NCBI GenBank assembly: GCA_030682475.1 | Contig: JAUXOA010000053.1 | Coordinates: 1-64,000 of the forward strand | From: Rhodoferax sp. | GTDB lineage: Bacteria; Pseudomonadota; Gammaproteobacteria; Burkholderiales; Burkholderiaceae_C | Direction: 5' to 3' | DNA: 64,000 nt | Shown here: piece after piece, positions 1-64,000 of the stretch | Numbering within the stretch: position 1 is the first letter of the stretch | How the letters are laid out: each line of letters opens with the position of its first letter | Program-made: the position numbers and the translations under genes | Notes under the pieces: generated by a model | What the model was told of the DNA's origin: nothing | Seen by the model: the letters and a program-made list of their open reading frames with translations, nothing else | Database searches by the model: none

Positions 1-267
1 TTCCAGGTCGCGAACCCAGGCTTCCAGTGAAATGTCCAGCGCCTTTCTCGATGACAAGCCACAGCCGCGCGCGTCGTAGGTGACGTAGGTATGGCCGCGG
101 CTAAGCTCCCCGATCCAGTGCTGCGAGAACGCGCTGGTGGGGTCGCGCTCGATGTGGGTGAGCCAGGTCGCCGCCTTGACCAGCGGTGGGCCAGATCCAT
201 ACAGCGCCATGGCCAGTTGGGTGCCGTCGCTGTTCTGGCAAAAGCGGATGTCCTGCCGTACCGGCAT
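1..267 (-). CDS. alpha/beta hydrolase-fold protein, N-terminal part (cut by window edge)
   Basis: An open minus-strand frame starts with ATG at 267 and runs off the left edge after 89 codons. It begins MPVRQDIRFCQNSDGTQLA and continues through a GSGPPLVKAATWLTH segment and a YDARGCGLS segment. This is the N-terminal pattern of alpha/beta hydrolases that are often fused to a LuxR-type HTH or an adenylate cyclase domain. The nucleophile elbow and any fused domain lie outside the window, so substrate and full architecture cannot be stated. Upstream at 400-414 is a short dyad, TACCG-ATAAA-CGGTA, that could be an operator. Confidence 0.7.
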   Translation of the reverse strand, partial: MPVRQDIRFCQNSDGTQLAMALYGSGPPLVKAATWLTHIERDPTSAFSQHWIGELSRGHTYVTYDARGCGLSSRKALDISLEAWVRDLE

Positions 268-481
268 GGGGGCCTTTCCTGTTCCGGGCGAGATAGACTG
301 GAAATTCAACCGCATGAGGTCAAGTATCGCACCTTGGCCTGTCATGAAACCCTGCAGTTCACCAGTTGATGCGCTGGTCGACTGGGTAGTTTAGGTATTT
401 ACCGATAAACGGTATAAAACGCGGAAATGATCGCTTCATTTGCAGACCAGGATACGGCCGACTTGTTCGAGGGTAAGAGAC

Positions 482-1156
482 ATTGCCGCAGTGGGCGTGG
501 ACGCGCAGGGCGACAAACACGTGCTTGGCCTGGCACCGGGCAGCAGCGAGAACGCCAAGGTGGTCAAGGACTTGCTGTCAGGTTTGGTTCAGCGCGGCCT
601 TGACCTCAATGTGCCAAGGCTTTGGGTGATAGACGGCTCCAAGGCGCTGCGCTCGGGCATTGAGCAGTTGTGCGGCAAGGACGCCAAAGTGCAACGCTGC
701 CGTATCCACAAAATCCGCAACGTGACTGAGCGACTGCCCAAGGACCGGGCTGAGCAGGCGCGCTGGCTGATGAAACAAGCGTTCAAACTCGATGCTGCCA
801 AAGGCAAACAAAAGATCAGGGAGCTGGCCCGGGACCTCAAGGCCCAGCATCCCGATGCTGCGGCCAGTGCACTCGAAGGCCTTGATGAGATGTTCACCAT
901 TACCGAGCTGGGCATCACTGGCGAGCTGGCACGCTGCCTGGCCACCACCAATGTGATTGAGTCGCCCAACTCGGTGGTGCGCAGAGTCAGCGGCCGGGTG
1001 ACCAACTACAAGGATGCAGAGATGGTCTTGCGCTGGACGGCAGCGGGTTTCCTGGAAGCCGAGAAATCATTCAGGAAGCTGCGCGGCCATGCCGACCTGA
1101 AAATCCTGATAAACAGTCTTCGTCCTGCCACCCAACAACTCAAGAAAGCAGCATAA
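482..1156 (+). pseudogene. IS256-family (mutator-type) transposase, 5'-truncated remnant
   Basis: The frame encodes the C-terminal half of an IS256-family DDE transposase. It has the GVDAQGDKHVLGL strand, the second catalytic Asp in WVIDGSKALRSGI, a CRIHKIRNV helix and the catalytic Glu in TTNVIESPNS. Intact members are about 400 residues; only about 225 homologous residues remain. The N-terminal DNA-binding region and first catalytic Asp are missing. The open frame extends back to ATG 440, but those residues do not look like the family. No matching terminal inverted repeat or target duplication could be recognised, so this is a dead remnant. Confidence 0.8.
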
Positions 1157-1195
1157 TCTTCATGACCACCGACTCAAACCTGCAACTGAGTTCGG

Positions 1196-1312
1196 GACAT
1201 CGCCCCAGCACGCCAAAGTAGCGGTGCCGGTGCGTGCGCGGTGACGGCACCAGGGCGGCGATGCGGGCTATCAGCTCCAGCGGCGTGAGCACCAGGTCAG
1301 TGCGCTGGCCAC
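1196..1312 (-). mobile_element. IS91-like (Y2 family) transposase fragment
   Basis: The minus strand, read without any start codon, encodes DLVLTPLELIARIAALVPSP followed by RTHRHRYFGVLG. This resembles the C-terminal block of IS91-type putative transposases, where a TPLELI-type helix precedes the HRHRYHGVL motif. Both sides are unrelated sequence, so only about 40 codons survive. It abuts the IS256 remnant and ends about 100 bp from the ABC transporter ATPase gene. The stretch 1157-1408 therefore looks like an insertion graveyard with no gene of its own. Confidence 0.55.
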
Positions 1313-1408
1313 TTGGTCGAAGCGACGCAAGCGGCGGCGACCGTGAGGCATCAACGCAACATTCTTGCCGCGACCGACTTCTCCGCGTCGGCCCGGCTTA
1401 GAACCTCC

Positions 1409-2500
1409 TTAATTCGGCAGGTAGCGCAGCTGTGTTGCTTCAATCCCCAGACGCACCTCGGCGCCAGGTTGAAACAGCGACAGGCCGGCGTAATGGGCTT
1501 GATTGGCGACGATGAATTTCTCGCCCACGCGGACCCGGTAGCGCGACAGCTCGCCGAGGAACTCCGAGCTTTCGACGCGGCCGTCGATCCAGATTCTGGC
1601 TGCATCGGGCTGCCCGCCGCGCGCGCGGATAAGTACCGTGTGCGGACGAAAGGCCAGCGTCGTGCGGCCCGGTTCGGGGCGCTCGCCGGAGCAGGGCAGC
1701 AGCAGTTCACCGATGCCGTCGGCGTCAAAGGTGACGCTCTCGCCACGCACCTGGGTCACCCTGCCACCCAGCAGGTTCGCGGTCCCGACAAAGCCCGCAA
1801 CGAAGCGATTGACCGGGCGGTCAAACAGCTCGGAGGCCGCCCCCACCTGCTGCAGCACGCCCAGGTCCAGCACCGCCATGCGGTCGGCCGTGGTCATCGC
1901 CTCCTCCTGGTCATGCGTGACAAAAATTGTCGTCAGACCCAGGGTTCGTTGCAGATTTTTCAACTCCTCGCGCATTTGCACCCGCAGGTTCTTGTCCAGA
2001 TTCGACAGGGGTTCGTCCAGCAGCAGCATCTTCGGCTCGATAACCACGGTGCGCGCCAACGCCACCCTCTGCTGCTGGCCACCAGAGAGCTGGTTCGGCC
2101 GCCTTTGGCCGTACTGCGACAGGCCGACCAACTCAAGTGCGGCGCCCACCTTGCGCCGAATCACATCCTTCGCTTCCCTGCGCTCGACCAAGCCGAAGGC
2201 GACGTTGTCCCAGACCGTCATGTGCGGCCAAAGCGCATAGTTCTGAAACACCATGCCGACATTGCGCAAATGGGGCGGTGTTCCGGTGATGTCCTTGCCG
2301 TCAATCAGCAGTTCGCCGCGCTGATGCTGGTTGAAGCCGGCAATGAGGCGCAGCAGGGTGGATTTGCCGGAGCCCGAGGGACCCAGCAGGGCGAAGAATT
2401 CGCCCGGCTCGATGCGGATGTTGACGTCCTTCAGCACCTCGGTCGCACCGTAGCTCAAGCTGATGTGGCGCGCTTCCAGGGAGACTTGGTTCAGATTCAT
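1409..2500 (-). CDS. ABC transporter ATP-binding protein (Fe3+/2-aminoethylphosphonate type)
   Basis: This 363-residue ATPase energises the importer encoded with the next two genes. It shows Walker A GPSGSGKST at about 40-48, the Q-loop at about 86 (VFQNYAL), the signature LSGGQ at about 138-142, Walker B LLLDEP at about 159-164 and an H-loop in VTHDQEEA. A C-terminal TOBE-like region of about 120 residues completes it, as in FbpC, PotA and PhnT-type ATPases. The start overlaps the permease stop by four bases, indicating translational coupling. The substrate cannot be read from the ATPase. Confidence 0.88.
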   Translation of the reverse strand: MNLNQVSLEARHISLSYGATEVLKDVNIRIEPGEFFALLGPSGSGKSTLLRLIAGFNQHQRGELLIDGKDITGTPPHLRNVGMVFQNYALWPHMTVWDNVAFGLVERREAKDVIRRKVGAALELVGLSQYGQRRPNQLSGGQQQRVALARTVVIEPKMLLLDEPLSNLDKNLRVQMREELKNLQRTLGLTTIFVTHDQEEAMTTADRMAVLDLGVLQQVGAASELFDRPVNRFVAGFVGTANLLGGRVTQVRGESVTFDADGIGELLLPCSGERPEPGRTTLAFRPHTVLIRARGGQPDAARIWIDGRVESSEFLGELSRYRVRVGEKFIVANQAHYAGLSLFQPGAEVRLGIEATQLRYLPN

Positions 2501-4251
2501 GCAGCGATTCCAGTGGGATGAACAGCGCGCACCGGTTCACGCGATTTTTCGATCACCCGGTGCGACAGGTAGGTGCCCACGGCCACCACCGCGACGGCGA
2601 TGACCCCCAGCGCGGCGCCCGGACCACGGCCGGCGATGCTTTGCATGTACAGATAGATGCCGTAGCTCATGGGGGCCTGGCTTTGTGCCGAGGTCAGTAA
2701 AATAGTGGCCGACAACTCCACCGCAGCCGTGATGAAACTGGTGACAAAACCGGCCAGAATACCGCCCATCATCAGCGGCACCATGATGCGTCGTGCCGTG
2801 CTGACCTTGCCGGCGCCCAGGCTGCCGGCGGCTTCTTCCAGCGAGATATGCACCTGCTGCAGCGCCGCCATGCACGAGCGCAGCGCATAGGGCAGCCGGC
2901 GCACGGCGTAGGCGATCATGATCAGGACCCAGGTCGCCACCACCGGCGTGTCGGTGAACGGAATGTTGACACCATGGAACATGCGCAGGTAGCCAATGGC
3001 CAGCACCAGCCCCGGAATGGCCAGCGCGATGGAGGCCAGGTAGTCCAGCCACTGGCGTGCGGGCAACCGGGTGCGGTAGATCAGGTAGGCAATAGCCGTG
3101 CCCAGCACAATGTCCAGCCCGGCAGCCATCAGGCAGTACTTGAGGGTGTTGTAGATCATGCCCTGGGAGTCGGCAAACACCGTGCCGTAGTGCGCCAGGG
3201 TGTAGCTGTCGGGCAGCACCGAGTAGCTCCACACCTTGCTGAACGACATCAGCAAAATGCCGACGTGCGGTGCCAGCGTGATCAGCAGCACCAACACCAC
3301 CCAGCCGTAGGCCAGCACCGATTCCCAGCCACGCAGCGTACGCCGCTGCAGTGAGTTGCCACCCTTTTGCAGCGTCGAATAGTCCCGCCCCTTCATCAAG
3401 CGTGCCGCCATCCACAGCGCCAGGATCGACAGGGCAATCATGATGACGCTGATGACGTAGCCCAGCGGGTCTTCGATACCGATTGATGTGATACGCAGGT
3501 AGGCTTGCGGTGCCAGCATATTGGTCACGCCCATCACCAGCGGCGTGCCCAGATCATCAAACACTTTCACAAACACCAGTGCAGCGCCGGCCAGATAGCC
3601 AGGCAGGGAGAGCGGGAAAATGATGCGCCAAAACAGGCTCCAGCCTTTGGCACCCAGGTTCATGGCCGACTCTTCCATGGCACCGTCGATGTTGCGCATG
3701 GCCGCCACCAGATTGAGCAGGATGAACGGGAAGTAGTGAATGCTCTCGACAAAGGTGACACCTACCAGACCGTCCATGATGGGGATGCCGAATCCAAAAT
3801 ATTCGTTCAACAACAAGTTCATCGACCCGTTGCGCCCAAAAATCAGTTGCAGCGCCACCGCGCCCACAAAGGGCGGCATGATGAGTGGCAGCACGCCCAG
3901 GGTCTGTATCAGCAGCGCCCCGCGAAACTCGAAGCGCACCGTCAGGTAGGCCAGCGGAATGGCAATGAGAGACGCAAAAAACACCGAGGCCAGAGCCACC
4001 AGCAAGCTGTTGACAAACGCTTCCCGCAAGAGCGTCTGCTGAAAAAAGTTGCCGAAGTGCCCCAGGGTGAAGGCACCGGTATCGGTGACAAAGGCGGTGT
4101 AAATCACCAGACCAATCGGCACCAGCAGAAACACCCCCAGAAACGCCAGCACGATACCGGCAAGAGTCCAGTGCCCCCAGGCGATACCCGAACCCGCAGA
4201 ACGCGCCATCGGAGTCCGGGGCACGCCCGGTTCCGCCAAGACAGCAGACAT
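2497..4251 (-). CDS. ABC transporter permease, fused two-domain (FbpB-like)
   Basis: This 584-residue inner-membrane protein has about twelve predicted segments and two binding-protein-dependent transport domains in one chain. The two cytoplasmic EAA-type loops are EESAMNLGAKGW near residue 193 and LEEAAGSLGAGK near residue 470. Single-chain permeases of this build are typical of Fe3+, aminoethylphosphonate and related importers. A GGGAG ribosome-binding site precedes the ATG. Its stop overlaps the ATPase start and it lies 41 bp downstream of the binding-protein gene, so the three form one operon. Confidence 0.88.
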   Translation of the reverse strand: MSAVLAEPGVPRTPMARSAGSGIAWGHWTLAGIVLAFLGVFLLVPIGLVIYTAFVTDTGAFTLGHFGNFFQQTLLREAFVNSLLVALASVFFASLIAIPLAYLTVRFEFRGALLIQTLGVLPLIMPPFVGAVALQLIFGRNGSMNLLLNEYFGFGIPIMDGLVGVTFVESIHYFPFILLNLVAAMRNIDGAMEESAMNLGAKGWSLFWRIIFPLSLPGYLAGAALVFVKVFDDLGTPLVMGVTNMLAPQAYLRITSIGIEDPLGYVISVIMIALSILALWMAARLMKGRDYSTLQKGGNSLQRRTLRGWESVLAYGWVVLVLLITLAPHVGILLMSFSKVWSYSVLPDSYTLAHYGTVFADSQGMIYNTLKYCLMAAGLDIVLGTAIAYLIYRTRLPARQWLDYLASIALAIPGLVLAIGYLRMFHGVNIPFTDTPVVATWVLIMIAYAVRRLPYALRSCMAALQQVHISLEEAAGSLGAGKVSTARRIMVPLMMGGILAGFVTSFITAAVELSATILLTSAQSQAPMSYGIYLYMQSIAGRGPGAALGVIAVAVVAVGTYLSHRVIEKSREPVRAVHPTGIAA

Positions 4252-4292
4252 GAGAACTCCCGTTTACCGTTGATCGTTGGCGAATGAAGCGC

Positions 4293-5624
4293 TTATTTGA
4301 TCAACGCGCCGGCCTGCTCTGCCAGTGTGCGCGCCTTCTCGAAGTTGGTCTTGGCCTTGGTGCTCCACAAGTCTTCCAGCCCGGTCAACTGCTTGGCCAC
4401 CGCCACGTCTTTTTTGTTTTTCTGGAACAACTCAAGAAACTGTACATCCTTAATCATGGACTCTGACACCAGTGGCGAGTAGGCAAAGCTGTGTGCCTGC
4501 TTGAGGAGGTCTGCCGCCTGTGCATTGGGTTTGGCCTTGAGTTTGCGCTCGGCCTCGTGAATGGCTTTGGTGGCAGCCTGCAACTCTTTCAGACGGAACG
4601 TCACCATCTGGTCAAACAGGCTCACCACCACCTGATAACGGTCGCTGGAGAGGTTGGAGTTGAACTGCACCTTGGCGCGTTTGGCAATTTCAAACGCATC
4701 GGGGTAGTTGGCCGGCGCCTTGGCACCAAAAGTGGCGTTGGGCAGAATGGGCAGACGGCTGATCTTGGGGTCAAACAGTATTTCCTGCCCTTCGCGCGAG
4801 AGTGTAAAGGCCATGAACTTTTTGGCCTCCTCCGGGTTCTTGCCACCGGCCACCAGCGCAATGTTGGCCGGCACGACCGCCGTGACAGAGGGGTAATGAA
4901 ACTCCACCGGAAAGCCTGAGTACTTGCCGGCCAGACCAAAGAAGTCGATCACCAGGCCGACGCCGTATTGCCCGCTGTTCACGCCATCGGGTACGGCAAA
5001 GCTGCGGTCTGTGACTGCCGCGCAGTTGCCCGCAATTTGCAGCATCTGGCCCCAGCCTTTTTCCCAACCTTCACCCTGCAAAATGGTCTCTACCGTGAGG
5101 TGCGTGGTGCCAGAACGCGAAGGCGAGGACATCGCAACATGGCCAAAGTACTCGGGCTTGATCAGATCGGCCCATTCGCGCGGCGCCGCAATCTTGTTCG
5201 CCGTCAGGTAGCGGGTGTTCCACATCAGCCCATAACCGGCCAGCGCCTGCCCGTAGTACATGCCCTGGGGGTCGTTCAAGGGATAGTTGCCGACCTTGGC
5301 CGGCGCCTGCGGATTCTTCACCTCTGGTGCCGGCAGCAGCAGCTTGTCGCGCGCCAGCACCTCAAACGCGTCGGGGGCCGAAGCCCACATCACGTCGGGA
5401 CGCTGGCCCACAGGCAGTTCCTTGATGTAGGCAATGCTGGCGGTTGTGTTCTTGTTAAGGACCTCGATCTTGATGCCGGGGTTGCGCGCCTCGAACGCCT
5501 TCTTATAGGCCTCGGTCAGTTCCTTGGGAAAGGACGTGACCACCGCCACCGTTCCGGCCTGGGCCGTGAAAAACGCCGTCATAAGGGTCAGGGTCAGGGC
5601 GCGAACGGCAAATTTTCTTGTCAT
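4293..5624 (-). CDS. periplasmic extracellular solute-binding protein of the ABC importer
   Basis: The ATG at 5624 follows a good GGAAG site and begins MTRKFAVRALTLTLMTAFF, a signal peptide likely cleaved after AQA. An in-frame start 12 codons upstream lacks such a site. The mature protein has the type-2 periplasmic binding fold (VAVVTSFPKELTEAYKKAFE near the start) seen in AfuA/FbpA-like and 2-aminoethylphosphonate-binding proteins. At 443 residues it is about 100 longer than a typical FbpA, with a Lys/Ala-rich helical C-terminal region. It is the first gene of the importer operon. Ferric iron, phosphonate or another organic anion are all possible substrates. Confidence 0.8.
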   Translation of the reverse strand: MTRKFAVRALTLTLMTAFFTAQAGTVAVVTSFPKELTEAYKKAFEARNPGIKIEVLNKNTTASIAYIKELPVGQRPDVMWASAPDAFEVLARDKLLLPAPEVKNPQAPAKVGNYPLNDPQGMYYGQALAGYGLMWNTRYLTANKIAAPREWADLIKPEYFGHVAMSSPSRSGTTHLTVETILQGEGWEKGWGQMLQIAGNCAAVTDRSFAVPDGVNSGQYGVGLVIDFFGLAGKYSGFPVEFHYPSVTAVVPANIALVAGGKNPEEAKKFMAFTLSREGQEILFDPKISRLPILPNATFGAKAPANYPDAFEIAKRAKVQFNSNLSSDRYQVVVSLFDQMVTFRLKELQAATKAIHEAERKLKAKPNAQAADLLKQAHSFAYSPLVSESMIKDVQFLELFQKNKKDVAVAKQLTGLEDLWSTKAKTNFEKARTLAEQAGALIK

Positions 5625-5714
5625 GGGAGCTTCCTGCAGGTTCCAAATTCGTACCCCCAAAACATAACCGAAAAGTGGCGCCGATTGTCTGAGTAGTTAC
5701 CCTGATTTATAAGC

Positions 5715-6938
5715 TCAAACCCGCTCCAATATCACTGCAATGCCCTGTCCGACGCCAATGCACATGGTGCACAGCGCGTAACGCCCGCCCGACTGGTGCA
5801 ACTGGTTCACGGCCGTGATCGCCAGGCGCGCACCGGAAGCACCCAGCGGATGACCGAGCGCAATGGCGCCGCCCCAGCGGTTGACGCGCGGGTCGTCGTC
5901 TTGCAGGCCGAGCAAACGCAACACGGCCAGGCCCTGCGCGGCAAAGGCTTCGTTGAGCTCGATCACGTCCATTTGTTCAATTGTCAGGCCGGTCAGTGCC
6001 AATACTTTTTGCGTGGCCGGTGCCGGGCCGATGCCCATGACGCGCGGTGCTACACCGGTGGTAGCCATACCGACCACGCGGGCACGGGGGGTGAGGCCGT
6101 GCCTGGCGGCGCTGTTCTCGTCGGCCAGCAGCAAGGCACCAGCGCCATCGTTCACGCCACTGGCGTTGCCTGCCGTGACCGTGCCATCCGATCGCACGAT
6201 GGGCTTGAGTTTGGCCAGCGCTTCCAGAGAGGTTTCGCGCGGGTGCTCGTCTTTGCTCACCACCAGCGCGTCCCCTTCGCTACCGGAGGGGTTTTTCTTC
6301 TTCTGGAGAATCGCGACCGGGGTGATTTCGGCATCCAGGTAGCCGGCCTGTTGCGCCGCCACCGCTTTCATCTGACTGGCCAGTGCCATGTTGTCCTGAG
6401 CTGCGCGACTTATTTGGTACTCGGTCGCCACGTTTTCGGCGGTCTCGGGCATGGCATCCACACCGTATTTCTCTTTCATCAGTTTGTTGACGAAGCGCCA
6501 GCCGATGGTGCTGTCATAGACCGCGTTAGTGCGGCTGAAAGCACTCTCGGCTTTGGGCATCACAAACGGCGCGCGGCTCATGCTCTCGACCCCGCCAGCG
6601 ATCATTAACGTAGCTTCACCTGATTTGATGGCACGGGCTGCCGTGCCCAGCGCGTCCAGCCCGGAGCCACACAGGCGGTTCAGGGTGGCGCCCGGCACTT
6701 CCAAGGGCAGGCCCGCCAGCAACGAAGACATATGGGCAACGTTGCGGTTGTCTTCACCGGCCTGGTTGGCGCAGCCAAAGATCACGTCGGTCACGGCCTG
6801 CCAGTCGACATTCGGGTTGCGCACGATGAGGGCTTTAAGCGGGATGGCGCCGAGGTCGTCGGTGCGCACGCTGCTCAAGGCGCCGCCGTAGCGGCCGAAG
6901 GGAGTGCGAATGGCATCGCAAATGAAGGCTTGGGTCAT
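5715..6938 (-). CDS. pcaF: acetyl-CoA C-acyltransferase, 3-oxoadipyl-CoA thiolase type
   Basis: This 407-residue thiolase resembles 3-oxoadipyl-CoA thiolases, which cleave beta-ketoadipyl-CoA to succinyl-CoA and acetyl-CoA in aromatic catabolism. The N-terminus AFICDAIRTPFGRYGGALS and the CANQAGEDNRNVA motif are characteristic. The acylated cysteine is Cys90 in NRLCGSGLDA, the catalytic His is about 363 in GHPLGASGAR, and the second Cys is about 393 in CIGVGQG. I chose ATG 6938, preceded by AGGA, over an in-frame start 27 codons upstream because thiolases begin here. No other beta-ketoadipate genes are adjacent, so the exact substrate is inferred. Confidence 0.8.
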   Translation of the reverse strand: MTQAFICDAIRTPFGRYGGALSSVRTDDLGAIPLKALIVRNPNVDWQAVTDVIFGCANQAGEDNRNVAHMSSLLAGLPLEVPGATLNRLCGSGLDALGTAARAIKSGEATLMIAGGVESMSRAPFVMPKAESAFSRTNAVYDSTIGWRFVNKLMKEKYGVDAMPETAENVATEYQISRAAQDNMALASQMKAVAAQQAGYLDAEITPVAILQKKKNPSGSEGDALVVSKDEHPRETSLEALAKLKPIVRSDGTVTAGNASGVNDGAGALLLADENSAARHGLTPRARVVGMATTGVAPRVMGIGPAPATQKVLALTGLTIEQMDVIELNEAFAAQGLAVLRLLGLQDDDPRVNRWGGAIALGHPLGASGARLAITAVNQLHQSGGRYALCTMCIGVGQGIAVILERV

Positions 6939-7030
6939 GGCATTCGTCCTGGGTAAAGAATTGCATTTTCGCTTAATGCAGATCCTCTTCGCTGAATTGT
7001 GGGCGACAGGGCGCGACAATACGCTCCATC

Positions 7031-7465
7031 ATGTTCTCACCCTCCCAAATCGATGTTCGCCGGTTTTTTTGCTCTGTTTATTCCAAAACCCTCGCCAGTC
7101 AACCGCTAGAGGCTATCGAAATCATAGCAAGTTTGTGGCTTGACGAGCATCCCGAATACCACGCCGATCTGGCCGATGTCGACGCCGCTTTGGCTGCCAT
7201 GCAGCAGGCAGAAGACGGCAAGGCCAATCCGTTCCTGCATCTGTCGATGCACCTGTCGATCAGCGAGCAGTGCAGCATTGACCAGCCGCGCGGCATCCGC
7301 CAAGCGGTGGAGCTGCTGACGCATCGCCGCGATTCACTGCACCTGGCCCACCACGAGGCGATGGATTGCCTGGGCCAGATGATTTGGGAAAGCCAGCGCG
7401 CCGCTCGCCCGCCCGACGGCGACGCCTACCTCGCGTGTGTACAGCGCCACGCCACACGGGACTGA
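7031..7465 (+). CDS. DUF1841 family protein
   Basis: This 144-residue cytosolic protein of unknown function matches the DUF1841 pattern. It begins MFSPSQIDVRRFF, has a HPEYHADL segment, the conserved NPFLHLSMHLSISEQ block with its histidines, a SIDQPRGIR motif and a final CLGQMIWE helix. It diverges from the thiolase gene and converges on cytochrome c4, with only 12 bp between the two stops. No biochemical role is known to me for this family. Confidence 0.8.
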   Translation: MFSPSQIDVRRFFCSVYSKTLASQPLEAIEIIASLWLDEHPEYHADLADVDAALAAMQQAEDGKANPFLHLSMHLSISEQCSIDQPRGIRQAVELLTHRRDSLHLAHHEAMDCLGQMIWESQRAARPPDGDAYLACVQRHATRD

Positions 7466-7477
7466 CACACAACCCAA

Positions 7478-8143
7478 TTAGCGGAACTTCGCTTGCGGCA
7501 CCGTTTTGAGTTCACCCGGCAATGCGCTCACATAATTGGCCAGTTCTTTGAGTTCCGCGTTGGAGAACTGCTTGGCAATACCCCCCATGACGCCGTTGGC
7601 GCGGCCCCAGGTGGACTGACCTTCGGTCTTGTAGGCTTTGAGGGCCACAAACAGATAGTCGGCATGCTGGCCCGCAATCTTGGGGTAGCTGGGGTCAATC
7701 GGTTTGCTGAAGCTCTCGCCATGGCAAGCCACGCAAGCGCCTTTCTTGACCAGCTCGGCGACCTTGGCAGAGGCTGCAGGCGCTTTGGCCGGCAGTTGAG
7801 CGCCTTCAAGCTTGCCATGGGTTTCGTAATAGGCGGCCATATCGGCCATGTCCTGATCGCTCAGGTTATCGACAATGCCGCGCATGGTGGGGTGCTTGCG
7901 CTCGCCTTTTTTGTAAGCGGTGAGTGCCGACACAATGTATTTGGCGCCCTGGCCCGAAATCATGGGAACCTTGTACACCTCGGGGAAGCTGGCCTGATAA
8001 CCCCGGATGCCGTGGCAGCCAATGCAGGCGGCGATTTTTTTCTCGCCGGCTTTGGCATCACCCTTGACCTCCTGGGCATGGGCAGAGAAGACCGTCGCGC
8101 AAGCGAGCAGAAGGACCGACAACGATGACATGAATCTGTTCAT
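7478..8143 (-). CDS. cytochrome c4, diheme periplasmic
   Basis: A signal peptide (MNRFMSSLSVLLLACATVFS, cleaved after AHA) precedes two similar cytochrome c domains. The heme-binding motifs are CIGCH at residues 40-44 and CVACH at 137-141. Methionines that could be the distal ligands follow each motif, for example MISGQ and, in the second half, NGVMGG. The length of 221 residues is normal for the family. The protein should carry electrons in the periplasm to a terminal oxidase and could plausibly accept electrons from the Sox system encoded 3 kb away, although that link is inference. Confidence 0.88.
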   Translation of the reverse strand: MNRFMSSLSVLLLACATVFSAHAQEVKGDAKAGEKKIAACIGCHGIRGYQASFPEVYKVPMISGQGAKYIVSALTAYKKGERKHPTMRGIVDNLSDQDMADMAAYYETHGKLEGAQLPAKAPAASAKVAELVKKGACVACHGESFSKPIDPSYPKIAGQHADYLFVALKAYKTEGQSTWGRANGVMGGIAKQFSNAELKELANYVSALPGELKTVPQAKFR

Positions 8144-8246
8144 TTTTAGAGGACAATCAACCAGTGTTTGAGATAAATCAAACGCCCATTATATCGGCTG
8201 CCAACCCTTTTTTGCCCTTACCCTTAGCAAGCCAGAACCCAGAATC

Positions 8247-9101
8247 ATGAAATTTCAAGGAACCAAAAACTACGTTGCCACCCAGGACTTGATGCTGTCC
8301 GTGAATGCGGCCATCACCCTCAGGCGCCCGCTGCTGGTCAAGGGCGAGCCCGGCACCGGCAAGACGATGCTGGCCGAGGAGGTGGCTGGCGCGCTGAACA
8401 TGCGGCTGCTGCAATGGCACATCAAGTCCACCACCAAAGCCCAGCAAGGCCTGTACGAGTACGACGCGGTGAGTCGCCTGCGCGATTCGCAGCTCTCGGA
8501 CGTGGACGGTGGGGCGCGTGTCAAGGACATCCGCAACTACATCGTCAAAGGCGTGCTGTGGCAGGCCTTCACGGCCGAGCAGCCGGTGGCACTGCTGATT
8601 GACGAGATCGACAAGGCCGACATCGAGTTCCCCAACGACTTGCTGCGCGAAATCGACCGCATGGAGTTCTACGTCTATGAAACCCGCGAGCTGATCAAAG
8701 CCAAAAACCGGCCGCTGGTATTCATCACATCGAACAACGAAAAAGAACTGCCCGACGCTTTTTTGCGCCGCTGCTTCTTTCACTACATCAAGTTCCCCGA
8801 TGCCGACACCATGAAGAGCATTGTGGACGTGCACTTTCCTGGCCTGAAAAAAGAGCTGCTGACGGCCGCCATGAAGACTTTTTATGACGTGCGCAACCTG
8901 CCAGGGCTGAAGAAAAAGCCCTCTACCAGTGAACTGCTGGACTGGCTCAAACTGCTGGTGGCCGAAGACCTGCCGATCGAAGCCCTGCACAGCCAAAATG
9001 ACAAGATGGCGGTGCCGCCGCTGGTGGGGGCGCTGCTCAAGAACGAGCAGGATGTGACGCTGTTCGAGAAGCTGGTGTTCATGAACCAACGCAACCGCTG
9101 A
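8247..9101 (+). CDS. MoxR-type AAA+ ATPase
   Basis: This 284-residue AAA+ protein has Walker A GEPGTGKT at 33-40, Walker B LLIDEID at about 116-122 and an ITSNNEKELP sensor-1 region. It belongs to MoxR-type ATPases, which act as chaperones for maturation of partner complexes, usually with a von Willebrand factor A protein. That partner lies 590 bp downstream (9692-10906). The stop is followed directly by the ATG of the GNAT gene (one base between), so the three genes look like one transcription unit. Confidence 0.85.
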   Translation: MKFQGTKNYVATQDLMLSVNAAITLRRPLLVKGEPGTGKTMLAEEVAGALNMRLLQWHIKSTTKAQQGLYEYDAVSRLRDSQLSDVDGGARVKDIRNYIVKGVLWQAFTAEQPVALLIDEIDKADIEFPNDLLREIDRMEFYVYETRELIKAKNRPLVFITSNNEKELPDAFLRRCFFHYIKFPDADTMKSIVDVHFPGLKKELLTAAMKTFYDVRNLPGLKKKPSTSELLDWLKLLVAEDLPIEALHSQNDKMAVPPLVGALLKNEQDVTLFEKLVFMNQRNR

Positions 9102-9102
9102 A

Positions 9103-9702
9103 ATGGTTTTCATAGAACCCGTTACCCTGTCGCAGCGCGGCGTGCGGCTCGTTCCGCTGGGCCTGGAGCACGAAGATGGCCTGCGCGCCGCGGCCGCCGA
9201 TGGCGAACTCTGGACCTTGCGCGTGACCTCGGTGCCTGAACCGCGCGAAACTCGCGCCTACATCGAAACCGCGCTGAAGTCGCGCACCGAGGGCCACCGC
9301 TTGGCCTTTGCCGTGACGGATGAGGCGAGCGGCCGCGTGCTGGGCTGCACCAGCTTTCACGACATCCTGCCCTCCGTGCAGCGCGTGGAGATTGGCTACA
9401 CCTGGTATGCGCAGCGCTGCCAGCGCACGCACGTTAACACCACCTGCAAACTGCTGCTGATGACGCACGCGTTCGAGACGCTGGGCTGCCATGTGGTGGG
9501 CTGGCGAACCGACAACTTCAACCATGCCTCGCAGCGTGCGATTGAGCGACTGGGCGCGAAGCAAGACGGCGTGATCCGTGGTCACGCTTTGCGCCGCGAC
9601 GGCACCATTCGCGACACCGTGATGTACAGCATGCGCCGTGGTGAATGGCCGGAAGCCAAAGCTCAGTTGCTGTATTTACTGGACAAGCCGCGTGCTGATT
9701 GA
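9103..9702 (+). CDS. GNAT family N-acetyltransferase (RimJ/RimL-like)
   Basis: This 199-residue protein has the RimJ/RimL-type acetyltransferase layout. TLSQRGVRLVPLGLEHEDG starts the domain, a VLGCTSFHDI strand and the VEIGYTWYAQRCQRTHVNT segment follow, and RTDNFNHASQRAIERLGAK forms the acetyl-CoA-binding end. It sits between the MoxR gene (one base apart) and the VWA gene (overlap about 11 bp), so it is probably co-translated with them. Its acceptor substrate is not deducible; modification of a complex component is only a guess. Confidence 0.82.
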   Translation: MVFIEPVTLSQRGVRLVPLGLEHEDGLRAAAADGELWTLRVTSVPEPRETRAYIETALKSRTEGHRLAFAVTDEASGRVLGCTSFHDILPSVQRVEIGYTWYAQRCQRTHVNTTCKLLLMTHAFETLGCHVVGWRTDNFNHASQRAIERLGAKQDGVIRGHALRRDGTIRDTVMYSMRRGEWPEAKAQLLYLLDKPRAD

Positions 9703-10906
9703 CTTCTTCTACACCCTGCGCTCGGCCAAGCTGCCGGTTTCGGTCAAGGAATACCTGACCCTGCTCGAAGCGCTCAAAGAAGGTGTGGTCGGCCCCAACG
9801 CGCCAGAGCCTGAGGGTGACGCCGAGCCCGGTGGCTACAAGATCGACGACTTCTACTACCTGAGCCGTACCACGCTGGTCAAGGACGAGAAGCACTACGA
9901 CAAGTTCGACCGCGCCTTTGCCGCCTACTTCAAGGGCGTGGAGATGATTGCCGACTTCACCCGGGACATTCCGCTGGAGTGGCTGCGCAAGAACCTGGAA
10001 CTCAAGCTCAGCCCCGAAGAGCGCGCCAAGATCGAGAAGATGGGCTGGGATGAGTTGATGGAGACGCTCAAAAAGCGCTTTGAGGAGCAAAAGGAGCGCC
10101 ACGAAGGCGGCAGTAAATGGATAGGCACAGGCGGCACCAGCCCGTTTGGCGCTTATGGCCAAAACCCGCAAGGCATTCGCATCGGCCAGGCCGGTAGCCG
10201 CAACAAAAGCGCCGTCAAGGTCTGGGACCAGCGCGCCTACAAGGACTACGACGACTCGCAAGAGCTGGGCACCCGCAACATCAAGGTCGCTTTGCGCCGG
10301 CTGCGCAAATTTGCCCGTGAGGGCCATGAAGAAGAACTGGACCTGTCCGACACCATCCAGTCCACGGCGGCCAACGCCGGCTACCTGGACATCAAAATGG
10401 TGCCCGAACGCCACAACAATGTGAAGGTGCTGCTGCTGATGGACGTGGGCGGCACCATGGACGAGCACATCGCGCGCGTGGAAGAGCTGTTCTCGGCCAC
10501 CAAGACCGAATTCAAACACCTGGAGTTCTATTACTTCCACAACTGCGTCTATGACTTCATGTGGAAGAACAACCGCCGCCGCTACAGCGAAAAATTTGCC
10601 ACCTGGGACATCATCCGCAAGTACAACAAAGACTACAAGCTCATCTTCATTGGCGACGCCACCATGAGTCCCTACGAGATTTTGCAGCCCGGCGGCAGCG
10701 TCGAATACAACAACGAAGAAGCCGGCGCCCTGTGGCTGCAGCGGCTCACCAGCGCCTTCCCCAAATTTGCCTGGATCAATCCGGAGCCGCAAGGCGTCTG
10801 GCAATACCGTCAAAGCATCAGCGTGATCCAGCAAATTATGAATCAGCGCATGTTTTCATTGACCCTCAAGGGGCTGGAAGAAGCCATGCGGCTGCTGACC
10901 AAATAG
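9692..10906 (+). CDS. CoxE-like VWA domain protein, MoxR partner
   Basis: The likely start is GTG 9692, beginning VLIDFFYTLRSAKLPVS, where family members begin; an upstream ATG in the frame would add unrelated residues inside the acetyltransferase gene. The N-terminal half is a charged helical domain. The C-terminal half is a von Willebrand factor A domain whose metal site reads LLLMDVGGTMDEH with Asp at about residue 251. The canonical MIDAS is DxSxS; here it is DxGxT, a variant also seen in CoxE-type proteins. VWA/MoxR pairs act in assembly or metal insertion for larger enzymes; the client here is unknown. Confidence 0.83.
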   Translation: MLIDFFYTLRSAKLPVSVKEYLTLLEALKEGVVGPNAPEPEGDAEPGGYKIDDFYYLSRTTLVKDEKHYDKFDRAFAAYFKGVEMIADFTRDIPLEWLRKNLELKLSPEERAKIEKMGWDELMETLKKRFEEQKERHEGGSKWIGTGGTSPFGAYGQNPQGIRIGQAGSRNKSAVKVWDQRAYKDYDDSQELGTRNIKVALRRLRKFAREGHEEELDLSDTIQSTAANAGYLDIKMVPERHNNVKVLLLMDVGGTMDEHIARVEELFSATKTEFKHLEFYYFHNCVYDFMWKNNRRRYSEKFATWDIIRKYNKDYKLIFIGDATMSPYEILQPGGSVEYNNEEAGALWLQRLTSAFPKFAWINPEPQGVWQYRQSISVIQQIMNQRMFSLTLKGLEEAMRLLTK

Positions 10907-10920
10907 AATGCAGCTTGCCC

Positions 10921-10995
10921 GCCGCCGTAGTTCAATGGACAGAACGAGCGCCTCCTAAGCGCTAGATATGGGTTCGATTCCCGTCGGAGGCACCA
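10921..10995 (+). tRNA. tRNA-Arg (anticodon CCU)
   Basis: The 75-nt sequence folds as a cloverleaf. It has a D-stem GTTC/GAAC, an anticodon stem AGCGC/GCGCT closing a CTCCTAA loop with anticodon CCT, a T-loop TTCGATT closed by GGG/CCC pairs, and an encoded 3' CCA. It reads the rare AGG arginine codon. The acceptor stem has one non-pair: position 4 is G opposite A at 69, where a T-A pair would be expected from the rest of the stem. The gene starts 14 bp after the VWA stop. Confidence 0.93.
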
Positions 10996-11008
10996 TTTTC
11001 AAATCAAC

Positions 11009-12742
11009 TTAGCCGACATAGCCCGGGTTGGGCAGACCCCCGGTGATGGTGGGCGAATTGAGCTTGCGGGCACTGACCTTGCCACCCCGGGCCTTGAGCC
11101 AGGTTTCAACCACATCCCACACCTGCGGGTTGCCGGCGGTCCTGGCTTCTTCGGCCACCGGCGCCCAGCCAGCCACTTTGTATTTTTTGTCGGCTTGGAT
11201 CAGCTTGCCACCCAGGCGCAGGTCGTCGATGCGCTTGCCAATGGTGGCCAGCGGGTTGCAACTGTACTGCAGGCCGCCCACGCGCACCATGTCGCCGCCC
11301 TGCTGGTAGTAGGGATCAGGGTTGAACAGGTTGTCAGCCACGTCTTCCAGAATGATCTTGATGGTTTCTCCGGTGATTTCGGTCACGGTGGCGTACGAGT
11401 AGGTGGTGGCGGTCATGTCCATCAGCCATTCGCGTGTGATGGCCTGACCCGACAGCAGGCTGGTGCCCCAGCGGAAACCGGGCGAGAAGGCGATTTCGGC
11501 GCCCTGCACATCCATCAGCGCGTCCATCAGCAACTGGTCACCCGTGCCATTGAAGTTGCCCCGGCGGTACAGCGTGCCTTCGGTGATGGCGAGTTTCTCC
11601 GCCAGTTTGGCCTCATACGGTGCGCGGACCCTGGTGATGAGGGCGTCCATCTCGCGGTCGGCCGGCAGCATGTTGGCGAACACCGGCAGCAGCTTGTAGC
11701 GGAAGTCGCTGACCTTTTTGTCTTTGACATCAAAGTCCAGCACGCCAAGAAACTTGCTGTTGGAACCGGCGTTGGTGACGATAGTCTGACCGCCTTTGTT
11801 GCTGATGATGGACGCCACCGGCATGCCATCATGGGTGTGGCCACCCATGATGGCGTCGATGCCGCTGACACGGCTGGCCATCTTGAGGTCCACGTCCATG
11901 CCGTTGTGAGACAACACCACCACCACCTGCGCACCCTTGGCCCTGGCCTCATCCACCATCTTCTGCATATTCTCGTCCTGGATGCCGAAGGTCCAGTCGG
12001 CCACCATATAACGCGGATTGGCAATCGGCGTGTAGGGAAAGGCCTGACCAATGATGGCGCAGGGAACGCCATTGATTTCGCGCATCACATAGGGCTTGAA
12101 AACCGGGTCGCCAAAGTCGTTGGTCTTGATGTTCTGAGCAATGAATTCGATCTTGCCGGCGAAGTCTTTGTCAACAATCTCCTTGACGCGCTCCATGCCC
12201 AAGGTGAACTCCCAGTGCCCCGTCATCACGTCCACGCCCAGCAGCTTGGACGCCTCCACCATGTCCTGGCCATTCGTCCACAAGGCGGTGCCTGAGCCCT
12301 GCCAGGTGTCGCCACCATCGAGCAGCAGTGCACCGGGGCGGCTGGCTTTCATGCGTTTGACCAGTGTGGCCAAGTGGGCAAAACCACCGACCTTGCCGTA
12401 ACGGCGCGCGGCTTTTTCAAAGTCAAGGTAGGTCAGTGCATGCGCCTGCGCCGTGCCAGGGCGAACCTTGGCCACCTTGAGCAAGTGCTCACCCACCAGA
12501 TGGGGGAGTTTGCCCTTCATTGAGCCAATGCCCATGTTGATGCTGGGCTCGCGGAAGTAAATCGGCTTAAGCTGCGCGTGGCAGTCGGTCATGTGCAAAA
12601 ACGACACATTGCCAAACCGGGGGATGTCGTACAGCCCGTTGCTTGCGGTTGCTGCATCCGCCTCGGCGTAGGCACCCAAACCCATGCCGGCCATGGTGCC
12701 GGCACCCAGCACCTGAAAAAACTCGCGCTTGCTCAGATTCAT
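11009..12742 (-). CDS. soxB: SoxB thiosulfohydrolase
   Basis: SoxB hydrolyses the sulfate group from sulfane-sulfonate bound to SoxY in periplasmic thiosulfate oxidation. This 577-residue protein of the 5'-nucleotidase superfamily has the dinuclear manganese-site motifs: DCHAQ near 53-57, GGDTWQGSG near 143-151, GHWEFT near 175-180 (in place of the nucleotidase GNHEFD), SHNGMD and GGHTHD. The N-terminus, MNLSKREFFQVLGAGTMAG, resembles a Tat signal but has KR rather than RR. It is the last gene of soxYZAXB and is separated from soxX by an intrinsic terminator. Confidence 0.95.
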   Translation of the reverse strand: MNLSKREFFQVLGAGTMAGMGLGAYAEADAATASNGLYDIPRFGNVSFLHMTDCHAQLKPIYFREPSINMGIGSMKGKLPHLVGEHLLKVAKVRPGTAQAHALTYLDFEKAARRYGKVGGFAHLATLVKRMKASRPGALLLDGGDTWQGSGTALWTNGQDMVEASKLLGVDVMTGHWEFTLGMERVKEIVDKDFAGKIEFIAQNIKTNDFGDPVFKPYVMREINGVPCAIIGQAFPYTPIANPRYMVADWTFGIQDENMQKMVDEARAKGAQVVVVLSHNGMDVDLKMASRVSGIDAIMGGHTHDGMPVASIISNKGGQTIVTNAGSNSKFLGVLDFDVKDKKVSDFRYKLLPVFANMLPADREMDALITRVRAPYEAKLAEKLAITEGTLYRRGNFNGTGDQLLMDALMDVQGAEIAFSPGFRWGTSLLSGQAITREWLMDMTATTYSYATVTEITGETIKIILEDVADNLFNPDPYYQQGGDMVRVGGLQYSCNPLATIGKRIDDLRLGGKLIQADKKYKVAGWAPVAEEARTAGNPQVWDVVETWLKARGGKVSARKLNSPTITGGLPNPGYVG

Positions 12743-12768
12743 AAACTCGAATCACTAAAATTAAAGAT

Positions 12769-12799
12769 AAAAAAAGACCCGGGACTCACGGCCCGGGTC
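12769..12799 (-). terminator. intrinsic terminator between soxX and soxB
   Basis: On the minus strand, GACCCGGG (799-792 of the 12.7-kb block) pairs perfectly with CCCGGGTC (783-776) around an eight-base loop. Seven consecutive T residues follow. This is a textbook intrinsic terminator lying just after the soxX stop and before soxB. It would end most sox transcripts after soxX and lower soxB expression unless read-through occurs. Confidence 0.85.
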
Positions 12800-12818
12800 G
12801 GGTACCCCTACTGTTCGT

Positions 12819-13466
12819 TTACTGGTTGACCGGCGACTTGGGGTCTAGCAGCAGGCCTACCACATGGCGCACCTGGGTTTCGTTCAGAATGCCGGCGTGC
12901 CCGGACCGGGGCATGTTGGAGCAGGCGTTATAGGCCTTTGCATTCCAGATCTTGCCCCAGGTGTACTCGACAATCGCTTTGGAGGCCGGGCTGGCCGGAT
13001 CGCTCACACCGCGCAGCTTGCCGTAGTTGTAAAGGCTCGGGCCCAGGGTGCCATAATTGATTTCCGCTTTGTCGATCATGTGGCAGTTGTAGCAATTGCC
13101 GCCATTGACAGAGCCTGCTGGGTTGCTCCAGGCCATACCCTGGCCGCCCTGGGCAATTTTCTCGCCCTCTTTCCAGTCGCCGATGAACTTGCCGTCGGAC
13201 GGCCACTTGATGGCTTTCAGGTTGGCTGCTTCAATCGCCTTGGCCACTTTCTCGTCAATCGGCTTGCCTGCCACATCAGCGGCACTGCACTCGCGGTTGG
13301 CATCGTCCTGAACCAGACGACCGACTTTGGCTTGACCCTGGTCACGGAACGAGGCTTTGACGATGTCTGCCGTGCGTTTGTCGAGTTCGGGGCCGGAAGG
13401 TATGACGGCACAACCAGCCAGAACAACAGCCAGGACGGGTGCGAGGTATTTGATGGTTTTTTTCAT
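12819..13466 (-). CDS. soxX: SoxX, cytochrome c subunit of SoxAX
   Basis: SoxX pairs with SoxA to couple thiosulfate oxidatively to the SoxY cysteine. This 215-residue protein has a single heme motif CYNCH at 125-129 and a later NMPRSGH segment whose Met (about 185) is the likely distal ligand. The N-terminus MKKTIKYLAPVLAVVLAGCA contains a lipobox-like LAGC with Cys19, so it may be a lipoprotein rather than a soluble cytochrome. An AAGGA site precedes the ATG and the gene starts 12 bp after soxA. A strong terminator follows it. Confidence 0.92.
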   Translation of the reverse strand: MKKTIKYLAPVLAVVLAGCAVIPSGPELDKRTADIVKASFRDQGQAKVGRLVQDDANRECSAADVAGKPIDEKVAKAIEAANLKAIKWPSDGKFIGDWKEGEKIAQGGQGMAWSNPAGSVNGGNCYNCHMIDKAEINYGTLGPSLYNYGKLRGVSDPASPASKAIVEYTWGKIWNAKAYNACSNMPRSGHAGILNETQVRHVVGLLLDPKSPVNQ

Positions 13467-13478
13467 GATGCTATTTCC

Positions 13479-14282
13479 TTAACGCTTGAGGGCTGGCGCG
13501 ATCGACTCACTGCCCTTGCCAGTCACACCCAGGAACGAGCCCAAGGCGATGGTCGCGTCGCTGCCAAACAGAGGATAGGGGAAACGCATCTGGCGATAAC
13601 AATCGTTGTAGCGGAGCTGCATGCTCCACATTTGCCCAGGGGTGTGGCGGTACGCTGGCCATGAACCAAAGGCATTGCCGGCGCCCGGGTTCTTCGTCAT
13701 GTTGGGCAAGTCCTGCAAGCGGATGCGTTTGCCATCTTCCGCGTGACATGTGGCGCACGAGAAGTCGTGGGTGCCTGCGCGCTTAAAGAACAGGCGCTTG
13801 CCGACTTCGAACATGGTTTTTTCCTCGACATGACTTTGCGGTAAATTGAACTTCATCCCCCTGGACTGTCCCGAAATCCAGGCCGCCAAAGCCGTCACAT
13901 TGTTTTGTTCGCCTTTGCCAAACGGGGTTTTGGCAATCTCGGTGGCATTAAATCCCTGCAGGGTTTCCATGCAGGTCAACAGGCGGGATTCCATATCCTG
14001 CACCCGCTGGGTGTCTGCGAAGTAGCGCGGGAGTTCCACAAAGACGCCCTTGACGACACCCGGGCCTTTGCCCAGATCGCACTTCTCAAGTGACTCGTTT
14101 TTTGGGCCCCGTTTTTGCTTCCAGAGGCCTTCGCCCTTGGCTTCAAACAACTCGGCTGGGTTGCCGTCGGCCATCATGGCGCGGTATTCCTCGATGCTTT
14201 CAGTTACGGACTTCTGCGCCAGCACGTTGCCCGCGATCACAGCGGCCAGACCGGCCGTGATCAGTAGTTTTGCTTTTTTCAT
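13479..14282 (-). CDS. soxA: SoxA, cytochrome c subunit of SoxAX
   Basis: SoxA carries the catalytic heme that joins thiosulfate to SoxY. I start it at ATG 14282, preceded by GAGG, giving 267 residues and a signal peptide cleaved after NVLA. Only one heme motif is present, CATCH at 176-180, so this is the monoheme type; Cys68 and Cys104 stand where diheme forms have a second heme and probably form a disulfide. Cys228 in NDCYRQMRFPYP is the axial cysteine, expected to be a persulfide. It lies between soxZ and soxX in one operon. Confidence 0.93.
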   Translation of the reverse strand: MKKAKLLITAGLAAVIAGNVLAQKSVTESIEEYRAMMADGNPAELFEAKGEGLWKQKRGPKNESLEKCDLGKGPGVVKGVFVELPRYFADTQRVQDMESRLLTCMETLQGFNATEIAKTPFGKGEQNNVTALAAWISGQSRGMKFNLPQSHVEEKTMFEVGKRLFFKRAGTHDFSCATCHAEDGKRIRLQDLPNMTKNPGAGNAFGSWPAYRHTPGQMWSMQLRYNDCYRQMRFPYPLFGSDATIALGSFLGVTGKGSESIAPALKR

Positions 14283-14319
14283 TGTCACCTCGTGAATTTA
14301 ATCTGAAGCCAAACACCAA

Positions 14320-14343
14320 GGGAGAAGAGTTTGCTCTTCTCCC
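14320..14343 (-). promoter_or_regulatory. perfect hairpin in the soxZ-soxA spacer
   Basis: GGGAGAAGAG pairs base for base with CTCTTCTCCC around a TTTG loop, a 10-bp stem. On the transcribed (minus) strand it is followed by TTGGTG rather than a T-run, so it is not a standard terminator. It could stabilise the upstream soxYZ message or adjust the SoxYZ to SoxA ratio; neither role is shown by the sequence. Confidence 0.5.
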
Positions 14344-14365
14344 TCCCCATCGGAAAATCAAAACC

Positions 14366-14677
14366 TCAGGAAACCGTTGCTTCGTCGGTACGGGTGTCGC
14401 CCCGGTTGTCTTTCCATGTCACGCCAATCTTATCGCCGACCTTGGCACCCTTGACGACGAACTGCAGGAACGGGTTCTTGGAAACCGCCGGGCCCCACTC
14501 TGCCGTCAGAACGACCTTGCCATTGTGCGTGGCAGTTACTTCCTGGATAAACCAGGCGGGAATGATTTTGCCGGCCCCGTCCTTGCGTTGACCAGACTCC
14601 ATCTCATGAGCCATCAAAACACGAACGGTTGCCTTGTTACCTGCGACTTGAGCGCGAATGCGCATCGGATCTGCCAT
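14366..14677 (-). CDS. soxZ: SoxZ, sulfur-carrier partner of SoxY
   Basis: SoxZ forms the SoxYZ heterodimer that presents the substrate-bearing arm to the other Sox enzymes. This 103-residue protein is the usual length, lacks a signal peptide (it is exported with SoxY) and shows the family segments VRVLMAHEMESGQRKD, IPAWFIQEV and VVKGAKVGDKIGVTW. A well-placed AGGAG site lies 7 nt before the ATG. It follows soxY by 51 bp. Confidence 0.93.
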   Translation of the reverse strand: MADPMRIRAQVAGNKATVRVLMAHEMESGQRKDGAGKIIPAWFIQEVTATHNGKVVLTAEWGPAVSKNPFLQFVVKGAKVGDKIGVTWKDNRGDTRTDEATVS

Positions 14678-14728
14678 TTTTTTACTCCTGAATCAGTATT
14701 GAATAAGTTGGAAAAGAGGGGGAGGTGA

Positions 14729-15187
14729 TTAACCGCCGCAGCCGCCGATCGTGACCTTGACTTCTTTTTTGGCAAAATAAGCCTTGCCATCAGCCATCAC
14801 GGCCACGGCGTAGACATCGGACGACTGGCCCATTTTGGCGCGGGTAGCGAAGTTCGCTTCCACGCTATCACTTACGTTGAACAGGGCCACCAAGGGAGCC
14901 GGGTTCTTCTCAACCAGAATCAGAATCTGCTTGACGCCGGTCAATGAAGTGCTGCCCGTCAGCGGCACCACCGTGCCGTTCTCGGCGATGTCAGGGCCAC
15001 CAATAACCACATCCTTGCTTTCGACCAGCGCACCGGCTCCGAGAGCCTTCAGAGCCTCAGCCACAGTTTTGGCTTCGAATGCGGTCTTGCTGTAGGCGGC
15101 AAAAGCGGACTGGGGGAACAAGCCCGTAGATGCCAGCAGGCCTGCCACGATGGCGCTTTGCTTGAGTGTCTCGCGACGAGTTTGCAT
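14729..15187 (-). CDS. soxY: SoxY, substrate-carrying sulfur protein
   Basis: SoxY carries sulfur intermediates on the cysteine of its C-terminal swinging arm. The 152-residue protein ends in VTIGGCGG, the invariant carrier motif, with Cys150. The N-terminus MQTRRETLKQSAIVAGLLAS is a twin-arginine signal peptide, consistent with folded export together with SoxZ. It is the first gene of the soxYZAXB cluster and has an AGGAG site before the ATG. Confidence 0.95.
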   Translation of the reverse strand: MQTRRETLKQSAIVAGLLASTGLFPQSAFAAYSKTAFEAKTVAEALKALGAGALVESKDVVIGGPDIAENGTVVPLTGSTSLTGVKQILILVEKNPAPLVALFNVSDSVEANFATRAKMGQSSDVYAVAVMADGKAYFAKKEVKVTIGGCGG

Positions 15188-15447
15188 GTAAATCTCCTGA
15201 AAAATATCAATTGCTGCAGATCAATCCGGTTTAAATGAACCAGAACAACTGTATGCTCTTTGGAGTTATTTCCTCCTATGAGAAACCCTATTACCCATAC
15301 GGGTTATGCAAGGTCATCCATTGGGGTGATAGACGCTAACGCCAGTATTTTCCAATTCAGGTATGCGCCTGAAGCGAAGGGTAGTTGGGGCTTGGATAAA
15401 CGGTCGAAAACGGCTATTCTTTGCCCCATCACATGGGAGCGTAATGC
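15188..15447. promoter_or_regulatory. divergent regulatory region between soxY and the hydrolase gene
   Basis: This 260-bp, relatively AT-rich gap must hold the sox promoter and that of the divergent hydrolase gene. A short dyad, ACCC-ATAC-GGGT, lies at 293-304 of the 15.2-kb block and overlaps a wider AACCC/GGGTT repeat; it could bind a regulator. I cannot assign exact -35 and -10 boxes with confidence. A 63-codon open frame from 15260 has no ribosome-binding site and no recognised family, so I do not call it a gene. Confidence 0.45.
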
Positions 15448-16230
15448 ATGAAGCGTAGTGTTCTAGCCATCCTTTTTGTGGCCGCGACAGCCAGCCAGGC
15501 TCTGGCAGTTTCGGTCGAACAGACGACGATCAGGGTCGCGGGTATCGAGATACCGGTCGATATTGCGGTACCCGCAGGGACGGGACCGTTTCCTCCCGTG
15601 CTGTTCATCCACGCCAAACGCGGGATCGATGAGAATGAACGTCGGCACATCACCGAACTCGCCGCTCAGGGTTTTCTGGTCGTGATGCCGGACTGGCAGA
15701 CCGGACGCATGATTGAGCGCTGGCCTTCGGAACACCAGGTCGAAACCGAAGGCGACGTGGAGGCCGCCCTTGACTTCCTTATGCAACATCCCAAGGCCTG
15801 CAAGATACCGGTCGGCATTGTGGGCCAGTCGCGCGGGCCATATTACGCGATCCGGCTGGCCGCCAAGCGCGGCAAGGACATCGCCGCCATTGCCAGCTAC
15901 TACGGCCACATGCAGAACCCCAATGCGCCCGAGCCGGACCAGTTGTTCCGCGTCGCGCCCGAGATCATGCAACTGACCACGCCGATGCTGCTGCTGATCG
16001 GCGAGCAGGACTTCGAGTTGCGCCGCATGAGCAACGGACGTGCCTTCTACGCGCTGTGGGAACGCGGCGTGCCGGTCGAGTTGCAGGGTTATCCGCTGGC
16101 ACGCCGCGCCTTCGACTTCCGGACCGATCAGACGCCGGAAGAGAAAGTGGCCATGCGCCATGCGCGCCAGCGCGTCAAGGAATGGTTGCAACGCTGGATG
16201 AAGACCGAAAAAGACGGACGCTGCAAGTAG
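15448..16230 (+). CDS. exported dienelactone hydrolase-family protein
   Basis: This 260-residue protein has a signal peptide (MKRSVLAILFVAATASQALA) and an alpha/beta hydrolase body resembling the dienelactone hydrolase family. The nucleophile elbow reads GIVGQSRGPYY, with Ser128 where dienelactone hydrolases have Cys, and the acid is Asp188 in LIGEQDFE. The position of the catalytic His, normally in a Y-x-GA-x-H-x-F segment, is occupied by Arg220 in YPLARRAFDF. It may be inactive or use another residue. It diverges from soxY, so a periplasmic role tied to sulfur metabolism is possible but unproven. Confidence 0.75.
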   Translation: MKRSVLAILFVAATASQALAVSVEQTTIRVAGIEIPVDIAVPAGTGPFPPVLFIHAKRGIDENERRHITELAAQGFLVVMPDWQTGRMIERWPSEHQVETEGDVEAALDFLMQHPKACKIPVGIVGQSRGPYYAIRLAAKRGKDIAAIASYYGHMQNPNAPEPDQLFRVAPEIMQLTTPMLLLIGEQDFELRRMSNGRAFYALWERGVPVELQGYPLARRAFDFRTDQTPEEKVAMRHARQRVKEWLQRWMKTEKDGRCK

Positions 16231-16265
16231 CCGGGTTGCTCTGGCTGCGCGATTTGAAAAGGCGC

Positions 16266-17378
16266 TCAGCGACTGGAGCGGTTCAGGTAGCGTTTTCGCC
16301 AGAAAAAGACCACCAGCCCTAACGCCGTCATCAGCATGAAGACCATGGCAAGCCAGAAGCCATAGGACTGGTGCAAAAGGGGGATGAATTCAAAGTTCAT
16401 GCCAAAAATGCCGGCAATCAGGTTCAGCGGCAGGAAGATGGCCGTGAGCACGGTGAGCGTGCGCATGATCTCGTTGGCGCGGTGGCTCTGGGCGCTGAAG
16501 TGCATTTGAACGGCGGTTTCCACGCTTTGCTCCAGCCGCCGCACATGGTGCACCACGCGCTCGATGTGCTCCAGCACGTCGCGGCTGCGTACTTGCAGCA
16601 GGTCGCGCTCGCGCTGACCGCCGGGCGTATCGGGATCGGGCCAGGTTTTGATGGCTTCGATCCAGTCCTGCACGGCAGAGCGCTGGTCTTCGCAGATCTC
16701 GTCCAGATGGTGCAGCGACAGCCGGGCATCCAGCAGGGCGGCCCAGTTGTTGAAGCGCGTCCTGGGGTTCAATAGTTGCGCTTGCCAATGGTCGAGCTGG
16801 TGGGTGAGCTCGCGTCGCAGTTCCAGGTAACCCTCCACCATCTGGTTGACGATGCGCAGCATCAGATCCGCCGGACTGCTGGGCAGGCGCGTTCCGGCGG
16901 CGTGGGACTGCGCAGACGCTGAATTCAGCAACTTGATGGCATAGGCATCACGCACCGCGCAGTCGGCGGGATGCACCGTCAACAGGATGTGATCAAACAC
17001 GGCAAACCCGACCGGGCTGGTGTCGATACGCCGCAGAATGGGGGGGCCGCCGCGCTTTGGCATATGACTCAAGGGCTGACCGGGTTGCGCCAGGCCGGTC
17101 TCAGTGCCGCCGGTGGCCAGGCGGCGAAACACCAGCACGTCGTACTGCGAGGTGTAGTCGTAGTGCGAGGGCAACTGCTGGTTCAGCAGGTCGGAAATAT
17201 GCAAGTCAACCAGTTGCATGCCACACAGCGCTTGCAACGCGGCCTGGATCTGCACCTGCATGCGCTCGAACTCTGCGCGCGCGCAGGCAATCCACAGGTA
17301 GCCGTGTTCTGGCAGTTGCAGATGGGTCAGACTGTCGGTCTCGGTAACGCTGCTGCCGTTGAGGGTGAAAATTCGCAT
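16266..17378 (-). CDS. CorA/ZntB-family divalent cation transporter
   Basis: This 370-residue protein has the CorA layout: a large cytosolic N-terminal domain and two C-terminal membrane segments. The family signature GMN is at 326-328 (AGIFGMNFEFIPLL), followed by the second segment YGFWLAMVFMLMTALGLVVF and a basic tail. Family members form pentamers moving Mg2+, Co2+ or Zn2+. The loop after GMN lacks the common MPEL sequence, which leans towards a ZntB-like branch, but the ion cannot be stated. Confidence 0.82.
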   Translation of the reverse strand: MRIFTLNGSSVTETDSLTHLQLPEHGYLWIACARAEFERMQVQIQAALQALCGMQLVDLHISDLLNQQLPSHYDYTSQYDVLVFRRLATGGTETGLAQPGQPLSHMPKRGGPPILRRIDTSPVGFAVFDHILLTVHPADCAVRDAYAIKLLNSASAQSHAAGTRLPSSPADLMLRIVNQMVEGYLELRRELTHQLDHWQAQLLNPRTRFNNWAALLDARLSLHHLDEICEDQRSAVQDWIEAIKTWPDPDTPGGQRERDLLQVRSRDVLEHIERVVHHVRRLEQSVETAVQMHFSAQSHRANEIMRTLTVLTAIFLPLNLIAGIFGMNFEFIPLLHQSYGFWLAMVFMLMTALGLVVFFWRKRYLNRSSR

Positions 17379-17428
17379 GGGATGCTCTTTTGCGCCAGCT
17401 TATGTTAAAAAACCAACTCTAGCTCGTG

Positions 17429-18490
<1,062 letters not shown>

Positions 18491-18525
18491 TTAGGAAGCT
18501 GGCGGAAAATATTTCGTTCAAAGGC

Positions 18526-18554
18526 TTGAAACGAGGCGCCAAGTTTGCTAGATT
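18526..18554 (+). promoter_or_regulatory. sigma-70-type promoter for the small RNA
   Basis: TTGAAA (526-531 of the 18.5-kb block) and TAGATT (549-554) are separated by exactly 17 bp. Each matches the consensus at most positions. The predicted transcription start, around 18561, falls at the GGGCAG that opens the first hairpin of the RNA below, and there is no ribosome-binding site or gene immediately downstream. Confidence 0.65.
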
Positions 18555-18560
18555 ACGCGT

Positions 18561-18658
18561 GGGCAGTTCTCTGCCTCCCGCTTTTCCTCCCTGAGCGGGG
18601 CCTTGATGTGTAACAGCAAATAGGCTTACCGCCCCAGCCCTCGTGCTGGGGTTTTTTT
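18561..18658 (+). ncRNA. candidate free-standing small RNA, about 98 nt
   Basis: The interval between a good promoter and an intrinsic terminator encodes no plausible protein and is rich in stems. A 5' hairpin GGCAG-TTCT-CTGCC is followed by CCCGCT pairing with AGCGGG around a pyrimidine-rich loop. Then comes a less structured segment (GATGTGTAACAGCAAATAGG) and a terminator hairpin. I cannot place it in a named family. A short 6S-like RNA or a Burkholderiales-specific regulator are candidates. It lies between hemB and hemJ, transcribed towards hemJ. Confidence 0.65.
18632..18658 (+). terminator. intrinsic terminator of the small RNA
   Basis: CCCCAGC pairs perfectly with GCTGGGG around a CCTCGT loop and is followed by seven T residues. 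It ends the candidate small RNA and would insulate the downstream hemJ gene from its promoter. Confidence 0.85.
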
Positions 18659-18700
18659 GACCCTGAATCTGTACCCTCATTCCGGATTTGAGTGGCTGTC

Positions 18701-18734
18701 ATGCCTGCCCCGGACTTGATCCGGGGTCCGGCAT
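18701..18734. repeat. REP-like palindrome upstream of hemJ
   Basis: A near-perfect dyad: ATGCC ... CCCCGGA-CTTGA-TCCGGGG ... GGCAT, with a seven-base inner stem, five-base loop and outer ATGCC/GGCAT arms. Elements of this appearance recur between genes in many proteobacterial genomes. Only one copy is seen in this window. With the small RNA it accounts for most of the 339-bp hemB-hemJ gap. Confidence 0.6.
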
Positions 18735-18802
18735 CCATGGATTGGGGGCCAAGCCCGCAACGACATCAACTGAGGTTTTTCGTCCCGGGCTAAACTGCGT
18801 TC

Positions 18803-19231
18803 ATGCTCTGGATTAAATCACTTCACATTGTTTTCGTCGCCAGTTGGTTTGCCGGTCTGTTCTACCTGCCGCGCATCTTTGTCAATTTGGCCATGGTGCC
18901 TGCGCAGTCGGTGGCTGAGCGTGAGCGGCTGTTATTGATGGCGCGCAAGCTGCTGCGTTTTTCAACCCTCATTGCGGTTCCGGCGTTGGGGCTGGGCGTG
19001 TGGCTTTGGGCCGGCTATGGCATTGGCTGGGGACCCGGCTATGGCTGGATGCACGCCAAGCTTTTCGTGGTTGTTTTGGCGCTGGCTTACCACCTCAGTT
19101 GTGGCGTCTTGCTGCGAAAATTTGTGGCCAATTGCAATACCCACAGCCACGTGTGGTACCGCTGGTATAACGAGGCTCCGGTGCTGCTGCTGCTGCTGGC
19201 GGTACTGCTGGTGGTGCTCAAACCGTTCTGA
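18803..19231 (+). CDS. hemJ: HemJ-type protoporphyrinogen IX oxidase (UPF0093)
   Basis: This 142-residue membrane protein has four predicted helices and matches the HemJ family. It starts MLWIKSLHIVFVASWFAGLFYLP with the conserved His8, has MHAKLFVV with the conserved Lys86, and ends with a WYNEAPVLLLL segment. HemJ oxidises protoporphyrinogen IX to protoporphyrin IX in the inner membrane in bacteria lacking HemG and HemY. Its closeness to hemB supports a heme role. The VanZ gene follows 3 bp after its stop. Confidence 0.85.
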   Translation: MLWIKSLHIVFVASWFAGLFYLPRIFVNLAMVPAQSVAERERLLLMARKLLRFSTLIAVPALGLGVWLWAGYGIGWGPGYGWMHAKLFVVVLALAYHLSCGVLLRKFVANCNTHSHVWYRWYNEAPVLLLLLAVLLVVLKPF

Positions 19232-19234
19232 ACC

Positions 19235-20338
19235 GTGGCGTCGAGGCACAAAACTTCGGCATGGCCCTTCGCGTTGATCTGCGTCGGGCTCATTTTTTAC
19301 GCCAGTCTGTATCCTTTTGCCGATTGGCGTTACCAGGGCATCGTGCCATGGGCTTTTTTAGGCAGCCCGTTCCCCAAATACTGGACTGGTTTTGATGTGG
19401 CGGCCAATGTGCTGGGTTACCTGCCGCTCGGTTTTTTACTGGTGCTCAGTGCGCTGCGCACCGGACGAGCGCAGTACGCCGTCGGTCTGACGACGCTGGT
19501 GGCGGGCGTTCTGTCGCTGACGATGGAGTCGCTGCAAAGCTATTTGCCAGCCCGTGTGCCTTCCAATGTGGATCTGGCACTCAATATGCTGGGCGCGTGG
19601 CTGGGCGCCCTGTTGGCCTGGGGGATGGAAAAATTGGGGGTTATTGACCGGTGGAGCATTTTCAGGGCGCGCTGGTTTGTGGCGGATGCGCGGGGTGGCC
19701 TGGTGCTGTTGGCATTGTGGCCACTGGCCTTGTTGTTCCCGGCAGCGGTGCCGTTTGGGCTCGGCCAGGTGCTGGAACGGCTGGAGGCGGCTTTGGCGGA
19801 CGCGCTGGAGGAGACTCCATTTCTGGACTGGTTACCGGTGCGGGATATCGAACTACAGCCCCTGGTGCCTGGCGTCGAGCTGGTCTGTGTCATGCTGGGC
19901 GTGCTGATTCCGTGCCTGCTCGGTTTTTGCATCATCCGCTCGGTCGGACGAAGAGCCCTGTTTTTGCTGCTGGTGTTCACCCTCGGCATCGGCGCTACAG
20001 CGCTTTCGGCCGCTTTGAGTTACGGCCCGGAGCACGCCTGGGCGTGGTTCAGTTTGCCGGTCAAAGCGGGCTTGGTCACTGCGCTGGTTTGGGTAATTTT
20101 GCTGCTGTGGGTGCCGCTGCGTGCAAGTGCTGCCCTGGTGTTGCTGGCGCTGGGCATCTACCTCAGCCTGCTCAACCAGGTGCCGACCAGCCCTTACTTT
20201 GCGCAAACATTGTTCACTTGGGAGCAGGGACGCTTTATCCGCTTTCACGGACTGGCGCAGTGGCTGGGGTGGCTCTGGCCCTATGCCGTGTTGGTGTATA
20301 TGTTGCTGCGGGTCTGGGGGCGGGAGCCGAAAAACTAG
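19235..20338 (+). CDS. VanZ-family membrane protein
   Basis: The GTG at 19235, just after the hemJ stop, starts a 367-residue integral membrane protein with about nine to ten hydrophobic segments. The N-terminal third has the VanZ-like pattern: FYASLYPFADWR, a FDVAANVLGYLPLGFLL segment with the conserved Asn and Pro, and SLTMESLQSYLPARVPSNVDLALN. The C-terminal two thirds is extra membrane domain without recognised family. VanZ homologues are linked to glycopeptide tolerance in Gram-positives, but the function in proteobacteria is unknown. Confidence 0.8.
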   Translation: MASRHKTSAWPFALICVGLIFYASLYPFADWRYQGIVPWAFLGSPFPKYWTGFDVAANVLGYLPLGFLLVLSALRTGRAQYAVGLTTLVAGVLSLTMESLQSYLPARVPSNVDLALNMLGAWLGALLAWGMEKLGVIDRWSIFRARWFVADARGGLVLLALWPLALLFPAAVPFGLGQVLERLEAALADALEETPFLDWLPVRDIELQPLVPGVELVCVMLGVLIPCLLGFCIIRSVGRRALFLLLVFTLGIGATALSAALSYGPEHAWAWFSLPVKAGLVTALVWVILLLWVPLRASAALVLLALGIYLSLLNQVPTSPYFAQTLFTWEQGRFIRFHGLAQWLGWLWPYAVLVYMLLRVWGREPKN

Positions 20339-20347
20339 AATCCCCCC

Positions 20348-20719
20348 ATGACTGACAAAAAATGCGACGACCAGGGCGGCGTCGGCCTTGATGCTCCGCC
20401 GGTGAATTCCTACTACGAGCGGCACATCTTCTTTTGCCTCAATGAGCGAAAGAATGGTGAAGAATGCTGTACCCAGCAGCAGGCGCAAGAAGGGTTTGAT
20501 CGCTGCAAGAGCCAGATCAAGGCGGCCGGCCTGGCCGGCCCGGGCCAGGTGCGGGTCAACAAGGCGGGCTGTCTGGACCGGTGCGCCGCCGGCCCGGTGG
20601 CGGTGGTTTATCCGGAGGCGGTCTGGTATACCTATGTGGACCACCATGACATCGACGAAATCGTCGAGTCGCACCTGAAAAACGGCAAAGTGGTGGAGCG
20701 TTTGCGCATTCTCCTATGA
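20348..20719 (+). CDS. thioredoxin-like [2Fe-2S] ferredoxin
   Basis: This 123-residue cytosolic protein resembles thioredoxin-fold [2Fe-2S] ferredoxins. Cys30 in HIFFCLNER, Cys40/Cys41 in GEECCTQQ, Cys75 and Cys79 in NKAGCLDRCAAGP are the likely cluster ligands. The VRVNKAGCLDRCAAGPVAVVYPE stretch (shown in parts: VRVNKAGCLD, AAGPVAVV) is typical. The electron partner is unknown. Its last four bases overlap the start of the D,D-carboxypeptidase gene, suggesting co-translation. Confidence 0.87.
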   Translation: MTDKKCDDQGGVGLDAPPVNSYYERHIFFCLNERKNGEECCTQQQAQEGFDRCKSQIKAAGLAGPGQVRVNKAGCLDRCAAGPVAVVYPEAVWYTYVDHHDIDEIVESHLKNGKVVERLRILL

Positions 20720-21900
20720 AAACCCTTCTTTTTCCCCTCATTGCCGCTGCCTGTTTCTCGGTTGCAGCGCAAAGCCCACAAGCACCCGAAATTGCCGCGC
20801 GCTCTTACCTGTTGTTTGATGTCACGGCGAATCAGCTGCTGGCGGAAAAAGACATTGATGTTCCGGTAGAACCCGCCTCGCTGACCAAGTTGATGTCGGC
20901 CTATCTGGTTTTCGATGCCTTGCGCAGCAAGAAAATAGACCTCAAGCAAACGCTGTCAGTTAGCGAACGCGCCTGGAAAATGCCGGGTTCGCGCATGTTC
21001 ATCGACCCCAAAATGAGGGTGCCGGTGGAAGACCTCATCAAAGGCATGATCGTGCAAAGCGGCAACGATGCCACCATGGCGCTGGCCGAAGGCGTGGGCG
21101 GCACGGCCGAGCGCTTCGTGCAACTCATGAATGAGCAGGCCAAGGCGCTGGGGATGAAGTCCACCAGCTACAAAAACCCGGAGGGGCTGACCGAGGCCGG
21201 TCACACCACCACCGCACGTGACCTCAGCATCCTGGCCACCCGGCTGATACGCGATTTTCCGGATTTCGTGGCCTACTATGCCATCAAGAAGTACCGCTAC
21301 GAGGGAACACCGGCGGCCAATGAAAGCAACCGCAACCTGCTGCTGTTTCGCGACCCTTCGGTGGACGGCTTGAAAACCGGCTACACCGATGCTGCCGGTT
21401 ATTGCCTCATCGCCACCGCCCGGCGCGACTCCTCCAGCCTGGGAACGCCGGGTGCTGCCGCTGGTTCGCCGGGCGCGACAGGAAGCCGCCGCCTCCTGTC
21501 CATCGTGTTGGGTGCGGCAAGCGAGAACGCCCGTGCCAACGAGTCCCAGAAGCTGCTGAACTGGGGCTATACCGCTTTTGAAGCGGTCAAACTGTTTGAT
21601 GCCAACCAGGCCGTTGTGTCCCCGCCGATCTGGAAAGGAAAGAGTGCAACGGTCAAACTGGGGAGTCCGCAGGCAGTCGTGGTCGCCGTTCCCACAGGAA
21701 GTGCGGGCAAGCTCAAAACGCAGGTGCTTCGCCCCGATCCTCTGGTGGCCCCCTTTGCCAAGGGCCAACAGGTGGCCACCCTGAAGGTCAGTAGCGGGGA
21801 GCAGTCGCTGGTTGATGTGCCATTGGTCGTTTTGGAGGCTGTTGAGCAAGCCGGCGTGCTGGGTCGCGCGTGGGATGCTGTCCGGCTGTGGATTAAATGA
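20716..21900 (+). CDS. D-alanyl-D-alanine carboxypeptidase (PBP5/6 type)
   Basis: This 394-residue exported serine peptidase removes the terminal D-Ala from peptidoglycan pentapeptides. It has a signal peptide cleaved after VAAQ or nearby, the SxxK motif SLTK at 55-58, SGN at 115-117 and KTG at 220-222, followed by a PBP5_C beta domain. The C-terminus AWDAVRLWIK is a short amphipathic anchor. A Ser/Gly/Ala-rich insertion of about 20 residues (LGTPGAAAGSPGATGS) lies after KTG in a surface loop. Whether it is DacA or DacC cannot be told. Confidence 0.92.
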   Translation: MKTLLFPLIAAACFSVAAQSPQAPEIAARSYLLFDVTANQLLAEKDIDVPVEPASLTKLMSAYLVFDALRSKKIDLKQTLSVSERAWKMPGSRMFIDPKMRVPVEDLIKGMIVQSGNDATMALAEGVGGTAERFVQLMNEQAKALGMKSTSYKNPEGLTEAGHTTTARDLSILATRLIRDFPDFVAYYAIKKYRYEGTPAANESNRNLLLFRDPSVDGLKTGYTDAAGYCLIATARRDSSSLGTPGAAAGSPGATGSRRLLSIVLGAASENARANESQKLLNWGYTAFEAVKLFDANQAVVSPPIWKGKSATVKLGSPQAVVVAVPTGSAGKLKTQVLRPDPLVAPFAKGQQVATLKVSSGEQSLVDVPLVVLEAVEQAGVLGRAWDAVRLWIK

Positions 21901-21914
21901 TGTGGATTAAATGA

Positions 21915-21943
21915 TTGCAGGAAAACCCTTGACCTGCTATAGT
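21915..21943 (+). promoter_or_regulatory. probable promoter of the str operon
   Basis: TATAGT at 938-943 of the 21.9-kb block makes a good -10 box; TTGCAG at 915-920 lies 17 bp upstream as a weak -35. A TTGACC at 929 is too close to serve with this -10. The leader to the rpsL start is about 90 nt, rich in GAAT/GAAG repeats (GGAATTCCCGAAGGGATTC), and no gene lies in it. Confidence 0.45.
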
Positions 21944-22039
21944 CGAAGGCTTTTCGGAATTCCCGAAGGGATTCACGTTTTCGAAGTATTCAAGTTTTAA
22001 CTACCAAAATAGTTAACAAACGTTGAGGGACGTTTTTCA

Positions 22040-22417
22040 ATGCCAACCATTAATCAATTAGTACGTCAGGGGCGCGAGGTCGAAACGATCAAGTCCAAAA
22101 GCCCTGCGATGCAGAACTCTCCGCAGCGGCGCGGTGTGTGCACCCGTGTCTACACCACAACGCCCAAAAAACCAAACTCGGCTCTGCGTAAAGTCGCCAA
22201 AGTGCGTCTGACCAATGGGTTCGAAGTTATTTCCTACATCGGCGGCGAAGGCCACAACCTGCAGGAACACAGCGTGGTGCTGGTTCGCGGCGGTCGTGTC
22301 AAGGATCTGCCGGGTGTGCGTTACCACATCGTGCGTGGTTCGCTCGACTTGCAAGGCGTGAAAGACCGCAAGCAGTCGCGCTCCAAGTACGGCGCCAAGA
22401 AGCCAAAGGCCAAATAA
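22040..22417 (+). CDS. rpsL: 30S ribosomal protein S12
   Basis: S12, 125 residues, sits at the decoding centre. The [15 protein letters not shown] segment and [11 protein letters not shown] loop are intact, with lysines at the positions where streptomycin resistance mutations fall, so the wild-type sensitive sequence is present. It is the first gene of the str operon (rpsL-rpsG-fusA-tuf). Confidence 0.98.
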
Positions 22418-22568
22418 GCCAGGGCTTGTCCAGTCAAAAAAGGTGCTGTTTCCCGCGTGGCGCGGTGGTTCGGCGTAGTGACCCGCTATTGGGTCGAGTA
22501 AGTGAAAACCAGAATGGTTTTCGCGGTGGTCTAAAGACCATCAACTGAAGCAATTAAGAGGTGAAAAA

Positions 22569-23042
22569 ATGCCACGTCGTCGCGAAGTCCCTAAACGTGA
22601 AATCCTGCCGGACCCGAAATTCGGCAATGTCGAGCTGTCCAAGTTCATGAACGTGATCATGGAAGGCGGCAAAAAAGCGGTTGCCGAGCGCATTATTTAT
22701 GGTGCGCTTGAGCAGATCGAGAAAAAGAACCCCGGCAAAGACCCGGTTGAAGCTTTCACCATGGCCATCAATAACGTCAAGCCCATGGTGGAAGTCAAAT
22801 CCCGCCGTGTCGGTGGCGCCAACTACCAGGTGCCGGTTGAAGTGCGACCGGTTCGCCGTTTGGCCCTGTCCATGCGCTGGATTAAAGAAGCCGCCCGCAA
22901 GCGTGGCGAGAAATCCATGGCATTGCGTTTGGCCAATGAGCTGATGGAAGCCACCGAAGGCCGTGGCGGTGCCATGAAGAAGCGTGACGAAGTTCACCGT
23001 ATGGCGGAGGCGAACAAAGCGTTCTCCCACTTCCGCTTCTAA
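22569..23042 (+). CDS. rpsG: 30S ribosomal protein S7
   Basis: S7, 157 residues, nucleates assembly of the 30S head. The start [20 protein letters not shown] and the central [17 protein letters not shown] segment are standard. An AAGAGGTG ribosome-binding site precedes the ATG. A 151-bp spacer separates it from rpsL and a structured spacer separates it from fusA. Confidence 0.98.
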
Positions 23043-23055
23043 AGAACGGCTACTG

Positions 23056-23133
23056 CGCGGCCTTCATACGTCGTTGCAGTCCCTTGTCGTGCTTGTAGCA
23101 CTGCCTGCGGGACTGCGCCTAGTCTGAAAGCCG
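23056..23133. repeat. large nested palindrome between rpsG and fusA
   Basis: Three stems are nested. The outer arms GCGGCCTTCA and TGAAAGCCGC pair with one mismatch. Inside, GCAGTCCC (076-083 of the 23-kb block) pairs with GGGACTGC (109-116). In the loop, GTGCT-TGT-AGCAC forms a further hairpin. No T-run follows. It may be a dispersed Comamonadaceae-type repeat or an RNA processing site within the str operon transcript. Confidence 0.6.
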
Positions 23134-23206
23134 CTCGCTACGCCGCCGGGGCCACAAGCTCTATGAACGACGTTTTGAAGAAATCAAGGACAACCAAGGA
23201 TCCATC

Positions 23207-25309
23207 ATGGCTCGCCATACCCCCATTGAGCGCTATCGCAATATTGGCATTTCGGCCCACATTGACGCCGGTAAAACCACCACCACTGAGCGCGTTCTTT
23301 TTTATACCGGTGTGAACCACAAGATTGGTGAAGTGCACGACGGCGCAGCCACCATGGACTGGATGGAGCAGGAGCAAGAGCGTGGCATCACGATCACGTC
23401 CGCTGCGACCACCTGTTTCTGGAAGGGCATGGAAACGAATTTCGCAGAGCACCGTATCAACATCATCGATACCCCCGGCCACGTGGACTTCACCATTGAG
23501 GTCGAGCGTTCCATGCGCGTGCTGGACGGTGCCTGCATGGTGTATTGCGCTGTCGGTGGCGTGCAGCCCCAGTCCGAGACGGTCTGGCGCCAGGCCAACA
23601 AGTACAAGGTGCCGCGTCTGGCCTTTGTCAACAAGATGGACCGCACCGGTGCCAATTTCTTCAAGGTCGTGGAGCAGATGAGGTTGCGCCTCAAGGCCAG
23701 CCCGGTGCCGGTCGTGATCCCGATTGGCGCTGAAGAAAACTTCACCGGCGTGGTGGATCTGATCAAAATGAAGGCCATCATCTGGGACGAAGCGTCCCAG
23801 GGCATGAAGTTTGAATACAAGGAAATCCCCGCCGCGTTGTTGCCCTTGGCCAAAGAGTGGCGCGAGAAAATGGTGGAGGCTGCGGCTGAAGCGTCCGAAG
23901 AGTTCATGAACAAGTACCTTGAAGAAGGTGACTTGACGGAAGACGAAATCAAGCTGGGTATTCGAACGCGCACTATTGCCAGCGAAATCCAGCCCATGCT
24001 GTGCGGCTCGGCGTTCAAGAACAAGGGTGTGCAGCGCATGCTGGATGCAGTGATTGAGTTCATGCCGTCACCGGTTGACATTCCGCCGGTGAAGGGTACC
24101 GACGAAGATGAGGTGCCCGTCACCCGCAAGGCCGACGATAGCGAGAAGTTTTCTGCATTGGCGTTCAAGTTGATGACCGACCCCTTTGTCGGTCAGTTGA
24201 CTTTCGTCCGTGTCTATTCCGGTGTGCTGAAGAAAGGTGACAGCGTTTACAACCCAATCCGTGGCAAAAAAGAGCGCATCGGGCGGATTGTGCAAATGCA
24301 TGCCAACAACCGCCAGGAAGTGAGTGAAATCCGTGCCGGCGATATCGCAGCCTGCGTCGGTTTGAAAGACGTCACTACCGGCGAAACTCTGTGTGACCCC
24401 GGTGCGATCATCATGCTGGAACGCATGGTGTTCCCGGAGCCGGTGATTACGCAGGCGGTGGAGCCCAAGACCAAAGTCGATCAGGAAAAAATGGGTATCG
24501 CGTTGCAGCGTTTGGCGCAAGAAGATCCTTCGTTCCGCGTTAAAACGGATGAAGAGTCAGGCCAGACCCTGATCGCCGGCATGGGCGAGTTGCACCTCGA
24601 AATCATTGTTGACCGCATGAAACGTGAATTTGGCGTTGAAGCCAACGTCGGCAAGCCGCAAGTGGCCTACCGCGAAACCATTCGCAAGACGGTGGAAGAC
24701 GCTGAAGGCAAGTTCGTGCGTCAATCGGGCGGCAAGGGCCAATACGGTCACGTGGTGCTCAAGATTGAGCCGAACGAACCCGGCAAGGGCATTCAGTTCA
24801 TCGACGCCATCAAGGGCGGTGTGGTTCCGCGCGAATACATTCCGGCGGTCGAAAAAGGCATTCACGAGGCAGTGACCTCAGGCGTGCTGGCCGGTTACCC
24901 GGTGGTGGACGTCAAGGTCACGCTGCACTTCGGTTCCTACCACGATGTGGACTCGAACGAGAACGCCTTCAAGATGGCGGCCATCTTCGGTTTCAAGGAT
25001 GGTTGCCGCAAAGCCAGTCCGGTCATTCTGGAGCCCATGATGGCGGTGGAAGTTGAAACCCCGGAAGACTACGCTGGCAACGTGATGGGCGATTTGTCCT
25101 CACGTCGCGGTATGGTGCAGGGCATGGAAGACATGATGGGGGGTGGCAAGGCCATCAAAGCGGAAGTCCCCTTGTCTGAAATGTTTGGCTATTCAACGAC
25201 TCTTCGCTCCATGTCACAAGGCCGCGCGACCTACACCATGGAATTCAAGCATTACACCGAAGCGCCGCGTAACGTGTCCGAAGCCATCATGGCGGCGAGG
25301 GCTAAGTAA
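23207..25309 (+). CDS. fusA: elongation factor G
   Basis: EF-G, 700 residues, is the GTPase that translocates tRNAs and mRNA on the ribosome. Domain I has the P-loop [17 protein letters not shown] and NKMD motifs. Domains II to V follow in order, ending in a [12 protein letters not shown] segment. Length and motifs are standard for the fusA located between rpsG and tuf. Confidence 0.98.
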
Positions 25310-25315
25310 ACAGCC

Positions 25316-25363
25316 TCGGGGACAGACCAAGAAATTGCGTAGCAATTTTTGCTCTGTCCCCGA
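25316..25363 (-). repeat. GGACAGA/TCTGTCC dyad element, copy 1 (minus orientation)
   Basis: The arms TCGGGGACAGA and TCTGTCCCCGA are perfect complements. Inside is a second perfect stem, AAATTGC-GTA-GCAATTT. It lies 7 bp after the fusA stop and belongs to the family also found at 32226, 34183 and 53077. Read on the minus strand it starts GGGGACAGAGC and ends GGTCTGTCC like the others. It may act as a processing or termination structure between fusA and tuf. Confidence 0.75.
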
Positions 25364-25489
25364 CGAACTAGACTGATTAGATGAACCTGTCTGCGATTTC
25401 GCACCCCGAGCTGCCCGTGGCAAGGGACACCGTGACGAACTGCAAACATTAAACCAATCCACGGGAATTTGCTCTTTGGAGAATTGAAC

Positions 25490-26680
<1,191 letters not shown>

Positions 26681-26689
26681 GGAACTACC

Positions 26690-27004
26690 ATGGCTACCAA
26701 ACAAAAAATCCGCATTCGTCTGAAGGCTTTTGACTACAAACTTATCGACCAATCGGCCGCCGAGATTGTGGACACCGCCAAGCGCACTGGCGCCATTGTC
26801 AAGGGCCCGGTGCCCTTGCCAACGCGCATGAAGCGTTTCGACATTCTGCGTTCGCCGCACGTCAACAAGACCAGTCGTGACCAGTTTGAAATCCGCACCC
26901 ACCAGCGCCTGATGGACATCATTGACCCGACCGACAAAACCGTTGATGCGTTGATGAAGCTTGACCTGCCGGCTGGCGTGGACGTTGAGATCAAGCTGCA
27001 GTAA
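26690..27004 (+). CDS. rpsJ: 30S ribosomal protein S10
   Basis: S10, 104 residues, takes part in the 30S head and in NusB-dependent antitermination. It begins [19 protein letters not shown] and has the standard [13 protein letters not shown] segment. It starts 9 bp after tuf, so here it is the tail of the str operon; a 200-bp gap with its own promoter-like site separates it from rplC. Confidence 0.98.
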
Positions 27005-27062
27005 ACCGCAAGGGGTTTCGGTGTAAGCCGGAGTCCCTTGAAAATTTGGGTATCGAATGGAC

Positions 27063-27091
27063 TTGCATGAAAAAGCAGTTCGGGATATACT
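27063..27091 (+). promoter_or_regulatory. promoter of the rplC operon, downstream of rpsJ
   Basis: TTGCAT (063-068 of the 27-kb block) and TATACT (086-091) are spaced by exactly 17 bp, a good sigma-70 match. Transcription would start near 27098, leaving a leader of about 107 nt before rplC that could hold an autoregulatory structure for a ribosomal protein such as L4. The 27005-27204 gap has no gene. Confidence 0.65.
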
Positions 27092-27204
27092 CAAAGGCTT
27101 CGCTGGAAATGCCATGCTTTTTCGGTGGAGTTTTATCAACAGTCTTTCACGCAAAAACGCTGTAGCCAATTGAAGTTGCAGCGGTGAGAGTTACGGAGAA
27201 AATA

Positions 27205-27891
27205 ATGAGTCTGAGCAACTCCCTAGGGTTGCTGGGCCGCAAGGTGGGCATGATGCGCCTATTCACCGATGAGGGGGATGCAATCCCTGTCACGGTGGTG
27301 GACGTGTCTAACAACCGTGTGACCCAGGTCAAAACCCAAGAGAATGACGGCTATATTGCCTTGCAGGTAACATTCGGCGCGCGCAAAGCGTCGCGCGTGA
27401 CCAAACCTGCGGCTGGCCACCTTGCAAAAGCAGGTGTCGAAGCCGGTGAAATCATTCAAGAATTCCGCCTGACCGCTGACGTGGCAGCCCAGTACAAAGC
27501 CGGTGCGACTGTGCCTGTGAGCGCTGTGTTCGCTGTCGGTCAAAAGGTCGATGTGCAAGGCACCACCATTGGCAAGGGCTTTGCTGGAACGATCAAACGT
27601 CATCACATGAAGTCGCAGCGGGCGTCGCACGGTAACAGCCGGTCGCACAACGTCCCCGGCTCCATTGGTATGGCGCAAGATCCCGGGCGTGTGTTTCCCG
27701 GTAAACGCATGACGGGCCATTTGGGTGATGACACGGTCACGACTCAAAACCTGGATGTGATCCGCATTGACGAAGTCCGTCAATTGCTCATGATCAGGGG
27801 TGCCGTTCCTGGTTCGGCTGGCGGTTTTGTAACTGTTCGCCCAGCTGTTAAAGTCAAAGCTAAAAATGTTGATGCGAAGGGAGCGAACTGA
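27205..27891 (+). CDS. rplC: 50S ribosomal protein L3
   Basis: L3, 228 residues, is a primary 50S assembly protein near the peptidyl-transferase centre. I start it at ATG 27205 ([20 protein letters not shown]), preceded by GGAG, not seven codons upstream. The [11 protein letters not shown]-like segment ([18 protein letters not shown]) is standard. It is the first gene after the rpsJ-rplC promoter and overlaps rplD by one base. Confidence 0.98.
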
Positions 27892-28511
27892 TGCAGCTCG
27901 AACTCCTGAACGACCAGGGCCAGGCTACCTCGAAATTTGAAGCGCCGGAAACCGTGTTTGGTCGTGCCTACAACGAAGACTTGGTGCACCAGGTTGTGGT
28001 TGCTTTCCAGGCCAACGCCCGTCAGGGTACGCGCGCCCAGAAAGACCGACAACAGGTCAAGCATTCGACCAAGAAGCCCTTCAAACAAAAGGGAACGGGG
28101 CGTGCCCGTGCGGGTATGACCTCCTCGCCCTTGTGGCGCGGCGGTGGTCGGATATTTCCGAACATGCCGGACGAGAACTTCACCCAGAAAATCAACAAGA
28201 AGATGTACCGTGCTGGCATGGCTTCCATCTTGTCGCAGTTGGCCCGTGAAGGTCGCCTGGCGGTGGTTGATTCGATCAAAGTGGACTCTCCCAAAACCAA
28301 GCCTTTGGCTGCCAAATTCAAGGCCATGAATCTGGAGTCCGTGATGGTGATCGCCGATGAAGTCGACGAAAACCTGTACCTCGCTTCCCGTAATCTGGTG
28401 AATATTTTGGTTGTTGAGCCGCGTTACGCTGATCCAGTGTCCCTGGTTCACTATCGCAAAGTGCTTGTCACCAAGGCGGCGATGGAAAAACTGCAGGAGA
28501 TGTTCGCATGA
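27891..28511 (+). CDS. rplD: 50S ribosomal protein L4
   Basis: L4, 206 residues, lines the exit tunnel and in enterobacteria represses its own operon. The loop segment [15 protein letters not shown] is intact. It begins on the last base of rplC and overlaps rplW by four bases, so the three genes are translationally coupled. Confidence 0.98.
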
Positions 28512-28834
28512 GCCATGGTCCAAATCTAACTACATTTGACGAAGGCCGTCTGATGCAAGTGCTGGTCGCTCCCATCGTGTCTGAAAAGGCAACCATGGTC
28601 GCGGAAAAGAGTAATGCGGTGACCTTCAAAGTTCTGCAAGACGCTACCAAATATGAAATCAAGGCCGCTGTGGAATTGATGTTCAAGGTTGAGGTTAAAG
28701 GCGTCTCTGTGGTGAACACCAAAGGCAAGACCAAACGTTTTGGCAAGTCGGTGGGCCGTCGCGATAATATTCGCAAGGCCTATGTGACGCTGAAACCGGG
28801 TCAAGTGCTCAACCTCGGTGGGGAGGCTGCGTAA
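28508..28834 (+). CDS. rplW: 50S ribosomal protein L23
   Basis: L23, 108 residues, sits at the tunnel exit and binds trigger factor and SRP. The first ATG overlaps the rplD stop; an internal ATG 15 codons later ([15 protein letters not shown]) is possible, but relatives have a similar N-terminal extension. The [20 protein letters not shown] end is standard. Confidence 0.97.
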
Positions 28835-28836
28835 TC

Positions 28837-29661
28837 ATGGCTGTTATCAAAATGAAACCAACTTCACCCGGCCGTCGTGGCGTGGTGAAGATTTCGCGTG
28901 ACCATCTGTACAAGGGTGAGCCCTTTGCCCCGTTGTTGGAGCCCCAGTTCCAGCATGCCGGGCGCAATAACAATGGTCATATCACGACCCGTCACAAGGG
29001 CGGTGGCCACAAGCATCATTACCGTGTGGTCGATTTCCGTCGCACGAAAGATGGCATCCCGGCCAAAGTTGAACGCGTCGAGTACGACCCTAACCGTTCG
29101 GCCCACATCGCTCTGGTGTGTTACGCGGATGGCGAGCGTCGTTACATCATTGCGCCGCGTGGTTTGGAGGTCGGTGCCTCCATCATGAGTGGCGCAGAAG
29201 CTCCGATTCGTGTTGGCAATACGCTGCCGATCCGCAATATCCCGGTCGGTTCGATCGTGCATTGCGTCGAGTTGCAAATTGGCAAGGGCGCGCAAATCGT
29301 GCGCTCAGCCGGTACCTCTGCAACCTTGCTGGCACGTGAGGGCATCTACGCTCAGGTGCGTATGCGTTCGGGTGAGGTTCGCAAGATCCACATCGAATGT
29401 CGTGCCACGCTGGGCCAGGTTGCTAACGAAGAACACAGCTTGCGTCGACTCGGCAAAGCGGGTGCGAAGCGCTGGAAGGGTATTCGCCCAACGGTTCGCG
29501 GTGTGGTCATGAATCCGGTGGATCACCCGCATGGTGGTGGCGAGGGCAAGACCGGCGAAGGCCGTCATCCAGTCGATCCTTGGGGTAATTTGACCAAGGG
29601 TTACCGTACCCGTAACAACAAGCGCACGCAGGTCATGATCGTGTCGCGTCGCAAGAAGTAA
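28837..29661 (+). CDS. rplB: 50S ribosomal protein L2
   Basis: L2, 274 residues, is needed for subunit association and peptidyl-transferase activity. The [13 protein letters not shown] segment and the C-terminal [17 protein letters not shown] loop, with the essential histidine, are intact. It starts 2 bp after rplW. Confidence 0.98.
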
Positions 29662-29672
29662 GGGGCAGGTAA

Positions 29673-29951
29673 ATGACTCGTTCTCTCAAAAAAGGTCCGT
29701 TTGTTGACCATCACCTGGTTGCAAAAGCTGACAAAGCGGTTGCCACCAAAGACAAAAAGCCGATCAAGACCTGGTCGCGCCGTTCCATGGTCCTGCCCGA
29801 TTTCATCGGCTTGACGATCGCGGTGCACAACGGCAAACAGCACGTGCCGGTCTATATCACCGATCAAATGGTTGGCCACAAGTTGGGAGAGTTCTCGCTC
29901 ACCCGTACTTTCAAGGGCCATCCTGCGGACAAAAAAGTCCAAAAGAAATAA
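29673..29951 (+). CDS. rpsS: 30S ribosomal protein S19
   Basis: S19, 92 residues, binds the 30S head with S13. It begins [15 protein letters not shown] and contains the usual [16 protein letters not shown] and [14 protein letters not shown] segments. It follows rplB by 11 bp. Confidence 0.98.
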
Positions 29952-29961
29952 GGAGGTGATC

Positions 29962-30291
29962 ATGGAAACACGTGCAACCCTTCGTGGCGTTCGTTTGTCG
30001 GTCGATAAAGGCCGTTTGGTCGCGGACCTGATCCGCGGCAAGAAAGTGGACCAAGCCCTGAATATCTTGCAGTTCACGCAGAAAAAAGCTGCGGTGATCA
30101 TCAAGAAGGTTCTGGAGTCCGCCATTGCCAACGCTGAGCATAATGACGGTGCCGACATCGACGAGCTGAAGGTGAAAACCATCTTCGTCGAGCAGGGTGC
30201 CTCGCTCAAGCGCTTCACGGCCCGCGCAAAAGGTCGCGGCAACCAAATCAGAAAACCCACGTGCCATGTGTACGTGACGGTTGGTAACTGA
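29962..30291 (+). CDS. rplV: 50S ribosomal protein L22
   Basis: L22, 109 residues, contributes a beta-hairpin to the exit tunnel. The start is ATG 29962, after a perfect AAGGAGGTGATC ribosome-binding site; the open frame extends 30 codons upstream into rpsS without family resemblance. The C-terminal [16 protein letters not shown] stretch is standard. Confidence 0.97.
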
Positions 30292-30307
30292 AAGAGGCCA
30301 GGAAGAT

Positions 30308-31228
30308 ATGGGACAAAAAATCCACCCAACCGGCTTTCGCCTGTCGATCAGCCGCAATTGGTCATCACGCTGGTACGCCAATGACCGTAATTTTGCGGGC
30401 ATGCTGGCTGAAGACATCAAGGTGCGCGAGTACCTGAAGGCCAAGCTGAAAAACGCGTCAGTGTCGCGTGTGCTGATCGAGCGTCCGGCCAAGAATGCCC
30501 GTATCACGATTTTCTCGGCACGTCCGGGCGTTGTGATCGGTAAAAAAGGCGAGGATATCGAGAATTTGAAGCGTGAGCTGTCGCGTCAACTCGGCGTGCC
30601 GGTGGCAGTCAACATCGAAGAGGTGCGCAAGCCCGAGATTGATGCCAAACTGATCGCCGACAGCATTACGCAGCAGTTAGAAAAACGCATCATGTTCCGT
30701 CGGGCCATGAAGCGCGCCATGCAAAATGCGATGCGTCTGGGTGCCCTGGGTATCAAGATCATGTCGTCCGGCCGTCTGAACGGTATCGAGATTGCGCGTT
30801 GTGAATGGTATCGCGAAGGTCGTGTGCCGCTTCACACCTTGCGTGCGGACATCGATTATGGTACCTCTGAAGCCAAAACGACCTACGGCATTATTGGCGT
30901 CAAGGTCTGGGTTTACAAGGGTGACACCCTGGGTCGTAATGATCTGCCGGCTGCTGTTGAACCGCGCGCTGAAGAAGACCGTCGCCCACGTGGTCCACGT
31001 CGCGATGATCGTGGCGGTGCCCGCCCTGGTGCTGACCGTCCTGCCCCGCGCGGCGCACGTCGTCCGCCCGTGGCTGGCAACACTGCGCCTGCCGATGGCA
31101 GCGACAAACCGGCGGAGGCTACTGGTGCCGACGCAAACAAACCCACCGTTAAGCGCGTCCGCAAGGTAGCCGCGCCAGTTTCCACAAGCAGCACCGGCGC
31201 TGCGGCAACTGACGGTAAAGGAGAATAA
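30308..31228 (+). CDS. rpsC: 30S ribosomal protein S3 with long C-terminal extension
   Basis: S3 helps form the mRNA entry channel. I start it at ATG 30308 ([18 protein letters not shown]), giving 306 residues compared with about 233 in E. coli. The first 215 or so are canonical, including the KH domain and a [12 protein letters not shown] end. The rest is a low-complexity tail rich in Arg, Pro, Ala and Gly (for example [18 protein letters not shown]), then Thr/Lys/Ala. Similar tails occur in other Burkholderiales; their role is unknown. Confidence 0.97.
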
Positions 31229-31230
31229 CT

Positions 31231-31647
31231 ATGTTGCAACCCGCTCGTCGCAAATATCGCAAAGAGCAAAAAGGCCGTAACACCGGTATTGCGACCCGAG
31301 GCAGTTCGGTCGCATTTGGTGATTTCGGTCTGAAGTGTATTGACCGTGGCCGTTTGACGGCGCGTCAGATCGAAGCCGCACGGCGTGCGATTTCACGTCA
31401 CGTCAAGCGTGGCGGTCGGATCTGGATTCGTGTGTTTCCTGACAAGCCAATTTCCCAAAAACCTGCTGAAGTGCGTATGGGTAACGGCAAAGGCAATCCC
31501 GAGTACTACGTGGCTGAGATTCAGCCGGGTAAGATCGTTTTTGAAATCGTCGGTGTACCGGAAGAGTTGGCTCGTGAAGCGTTTCGTTTGGCGGCCGCCA
31601 AGCTGCCTTTGCGTACCACTTTTGTGGCGCGCATGATTGGCCAGTAA
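31231..31647 (+). CDS. rplP: 50S ribosomal protein L16
   Basis: L16, 138 residues, organises the A-site region of the 50S subunit. It begins [17 protein letters not shown] and contains the [15 protein letters not shown] and [14 protein letters not shown] segments. It starts 2 bp after rpsC. Confidence 0.98.
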
Positions 31648-31662
31648 TCAGGAGAACATGCT

Positions 31663-31869
31663 ATGAAAACTACTGAACTACGCCAAAAAGACGTTGCTGG
31701 TCTGCAAGTGGAAGTCAAAGCGCTGCAAAAAGCTCACTTTGGCCTGCGCATGCAAAAAGCCACGCAACAACTCAACAACACCGCTACGCTGCGCTCCACG
31801 CGCCGTGATATTGCTCGCGCCAAGACCATTCTTGTCGAAAAGCAAAGCGCTGAAAAATCCGCCAAATAA
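31663..31869 (+). CDS. rpmC: 50S ribosomal protein L29
   Basis: L29, 68 residues, lies at the tunnel exit beside L23. It starts [18 protein letters not shown] and has the [20 protein letters not shown] helix typical of the family. An AGGAG site lies upstream. Confidence 0.96.
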
Positions 31870-31879
31870 GGAGCTATAA

Positions 31880-32149
31880 ATGACGGAAGCTAAAAAATCC
31901 CTCAAGCGTACCTTGACTGGCAAGGTGGTCAGCGACAAGCGTGCTAAAACTGTGACCGTATTGATTGAGCGTCGTGTGAAACACGAGCTTTACGGCAAAA
32001 TCGTTGGTAAATCCAGCAAGTACCACGCCCATGACGAAAAGGGCGAGTACAAGTTGGGTGACATCATCGAAATTATGGAAAGCAGACCGATCTCGAAAAC
32101 CAAAAACTGGGTTGCGACCCGCTTGGTGCAAAAGGCTGCTGCGGTGTAA
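31880..32149 (+). CDS. rpsQ: 30S ribosomal protein S17
   Basis: S17, 89 residues, is a primary 16S-rRNA-binding protein. The [18 protein letters not shown] start and the [15 protein letters not shown] segment are standard. It is the last gene of this ribosomal operon in the window; a terminator follows at once, so the rplN-spc part of the cluster lies elsewhere or downstream genes were separated. Confidence 0.97.
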
Positions 32150-32180
32150 GTCTTTGCAGTCTGAAAACTGCAGGTCTTGA

Positions 32181-32208
32181 AAAAACGGCTCACAATGTGA
32201 GCCGTTTT
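32181..32208 (+). terminator. intrinsic terminator after rpsQ
   Basis: ACGGCTCAC pairs perfectly with GTGAGCCGT around an AAT loop. An A-tract precedes the stem and a short TTT tract follows. It closes the S10-type operon after rpsQ. Confidence 0.85.
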
Positions 32209-32225
32209 CATTGGTTTAATCAGTT

Positions 32226-32250
32226 GGGGACAGAGCTAAAGATCTGTCCC
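32226..32250 (+). repeat. GGACAGA/TCTGTCC dyad element, copy 2
   Basis: GGGACAGA (227-234 of the 32.2-kb block) pairs with TCTGTCCC (243-250) around a short GCTAAAGA loop. It is flanked by ATCAGTTG on the left and GCAAGCTTT on the right, both shared with copies 3 and 4. This is the shortest copy, without an inner stem. Confidence 0.7.
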
Positions 32251-32284
32251 GCAAGCTTTCAACAAACTTTCTCAGGGGTATTTA

Positions 32285-32791
32285 ATGATTAAAGTAGGCG
32301 ATAGTCTTCCGGCAACCATCTTGATGGAATTTGTAGAGGTCGAAGGCAATGGTTGCAGTATCGGCCCCAATGCAGTGGATGTGGCCAAGGCCAGCGCCGG
32401 CAAGACCATTGCCTTGTTTGCACTGCCCGGCGCCTTTACGCCGACGTGCTCGGCCAAACACGTACCCGGTTATCTTGAAAAGTTTTCTGAATTGAAGGCC
32501 GCTGGCGTGGACGAGATCTGGTGCGTCAGCATCAATGATGCTTATGTCATGGGCGCTTGGGGGCGTGACCTGAAGACCGGGGGCAAGATCCGCATGCTGG
32601 GTGATGGTAACGCAGAGTTTTCTGTAGCCACCGGTCTGACCGTGGACAGGACCAGCGTCGTGATGGGCTTACGCAGCCGTCGCTATTCGATGCTGGTGAA
32701 GGACGGCAAAGTGGCAACGCTGAATATTGAAGCGTCGGGTAAATTTGAAGTCAGTGACGCCGCCACCCTGCTCGCGCAAGCCAAAGCCTGA
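32285..32791 (+). CDS. peroxiredoxin, Prx5 type
   Basis: This 168-residue cytosolic peroxiredoxin reduces hydrogen or alkyl peroxides using a thiol donor. The peroxidatic cysteine is in PGAFTPTCSAKHVPGY at about residue 56, with the supporting Thr and later Arg of the family. The SINDAYVMGAWGRDL segment is typical of Prx5-like enzymes. No resolving partner or reductase gene lies nearby. Confidence 0.9.
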   Translation: MIKVGDSLPATILMEFVEVEGNGCSIGPNAVDVAKASAGKTIALFALPGAFTPTCSAKHVPGYLEKFSELKAAGVDEIWCVSINDAYVMGAWGRDLKTGGKIRMLGDGNAEFSVATGLTVDRTSVVMGLRSRRYSMLVKDGKVATLNIEASGKFEVSDAATLLAQAKA

Positions 32792-32933
32792 ACGCCTTGC
32801 TGAATCGGTCAACTCACCACGAAACATCCGTGGCGAGTTTATCGGACTGACTTGCGGCGAAAATGTTAGTGGGCTGCACAGATAATCGACCCATGCGCTA
32901 TTTCCTTCCCGTTGCAGTCTTGTCCGGTTTTCC

Positions 32934-34169
32934 ATGAGTACCCTGCCCAGGCGCGCTGCGGTTGCGGTTTTTCTGGCGTTTGCCTTTGCCTACTTTTTCT
33001 CGGCACTGATCCGTGCCATTACCGCCACCCTGTCGCCGACGCTGACACAGGAGTTTTCGCTCACCGCCAGTGACCTGGGTCTGTTGGCGGGCGGCTACTT
33101 TCTGGGTTTCGCGGCCACCCAGTTGCCGCTGGGCAGATGGCTCGACCGGTATGGACCTAAAAAGGTCATTCTCTGTTTTCTGTCGGTGGCCGTGCTGGGA
33201 TGTGTTGCTTTTTCTTTTGCCACGAATTTTTCCGGCCTGCTGGTGGCGCGGATTTTGTGTGGCGTGGGGGTCAGCGCCTGCTTGATGGCACCGTTGACGG
33301 GCTACCGCCGCTGGTTCGAAGCAACAACCCAGTTGCGTGCGAACTCGTGGATGCTGATGACCGGATCATTGGGCATGGTGGCTTCCACTTTGCCGGTGCA
33401 ATGGTTGCTGCCCATCGTCGGCTGGCGCGTGCTGTTTTGGGGCTTGGCAGCACTGGTGCTGGTCGCCATGGCGCTGATTGCATGGCAGGTGCCTAAATGG
33501 GGCATCACCTTGACTCAGGGGCATGATGCGGCGCAAGCCCCGACCAGTTATGCCGAGGTCTGGAAGCACCCTTATTTCCGCAAGATGGTGCCCCTCGGAT
33601 TTTTTTGTTATGGTGGTTTGCTCGCCATGCAGACGCTGTGGGCCACGCCCTGGATGATCAAGGTGGCGGGTTACAGCCCGCTGGAAGCGGCCACCGGTAT
33701 GTTCTGGATCAATGTCGCGATGTTGTGCACTTTTTTGGCCTGGGGCATGGCCAACCCGTGGCTGGCCCGACGCGGCCTCCATGCAGATCGCCTGATTGCG
33801 CGTGGCTTGCCCTCGAGTTTTCTGTTTCTTGCTATTATTATAATAGCTGGTAACGATCTATCTACGTGGGCTGGAACCCTGTGGGCCTTGTATTGTATGA
33901 GTTGCACCTTTGTTTCCCTGGCGCAACCGGCGGTCGGCATGGCCTTTGCCCCAGCACTCGCCGGTCGTGCACTTTCAGCTTATAACCTGGTGATATTTGC
34001 CGGGGTATTTGTCGTTCAATGGGGCATCGGCCTGACCGTGGATGGTTTCAAGGCGCTGGGGCTGACAGAGATCGGGGCCTTCCAGTCGGCGATGGGCGTA
34101 TTTCTGCTGTGTTCGGTAGCGTCCTATGTCTATTTCCTGACTGCAAAAAGCCATAATCAGTCCATTTGA
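32934..34169 (+). CDS. major facilitator superfamily transporter
   Basis: This 411-residue inner-membrane permease has about twelve predicted helices in two halves. It has the conserved GRWLDRYGPKKV loop between helices 2 and 3 and a charged central loop near residue 200. No substrate signature is recognisable. A 17-nt perfect palindrome (33831-33847) lies in the coding sequence, where it encodes LAIIII in a membrane segment. The gene is flanked by two copies of the GGACAGA repeat. Confidence 0.85.
   Translation: MSTLPRRAAVAVFLAFAFAYFFSALIRAITATLSPTLTQEFSLTASDLGLLAGGYFLGFAATQLPLGRWLDRYGPKKVILCFLSVAVLGCVAFSFATNFSGLLVARILCGVGVSACLMAPLTGYRRWFEATTQLRANSWMLMTGSLGMVASTLPVQWLLPIVGWRVLFWGLAALVLVAMALIAWQVPKWGITLTQGHDAAQAPTSYAEVWKHPYFRKMVPLGFFCYGGLLAMQTLWATPWMIKVAGYSPLEAATGMFWINVAMLCTFLAWGMANPWLARRGLHADRLIARGLPSSFLFLAIIIIAGNDLSTWAGTLWALYCMSCTFVSLAQPAVGMAFAPALAGRALSAYNLVIFAGVFVVQWGIGLTVDGFKALGLTEIGAFQSAMGVFLLCSVASYVYFLTAKSHNQSI
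33831..33847. repeat. in-frame palindrome inside the MFS gene
   Basis: GCTATTAT-T-ATAATAGC is a perfect dyad within coding sequence. The following bases (AATAGCTGGTAACG, then GTGGGCTGGA) resemble the skeleton of a repeat also partly seen at 38403-38440, where ATTAATAGCT is followed by GGGCT and GGCTAGAGG. This suggests a short mobile repeat tolerated in frame in a hydrophobic helix. Confidence 0.4.
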
Positions 34170-34241
34170 AGTGTTGAGGACACATTTGAAATGTTGAGGA
34201 CAGAGCTTGCTCGCTTTGCGTAGCTGCGGTCTGTCCTGCAA
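34162..34241 (+). repeat. GGACAGA/TCTGTCC dyad element, copy 3, with a duplicated left flank
   Basis: The dyad GGACAGA (198-204 of the 34.2-kb block) and TCTGTCC (230-236) encloses GCTTGCTCGCTTTGCGTAGC. The left flank CATTTGAA-TGTTGAGGACA occurs twice in tandem (34163-34182 and 34183-34202, one mismatch). Its sequence is nearly identical to copy 4 read on the minus strand. The element fills the gap between the MFS gene and the PTS operon. Confidence 0.75.
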
Positions 34242-34252
34242 GTTTAAAGTTT

Positions 34253-34699
34253 ATGAACAACGGCATTCTTATCATCGCTCATGCCCCATTGGCCAGTGCC
34301 CTGCGCCAGTGCGTCTTGCATGTATTTCCCGATGGTGAGGCGGGGGTGGCGGCATTTGATGTGCAGTCCAACGCTTCACCAGAAGAAACACTGGCGGGGG
34401 CCGCGCAGGCCTTGGCCCGGCTCAATGCCCCCCAGACCCTGGTGTTGACCGACGTGTTGGGTGCGACGCCCTGCAACGTGGCACAAAAACTGGTGGATGG
34501 TTTGAATTCAAAATTAATAGCAGGGGTCAATCTGCCCATGCTGTTGCGCACCGTCACCTACCGCCGTGAATCGCTGGATGCGCTGGTGGCGCGGGCCTTG
34601 GCCGGTGGCACGCAGGGTGTCATGCAGGTGGCGACGACGGCACTCCAGAAACAGGTGAGAAAGAAAAATGATCAAAGCAACGACAACCATCAGCAATAA
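34253..34699 (+). CDS. PTS EIIA component, mannose family
   Basis: This 148-residue cytosolic phosphocarrier resembles the EIIA-Man domain. The phosphorylated histidine is His10 in GILIIAHAPLASAL, and TDVLGATPCNVA and AGVNLPMLLR segments are typical. No EIIB, EIIC or EIID gene accompanies it, so it is probably regulatory rather than for sugar uptake. It overlaps ptsH by 32 bp, and ptsI follows, forming one operon. Confidence 0.9.
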   Translation: MNNGILIIAHAPLASALRQCVLHVFPDGEAGVAAFDVQSNASPEETLAGAAQALARLNAPQTLVLTDVLGATPCNVAQKLVDGLNSKLIAGVNLPMLLRTVTYRRESLDALVARALAGGTQGVMQVATTALQKQVRKKNDQSNDNHQQ

Positions 34700-34937
34700 A
34701 CTGGGCCTGCACGCGCGTGCCGCGGCCAAAGTAACCAAGCTGGCGGGCAGCTATCCGTGTGAGGTCTGGATGACCCGCGGCGAGCGGCGCGTCAACGCCA
34801 AGAGCATTATGGGGGTCATGATGCTGGCGGCTGGTATTGACAGCACGCTCGAAATCGATACCCATGGCGAGTGCGAACAGGAAGCGATGGATGCCCTGCT
34901 GGCACTGATTGCCGACAAATTCGGAGAGCGTGAATGA
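34668..34937 (+). CDS. ptsH: phosphocarrier protein HPr
   Basis: HPr, 89 residues, passes phosphate from EI to EIIA. The active His15 lies in KLGLHARAAAK. Ser46 in NAKSIMGVMML is the regulatory site used by HPr kinase. The start overlaps the EIIA gene by 32 bp. Confidence 0.95.
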   Translation: MIKATTTISNKLGLHARAAAKVTKLAGSYPCEVWMTRGERRVNAKSIMGVMMLAAGIDSTLEIDTHGECEQEAMDALLALIADKFGERE

Positions 34938-34964
34938 CCCCCACGCTTGTCACTGTGTGTACTG

Positions 34965-35014
34965 CGCTGCCCCCCGGGGGGGCTAGCCTTACTTGGGGCG
35001 GCCCGGCGCTGCGG
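34965..35014. repeat. GC-rich palindromic repeat between ptsH and ptsI
   Basis: A run CCCCCC-GGGGGGG is followed by CTAGCCTTACTTGGGGCGGC and CCGGCGCTGCGG. The whole has the look of an intergenic repeat widespread in Comamonadaceae genomes (recognised from memory, not searched). It reaches to within six bases of the ptsI start, and no clear ribosome-binding site is visible there. Confidence 0.5.
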
Positions 35015-35019
35015 CTGTC

Positions 35020-36795
35020 ATGACCTTCTCCATTCACGGTCTTGCTGTCGCCCGTGGCATCGCGATCGGGCGCGCAGTGCTGGTGGCATCCAGTCGGGTC
35101 GACGTGGCGCACTATTTCATCGAGGCCTCCCAGATTGAAGCCGAGATTGACCGGATCCGCATGGGGCGCAACGCGGTGGTCGACGAAATTCATCGCCTGC
35201 AGACCAGCATTACCCATATGGGCCCCAAAGAAGCACCCCATGAACTGACTGCGCTGCTGGACGTGCACCTGCTGCTGTTGCAGGATGACGAGCTGATTGG
35301 CGGCGTCAAGCGCTGGATCACGGAGCGCCTGTACAACGCCGAATGGGCGCTGACATCGCAGATGGAAGTAATTGGGCGACAGTTCGACGAAATGGAGGAC
35401 GAATACCTGCGCGAACGCAAGGCCGATCTCGAGCAAATTACTGAAAAAGTGTTGCGCGCCATGAAAGAGGGGGCGACACCCGTCGTACCGCCCTCCAGCC
35501 GTGCCACACGCAAGACCTCGCAACAAGACCTGTTGCTCGGGGACACCGTTGATGTCCCCTTGATCCTGATTGCGCACGACCTGTCACCGGCCGACATGAT
35601 GCAGTTCAAGCAAAGCGTGTTTGCCGGCTTCATTACCGATGTCGGCGGCAAAACCTCGCACACCGCCATCGTCGCGCGCAGCCTGGACATTCCGGCAGTG
35701 GTGGGCGCACGCCTCGCCAGCCAGTTGGTGCGTCAGGATGACTGGGTCATCATCGATGGCGATGCGGGCGTGGTGGTGGTGGACCCTTCGCCCATCATCC
35801 TGGCCGAGTATGGTTTCAAGCAACGCCAGGGCGAACTCGAACGCGGGCGTCTTAGCCGCTTGCTGCACACACCCGCCATCACCCTGGACGGTCAAAAAAT
35901 TGAACTGCTGGCCAACATCGAGATGCCGGAAGACGCGCTCGGCGCCATCAAGGCCGGCGCGGTCGGTGTGGGCCTGTTCCGCAGCGAATTTCTTTTTATG
36001 GGGCGCCAGGGAAAGCTGCCCAATGAAGAAGAGCAGTACCAGGCCTACCGGCGTGCCATCGAAGGTATGCAGGGCTTGCCGGTGACGATCCGCACGGTCG
36101 ATGTCGGCGCTGACAAACCGCTGGACAAGTCTTTGCAGGACGGTTCGCACCTGAACCCGGCCCTGGGTCTGCGCGCCATTCGCTGGAGCCTGGCCGATCC
36201 GGCCATGTTTCTGACGCAGTTGCGGGCGATACTGCGCGCCGCTGCCCATGGCCCGGCGAACCTGCTGATACCGATGCTGGTCCATGGCAGCGAAATCCGC
36301 CAGACTTTTTCCCTGATTGACCATGCCCGCGCCGAGCTGGACAACCGGGGTATTGCCTATGGCCCGCTCAAGATCGGTGCCATGATCGAGATCCCCGCTG
36401 CCGCGCTCACGCTCAAGGTGTTTCTGAAGTATTTTGATTTCCTGTCGATCGGCACCAATGACCTGATCCAGTACACCCTGGCGATCGACCGCACGGATGA
36501 GTCGGTGGCGCATCTGTACGACCCCTTGCATCCGGCGGTGCTGCGGCTGGTGGCCGATACCATCGCCGAATGCCAGGCCCAGGGCAAAGGGGTGAGCGTG
36601 TGTGGCGAGATGGCGGGCGACGTCAGCCTGACCCGCTTGTTGCTGGGCATGGGACTGCGCAGTTTTTCGATGCATCCGGCGCAAATTCTGGCAGTCAAGC
36701 AGGAGGTGCTGCGCGCCGATGCGGGCAAGCTCGCGCCGTGGGCCCAGCAGGTAATGGCCGATGACGAACCAGCCATGCGGATGACCAAGTATTAG
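35020..36795 (+). CDS. ptsI: phosphoenolpyruvate-protein phosphotransferase (Enzyme I)
   Basis: EI takes phosphate from PEP and phosphorylates HPr. I start it at ATG 35020 (MTFSIHGLAVARGIAIG), giving 591 residues, against an upstream frame start that reads through the repeat. The phosphohistidine is His214 in DVGGKTSHTAIVARS, and the C-terminal PEP site shows GTNDLIQYTLAIDR and VSVCGEMAGD. It is the third gene of the EIIA-HPr-EI operon. Its stop overlaps that of the convergent GlcD-type gene. Confidence 0.95.
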   Translation: MTFSIHGLAVARGIAIGRAVLVASSRVDVAHYFIEASQIEAEIDRIRMGRNAVVDEIHRLQTSITHMGPKEAPHELTALLDVHLLLLQDDELIGGVKRWITERLYNAEWALTSQMEVIGRQFDEMEDEYLRERKADLEQITEKVLRAMKEGATPVVPPSSRATRKTSQQDLLLGDTVDVPLILIAHDLSPADMMQFKQSVFAGFITDVGGKTSHTAIVARSLDIPAVVGARLASQLVRQDDWVIIDGDAGVVVVDPSPIILAEYGFKQRQGELERGRLSRLLHTPAITLDGQKIELLANIEMPEDALGAIKAGAVGVGLFRSEFLFMGRQGKLPNEEEQYQAYRRAIEGMQGLPVTIRTVDVGADKPLDKSLQDGSHLNPALGLRAIRWSLADPAMFLTQLRAILRAAAHGPANLLIPMLVHGSEIRQTFSLIDHARAELDNRGIAYGPLKIGAMIEIPAAALTLKVFLKYFDFLSIGTNDLIQYTLAIDRTDESVAHLYDPLHPAVLRLVADTIAECQAQGKGVSVCGEMAGDVSLTRLLLGMGLRSFSMHPAQILAVKQEVLRADAGKLAPWAQQVMADDEPAMRMTKY

Positions 36796-38294
36796 AACCG
36801 GGGCAAATCCGGGTGCGACTGCTGGCCGCCGCGCACCAGTTTTTTGCCATACTCGACACAGCGTTGCAGGGTCGGAATCACCTTGCCGGGGTTGAGCAGG
36901 CCTTTGGCATCAAACGCCCGCTTGACGCCAAACATCTGCTCGTTTTCTTCGATCGAAAACTGCACGCACATGGAGTTGAGTTTCTCCACACCGACGCCGT
37001 GCTCGCCGGTGATGGTGCCGCCCATGGCGACGCTGGTTTCCAGAATTTCGGCACCGAACAATTCACAGCGGCGCAGTTGATCCGGGTCGTTGGCATCAAA
37101 CAAAATCAGCGGGTGCAGGTTGCCGTCACCGGCATGGAACACGTTGGCACAGCGCAAGTTGTATTTTTTCTCCATCTGCTGGATCGCCAGCAGCATGTCG
37201 GCCAGCCGTTTGCGCGGGATGGTGGAGTCCATGCACATGTAGTCCGGGCTGATGCGTCCACTGGCGGGAAAAGCATTCTTGCGGCCGCTCCAGAATTTCA
37301 GCCGCTCGGCCTCATCCCGGCTCACCGCAATCGCTGTCGCACCGTGCTGGCGCAGCACCGCGCCCATGCGGCCAATTTCTTCTTCCACTTCTTCGGGCGT
37401 GCCGTCGCTCTCGCACAGCAAAATCGCCTCGGCGCTGAGGTCGTAGCCGGCGTGCACGTAGTCTTCCACCGCCGCCGTCATGGGCTTGTCCATCATTTCC
37501 AGGCCGGCCGGGATGATGCCGGCCGCAATGATGGCGGCCACCGCGTCGCCCGCTTTGCGGATGTCGTCAAAGCTGGCCATGATGCAGCGCGCCAGTTGCG
37601 GCTTGGGCACCAGCTTGACCGTGACCTCCAGCGCAATCGCCAGCATGCCCTCGGAGCCGATGACGATGCTCAAGCAGTCGAAGCCGGGCGTGTCCAGCGC
37701 GTCAGAGCCGAATTCAACAGCCTCGCCCGCCATCGTGAAGCCCTTGACCTTCAGCACGTTGTGCACCGTCAACCCGTATTTCAGGCAATGCACGCCACCC
37801 GAGTTTTCTGCCACATTGCCGCCAATGGTGCAGGCAATCTGGCTCGACGGGTCCGGCGCGTAGTACAAATCATGCGGTGCCGCGGCCTCGCTGATGGCCA
37901 GGTTGCGCACCCCGCACTGCACCAGCGCGGTACGGCTGACCGGGTCGATCTTGAGGATTTTATTGAACTTGGCCAGCGACAGCGTGACCCCCAGGCGATG
38001 CGGCATGGCCCCACCCGACAAGCCGGTGCCCGCACCGCGCGCCACCACCGGCACCTCCAGCGCGTGGCAGGTGCGCAGCACCGCCTGCACCTGGCTCTCG
38101 GTTTCAGGTAAAACCACCACCAGCGGTCGTTGCCGGTAGGCCGTCAGACCGTCGCATTCATAGGGTGTTGTGTCTTCCCTGTTCCATAGCAGGGCATGAG
38201 GTGGCAAAACGGCCTCCAGCCCCCTGACTATTTGCGCCTGGCGCTCTGTTCTTTGTAGCAGGTCTTGCTGTTCAGGAGAGATGGGTGCATTCAT
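36792..38294 (-). CDS. FAD-linked oxidase, GlcD/D-lactate dehydrogenase type
   Basis: This 500-residue flavoprotein resembles the GlcD subunit of glycolate oxidase and related D-2-hydroxyacid dehydrogenases. The FAD-binding PP-loop VVARGAGTGLSGGAMP, a CTIGGNVAENSGGVHCLKYG segment and the C-terminal FHAGDGNLHPLI and TGEHGVGVEK motifs are clear. I use ATG 38294; a GTG four codons upstream is possible. glcE and glcF are not adjacent, so substrate and electron acceptor are unknown. The 38307-38460 gap upstream has no gene. Confidence 0.88.
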   Translation of the reverse strand: MNAPISPEQQDLLQRTERQAQIVRGLEAVLPPHALLWNREDTTPYECDGLTAYRQRPLVVVLPETESQVQAVLRTCHALEVPVVARGAGTGLSGGAMPHRLGVTLSLAKFNKILKIDPVSRTALVQCGVRNLAISEAAAPHDLYYAPDPSSQIACTIGGNVAENSGGVHCLKYGLTVHNVLKVKGFTMAGEAVEFGSDALDTPGFDCLSIVIGSEGMLAIALEVTVKLVPKPQLARCIMASFDDIRKAGDAVAAIIAAGIIPAGLEMMDKPMTAAVEDYVHAGYDLSAEAILLCESDGTPEEVEEEIGRMGAVLRQHGATAIAVSRDEAERLKFWSGRKNAFPASGRISPDYMCMDSTIPRKRLADMLLAIQQMEKKYNLRCANVFHAGDGNLHPLILFDANDPDQLRRCELFGAEILETSVAMGGTITGEHGVGVEKLNSMCVQFSIEENEQMFGVKRAFDAKGLLNPGKVIPTLQRCVEYGKKLVRGGQQSHPDLPRF

Positions 38295-38460
38295 GGTGGA
38301 TTCCACGCGTCAATTAAATAATGGGTCCAACTGTGGGGTGAAGTGGCAGCGGCTGGTGTGAGGAATTTTTCAAATAGCCGTGAAAACAAAAAGGCCAGCA
38401 GATTAATAGCTAATTGGGCTGTGTTTGCAGGGGCTAGAGGGCGGCTTCATGCCTGTACCT

Positions 38461-39333
38461 TCACACCACACTCTTTTTTAACCAATCCGCAAACGCCGCG
38501 CACTCCCAGCGGTCCATCATGCCGGTGCGCCAGCACAGGTAGTGCGCATGCGGGCTGGGTACGCTGAGGTCATACAAACGCACCAGCGAGCCATGTTCCA
38601 ACCAGGGGGCGCCCAGTTTCAGGCGAACCAGTGCCACCCCCATGCCGGCTGCCGCCGCATCGCACATCAGGCCAATGTCGTTGAACTGCGAGCCGTCAAC
38701 CGGTTCCGGCCAATCCAGATCGTTGGCGGCGAACCAGGTGCGCCAGGGCTCCAGCGGGCTGCGCAAGAGGCTCTCCCCTTCCAGATCCTGTGGCACCACA
38801 AAAGGCCCGTGTTCTCGCACATAAGCGGGCGAGGCCAGGGGCGTTACCTCGTCCTTGAGCAGGCACACATGCTCCACGTCGGCATAGCGGCCGCTGCCAA
38901 AACGGATCATCAGGTCCGCGTCTTCCGCCACCACGTCGAGCAGGGGGATAGACACCTGCAGCGTCAGGTCAATCTCGGGATAGGCCTCGGTGAACTGGCG
39001 CAGGCGCGGGATGAGGATGGAGCGTGCAAACGTGGGCGTCACGGCGAGGCGCAGTTTGCGCTTGCCGGGGGCGTTGGCCGAGCTGGGGAATTTTTGCAGC
39101 ATGACCAGCCCCTCGCGGACATGCGCCAGGTACGCGCTGCCCTCGGTGGTGAGTGAGAAATCGGCGCGCCCGAACAGCTTGGTGCCGATGATTTGCTCCA
39201 GTTGCTTGACGCGGTGGCTCACGGCGCTGGGCGTCACGCACAGTTCTTCTGAAGTCTGTGTCACGCTGCGCAGACGCGCCAGTGCTTCAAAAGTCAACAG
39301 GCATTGAATCGGGGGGATGCGGGCGGGCGTCAT
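38461..39333 (-). CDS. LysR-family transcriptional regulator (GcvA-like)
   Basis: This 290-residue regulator has an N-terminal winged helix (FEALARLRSVTQTSEELCVT, then PSAVSHRVKQLEQIIG) and a C-terminal substrate-binding fold. The spacing and the VREGLVMLQ linker resemble the GcvA subgroup. Downstream on the same strand is the GlcD-type oxidase gene (167 bp) and divergent is psd, about 50 bp away. Its target and inducer cannot be deduced, although the oxidase gene is a candidate. Confidence 0.87.
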   Translation of the reverse strand: MTPARIPPIQCLLTFEALARLRSVTQTSEELCVTPSAVSHRVKQLEQIIGTKLFGRADFSLTTEGSAYLAHVREGLVMLQKFPSSANAPGKRKLRLAVTPTFARSILIPRLRQFTEAYPEIDLTLQVSIPLLDVVAEDADLMIRFGSGRYADVEHVCLLKDEVTPLASPAYVREHGPFVVPQDLEGESLLRSPLEPWRTWFAANDLDWPEPVDGSQFNDIGLMCDAAAAGMGVALVRLKLGAPWLEHGSLVRLYDLSVPSPHAHYLCWRTGMMDRWECAAFADWLKKSVV

Positions 39334-39384
39334 GCTGCCATTGTCACACTACAATCCCGGCCATTCTTAACTCCGGTACCCGCC

Positions 39385-40239
39385 ATGCCAGACCGTCTTG
39401 CCGTGCTGCCGCAATATTTGATCCCCAAGCAGGCCTTGACGGCTTTGGCGGGGCGGATTGCGCGAGCCCGTGGCGGGAAAATGACCACGCGCCTGATCGA
39501 ATGGTTTGTCGGGCGCTATGGTGTCAATATGAGCGAGGCCGCCAACCCCGATGTGGCCAGTTACCCCAGCTTCAACGAATTTTTCACACGCGCTCTGAAA
39601 GAGGGGGCAAGACCGCTGGCCAACGCCGACCTGATTTGCCCGGTCGATGGCACCATCAGCCAGTTTGGCGCGATTGAGCAAGATCAGCTCTTTCAGGCCA
39701 AGGGCCACCACTACGCCAGCACCGCGCTGGTGGGGGGCGATGCGGCCTTGGCGGCGCAGTTTGACGATGGCAGTTTTGCCACGCTGTATTTGAGCCCGAA
39801 GGACTATCACCGCATCCACATGCCGTGCGATGGGTGCCTGCGCCGCATGATTTATGTGCCCGGCGAACTGTTTTCGGTCAACCCGGCCACTGCCCGGGGC
39901 GTGCCCGGCTTGTTCGCGCGCAATGAACGCGTGGTCTGTGTCTTTGAGTCCGCGCGCGGTCCGTTTGTGCTGGTCCTGGTGGGCGCCACCATTGTCGGCA
40001 GCATGGCCACCGTGTGGCACGGGGTGGTGAACACAGCGCGCGGCCGTGAGGTGCGCGAGTGGCGGTATGACGAGCAGCCGGTCCGGTTGCAGCAGGGCCA
40101 GGAAATGGGCCGTTTTTTACTCGGCTCAACCGTCGTATTGCTGTTTCCGAAAGGCGCGCTGCAGTTCAACCCGGCGTGGGCACCCGGTGGTGCCATCCGG
40201 CTGGGTGAGGCCATGGCCAGCCGAATGGCCCTTATCTGA
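39385..40239 (+). CDS. psd: phosphatidylserine decarboxylase proenzyme
   Basis: Psd makes phosphatidylethanolamine from phosphatidylserine in the inner membrane. I start it at ATG 39385 (MPDRLAVLPQYLIPKQAL), giving 284 residues. The self-cleavage motif LGST is at 246-249 in GRFLLGSTVVLLFPKG; its Ser becomes the pyruvoyl group of the alpha chain. The LSPKDYHRIHMPCDG segment is standard. Its 3' end overlaps convergent purU by 8 bp. Confidence 0.93.
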   Translation: MPDRLAVLPQYLIPKQALTALAGRIARARGGKMTTRLIEWFVGRYGVNMSEAANPDVASYPSFNEFFTRALKEGARPLANADLICPVDGTISQFGAIEQDQLFQAKGHHYASTALVGGDAALAAQFDDGSFATLYLSPKDYHRIHMPCDGCLRRMIYVPGELFSVNPATARGVPGLFARNERVVCVFESARGPFVLVLVGATIVGSMATVWHGVVNTARGREVREWRYDEQPVRLQQGQEMGRFLLGSTVVLLFPKGALQFNPAWAPGGAIRLGEAMASRMALI

Positions 40240-41080
40240 AAATCACTGTTTTGTGGCCGTTCAGCAGCACCCGGTGCTCGCTGTGCCACTTGACCGCACG
40301 GGCCAGTACCTGGCTCTCGGTGTCACGGCCCTGCGCCGTCAGGTCTTCCACCGTTTTGCTGTGGTCCACACGCACCACGTCCTGTTCGATGATCGGGCCT
40401 TCGTCCAGCTCGGCGGTCACGTAGTGGGCGGTGGCGCCCATCAGTTTCACGCCCCGGTCATGCGCCTGGTCGTAGGGCTTGGCGCCTTTGAAGCTGGGCA
40501 GAAACGAGTGGTGGATGTTGATGGCGCGGCCGGAGAGTTTGCGGCACAAGTCGTCGCTCAAGACCTGCATGTAGCGCGCCAGCACCACCAGTTCAGCCGC
40601 TTCACCCTGAATGATTTCATACTGCCTGGCTTCGGCCTGCGGCTTGTTCGCAGCCGTTACCGCAATGTGATGGAACGGCACGTTGTAGCTGGCGGCGAGT
40701 TGGTAAAACTCGCGGTGGTTGGAAATAATGGCGCGAATGTCCAGCGCCAGCAAGCCGCTTTTCCAGCGAAACAGCAGATCGTTGAGGCAATGGCCTGACT
40801 GGCTGACCAGGATCACCGCGCGCATCGGTTGCGCGCGCGCGTGCAGTCGCCACTGCATCTCGTAGGGCCGCGAAAACAAGTTAAGTTGTGTCTTCAGTTC
40901 CTCATGCGTGGCTTGTGCACAGGAAAACTGCACCCGCATGAAAAACAGGCCGGTGTCGGGGTCGTTGTACTGGGCCGCTTCCTCGATATTGCCGCCACGC
41001 TCGAGCAAAAAACCGGACACCGCGTGCACCAGCCCCAGGCGGTCCGGGCAGGACAGGGTCAATATGTAAGCAGGGTTCAT
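40232..41080 (-). CDS. purU: formyltetrahydrofolate deformylase
   Basis: PurU hydrolyses 10-formyl-THF to formate and THF, balancing the one-carbon pool. I start it at ATG 41080 (MNPAYILTLSCPDRLGLVHA), giving 282 residues. An ACT-like regulatory domain occupies the first 80 residues. The catalytic domain shows RAIISNHREFY, the NIHHSFLPSFKGAKPY substrate loop and ELDEGPIIEQDV. The frame stays open for 1.4 kb upstream, but that is the antisense of the aminotransferase gene. Confidence 0.93.
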   Translation of the reverse strand: MNPAYILTLSCPDRLGLVHAVSGFLLERGGNIEEAAQYNDPDTGLFFMRVQFSCAQATHEELKTQLNLFSRPYEMQWRLHARAQPMRAVILVSQSGHCLNDLLFRWKSGLLALDIRAIISNHREFYQLAASYNVPFHHIAVTAANKPQAEARQYEIIQGEAAELVVLARYMQVLSDDLCRKLSGRAINIHHSFLPSFKGAKPYDQAHDRGVKLMGATAHYVTAELDEGPIIEQDVVRVDHSKTVEDLTAQGRDTESQVLARAVKWHSEHRVLLNGHKTVIFR

Positions 41081-41164
41081 AAGGCCTGAATTGTCGCAGG
41101 ACGCCGGCGCAGATGAAACGGTGCCAAAATCAGAGCCCGAACAACTTGCCTGCAGGAAACCGCG

Positions 41165-42505
41165 ATGACAATGCCTGACTTCAATATGGACCACCAGTGG
41201 CTGCCCTTCACCCCCAACCGCAGCTTCAAAAAAGACCCGCGTGTTTTTGTGGCGGCCGATGGCATGCACTTCACCACGCACGACGGCAAAAAAGTCATCG
41301 ACGGCATCTCCAGCCTGTGGTGCGTCGGGGCCGGGCACAATCGCAAACCGATCAACGAAGCGATCAAAAAGCAGCTTGATACGCTGGACTACGCCACCGC
41401 CTTCAATGCCAGCAACGACAAGGCTTTCCAGGCCGCCGAGATGATCGCCGGGATGGCGCCGGGCGACTTGAACAAGGTGCTGTTCTGCAACTCGGGCAGT
41501 GAGGCCGCCGACACCTCCATGAAAGTAGCGCTGGCTTACCACCGCGCGCGCGGCGAAGGGCACCGCAATGTGTTCATTGGCCGCGAGCGGGGCTACCACG
41601 GTGTCGGCTTTGGCGGCATGAGCGTGGGTGGCATTCCTGCCAACCGCAAGGTCTATGGCACGGCGTTGCTGCCGCGCGTGGACCACATGCGCTTTATCCA
41701 TGATCCGGTCAACCACGCCTTTATCAATGGCGTGGAGCAGGACTGGAAGGAAGACATTTTGCTGGAGCTGGAAAACCGCATTTTGCCGCTGCACGATCCG
41801 AGCAATATCGCTGCCGTCATCGTGGAGCCGGTGGCCGGCAGCGCCGGCTGGTATCTGCCGCCCCGGGGCTACCTGAAGCGTCTGCGCGAGATCTGCGACA
41901 AACACGGTATTTTGCTGATTTTTGACGAGGTGATAACCGGTTTTGGTCGCATGGGAACCAACTTTGCGGCCGACTACTACGGCGTGGTGCCCGACATGCT
42001 GAACTTCGCCAAGTGCGTGACCAACGGTGTCATTCCGCTGGGCGGTGTCATTTGCCGCGAGCACCTGTACGACACCATGATGGCGGCCAACGACAAAAGC
42101 CCGGCGCATGCGGTGGAATTTTTCCATGGCTACACCTATTCCGGCCACCCGGTCGCCTGTGCGGCAGCCATTGCTACCCTGAACCTGTTCAAAGAAGAAA
42201 ACCTGTTTGCCCGGGCCGGCGAGATGGGCCGGGTGCTGGGCGACGCCATGCACGCCGCGTGCAAGGGCTTGCCCCATGTCATCGGTATTCGCGCGCTGGG
42301 CAATGCCGCGGCGGTCGAATTGTCTGGCATCCCGGGTCTGCCGGGCAAGCGCGCCTATGACATCTTCATCGAGTGTTTCCACAAGGGCGCACTGGTGCGT
42401 CCGGCGGGTGAATGCCTGGTGATTGCACCGCCCTACATTGTGGAAAAGTCGCACATTGAGCAGCTCGTTGGCACGCTGGCCGATGCGATCAAGAAAAATG
42501 CGTAA
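41165..42505 (+). CDS. omega-amino acid:pyruvate aminotransferase (class III)
   Basis: This 446-residue PLP enzyme belongs to class III aminotransferases and resembles beta-alanine:pyruvate transaminases. It begins with HQWLPFTPNRSFKKDPR and has the SLWCVGAGHNRKPI, FCNSGSEAADTSMKVAL and IFDEVITGFGRMG segments. Lys283 in NFAKCVTNGVIPLGG is the PLP lysine. The enzyme probably transfers amino groups from beta-alanine or other omega-amino acids to pyruvate. It diverges from purU. Confidence 0.87.
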   Translation: MTMPDFNMDHQWLPFTPNRSFKKDPRVFVAADGMHFTTHDGKKVIDGISSLWCVGAGHNRKPINEAIKKQLDTLDYATAFNASNDKAFQAAEMIAGMAPGDLNKVLFCNSGSEAADTSMKVALAYHRARGEGHRNVFIGRERGYHGVGFGGMSVGGIPANRKVYGTALLPRVDHMRFIHDPVNHAFINGVEQDWKEDILLELENRILPLHDPSNIAAVIVEPVAGSAGWYLPPRGYLKRLREICDKHGILLIFDEVITGFGRMGTNFAADYYGVVPDMLNFAKCVTNGVIPLGGVICREHLYDTMMAANDKSPAHAVEFFHGYTYSGHPVACAAAIATLNLFKEENLFARAGEMGRVLGDAMHAACKGLPHVIGIRALGNAAAVELSGIPGLPGKRAYDIFIECFHKGALVRPAGECLVIAPPYIVEKSHIEQLVGTLADAIKKNA

Positions 42506-42514
42506 GCACTGGAC

Positions 42515-43366
42515 TCAAGGCATTTTTTCCGGTGACGGCACGCTGGCTGGCTTGCCCCGGCGCGCGCTGAAATCGGCGCAATAGTCAACCGGCGGGGCTG
42601 GTTTGGCGGGCCAGAACTGATCAAATTCGGCTCTGTTTTTTGCAGCGTCGGGCACTTGTTCTGCATGCAAAAGCACTGTTTTTGCATTGAATCCCGGGGG
42701 CAGGTGCTGCGCTATACCCAAGGTGCGATCGACGTGGCTGCTGCCAGCCAGCAGCAGCACCGTTTTTCCGGGCAAGGCCGCCTTGACCACGGTTTGCGCC
42801 ATGGAAATATCGCGCGCAATCTGGATCCGCGCCATCGGTGCAACCTGGCTTTCAGGCAACAAATTACAGTGGCCCAGGCGGATCCTTTGCTGCTGGGCTT
42901 TCAGCGCCGGGCCCGGCAGAAGCATGTCGAAGACGGGATCGGCCATGGTTTCACGCAGACGCGCGGCGGGCAGGTTGGCACCGACCACCGGCACTCCGGC
43001 GCGCACCGCCGCCATCACGACCGGGCCGTAGACAGTCCAGGACCAGGGCCCACTGTTCCATTGCAGGGCGGCTCGTACCAGGTCTTCGTCGGCATCCGGG
43101 CCCAGCATTTCAGTGGATTGGCCCTGGCTGGCCATCTCCAACGCCAAGGCTGCCAGAGTGCGTTCGGCAGCCAGGGTTTCAACCACGAAGCGGTGGATGC
43201 GCTGGTGATCCGGCGCATCGTGCTGTTCACCCAACAGGATCGCGTCAGCGGGCAACAGTTGCCTGATTTGACCCGGATCGGGATAGCTGGTTTGCGGGGG
43301 GGCGGTGGCGGCGCACCCGATCAAAACAATGACGGCGGCGACAGTCCAGAGACTTGTGACGGTCAT
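42515..43366 (-). CDS. ChaN-family lipoprotein
   Basis: This 283-residue protein has a lipoprotein signal (VAAVIVLIGC, Cys18) and a ChaN-type (DUF399) domain. The DAILLGEQHDAPDHQRIH block with its Glu and His residues, the LALEMASQGQ segment and a late LLAGSSHVDR motif are characteristic. ChaN homologues bind heme and are suggested to act in iron acquisition at the outer membrane. It converges on the aminotransferase gene. Confidence 0.82.
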   Translation of the reverse strand: MTVTSLWTVAAVIVLIGCAATAPPQTSYPDPGQIRQLLPADAILLGEQHDAPDHQRIHRFVVETLAAERTLAALALEMASQGQSTEMLGPDADEDLVRAALQWNSGPWSWTVYGPVVMAAVRAGVPVVGANLPAARLRETMADPVFDMLLPGPALKAQQQRIRLGHCNLLPESQVAPMARIQIARDISMAQTVVKAALPGKTVLLLAGSSHVDRTLGIAQHLPPGFNAKTVLLHAEQVPDAAKNRAEFDQFWPAKPAPPVDYCADFSARRGKPASVPSPEKMP

Positions 43367-43402
43367 CGAAAGGCCTTCGGCAAGTTGCGCGGCGTCGCAG
43401 CG

Positions 43403-43720
43403 TCAGTGAACGACTACCGGGTTCTGCGCCAGCTCGGCGTATTGCTCCAGCGTGTCTTCAACCTCTTCCTGGGTCGGGGTGTTGCGTTGCCAGGCGGAAA
43501 TATGCTGCTGAAACAACTCCGCCCAGGAGCCGTCCAGATACACCTCTTTACCGGCGCGCTTGTCCACAATCTCGAAACCATGGCGCGCCAGCGTGGGTAC
43601 CCGCAGCAGCAGCGCCGGCCCGGCGCGTCCACTGTTCGCATCGGGTGCAGCGTCTGCCGCCACTGCATCGGCCAACATGTGCGTCACAGAGTAGGTGTCA
43701 GAGTCATAAAGCATGTGCAT
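43403..43720 (-). CDS. DUF3567 family protein
   Basis: This 105-residue protein of unknown function matches a Burkholderiales-restricted family. It starts MHMLYDSDTYSVTHML, has HGFEIVDKRAGKEVYLDGSW in the middle and ends with PTQEEVEDTLEQYAELAQNP. It lies in the same direction as ChaN (36 bp upstream of it). No signal peptide or membrane segment is visible. Confidence 0.8.
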   Translation of the reverse strand: MHMLYDSDTYSVTHMLADAVAADAAPDANSGRAGPALLLRVPTLARHGFEIVDKRAGKEVYLDGSWAELFQQHISAWQRNTPTQEEVEDTLEQYAELAQNPVVVH

Positions 43721-43806
43721 GGTGAATTATCCCTTAATCATCCTTTTTGTTCAGGTGGCAACGCAGCGGGCAATTTCAAGGGCATATCCACTTGACGGGC
43801 TGAGGT

Positions 43807-44952
43807 TCAAATCAAGGCTTCGGTGGCCAGCCATTTCTGGTCGATAAAGTCGCCGTTGGGCTCGGTGATCCGGATGCGGGCTGGCAGATAGCCCAGTGCC
43901 GGTGCCAGCCACAGCTCTACCTTCTGGTCGAATTCCTGCCGCGGGTTGCGCACCAGTTTCAGGGTCACCTGCTGGCCGCCCGGTAACGTGAGTGTTTCCG
44001 CGCTCCCCACTGTAAAGAGCCAGGTGTCGGCAGCGCGTGGGCCGATGGTCTGAATGGTGATGGTGGTGGCGGGTGGGTAATGGCCCGGGTCGCCGGCGAT
44101 CATGGCGGCCAACTGCACCAGGATACTCAAGCGGTCTTGGGCACCGGCCAGCAGGGGCGCGTCCGGGGTGTTGGCGCTGAAAGTGACTTTGCCCTTCTCG
44201 CGGTCAAAGTGGGCGGCGACTTCGCTGCGGTATTTGTCAGAAAAGCGGATCGGGGCCAGACCCTCCGGGGTGATCTGTCCACGACTGCTTTGTACGCGGG
44301 TTTGTCCGAAAGTGCTGAGCTCCAGCCGGGCGTCATAACTTGCGCCGCTGCGTTGCCACAGCAGTTCGGCGCTGCCACTGTAGGGGAACTTGCTGGCTTC
44401 TACCTTGTAGTTGAAACGTACCGAACCGGGCAGGGTGTAGGCACGCACCAAGACCGCAGGGTCGCGCGGCAGGCGCGGCGTTGAGCCCGGCTGATCCGCG
44501 TCAGACGGCGGTTCGTCCTGGGCCGGGGTGGCTTGGCTTGGGCTTGGATTTTCTGCTTCCGTCATCACTGCGGGCGGCGGGGCGGCGGCCTCTGCGCTGG
44601 GGCTGAGACTGGGGCTGGGGCTGGGGCTGTCTGCGGGTTCCGGTCTTGCTGTCCTTGCCAGGGCGGGCGCTGCACTTTGACGGCGGCTCGCTGCCGGCGG
44701 CGCGACGGGTCGTGCTGCCGATGTCTGCCCGGACCGGGCAAGTTCAATCGAACGCGTGGTGAATGCGCGGCTGGGCTGGGGCTGAATCAGTCCCATGTTC
44801 AGGCCCAAGGTCATGGGCGCCCCCCGCAACACGGCGAGGTGCGCCAGCAGGACGGCCGCCGTCAGCGCCAGCAGCACTTTGAGCCTCAAGGTGCTCTCCA
44901 AACTGACCAGGCCGCGCTGATTCAAGGGGCTGACGGCGCGTGTTTTTTCCAT
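43807..44952 (-). CDS. DUF3108 protein with TonB-like N-terminus
   Basis: This 381-residue protein has one membrane segment near the N-terminus (LRLKVLLALTAAVLLAHLAV). A Pro/Ser/Ala-rich linker of about 100 residues (SPSPSPSLSPSAEAAAPPP) follows, then a C-terminal DUF3108 domain of about 200 residues beginning GSVRFNYKVEASKFPYSGSA. The layout suggests an inner-membrane-anchored periplasmic protein. DUF3108 is a beta-rich domain of unknown function. Confidence 0.78.
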   Translation of the reverse strand: MEKTRAVSPLNQRGLVSLESTLRLKVLLALTAAVLLAHLAVLRGAPMTLGLNMGLIQPQPSRAFTTRSIELARSGQTSAARPVAPPAASRRQSAAPALARTARPEPADSPSPSPSLSPSAEAAAPPPAVMTEAENPSPSQATPAQDEPPSDADQPGSTPRLPRDPAVLVRAYTLPGSVRFNYKVEASKFPYSGSAELLWQRSGASYDARLELSTFGQTRVQSSRGQITPEGLAPIRFSDKYRSEVAAHFDREKGKVTFSANTPDAPLLAGAQDRLSILVQLAAMIAGDPGHYPPATTITIQTIGPRAADTWLFTVGSAETLTLPGGQQVTLKLVRNPRQEFDQKVELWLAPALGYLPARIRITEPNGDFIDQKWLATEALI

Positions 44953-45053
44953 GGCAACTAGAATTTCGAAGCTTGTGACGGGTTAAATCAGTTTAACAAT
45001 GCGTAATTAAAAAAAACCCAACTTCGTCGATTTGCCATTTTCCAAGATTTGAT

Positions 45054-46079
45054 ATGAAACTTGCCACCTACAAAGACGGCTCGCGTGACGGTCAACTGAT
45101 CGTTGTCTCACGCGACCTGACTACCGCGCATTATGCGACCGGCATTGCGAACCGGTTGCAGCAGGTGCTGGACGACTGGAACTTCCACTCGCCCCAGTTG
45201 CAGGACCTGTACGACTTGCTGAACCGTGTTGCTGACGGCACTGCCAGCGCCAGCAAAGCACGCCACGCTTTCCCGTTTGACCCCCAACAATGCATGGCGC
45301 CCTTGCCGCGTGCCTACCAGTGGGCTGACGGCTCGGCTTACATCAACCATGTGGAGCTGGTGCGCCAGGCCCGAGGCGCGCAAGTGCCCGCCAGTTTTTA
45401 TACCGACCCTCTGATGTACCAGGGCGGCAGTGACGATTTTCTGGGGCCCTGTGACGCTGTGGTGTGTGTCAGCGAGGCTGACGGCATTGATTTCGAAGCC
45501 GAGCTGGCCGTCATCACCGGCGACGTGCGCATGGGCGCTAGCCCGGCGCAGGCGCTCGATGGCATTCGTCTGGTGATGCTGGCCAACGATGTGAGTTTGC
45601 GCAAGCTGATTCCGGCTGAACTGGCCAAGGGCTTCGGGTTTTTGCAGAGCAAACCGGCCACCGCCTTCAGCCCGGTGGCAGTGACGCTGGACGAATTAGG
45701 CGCTGCCTGGGACCAGGGTCGTTTGCACCTCACCCTTCAAAGCACCTGGAATGGCCGCAAGGTCGGCCTGTGCGAGGCCGGCCCGGAGATGACTTTTCAC
45801 TTTGGTCAGTTGATTGCCCACCTCTGCAAGACCCGCAACGTGCGCGCCGGCGCCATCATTGGTTCGGGCACGGTCAGCAACAAGGACTGGAGCCACGGTT
45901 ACAGTTGTATCGCTGAAAAATGCGCGATCGAGACCATTCAGGATGGCCAGCCGGCCACCGAGTTCATGAAGTACGGCGACACCATCCGGATCGAAATGAA
46001 GGGCCTTGATGGTCAGAGCCTGTTTGGCGCGATTGAGCAGGAAATCGTGCCGCTGGAAAAAACCGCCACGACACGCTGA
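45054..46079 (+). CDS. fumarylacetoacetate hydrolase-family protein
   Basis: This 341-residue protein has the FAH fold. It begins MKLATYKDGSRDGQLIVVSR, and the metal-binding Glu/Asp cluster appears in DGIDFEAELAVITGDV, followed by SKPATAFSPVAV and GTVSNKDWSHGYSCIAEKC. Family members cleave or hydrate beta-diketo acids in aromatic degradation. It stands alone between DUF3108 and MarC, so the substrate is unknown. Confidence 0.87.
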   Translation: MKLATYKDGSRDGQLIVVSRDLTTAHYATGIANRLQQVLDDWNFHSPQLQDLYDLLNRVADGTASASKARHAFPFDPQQCMAPLPRAYQWADGSAYINHVELVRQARGAQVPASFYTDPLMYQGGSDDFLGPCDAVVCVSEADGIDFEAELAVITGDVRMGASPAQALDGIRLVMLANDVSLRKLIPAELAKGFGFLQSKPATAFSPVAVTLDELGAAWDQGRLHLTLQSTWNGRKVGLCEAGPEMTFHFGQLIAHLCKTRNVRAGAIIGSGTVSNKDWSHGYSCIAEKCAIETIQDGQPATEFMKYGDTIRIEMKGLDGQSLFGAIEQEIVPLEKTATTR

Positions 46080-46092
46080 TCACGCTTGATCC

Positions 46093-46695
46093 TCAAGCGC
46101 CCGCGAGCTGCCTGGCGAAGATCCTGATACCGCGCAGCATCATTTCTATGGAAACGGCCACCAGCACCAAACCCATCAGGCGTTCCAGCGCCACCACGAA
46201 ACGGTCACTGGCGACGCGCTGAATGCGCTCTGCCAGCACCAGCACGATGGCACTCACCGTCATGGTTACACACAGTGCGGCAATCCACTCCATGCGCCGC
46301 TCGGGCGCCTGGGAGACCAGCAGCAGCACGGTGGCCAGCGCCGAGGGCCCGGCAATCGCCGGAATGGCCAGCGGCACAATCAGGGGTTCACCCACGATGT
46401 CAGGCGTTTCAGACTTTGGCGGTGGAAAAATCATGCGCAACGCGATCAGGAACAAAATCACACCACCGCCAATCTGCAAGGACAACTCGCTCAAATTCAT
46501 CACGCGCAGAAATCCGTCACCGACAAACATAAAAGTCAGAAGTAGAGTAAAGGCAATCAATACCTCGCGCAAAATCACCCACGCCCGGCGTTCGGGGGCC
46601 ACGTGTTTGAGCGCATTGGCGAAGATCGGAATATTGCCGATCGGATCGGTGATCAAAATCAGCAGGATGGTGGCCGAGACAAACGTGTAATTCAT
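46093..46695 (-). CDS. MarC-family integral membrane protein
   Basis: This 200-residue protein has six predicted helices and the MarC/UPF0056 pattern: FVSATILLILITDPIGNIPI at the start, GGGVILFLIALRMIFPP, and PLAIPAIAGPSALATVLLL in the middle. Function is not established; the old antibiotic-resistance name does not imply that role. It converges on the FAH gene with 13 bp between. Confidence 0.88.
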   Translation of the reverse strand: MNYTFVSATILLILITDPIGNIPIFANALKHVAPERRAWVILREVLIAFTLLLTFMFVGDGFLRVMNLSELSLQIGGGVILFLIALRMIFPPPKSETPDIVGEPLIVPLAIPAIAGPSALATVLLLVSQAPERRMEWIAALCVTMTVSAIVLVLAERIQRVASDRFVVALERLMGLVLVAVSIEMMLRGIRIFARQLAGA

Positions 46696-46829
46696 GGTCT
46701 CGTCAGGATAGCAGGCCTACTCGACGGTTTCACCCTCATCGAGCGTGAATTCCAGCCCCAACCTTTGACAAAAATCAAGTTTCGGTGGCGAAACGTGCGC
46801 TAAAATTTTGAAATCCAATAATCCTGCCT

Positions 46830-47195
46830 ATGCCAACCCTGCAGATCCTGCGCAACGCCCATCTTATCGCCCGCTTCGTGCTGGTGTGGTTTGCGTTGTC
46901 GATCGGGGTGGCCACCGCCTCGCCCATTGTCAAGCCGCAGGCCATGGAGCTGATCTGCACGGGCTCGGGCGTGATGAAGCTGCTGGTCAAGACGGATGAC
47001 GGCAGCACAAAGGCCGGCAGCCATACACTGGATTGCCCTCTGTGCCCCTCCATCGGCGCGCCGCCGCCAGTCGCCCGGCAGGCGGCTGGACCGGTGCCGG
47101 TACCGGCCCATGCGCTGCAAGGCATCCCGGCGGCCCACATTGCGTCACTCTCGGCCGCCCCTCTGCCGGCGCGCGGACCTCCCGCTTTCTCCTGA
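46830..47195 (+). CDS. DUF2946-like small exported protein, copy A
   Basis: This 121-residue protein has an N-terminal hydrophobic segment (ARFVLVWFALSIGVATASP), a conserved HTLDCPLCPS motif and a proline-rich end PLPARGPPAFS. Cys-x2-Cys after a histidine is the mark of DUF2946 proteins, which usually lie beside copper genes. The last codons and downstream 20 bp are almost identical to the end of the second DUF2946 gene. It starts the metal island. Confidence 0.7.
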   Translation: MPTLQILRNAHLIARFVLVWFALSIGVATASPIVKPQAMELICTGSGVMKLLVKTDDGSTKAGSHTLDCPLCPSIGAPPPVARQAAGPVPVPAHALQGIPAAHIASLSAAPLPARGPPAFS

Positions 47196-47216
47196 ACGAT
47201 TGAATTCATAGCGCCT
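47185..47216 (+). repeat. 32-bp direct repeat at DUF2946 3' end, copy A
   Basis: CTTTCTCCTGAACGATTG followed by AATTCATAGCGCCT spans the stop codon of the first DUF2946 gene and the spacer. The same sequence with two changes recurs at 48222-48253 after the second DUF2946 gene. This is evidence of a tandem duplication. Confidence 0.8.
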
Positions 47217-47275
47217 GTCGTCCCTTCCACAAGGGCTACAGGCAGGTTTGATTGATATTCTGGATGGAGAAGCGC

Positions 47276-47770
47276 ATGAAACTGAAAACGCTGGCCCTGA
47301 TCGCCGCCTTCGCCGGCGGCACCGTGTACGCCCAAACCGTGGAGATCAAAGACGCCTGGGTCCGCACCGCGGTGCCGGGCCAGAAGGCCACCGGCGCCTT
47401 CATGAAAATCACCGCCAGGGAGGGTGCCAAACTGGTTGCAGTCTCCTCGCCCGTGGCCGGTGTGGCCGAAGTCCACGAGATGAAGATGGAAGGCGACGTG
47501 ATGAAAATGCGTGCCGTGCAGGGAGGGCTGGACTTGCCGGCCGGCAAAACGCTGGAACTCAAGCCCGGCGGCTACCACCTGATGCTGATGGACCTGAAAG
47601 CGCCGCTGGCCAAAGACAGCACGGTACCCCTGACGCTGGTGTTCAAGGATGGCAAGGGCGTGCAGAGCAAGGTAGAGCTCAAAGTGCCGGTGACCGCTGT
47701 CGCCCCTGGCGCCGCCGCTGCAAAGGCAGGCAACATGCCCGCCATGGACCACAACAAGCACAAGCCATAA
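47276..47770 (+). CDS. PCuAC-family periplasmic copper chaperone
   Basis: This 164-residue protein has a signal peptide (MKLKTLALIAAFAGGTVYA) and the PCuAC fold, which hands Cu(I) to cytochrome oxidase or other sites. The copper ligands fit the family motif: His67 and Met69 in HEMKMEG, Met78, and His101 and Met103 in GGYHLMLMDL. A Met/His-rich tail (MPAMDHNKHKP) may bind more copper. I start it at ATG 47276, after GGAG. It lies between two DUF2946 genes. Confidence 0.88.
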   Translation: MKLKTLALIAAFAGGTVYAQTVEIKDAWVRTAVPGQKATGAFMKITAREGAKLVAVSSPVAGVAEVHEMKMEGDVMKMRAVQGGLDLPAGKTLELKPGGYHLMLMDLKAPLAKDSTVPLTLVFKDGKGVQSKVELKVPVTAVAPGAAAAKAGNMPAMDHNKHKP

Positions 47771-47827
47771 GCCGCTCCAACCGACTGCTGCCACAAGCCG
47801 TCCCGCATTCCCCCAGGGCTAGGGCTG

Positions 47828-48232
47828 ATGTCACCGAAACCGTACTTTGCCTCGCTGCGCCGCCCTCCGGCGCTGTGGCTGGCCGTGCTGATTGCGCTGT
47901 TCGGTGCGCTCGCGCCCACGCTGTCGCACGCTTTCGTATGGTCGCAAGGTGGCACGGGGCCGACGGTGGAGGTCTGCACCAGCACCGGGATGCGCTGGGT
48001 TGCAAGCCCACTTTCGGCGGACTCCCCTGACGGGCAGGAATCCGCTCCGGCGCTTGAGCATTGTCCGTTTTGCCTGCCATCCACAGATCGTGCGGTTCCT
48101 GCGTCCCGCTCGTTGGCTTTCCTCGTTGTCGTGCTGGGCGACCCCGGGGAACCCACGATCTGGCAGGCTTTTTTCTTCTCCACTCACTTTGCGCTCACGC
48201 CGCCGCCGCGGGGGCCGCCGACTTTCTCCTGA
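47828..48232 (+). CDS. DUF2946 family protein, copy B
   Basis: This 134-residue exported protein has the family pattern: an RRPPALWLAVLIALFGALAP hydrophobic start, a central ALEHCPFCLPS motif with Cys-x2-Cys after a His, and a PPRGPPTFS end. It is 57 bp after PCuAC and 75 bp before a TonB receptor. Metal binding in the periplasm is likely, but the function of the family is not established. Confidence 0.78.
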   Translation: MSPKPYFASLRRPPALWLAVLIALFGALAPTLSHAFVWSQGGTGPTVEVCTSTGMRWVASPLSADSPDGQESAPALEHCPFCLPSTDRAVPASRSLAFLVVVLGDPGEPTIWQAFFFSTHFALTPPPRGPPTFS

Positions 48233-48253
48233 ATTATTGAATTCATAGCGCCT
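48222..48253 (+). repeat. 32-bp direct repeat at DUF2946 3' end, copy B
   Basis: CTTTCTCCTGAATTATTG followed by AATTCATAGCGCCT repeats the sequence at 47185-47216 with two mismatches. It spans the stop of DUF2946 copy B. Confidence 0.8.
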
Positions 48254-48307
48254 TCTGCAAGCCCGATAGTGCTCTGGAGGTCAATTTGTTTGTATTCAGG
48301 AGTTTTT

Positions 48308-50542
48308 ATGATTGAAAAAATACGCGTCCTTCCCTGGTCGATTGCCCTGGCTTTCCCCCTGGCCACCCTGCTTGGCGGCCAGGCGATGGCTGCCGACAAG
48401 CAAGTCAGCACACTGCCGCTTGTCACCGTCAGCGGTTCCAAATTCGAAGTCAACACGCCTGTGGGCGCAACGCTGGTCGATGACGCCAGCCTGGGGTCCA
48501 AGCGGTCCGCCACCAGCGATAGCGCCCGCCTGCTTGGCGATGTGCCCGGCGTTCATCTGTATGGCGCTGGTGGCGTCTCCAGCCTGCCGGTGATTCATGG
48601 CCTGGCGGGTGACCGCCTGCGCATCAAGGTCGATGGCATGGATCTGATTTCGGCCTGTGCCAACCACATGAATCCACCTCTGTCCTACATTGATCCCAGC
48701 AACGTCGACAGCATCCAGGTGTTTGCCGGTATCACGCCGGTGAGCGTAGGTGGCGACAGCATTGGCGGATCCATCGTGGCAAACTCGGCCGCGCCCGAGT
48801 TTGCCAAGGCGGGCGAAGGCACCAGGCTCTTGGGCCAGGCCGGCGTTTTTTATCGCAGCAACGGCCATGCCAAGGGTGGCAGTGTGTCGCTGACGGTGGC
48901 CAGCGACAAGTTGAGCATGACTTACAGCGGCTCAACTGCGGAGTCGGGCAATTACAAAGCGGCTGCCGATTTCAAAGCGGCAGGGCTGGCGGCGCCGGGT
49001 CGGGCCTGGCTGGCAGGCGACGAGGTGGGGTCGTCCCGGTACAAATCCGGCAATCAATCGCTCGGCCTGGCACTGCGTCATGACAACCATCGGGTCGAAC
49101 TGAAGTTGGGCATGCAAGATATTGCGTATCAGGGCTTTCCCAATCAACGAATGGATATGACAGGCAATGACAGCCAGCAAATCAATCTTCGCTACGTGGG
49201 CCAATACCAGTGGGGTGCTCTGGAGGCTCGTGCCTATAACGAGAAGACACGGCACGCGATGCAGTTTGGCGACGACAAGCGGTTCTGGTATGGAAATGCC
49301 AGCAATGTGCCTGGCATGCCGATGGATACGGAGGGGAAAAACAGCGGCGCGCTGGTCAAGGCGAACGTTGCACTCACGCAGCGCGATGTTCTCAGGGTGG
49401 GCGCAGAGGTTCAGAACTACGCCTTGAACGACTGGTGGCTGCCATCCGGCGGCGGAATGGCTCCGAACACGTTCTTGAACATCCATAACGGTGAACGCGA
49501 CCGACTGGGTGTTTTCGCCGAGTGGGAAGCGCGCTGGAATTCACAATGGCTCACCCAGATCGGGGCGCGCAGCGAAACGGTGAAGATGGACACGGGCACC
49601 GTGCAGGGCTACAACATCAGCGCGACCTATCTGGCCGATGCAACGGCCTTCAATGCCGCCAACCGCCAGCGTACCGACAACAATCTGGACCTAACCGCAC
49701 TCGCCCGCTACACGCCGGATGCCACGCAGACCTTTGAATTCGGGTACTCTCAAAAAACCCGTTCACCCAATCTCTACGAGCGTTTTGCCTGGTCAACCGG
49801 GGGCATGGCGATGCGCATGGTGAACTGGGTCGGCGATGGCAATGGGTACGTTGGCAATATCAATCTGAAACCGGAACTGGCCCACACCCTCAGCGCCACC
49901 GCCAACTGGCATGACGCCGCGCAGAAAGAATGGGGCCTGAAAGTCACGCCCTACCTCACCCGCGTGCAGGACTACATTGATGCCAGCGCATGTCCGGTAA
50001 CCAGAGGTTCTTGCCTCGCCGTCAATCCGACCACCGGATTTCTTCACCTCACACTGGCCAATCAATCGGCCCGGCTGTACGGTTTGGACGTTTCCGGCTA
50101 CATGCCGCTGGCAAAAACCAATGATTTCGGCAACTTCACTGCAACCGGCATGATGAGCTATGTCAAGGGGAAAAACACCACCACGGATGGCAATCTTTAC
50201 AACATGATGCCACTCAACGCGAGGCTGGCCCTTGTGCAGCGGATGGGTCGCTGGACCAACACGGTTGAGGCTCTGTTGGTGGATGCCAAATCCGAGGTGT
50301 CACAAGTGCGCAACGAGATCAAAACGGCCGGTTATGGCTTGCTCAACTTGCGCAGCAGCTATGAGTGGGACAAGGTGCGTCTGGACCTTGGCATCGAAAA
50401 CGCCTTGGACCGGTTCTACGCTTTACCGCTGGGTGGAGCCTATATTGGCCAGGGCACCACCATGAACACGTCCGCACCTTATGGCAGCGCTGTCCCCGGC
50501 GCCGGGCGTTCGATCTACGCCGGCGTTACCGTGAAGTTCTGA
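48308..50542 (+). CDS. TonB-dependent receptor, probable copper/metal type
   Basis: This 744-residue outer-membrane receptor starts at ATG 48308, after AGGAG, with a signal peptide cleaved after QAMA. A plug domain (LLGDVPGVHLYGAGGVSSLP, IHGLAGDRLRIKVDGMD) precedes a 22-strand barrel ending in GAGRSIYAGVTVKF with the terminal Phe. The plug contains SACANHMNPPLSY, a Cys-His-Met set (Cys117, His120, Met121) suited to soft-metal binding and similar to copper receptors of the OprC/NosA group. The adjacent PCuAC and DUF2946 genes support copper, but zinc cannot be excluded. Confidence 0.82.
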   Translation: MIEKIRVLPWSIALAFPLATLLGGQAMAADKQVSTLPLVTVSGSKFEVNTPVGATLVDDASLGSKRSATSDSARLLGDVPGVHLYGAGGVSSLPVIHGLAGDRLRIKVDGMDLISACANHMNPPLSYIDPSNVDSIQVFAGITPVSVGGDSIGGSIVANSAAPEFAKAGEGTRLLGQAGVFYRSNGHAKGGSVSLTVASDKLSMTYSGSTAESGNYKAAADFKAAGLAAPGRAWLAGDEVGSSRYKSGNQSLGLALRHDNHRVELKLGMQDIAYQGFPNQRMDMTGNDSQQINLRYVGQYQWGALEARAYNEKTRHAMQFGDDKRFWYGNASNVPGMPMDTEGKNSGALVKANVALTQRDVLRVGAEVQNYALNDWWLPSGGGMAPNTFLNIHNGERDRLGVFAEWEARWNSQWLTQIGARSETVKMDTGTVQGYNISATYLADATAFNAANRQRTDNNLDLTALARYTPDATQTFEFGYSQKTRSPNLYERFAWSTGGMAMRMVNWVGDGNGYVGNINLKPELAHTLSATANWHDAAQKEWGLKVTPYLTRVQDYIDASACPVTRGSCLAVNPTTGFLHLTLANQSARLYGLDVSGYMPLAKTNDFGNFTATGMMSYVKGKNTTTDGNLYNMMPLNARLALVQRMGRWTNTVEALLVDAKSEVSQVRNEIKTAGYGLLNLRSSYEWDKVRLDLGIENALDRFYALPLGGAYIGQGTTMNTSAPYGSAVPGAGRSIYAGVTVKF

Positions 50543-50555
50543 TTCCCTTGTTTGG

Positions 50556-50808
50556 TTGATGGTACCGAAACTGCTCATTGCATTGCCACACCGCCCCTGG
50601 GCGGTGTGGCTGGCCGTTTTGCTCGCCATCCACAGATCGTGCCGTCCCTGCACACCACTCTTCGGCCCCTCTCTTTGTTGTGCTGGACGATCCCGGAAAA
50701 CCCACGATCCGGCAGGCTTTTTTCTTTTCCACCAACGACGCCTCGGTGGCCCAGCCGCGCGGGCCGCCGGACACCTCGCTTCAGTCTTCGCCGCCTGACC
50801 GGTTGTAA
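50556..50808 (+). pseudogene. decayed DUF2946 gene, copy C
   Basis: Reading from ATG 50556 gives LLIALPHRPWAVWLAVLLA, close to the start of copy B. The C-terminal part is found in another frame (CSPSTDRAVPAHHSSAPLFV, then LDDPGKPTIRQAFFFSTN) and matches the copy B segments CLPSTDRAVPA and LGDPGEPTIWQAFFFST. The middle, including the HCPFC motif, is deleted and the frame is broken at the junction. It precedes the second TonB receptor just as copy B precedes the first. The rest of the 50543-50874 gap has no gene. Confidence 0.75.
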
Positions 50809-50874
50809 CTGACCGACTGAGTCATTCAGGTTTCTTTCAGCTTGAACAAAAATTTTTACCACCAAGGACCTCAA

Positions 50875-53073
50875 ATGAGAAATTTTCAAAAAACCCTGAT
50901 TGCCACTTTGGCCGGCAGCCTCTTTTCGCCGCTGGCCTGGCCGCAATCGCCGGCCGCGCAGGTGCCACCCAGCGAGCAAACCCTCACGCCCGTGACCATC
51001 ACCGCCACCCGAACCGATTCCAGTGAAAAATTGCCGTTGGACGAATCCAATGCCACCGGCTCGCGCCTGGGTCTTACTGCCCGTGAAACACCGGCTTCGG
51101 TATCCATCGTGAACCGTGCCACTATTGAGAAGCGCGGCGCGGAGAACACCCAGGAAATTCTCTCCAGCGTGCCCGGCATCACGGCCGCGTCGCCCCCCGG
51201 ATCGGCCGGTTCGGTGTTTTATCGCGGCTTCGGCGCGGCGAGCCTGACCCAGCTCTTCAACGGCATCACGCCGCAATACGACGCCATTTCGGCGCGCCCG
51301 GTCGATAGCTGGATCTACGAGCGCGTGGAGGTGATCGGCGGGCCCTCGACCTATCTGTTCGGCGCCGGGGCCGTGGGGGGCTCGATCAACTACGTCACCA
51401 AGCTGGCCCATCGGGAGGGCGATACGCTGGAGGCGCGCGCACGCTACGGCTCCTTTGCCACCACGGACCTGGCGCTGGGCCTGAATCGCCGCCTGGGGCC
51501 GGCACAGGGCGTGCAAAACTTCGTGCGCCTGGACGTCAACAACAGCCATAGCAATGGCTACGTGGACGGGCAGGAACGCAACGCGCTGAATGTGGCCGCC
51601 TCCTTGCTGACCGACGTGAATTCCCGGCTGTCGCACACGCTGGCGCTGGAGTACCAGCACGAGAAGGTGGACCGTCCCTACTGGGGCACGCCGCTGCTCA
51701 ATCCCGCCACGGGCGAGGGCCGCATCGACCCCGCCACCCGGTTCAAGAACTACAACTCGGCGGACGGCATCTATGAGCAGACCGTGCAATGGACGCGGTC
51801 CCTGCTGGAGTACCGCCTCTCCCCGCAAACCACGATCAGGAACACGCTGTACCACTACGACGCGCTGCGTGACTACCGCAATGTCGAGACCTACAGATTC
51901 AACACTGCGAATACGGCGGTGATTCGCTCCAACGCCTTGCTGCAACGGCACGACCAGCAACTCACCGGCGACCGCGTGGAGTTGACGCACAAGGGCACTT
52001 TGGCGGGCATGAAGTCCGACTGGTCGGCCGGACTGGACTACAGCAGGAATACGCAGACACGTTTTCCGCGTTCCCTGTCGGCAACGGTGAGCACCGTGAA
52101 CCCGACGCAGTTCACCACGGAAAAATTCTTCGACGTGCCCGGCATGGTGCCCGGCTTCAACCCGGATCGCACCAACAAGGTCGACACGCTGGCGCTGTTC
52201 CTGGAAAACCGCACCCGGCTCACGGCACCCCTGTCGCTGGTCACGGGTCTGCGGCACGACCAGATTACGCTGGAGGGCATCAATCACCTGGCCGCTACCG
52301 CGACCAATCCGGCCTACTTCAAGAACATCTACCGGCCCACCACCGGGCGGCTGGGCCTGGTGTATGACCTGACGCCGCATGCCAACGTCTATGTCCAGTA
52401 CAGCACGGCGGCCGATCCCCCGGCCGGCATTCTGACCACTGCGTCGTTCGCCCAAGTGCGAAATTTCGACCTGACCACGGGCCGCCAGTTTGAGGTCGGC
52501 AGCAAATTCGACTACCTTGACGGGCGTGGATCGGCGACGCTGGCGGCCTACACGATCACGCGCAAGAACCTGGCGATTGCCGATCAGAACAACCCTGGTA
52601 TCACGATTCCGGTGGGGCAGCAATCGGCCCGCGGAGTGGAGGCGGCAACGTCGCTGAAAGTCTCCCCCACCTTTAACGTGCAGGGCAACCTGGCTTACAC
52701 CGTCGCGAAATATGACGCGTTCATGGAGAACGTGGGCGGCAAGCCGGTCTCACGGGCGGGCAACGTTCCCGGCAATGTGCCGGACTGGGTGGCCAACCTC
52801 TGGCTCAATTGGAACCTCAGCCCGAACGTGCAACTGGGCGTGGACGCGCGCTATGTGTCACGGCGCTACGGCAACACCGCGAACACAATTTGGGACCCGG
52901 CCTACACCCTGTTCGGCGCCAGCCTGAGCTACCAGCTCAACCGGCAAACCCAGCTCACCGTGCGGGCGAAAAACCTGGGCGACAAGGTGTATGCCGCCTC
53001 GGTGAGAGCCAGCAGCTTCTACCTGGGAGCGCCGCGCTCGCTGGACGTGACGCTGCACACGTCGTTTTATTGA
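50875..53073 (+). CDS. TonB-dependent siderophore-type receptor
   Basis: This 732-residue receptor starts at ATG 50875 (MRNFQKTLIATLAGSLFSPL) after AAGGA; a TTG 11 codons upstream is less likely. The plug shows LTPVTITATR, RETPASVSIVNRATIEKRG and IYERVEVIGGPSTYLFGAGA, and the barrel ends SLDVTLHTSFY. These are features of the siderophore receptor branch. The ligand is unknown; the PepSY gene next to it is a common partner of such receptors. Confidence 0.87.
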   Translation: MRNFQKTLIATLAGSLFSPLAWPQSPAAQVPPSEQTLTPVTITATRTDSSEKLPLDESNATGSRLGLTARETPASVSIVNRATIEKRGAENTQEILSSVPGITAASPPGSAGSVFYRGFGAASLTQLFNGITPQYDAISARPVDSWIYERVEVIGGPSTYLFGAGAVGGSINYVTKLAHREGDTLEARARYGSFATTDLALGLNRRLGPAQGVQNFVRLDVNNSHSNGYVDGQERNALNVAASLLTDVNSRLSHTLALEYQHEKVDRPYWGTPLLNPATGEGRIDPATRFKNYNSADGIYEQTVQWTRSLLEYRLSPQTTIRNTLYHYDALRDYRNVETYRFNTANTAVIRSNALLQRHDQQLTGDRVELTHKGTLAGMKSDWSAGLDYSRNTQTRFPRSLSATVSTVNPTQFTTEKFFDVPGMVPGFNPDRTNKVDTLALFLENRTRLTAPLSLVTGLRHDQITLEGINHLAATATNPAYFKNIYRPTTGRLGLVYDLTPHANVYVQYSTAADPPAGILTTASFAQVRNFDLTTGRQFEVGSKFDYLDGRGSATLAAYTITRKNLAIADQNNPGITIPVGQQSARGVEAATSLKVSPTFNVQGNLAYTVAKYDAFMENVGGKPVSRAGNVPGNVPDWVANLWLNWNLSPNVQLGVDARYVSRRYGNTANTIWDPAYTLFGASLSYQLNRQTQLTVRAKNLGDKVYAASVRASSFYLGAPRSLDVTLHTSFY

Positions 53074-53076
53074 AAC

Positions 53077-53130
53077 TTTGCGGGACAGACCGCCGCTGCG
53101 CGCAGCGAGCAAGCTCTGTCCTCAACTGAT
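53077..53130 (-). repeat. GGACAGA/TCTGTCC dyad element, copy 4 (minus orientation)
   Basis: GGACAGA (083-089 of the 53-kb block) pairs with TCTGTCC (115-121), with an inner stem CGCTGCG-CGCAGCG (094-107). Read on the minus strand, TTGAGGACAGAGCTTGCTCG is identical to the same part of copy 3. It lies 4 bp after the receptor stop and 12 bp before the PepSY gene. Confidence 0.75.
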
Positions 53131-53141
53131 TAAGGTGAGCC

Positions 53142-54671
53142 ATGAAGCGCACGCTGTATCTGGTGCATCGCTGGCTGGGGATCGTCCTGTGCCTGTTCAT
53201 GGCCATGTGGTTTTTCTCCGGCGTCGTGATGATGTACGTGGGCTATCCCAAGCTCACGCCCTCCGAGCGACTGGCAGCGCTGCCAGCGCTCGATGCGTCG
53301 CGCTGTTGCGCGGCGCTGCCCGAGATCCTGGCGGCCGCCGCACGCACGGAAAATCCCAAAGGTGTCCGTCTCACGTCGGTAGGGGGGGTGCCGCGTGCCG
53401 TGCTGTCCTACGGCCGCTCAGGCGTGGTGGCGGTGGACGCCGTCAGCGCACGACGGATTGATGCCGTGAGCTCGGCGGACGCACTCGCGGCGTCCCAGGC
53501 CTTCATGCCGGGCATCCACGCCAGTTATCCGGCGCTGGTGACGGAAGATGCCTGGACCCATTCCAAAGCGATGGATCCGCATCGTCCCCTGTACCGCATC
53601 CAGATGGCCGACCCGCAGGCCACGGTGCTGTACGTGTCGGGCCAAACCGGCGAGGTGGTGCGCGACGCCACCGGCACCGAGCGTGTCTGGAACTGGGTGG
53701 GCGCCTGGATTCATTGGCTCTACCCTTTGCGTGGCGGGATGGTGGACCGGTACTGGACCGACATCGTGATTTACACGTCCATCGCGGCCACGGTGCTGGC
53801 CCTGCTGGGCCTGGTGGTGGGGGTGTGGCGCTGGCGCTTTTCGGGGCGGTTTCGCAGTGGTTCGCATTCACCCTATCGCGAGCCGTGGATGCGTTGGCAT
53901 CATCTGCTGGGGCTGGTGTTCGGCGTCATGACGGCCGCCTTTATTTTCAGCGGCCTGATGTCAATGAACCCGTTCAAGGTGCTCGATTCCGGTGCGCCCA
54001 AACTGGAGCAGCGAATGGCAACGCATGACCGCTGGCAAGCCCGGCACTTCGTGCTGTCCGCGCCGCAGGCCCTGAACCGCTTTGCTGCCAGCGGCTTTGC
54101 CGCGCGGGAGCTGGAGTGGCGCATGGTGGATGGCGTGGGCTATTTTCTGGCGCTGGACGGACAGGGGCGCAGCCGCCTTCTGGCCGCAGGGGCCACGGCA
54201 GACGATGCACAGCCGTTCGAGGCGTTCAGCATGGCGCAAATGCAGACCCTGGGCAGCGCCTTGTTTCCAAAAAACAAAGTCATCGAATCGACGGTGCTCA
54301 CGGCGTACGACACCTATTACTACAGCCGCGAGCCGCACACCATGGGGGGCGGGGTCAAGCGCCTGCCGGTGTTACGGCTCAAGTTCGATGACGCGCAGGC
54401 AAGCTGGCTCCATCTGGACCCAAGCACCGGCGCGGTCATCAGCCAGCTTGACTCGCACAGCCGCGCGCGGCGCTGGCTGTTTGCCTTCTTGCACAGTTGG
54501 GATTGGCTGCCCCTGCTGGAGCGTCGGCCCCTGTGGGATATCTGGATGGTCGCCTTCAGCGTGGGCGGCTTCATCATCAGCGTGACCGGCACCGTACTCG
54601 GATGGCGGCGGCTGCAGCGCAAAAAGAGCGAGTGGGCGGCAGCGGGTTTGCGCGCCCGTGCCTCCCTGTAG
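53142..54671 (+). CDS. PepSY-associated transmembrane protein
   Basis: This 509-residue inner-membrane protein has about four helices. It starts MKRTLYLVHRWLGIVLCLFM, continues through a periplasmic region with PepSY-like segments, and has HRWLG- and HHLLG-type helices (MRWHHLLGLVFGVMTAAFIF) with histidines that could bind heme. Such proteins are commonly encoded next to TonB receptors and are suggested to reduce or release metal from siderophores. It follows the second receptor. Confidence 0.83.
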   Translation: MKRTLYLVHRWLGIVLCLFMAMWFFSGVVMMYVGYPKLTPSERLAALPALDASRCCAALPEILAAAARTENPKGVRLTSVGGVPRAVLSYGRSGVVAVDAVSARRIDAVSSADALAASQAFMPGIHASYPALVTEDAWTHSKAMDPHRPLYRIQMADPQATVLYVSGQTGEVVRDATGTERVWNWVGAWIHWLYPLRGGMVDRYWTDIVIYTSIAATVLALLGLVVGVWRWRFSGRFRSGSHSPYREPWMRWHHLLGLVFGVMTAAFIFSGLMSMNPFKVLDSGAPKLEQRMATHDRWQARHFVLSAPQALNRFAASGFAARELEWRMVDGVGYFLALDGQGRSRLLAAGATADDAQPFEAFSMAQMQTLGSALFPKNKVIESTVLTAYDTYYYSREPHTMGGGVKRLPVLRLKFDDAQASWLHLDPSTGAVISQLDSHSRARRWLFAFLHSWDWLPLLERRPLWDIWMVAFSVGGFIISVTGTVLGWRRLQRKKSEWAAAGLRARASL

Positions 54672-54776
54672 TCGCAGAATCATTGATGCCTCGTTGGACA
54701 AGTTTTTCTATCGCCATCCGCGCCACATTGGGGTAAGCTGTCGGCAGTTCAATGTTGACAATCCTTTGGAGCGAAT

Positions 54777-55286
54777 ATGAGTGATTCACAGAACGCTGGT
54801 TTCGGTAAATTCGTCCCCGGTTTTGACTTTCTCCAGAACCTGGCCAAGGGCACATCTGAGACCATGCCACAGATGCCCAACCTGGCCAACTGGATTGCGC
54901 CCACGCTCAATCTGGAGGAGCTCGAAAAACGTATTTCGGAACTCAAGACGGTGCATTTTTGGCTGGAACAAAATTCCCGGGCACTGGCGGCCACCGTGCA
55001 GGCGCTGGAGGTGCAGAAAATGACCCTGGCCACGCTCAAGGGTATGAATTTCAACGTCGGCGATATGGCCAATGCGCTCAAGCCCAAGGCGGCCCAGCCC
55101 GCCACCACGGCGGCCGGGCTGGTTGATCCGATGCAATTGTGGGGCTCGCTGACGCAGCAGTTTCAGCAAATCGCCGCCAGCGCCATGAAAGATGCCGGCA
55201 AAAATAGCGCCATCGACGCCACCCAAAACGTGGTTAAAAAAACGGCCACAAAAGCCACTAAAAAAACGCGCGCTCGAACCACCTGA
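54777..55286 (+). CDS. phaM: PhaM-family polyhydroxyalkanoate granule protein
   Basis: This 169-residue protein resembles PhaM of Ralstonia, which activates PHA synthase and ties granules to the nucleoid. The start has FVPGFDFLQNLA, then NWIAPTLNLEELEKRISELK and TVHFWLEQNSRALAATVQAL. The C-terminus is Lys/Ala/Thr-rich (KKTATKATKKTRARTT), suited to DNA binding. No phaC or phaB is present here. Its stop overlaps the start of the FIST gene by one base. Confidence 0.85.
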   Translation: MSDSQNAGFGKFVPGFDFLQNLAKGTSETMPQMPNLANWIAPTLNLEELEKRISELKTVHFWLEQNSRALAATVQALEVQKMTLATLKGMNFNVGDMANALKPKAAQPATTAAGLVDPMQLWGSLTQQFQQIAASAMKDAGKNSAIDATQNVVKKTATKATKKTRARTT

Positions 55287-56587
55287 TGCCGCAACTTGCG
55301 AGTGCCACGATGAAGCTGTTCCCCTACGGCCATGCCACGCACCCCCAGTGGCGCATGGCGGCCGGCTTGGTGTTGGCGCAACTGCGGGCCCAGATGGCGC
55401 TGCACGGCTATGCCAGCGCACCCACGCTGGCCCTGCTCTACATCACCGACCACTACGCATCTCAGGCGCAGGATATTCTGGATCACCTGAGCGCCGAATT
55501 GCCCGAAATCACCGATTGGTCGGGCACGGTGGGCGTGGGCATCGCGTCCAACAACGTGGAGTATTTTGATGAACCGGCGCTGGCGCTGATGTTGTGCGAG
55601 CTGCCGACTGACCAGTACCGGGTGTTTTCCGGTGTGGCGCCGCTGGGGCTGGGTTTTGAGGCCCACACGGCGCTGATTCACGCCGATGCCAATACCCCCG
55701 ATCTGGGCGAACTCATCGTCGAAATGGCCGCCCGCACGGCGTCGGGTTATCTGTTTGGCGGCTTGTCGTCGAGCCGCTCAAAAACGGTGCAGTTTGCCGT
55801 CGGCGGTGATGGCAATATCCGCGGACAGGGTGCCGCCCGTGGTGTCTTCAGTGGCGGCTTGAGCGGTGTCGCATTTGGCGCCGGGGTGAGCCTGGTGTCA
55901 CGCGTCACGCAGGGCTGTTTACCCGTGTCCAAAGCCCATCAGGTTACCGCCGCCGAGCACAATGTGGTGACCCGGCTGGATGGCGAGCCGGCGCTGGATC
56001 TGATGCTGAATGAGCTCGGGGTGTCGCTGGATCAGCCGGAACAGGCTTTAAGGGCAGTGCGCGCCACTCTGGTGGGCTTGATGCACCCGGCGGGCAGCGG
56101 GGGCCGGGCAGGCGACGGGCTTGCCGTCAGCCGTACCGGTAACTTTGGCAGCGATGTGCTGGTGCGTCACATCATCGGCCTGGACCCGGCCCGGCGCGGC
56201 GTTGCCGTCTCAGACCCTCTGGAAGTGGGTATGCAACTGGCTTTTTGCCAGCGCAATGCCCAGGCCGCCAAGGTCGATTTGATACGTGTCTGCGCCGAGA
56301 TCCGTGAAGAACTGGAGCCCGAAGAATTGCCGGTAGAAACGGCTACGGCACTGGCGGCATCCGAGGTCGCGTCGGCGCCGCATCCGGCGCGCGGCATCGC
56401 TGGCGCGGTCTACGTGAGCTGTTCCGGGCGCGGCGGTCCGCATTTCGGCGGGCCCAGTGCCGAGCTGCAAATCGTGCGCCGGGCGCTGGGCGATGTGCCG
56501 CTGGTGGGCTTCTTTGCGGGGGGTGAGATTGCCCGCCATCATCTGTACGGTTACACCGGGGTGCTGACGGTTTTTACAAGCAATTAG
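55286..56587 (+). CDS. FIST-domain signal-sensing protein
   Basis: This 433-residue protein has FIST N and FIST C domains. The N-terminal part (HATHPQWRMAAGLVLAQL, TLALLYITDHYASQAQDIL) precedes SGYLFGGLSSSRS, and the C-terminal part ends with a VYVSCSGRGGPHFGGPSAEL segment and GFFAGGEIARHHLYGYTGVL. FIST domains are predicted small-ligand sensors, usually fused or adjacent to signalling proteins; here it stands alone. The ATG overlaps the phaM stop; a second ATG at 55310 is possible. Confidence 0.83.
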   Translation: MPQLASATMKLFPYGHATHPQWRMAAGLVLAQLRAQMALHGYASAPTLALLYITDHYASQAQDILDHLSAELPEITDWSGTVGVGIASNNVEYFDEPALALMLCELPTDQYRVFSGVAPLGLGFEAHTALIHADANTPDLGELIVEMAARTASGYLFGGLSSSRSKTVQFAVGGDGNIRGQGAARGVFSGGLSGVAFGAGVSLVSRVTQGCLPVSKAHQVTAAEHNVVTRLDGEPALDLMLNELGVSLDQPEQALRAVRATLVGLMHPAGSGGRAGDGLAVSRTGNFGSDVLVRHIIGLDPARRGVAVSDPLEVGMQLAFCQRNAQAAKVDLIRVCAEIREELEPEELPVETATALAASEVASAPHPARGIAGAVYVSCSGRGGPHFGGPSAELQIVRRALGDVPLVGFFAGGEIARHHLYGYTGVLTVFTSN

Positions 56588-56604
56588 ATGGGTAGCCTCC
56601 TCGG

Positions 56605-57819
<1,215 letters not shown>

Positions 57820-57966
57820 CTAGCCCCTCGTTTGTTGCAGCTTGCGAACGCCACGCCGACAGCGCAGTTGCCATCTGTTCGGGTGCAACGCGCACGGATT
57901 GCTTTACTTTGTTATTTGCTTTATATTTACATTGTCTTTACATCATTCGAATTCAAAGGAGATGCC

Positions 57967-58197
57967 ATGCAATCTGAAGCCATCGTTTCCAGCAAAGGGC
58001 AGGTCACACTGCCGGCCGCCATGCGCGCCAAGCTTGGCATTGGGGCGGGTTCCCGTATTCACTTTGAGCTGCGCGGGAAGGAGTTGGTCATCAAGCCCGA
58101 GCTTCCAATGAGCGCCTATTACGGCATGCTCAAGGGCTACAAGCTTGATCCGGCCGATCTGGAAATTCCCAAAGAGCCGGACCGGGAGTTCGAATGA
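57967..58197 (+). CDS. AbrB/SpoVT-type antitoxin
   Basis: This 76-residue protein has an N-terminal SpoVT-AbrB DNA-binding domain (AIVSSKGQVTLPAAMRAKLG) and a C-terminal tail ([17 protein letters not shown]) that would bind the toxin. A good AAGGAG site precedes the ATG. Its stop overlaps the PIN toxin start by four bases. The promoter region 57805-57966 is AT-rich. It should repress its own operon. Confidence 0.88.
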   Translation: MQSEAIVSSKGQVTLPAAMRAKLGIGAGSRIHFELRGKELVIKPELPMSAYYGMLKGYKLDPADLEIPKEPDREFE

Positions 58198-58568
58198 ATG
58201 TCGTCGATTCTTCCGGTTGGATTGAGTTTTTCCTCGCGGGTCCCAGCGGCCCCTTGTTCAAGCCGGTGATCGAGCAGCGCGACAAGCTGTTGGTGCCCGT
58301 CATCGCGCTGTACGAAGTTCACAAAATCCTCAGCCGCAAGATGCCTGCTGACGTGGTGGCATCGTGTCTGAACGTGATGCGCCTGGGCCGCGTGCTGGAG
58401 CTGACCGACCGCCGCGCCATTGCCGCCGCCGATATCGCGCTTCACCACCGCCTGGCGCTGGCCGATGCGGTGATGTACGCCATGGCGCTGGAACACAAGG
58501 CCACTTTCTGGACGCAGGACGTCGACTATCAGGGCTTGCCCGGCGTCAACTTTTTCCCGAAACCCTGA
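58194..58568 (+). CDS. PIN-domain toxin (VapC type)
   Basis: This 124-residue predicted ribonuclease has the PIN acidic residues: Asp5 in [12 protein letters not shown], Glu41 in [10 protein letters not shown], Asp91 in [11 protein letters not shown], and Asp109 or Asp111 in [10 protein letters not shown]. It would cleave RNA when free of its antitoxin. The 3' end overlaps the convergent queA gene by 23 bp, so part of its C-terminus is encoded over the queA end. Confidence 0.87.
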
Positions 58569-59649
58569 CTTGCTGACGCGTCAACAGCATCGAGTCACCG
58601 TAACTGAAAAATCGGTACTGTTCATGGATGGCATGGGCGTACAGCGCCATGATGTGCTCATAACCCGCGAAGGCGCTCACCAGCATCATCAGGGTGGACT
58701 TGGGCAGGTGAAAGTTGGTGATCAGCAGGTCCACCAATTGAAAATTAAACCCCGGCGTGATGAAAATGTGAGTGTCCCCCGTCACTTGCCCGGTTTGAGC
58801 CCAGGCTTCCAGCGTGCGCACGGTGGTGGTGCCCACGGCGACGATGCGGCCGCCGCGAGCGCGGCAATCGACAATCGCTTGCTGCGTGGCCAGGGGTACG
58901 TCGTACCACTCGCTGTGCATCTGGTGCTCGGCCAGGTTCTCGGTCTTGACCGGCTGGAACGTGCCGGCCCCCACGTGCAGCGTGACGTGGGCGCGCTGCA
59001 CACCGATGGCGTCAATCGCGGCGAGCAGGGCGTTATCAAAATGCAGCGCGGCGGTGGGGGCCGCCACAGCGCCGGGGTTTTTGGCAAAGACGGTTTGGTA
59101 GCGCGCCGCATCTTCGGCGGAATCGGTGTGGGTGATGTAGGGCGGCAGCGGCACGTGACCGTGGCGTTCCATCAGGGTATGGGGGTCGTCACCGGCGTCG
59201 TTGGACAGCACAAAGCGGAACAGGGCGCCGTCGGCATCGGGCCAGCGGCCCAGCAGCGTGGCGCGCAGCTTGTCGTGCGTGCCGGGCGCGCCCGTCAAGG
59301 CCAGCGTGGTGCCGACCTCGGGCTTCTTGCTCACGCGCATGTGGGCCGCCACCTGGTTGCCGCCCAGTACCCGCTCAATCAGCAGCTCCAGCTTGCCGCC
59401 GGTGGGCTTTTCTCCAAACAGGCGTGCCTTGATGACCTTGGTGTCGTTGAAAACCAGCAGATCGCCGGGGTTCAGCAGGGAGGGCAACTCGCGAAAAATG
59501 CGGTCTGTTGGTGTTGTGTTGGCGTCATCCAGCAGGCGTGAGCCGCTGCGCTCAGGGGCGGGATGCTGGGCGATCAGCGCTTCGGGCAATACGAAGTCGA
59601 AGTCGCTCAGGGTGAAGGCGCGCGTGGCGCCGGGAAAAGAGGTGAGCAT
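58546..59649 (-). CDS. queA: S-adenosylmethionine:tRNA ribosyltransferase-isomerase
   Basis: QueA adds the cyclopentene ring precursor from SAM to preQ1 in tRNA. I start it at ATG 59649 ([20 protein letters not shown]), giving 367 residues; an upstream frame extension of 40 codons lacks family resemblance. The segments [52 protein letters not shown] and [18 protein letters not shown] are standard. It belongs with tgt, queD and queE. Confidence 0.95.
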
Positions 59650-59847
59650 AGTGCTTGAGGGTTGGACAAACCCGTACCAAGTTGAAAAGACAGGGCGGAA
59701 TTGTCCCATGCCGCAACCGCCGACGTTCCAGTCCGCGGCACAGGCAACTGCCAGGGCGGTGGCCGACACAGCCGTCTCGGGGGCCGCCAGTTGACGGTGA
59801 CTTGGCCGATGGCTCGGCCGGAAATATCCATTTGGTTACAAATTTAC

Positions 59848-59876
59848 TTTAAATGTGCTAGTTGCACATTTATACT
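59848..59876 (+). promoter_or_regulatory. promoter with overlapping palindromic operator for the DUF6502 gene
   Basis: TTTAAA (848-853 of the 59.8-kb block) and TATACT (871-876) are 17 bp apart. A perfect dyad, AAATGTGC (851-858), spacer TAGTT, GCACATTT (864-871), fills the gap between the boxes and overlaps both. A dimeric repressor bound there would block RNA polymerase. Confidence 0.65.
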
Positions 59877-59886
59877 GAGGCCAATT

Positions 59887-60750
59887 ATGCGAAATCCATC
59901 CATGTCACCGTCTGGAGACCCTTCCGCACTGGATACCCTGAGTACCGACCAGCAGGCCGTGCTGAATGCGCTGGACGGCGTGCTGGCGCCGCTGGCCCAG
60001 CTTTGCATTGCCAGGGGTATCCGCATTCGCGCGGTGGAGGATCGGCTGCGCGTGGCCCTTGTGCAGGCGGCGCGCGACGCCCACCCCACCCAGTCATCCA
60101 CCCGACTCACCAGTCGTATCAGCGCCACCACCGGACTGACCCGGCGCGAAGTCGCTCGCCTCGAGCGCCAGCCCGACCCAGCCCGTGAACTGCGACGCTC
60201 GCCGCTTTCCGAGCTGTTCACGCGCTGGCTGTCCAACCCCGGGCTGCGTGACCCAAACAACAAACCGCTCAAGCTGCCACGGCAGGGGCCGGCCCCGAGC
60301 TTCGAGAGCCTGGCCCAGTCGATCACGCGCGACGTGCATCCGCGCACGCTGCTCGACGAGTTGTGCCGACTGCAACTGGTCGCCTACGATACTGCCAGCG
60401 ACAGCGTGCAGTTGCTGCGCGAAGCATTTGTGCCGCGTGGCGACTGGGCCCGCATGTTGGCCTTTTTGGGCGACAACGTGGGCGACCATTTCCGTGCCGC
60501 CGTGGCCAACGTGCTGCAGGACGGCAAGCAGCAAATTGAACAGTCGATCTTCGCCGACGAACTGTCGGCCGAGTCGCTGGCGCGGGCGCGTGACCTGATG
60601 ACGCAGCAATGGCGCACGCTGCTGGCGCAGGTTGCACCGCAGCTGGAAAAAATGATCGAAGCCGATCGGGAATCAGGCCGATCGCAGGACCACAGCCTGC
60701 GCATTGGCCTGTTCACCTGGTCGCAGGCCATGGCAACAACGCCAGAATGA
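59887..60750 (+). CDS. DUF6502 family protein
   Basis: This 287-residue soluble protein is of unknown function. It starts MRNPSMSPSGDPSALDTL at ATG 59887, after a GAGG site. An N-terminal helix-turn-helix-like segment (AQLCIARGIRIRAVEDRLRV, then RISATTGLTRREVARLER) suggests a DNA-binding domain. The longer C-terminal region is helical (VGDHFRAAVANVLQDGKQQ). It is followed 30 bp later by a DUF5666 lipoprotein gene, with which it commonly occurs. It may be the regulator of this pair. Confidence 0.75.
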   Translation: MRNPSMSPSGDPSALDTLSTDQQAVLNALDGVLAPLAQLCIARGIRIRAVEDRLRVALVQAARDAHPTQSSTRLTSRISATTGLTRREVARLERQPDPARELRRSPLSELFTRWLSNPGLRDPNNKPLKLPRQGPAPSFESLAQSITRDVHPRTLLDELCRLQLVAYDTASDSVQLLREAFVPRGDWARMLAFLGDNVGDHFRAAVANVLQDGKQQIEQSIFADELSAESLARARDLMTQQWRTLLAQVAPQLEKMIEADRESGRSQDHSLRIGLFTWSQAMATTPE

Positions 60751-60780
60751 ACCATTTACCTTAACCCCAAGGAGCATTGC

Positions 60781-61965
60781 ATGAAAAACGTATTTACAAC
60801 CCCGGTAGCCGATGGCATAACCCGTCGGGAAGGACTGTTGACCCTGCTGGGCAGTGCCCTGGCGCTGGCGGGCTGTGGCGGCGGTGGCGGTGTAGCCGGC
60901 CTCAGCAGCGGTGGTACCGGCTCGTTTTCGGTGGGGCCGATCACCGGTTTTGGCTCCATCATCGTCGGCCTCATCCGGTTTGAAGATTCAACCGCCAACA
61001 GCGTCCTCGATATTGATGACGATAACAACGACATGCGCGGCAAGCTCAAGCTGGGCATGGTGGTGAGGGTGAAAGGCAAGCCGAAAAACGGCATCCGCGC
61101 AGACGCAGACAGCATTGAGGTTCGCAGCGAGTTGCTGGGGCCGATCGACAGTGTCGACACTACTGCCAAGACCCTGTTGGTATTAGGGCAAACAGTGCAG
61201 GTCACGGCTACCACCGTTTTTGAGGATGGCCTGACTGGCCTCTCGGCGCTGGTTGTGGGCAATATCGTCGAAGTGCACGGTTTCGTCGATCCCCTGAGCA
61301 ACCGCCTCACCGCCACCCGCATCGAACGCAAGGATCCGGCCAAGGTCAAGGCCTTCAAGCTGCAAGGCTTTGTCAAACTCCTGGACGCCACGGCCAAAAC
61401 CTTCAAGATCGACACGCTCACCATCAACTTTGCTGCGTCTGTGAACACACCTGCCAACCTGGTGTTTGCCAACGATATGCTGGTGCGCGTGCGACTGGCA
61501 AGCACGCAGACCACGGGGACACGCACGGCGCTCAAGGTCCACGTCGTGAAGGTGGAGGTCGAGGACCGCGACGAAGCCGAGGTCGAAGGCACGATCACGG
61601 AGTTCACATCGAGCAGCAATTTCAAGGTCAACGGACTACAGGTCAACGCCAGCAACGTCAGCGTCCCGGCGGGCCTCAAGCTCGGCGACCGTGTCGAGGT
61701 CGAAGGCAGTCTGGTCAATGGCGTGCTGGTGGCGAAGAAGGTCGAACTGGAAGTTGAAAACGATCAATTCAAGTTCGAACTGCATGGCACGGTCTCCGGT
61801 CTGACCTTGACCACGTTCGTTGTCCGCGGCGTGACCGTGAACTACACCATCAGCGTCATCGACGGAGTGATCGAAAAACTGAAAGACCTTGCGAGCGTCG
61901 AAGTCAAGGGAGTGGTGTCAACTGACGGCACCAAGGTCAACGCAACCCGGATCACTTTCGAATAG
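60781..61965 (+). CDS. DUF5666 repeat lipoprotein
   Basis: This 394-residue protein starts MKNVFTTPVADGITRREGLL and has a combined Tat-like (TRREGLL) and lipobox (LALAGC) signal followed by a Gly-rich linker. The rest is about five repeats of 62 to 68 residues, each a beta-rich unit with a G-x-I opening, a V-x-G-x-V core and a LGDRVEVEG or VGNIVEVHG-type end; the units start near residues 49, 113, 186, 258 and 327. DUF5666 is thought to be an OB-like fold. It is presumably an extracytoplasmic lipoprotein of unknown role. Confidence 0.78.
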   Translation: MKNVFTTPVADGITRREGLLTLLGSALALAGCGGGGGVAGLSSGGTGSFSVGPITGFGSIIVGLIRFEDSTANSVLDIDDDNNDMRGKLKLGMVVRVKGKPKNGIRADADSIEVRSELLGPIDSVDTTAKTLLVLGQTVQVTATTVFEDGLTGLSALVVGNIVEVHGFVDPLSNRLTATRIERKDPAKVKAFKLQGFVKLLDATAKTFKIDTLTINFAASVNTPANLVFANDMLVRVRLASTQTTGTRTALKVHVVKVEVEDRDEAEVEGTITEFTSSSNFKVNGLQVNASNVSVPAGLKLGDRVEVEGSLVNGVLVAKKVELEVENDQFKFELHGTVSGLTLTTFVVRGVTVNYTISVIDGVIEKLKDLASVEVKGVVSTDGTKVNATRITFE

Positions 61966-62041
61966 ATCGACAGACTCCCTGCGCATCGCAGCCTACCGGG
62001 CGGGCATCATGCCCGCCCTTTTTCCGCGCACAATCCGCCGC

Positions 62042-62252
62042 ATGATCACCGTTTACGGCATCCCCAATTGCGACACGGTCAAAAAGGCCCGTGCCTGGCT
62101 ATCTGAGCGCCAACTCGATCATGAGTTTCATGACTTCAAAAAGCGCGAAGTTCCAGCCCAGCGCCCAGATCTTGCTGCTGGACCAGCCCAGTATCATCAA
62201 GCGCCCGGTGGTGGAGTGGGGTTCGCGCGCCCCGGTCGTGACCCAGTCACCC
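62042..62252 (+). pseudogene. broken Spx/ArsC-like (YffB-type) gene
   Basis: ATG 62042 opens MITVYGIPNCDTVKKARAWL and LDHEFHDFKKREVP, the N-terminus of an Spx/ArsC-type thioredoxin-fold protein with its Cys10. The C-terminal motif is found soon after in the next frame as LLLDQPSIIKRPVVEWG. About 45 central codons are missing and the frame shifts at the join, so the product cannot fold. It fills the 61966-62255 gap and overlaps nothing else. Confidence 0.8.
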
Positions 62253-62255
62253 CAC

Positions 62256-62705
62256 TCAGGCGCTGGCGTCAACCTCCGCCCAGCAATTGGGCGTTTCATA
62301 GAGCGTGATTTTGCTCAAGCACAAGCCGGTGCCGTAGCGGTCCTGGTAGACATCTTTCAAAATATCGAAGGCGGCCCTGGCCAGATTCTCGACCGTGGGG
62401 ATGCGCTCCAGCACCACGGTCTTGTGATCGGGCAGGCTGTCCAGGAAGTGCCGGACCGTGGTGTCGTGGCGGTAGACCAGAAAAGCATGGTCCCAGAGAT
62501 CGACCAAATGGGTTTTGGCCAGCGCCTTGATGTCGGAAAAATCCATGATCATGCCGTTATCCGATTGCCCCTCTTTCTCGATCACGGCGCCGACCAGCGT
62601 GATGAGCAGGGTATAGCGGTGCCCGTGCAGGTTGCGGCACTGGCTGTTGTGGTCCGGAATGCGGTGACCAGCGTCGAATTCGAGCTTGCGGGTAATCGTC
62701 AACAT
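62256..62705 (-). CDS. queD: 6-carboxy-5,6,7,8-tetrahydropterin synthase
   Basis: QueD converts dihydroneopterin triphosphate to CPH4, the first dedicated step of queuosine synthesis. The 149-residue protein has the zinc histidines His14 (FDAGHRIPDH), His27 and His29 (NLHGHRY), the catalytic Cys23 and a later LWDHAFLV segment. It is 26 bp downstream of queE on the same strand. Confidence 0.94.
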   Translation of the reverse strand: MLTITRKLEFDAGHRIPDHNSQCRNLHGHRYTLLITLVGAVIEKEGQSDNGMIMDFSDIKALAKTHLVDLWDHAFLVYRHDTTVRHFLDSLPDHKTVVLERIPTVENLARAAFDILKDVYQDRYGTGLCLSKITLYETPNCWAEVDASA

Positions 62706-62731
62706 GGTGTGGGTCTGAGCTTGCGTTTCAA

Positions 62732-63379
62732 TCAGGGAATCTGTAACAATTTATGGGTCTGCAGGCTGAGCCGCCACTGTGGCTGGCGTCGACAGGTCTC
62801 GATCGCCAGCCGGGTGTTGACGGCCAGGTCCGGCCCGTCCATCGCTTGCACAAAAAAATACGCAAAATCGAGCGTTGCATAGTCGGCCAGGTTCTGGTTG
62901 AGCTGCGGGATCACGACCTTGATCTCGTTGCCGTGCGTGACCTGCAGGACCGAACCTGCTTTGGGGCTGACGCAGACCCAGTCCACCCCGGCTGGCACGG
63001 CAATCGTCCCGTTGGTCTCGATGGCGATGGTAAAACCGAGGGCGTGCAGGCTGGCGATGAGGGCCGCATCGAGTTGCAGCAGCGGTTCGCCGCCGGTCAA
63101 GACGACGTATTTATGCGCCAGATAAGTCTGCGGCCACAAGCTGTCAATGGTGCGCGCCAAGGCCTCGCTGTCCGGAAATTTTCCGCCGCGCTCGCCATCG
63201 GTACCGACAAAATCGGTATCGCAGAATTGGCACACGGCGCTGGCGCGATCGGCCTCGCGTCCCGACCACAGGTTGCAGCCGCTAAAGCGGCAAAACACCG
63301 CCGGCCGCCCGGCCTGCGCGCCCTCGCCTTGCAAGGTATAAAAAATTTCTTTGACGCTGTAAATCACGGCGTTCATCAT
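62732..63379 (-). CDS. queE: 7-carboxy-7-deazaguanine synthase (radical SAM)
   Basis: QueE converts CPH4 to 7-carboxy-7-deazaguanine, the next queuosine step. The start is ATG 63379 or 63376 (MMNAVIYSVKEIFYTLQGEG), giving 215 residues, and an upstream frame extension is ignored. The 4Fe-4S cysteines are Cys35, Cys50 and Cys53, a CX14CX2C pattern as in the Burkholderia enzyme. The LTGGEPLLQ and AIETNGT motifs bind SAM. It forms an operon with queD. Confidence 0.93.
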   Translation of the reverse strand: MMNAVIYSVKEIFYTLQGEGAQAGRPAVFCRFSGCNLWSGREADRASAVCQFCDTDFVGTDGERGGKFPDSEALARTIDSLWPQTYLAHKYVVLTGGEPLLQLDAALIASLHALGFTIAIETNGTIAVPAGVDWVCVSPKAGSVLQVTHGNEIKVVIPQLNQNLADYATLDFAYFFVQAMDGPDLAVNTRLAIETCRRQPQWRLSLQTHKLLQIP

Positions 63380-63499
63380 CCGGTTTGCTGGGCCAACAGG
63401 GCAAGGGCCAAGTGGCCGGTATTGTATCGCTGGCGTGCCAACCGGGCAGTTCGCCCGTGGTCTGGCTACGCAGAATACGGTGCAGTTGCGTGCTAACAT

Positions 63500-63519
63500 A
63501 TTGGTGCTTTAACACCAAT
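63500..63519. promoter_or_regulatory. palindrome before the RHH antitoxin gene
   Basis: ATTGGTG-CTTTAA-CACCAAT is a perfect 20-bp dyad ending just before the AGGA ribosome-binding site of the antitoxin gene. It is a likely autoregulatory operator. Confidence 0.6.
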
Positions 63520-63531
63520 GAGGATATGCAC

Positions 63532-63771
63532 ATGAGCCGTCTGACCATTACCCTCTCCGAGCCGCGCTACCGGGCGCTGAAAGAAGCTGCGGTCCAGCGC
63601 GACAAAACCATGGGTCAATTGATTGACGAAAGCCTCGACTTCTACGGTATCAAATCGCGTGAACAAGCACTTGCCCTGGTGCGCCAGGCGCGCACGCGCA
63701 GTGCGTTGAGCGACGAGCAGGCGCTCACATTGGCACAAGAAGAGGTGCGCGCGGTGCGTCACACGACGTGA
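63532..63771 (+). CDS. ribbon-helix-helix antitoxin-like protein
   Basis: This 79-residue protein starts MSRLTITLSEPRYRALKEAA, the strand and first helix of a ribbon-helix-helix domain, with the second helix in KTMGQLIDESLDFYG. The C-terminal half (EQALALVRQARTRSALSDEQ) is helical. I use ATG 63532, seven bases after AGGA, over two nearer ATGs. Its stop overlaps the start of a PIN toxin gene, so it is the likely antitoxin. Confidence 0.78.
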   Translation: MSRLTITLSEPRYRALKEAAVQRDKTMGQLIDESLDFYGIKSREQALALVRQARTRSALSDEQALTLAQEEVRAVRHTT

Positions 63772-64000
63772 GTGACTACTTCATCATTGACACCAACATC
63801 GTCGTTGCAGGCCTGCTCACAATGCACGCCGATTCGCCGGTCGCTCGCATCCTTGAAGGCATGCTTAGCGCAGCGTTTCCGTTTGTGGTGTCTGAAGCGC
63901 TGCTGGCCGAATACCACTTGGTGCTGGTGCGGCCCAAGCTGCGCCAACTCCATGGCTTGTCAGTGGCCGAGATCGACATCATCCTGACCGATATTGCCCG
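63768..64000 (+). CDS. PIN-domain toxin, N-terminal part (cut by window edge)
   Basis: From GTG 63768, overlapping the antitoxin stop by four bases (GTGA), the frame encodes a PIN-domain start: DYFIIDTNIVVAGLL with the first catalytic Asp, then VVSEALLAEYHLVL with a conserved Glu. It runs off the right edge after 77 codons. It resembles the family of putative toxin PIN domain proteins. The remaining catalytic residues are not in view. Confidence 0.75.
   Translation, partial: MSDYFIIDTNIVVAGLLTMHADSPVARILEGMLSAAFPFVVSEALLAEYHLVLVRPKLRQLHGLSVAEIDIILTDIA

Follow-up and report, generated by a model that had tools for sequence, protein, structure and literature searches.

The anti-hemB family of small RNAs, also named Burkholderia RNA 7 (RF02837), includes ncS04 of Burkholderia cenocepacia, a transcript of 105 nt that is supported by dRNA-seq and whose 3' end was obtained by RACE; Table 2 of that report gives no significant change in its expression in 7 conditions, and the text section on the target lists computed for the sRNA candidates names none for ncS04 (PMC5688073). 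The same RNA is listed with the remark 'Co-purification with Hfq', taken from an earlier study, in a further source (PMC4603805), and anti-hemB is also among the entries given for B. pseudomallei (PMC3521395). C/U-rich elements likewise occur in two other kinds of RNA. The Betaproteobacteria toxic small RNAs (RF02278; ncS03, ncS05, ncS27 and ncS62), which form double hairpins, combine an intrinsic terminator with an unpaired, C/U-rich segment whose sequence complements ribosome binding sites, and ncS27 is described as acting on carbon and amino-acid use (PMC10987360). S17 of Bordetella pertussis, situated between a glycosyltransferase gene and coq7, uses conserved C/U-rich sites to pair in the vicinity of start codons and is Hfq-dependent according to the abstract; through such a site it represses translation of a sigma-54 activator, and a compensatory mutation restores repression (PMC11722255, a preprint).

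We analysed a stretch of 64,000 nucleotides from Rhodoferax sp., referred to below as the window, in which a small RNA gene equipped with a promoter and a terminator of its own had been predicted between hemB and hemJ. The Rfam search proposed with that prediction returned RF02837 as the sole match at the gathering threshold at this locus, scoring 51.7 bits against a cut-off of 49.5. The margin of 2.2 bits is small; the match is full length, covering model positions 1-81 of 81, and in a genome of the same genus (G121) the model reaches 59.9 bits. In addition to a score above the gathering cut-off, the window shows two further features of the family, a hairpin with the CCUCCCUGAG loop and a divergent hemB alongside, the latter as in the Burkholderia ambifaria record L184. 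The RNA in the window is a further copy of this already known family, and the small RNA gene is real and conserved, as evidenced by the Rfam match, conservation, covariation and the transcript already published for the homologue in Burkholderia. Like ncS04 it is predicted to form a transcript of its own and of similar length (about 98 nt), and it shares with the family the C/U-rich hairpin and the terminator; it differs in that hairpin III has a (U)GACAGC-type loop and that hairpin I lies mostly outside the Rfam model. Rfam P9, with 18.2 of 43 bits, and ylbH, with 15 of 50, were taken as chance matches. That no protein fits the interval, as had been stated, was borne out on the + strand, where ORFs of at least 40 aa overlapping 18561-18659 are absent; two mechanical ORFs of 98 and 61 aa overlap it on the - strand. 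The gene downstream belongs to UPF0093, which we take to be HemJ. Between the terminator and hemJ there is a strong palindrome, CCCCGGACTTGATCCGGGG, at 18703-18740; considered as a repeat family it was rejected, as it is single-copy in its own genome at up to 3 mismatches.

Features of the anti-hemB locus in the window (+ and -, strand)
Feature	Position	Strand	Basis
hemB (delta-aminolevulinate dehydratase), divergent neighbour	17429-18463	-	Pfam ALAD, 458 bits
Sigma-70-type promoter: TTGAAA (18526-18531), 17-nt spacer, TAGATT (18549-18554), TG before -10	18526-18554	+	motif scan; kept in relatives
anti-hemB (RF02837) small RNA	about 18561-18659	+	Rfam match 18574-18659; fold z = -3.93
Hairpin I (18561-18566 / 18571-18576), most of it before the Rfam model begins	18561-18576	+	fold; alignment
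Hairpin II; C/U-rich, Shine-Dalgarno-complementary loop 18584-18592 (UUCCUCCCU); conserved core 18581-18596	18577-18599	+	pairing, column conservation
Hairpin III, family's (U)GACAGC-type loop, here UAACAGC; AACAGCAAATAGG at 18612-18624	18600-18625	+	fold, alignment
Intrinsic terminator, stem 18631-18638 / 18645-18652, seven Ts 18652-18658	18631-18658	+	scan, alignment
hemJ (UPF0093), downstream neighbour	18803-19231	+	Pfam PF03653, 134 bits

The 5' end of the RNA is presumably located about 7 nt after the -10 element, at 18561 or 18562, and the resulting 99-nt RNA was computed to fold into four short hairpins with an energy of -43.0 kcal/mol. A single motif is little proof of a gene here, because the motif scans of 3.5 kb on both strands come close to chance expectation, with 2 promoter-like sites against 1.0 expected and 8 terminator-like sites against 4.9; the argument rests on conservation. 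Of 84 syntenic upstream regions, the window included, 57 reach a promoter score of 9 of 13 or more, compared with about 2 in mononucleotide shuffles, and the -10 element mostly keeps a single spacing within each of two clades. In one clade the 5' hairpin reads as a different, longer one, and the -10 is located about 10 nt further upstream.

The C/U-rich core of hairpin II (CUUUUCCUCCCUGAGC, 16 nt) is exact in 89 of 107 same-family loci, a set that was drawn mostly from better-scoring RF02837 places and is therefore no random sample, and whose collection by matching to the family model favours the core. The set originally comprised 109 loci (30 + 79); L061, with several copies, was set aside, and L085, on a short contig, was missed by the position filter. 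Across the 84 syntenic sequences the core columns hold 1.49-2.0 bits, as opposed to at most 0.17 upstream of the promoter. For the stems we used an alignment of 72 rows, shortened by hand, that contains the window, the second copy from its own genome and 70 of the 107 loci. In this alignment 89.9% of cells pair, and the stem covariation of 0.278 compares with 0.156 in shuffles, 0 of 500 of which reach the observed value, and with at most 0.117 when slid. The pairs with double changes count against covariation, with 17 observed versus 18 at a slide of -1. Hairpin II is paired in 99.8% of cells, and the third of its pairs is a C-G in 45 of the 72 rows and a U-A in the other 27, so that stems noted in the original prediction do recur in relatives with compensatory changes. 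All 6 pairs of hairpin I are changed on both sides, and just 68.4% of its cells pair. The less paired segment that had been noticed in the single sequence corresponds to the family's hairpin III loop, albeit in the variant form that the window carries. Among the same-family loci its GACAGC motif occurs in 74 of the 92 that are linked and in 11 of the 15 that are unlinked, but it occurs in 0 of 19 order-level cores, unlinked meaning that a hemB or hemJ match is absent within about 1.5-2 kb. The (U)GACAGC-type loop (18607-18618 in the window) is possibly a second pairing site.

For the distribution of the family we relied on counts over the cut-off, because control genomes also yield matches below it at E <= 0.001 (3 of 14). 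Of 150 same-family genomes, 117 have RF02837 over the cut-off (126 have it at E <= 0.001), as do 14 of 274 genomes of the class (124 at E <= 0.001), the 14 taking in the window's own genome and one same-family genome. Among the same-order genomes sampled it is over the cut-off in 133 of 200 (154 at E <= 0.001), and yet no tested target for the anti-hemB family turned up in our full-text searches of the open-access literature. A scan of named genomes for the hairpin pattern gave at least 120 stretches, with 80 loci among the matches listed, and the titles of these listed loci point to Betaproteobacteria or stop at Proteobacteria; the genera in the titles are those that we assign to the Betaproteobacteria class. 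Note that the named-genome set overlaps with the other loci, as L222/L005, L225/L013 and L244/L396 are probably the same contigs. A divergent hemB together with a co-oriented hemJ accompanies the RNA at 83 of the 107 same-family loci, hemB only at 7, hemJ only at 2 and neither at 15.

Heme control is what the family name implies; our data point to trans action via one conserved loop. We consider the RNA to be most likely a trans-acting, Hfq-type anti-hemB sRNA whose hairpin II loop pairs with Shine-Dalgarno sites and blocks ribosome binding. Such an sRNA would be transcribed from its own sigma-70 promoter and end at the intrinsic terminator, and the exposed C/U-rich loop (UUCCUCCCU) would pair, with Hfq helping, to Shine-Dalgarno regions rich in purines on several mRNAs encoded in trans, whose ribosome binding would be blocked; on this view the position next to hemB would be an inherited address and not the function. 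The loop is complementary to the Shine-Dalgarno sequence GGGAGGA; pairing and repression by the window RNA are inferred. All 15 same-family loci whose fetched DNA lacks both hemB and hemJ keep CCTCCCTGAG, 12 of them with the exact 16-mer, and retention of the loop in copies away from both genes fits trans action. What this explanation leaves unaccounted for is the conserved linkage to hemB, which is divergent in 90 of the 107 same-family loci, with no more than 350 nt between the aligned hemB start and the inferred 5' end of the RNA in 87 of these. The lack of a significant expression change of ncS04 in the 7 conditions also counts against it.

It is the same linkage, together with the family name, that speaks for a cis regulator of hemB, in which heme synthesis would be controlled either by transcription from the sRNA promoter or through base pairing to a hemB 5' leader of extended length. 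In the named genomes a divergent hemB within 1.2 kb was found for 60 of 81 matches and was absent for 13, two of which (L171 and L195) have one about 1.5 kb off, while 8 had too little flank. Relative to hemB, however, the RNA begins 98 nt ahead of the start codon and would therefore be antisense only to a leader longer than 98 nt, and a simple scan did not find a promoter-like site for such a leader on the - strand. A hemB match was obtained in 14 of 20 order-level loci (a hemJ match to the protein of the window in 0 of 20) and in 0 of 20 class-level loci, yet the core is present within 2 mismatches in 8 of the latter 20, of which L128 and L131 are tandem pairs. Sequence inspection revealed no GGAGG-type Shine-Dalgarno site near the start codons of hemB and hemJ, and because of this, and because the unlinked copies keep the same loop, control of heme is left without support. 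We thus regard cis regulation of hemB as unlikely, and of the proposal that the RNA acts on heme or other targets it is the second part that is plausible. The further suggestion of a compact 6S-like RNA, which would bind RNA polymerase, had only size class and structure in its favour, and it did not survive the analysis. 6S RNA is one long bulged hairpin, in contrast to the four short ones of the window RNA, RF00013 gives no match at the locus, and the 6S gene of this genome is found on another contig (G000:C91:16058-16236, 47.6 bits, cut-off 46.4), so that we assign this alternative a negligible probability. Scarcely more credible is membership in RF02278, with which the RNA has in common the C/U-rich element, the terminator layout and a weak match; RF02278 RNAs consist of two hairpins, and the score of 19.8 bits at the locus is far under the cut-off of 50, the best in the window's own genome being 25.0 bits. 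The RNA may nevertheless act like RF02278 without being a member. Beyond the trans-acting sRNA proposed here, one may speculate, with considerable reserve, that the CUUUUCCUCCCUGAGC hairpin represents a single anti-Shine-Dalgarno module, ancient and movable, found in the anti-hemB RNAs of Betaproteobacteria, in copies off hemB and in single or tandem copies elsewhere in the same GTDB class, and that it acts as a general brake on the translation of genes for transport and metabolism and not as a heme regulator.

For candidate targets of a trans-acting RNA, the pattern GGGAGGA-N2-10-ATG was counted in the window's own genome, giving 26 sites, two of them counted twice, versus 7 for the reversed-pattern control, and these counts show merely that such sites exist. 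A LysR-type regulator was rejected as a target, with GGGAGG present in 1 of 27 loci, that of the own genome alone; some relatives form other strong duplexes there, down to -18.4 kcal/mol. A livM-like branched-chain permease was likewise discarded, GGGAGG being found in 7 of the 22 loci read (the 6 closest and one other) in a confounded pattern, and by reading the motif appears to overlap the last codons of the preceding gene. The search for perfect complements to 15 nt of the loop yielded 114 places in 101 of 150 genomes. As judged by eye, 112 of these are in RF02837 loci, and the other two represent the same hairpin, although the stretch examined there lacks the usual terminator. No perfect long target was thus found, because all 114 places are copies of the hairpin itself.

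Additional copies of the RNA were observed at several places. The second copy in the window's own genome (G000:C45:11006-11075; L124, about 3012-3093, - strand) scores 48.6 bits, just under the cut-off, and adjoins a PIN-domain gene; its hairpin II has the stem CCGCGC/GCGCGG, with a changed base pair, and the loop variant CUUCACCUCCCUGAGC. The same-family genome G087 (L061, G087:C10) contains six anti-hemB-like matches, among them a pair separated by 184 bases and a third match about 13.5 kb from it, and the class-level loci L128, L131, L139 and L140 each contain two to four within about 1 kb; the repeated copies at these five loci look like tandem multiplication. At L395 and L396 (L244 is probably the latter) the same C/U-loop hairpin occurs, but the stretch examined has neither the usual hairpin III nor the poly-U terminator; the C/U-loop hairpin is followed in both cases by a similar TTCTTGGCCG-GAGAAGCC hairpin, a form that is possibly a variant RNA or a leader.
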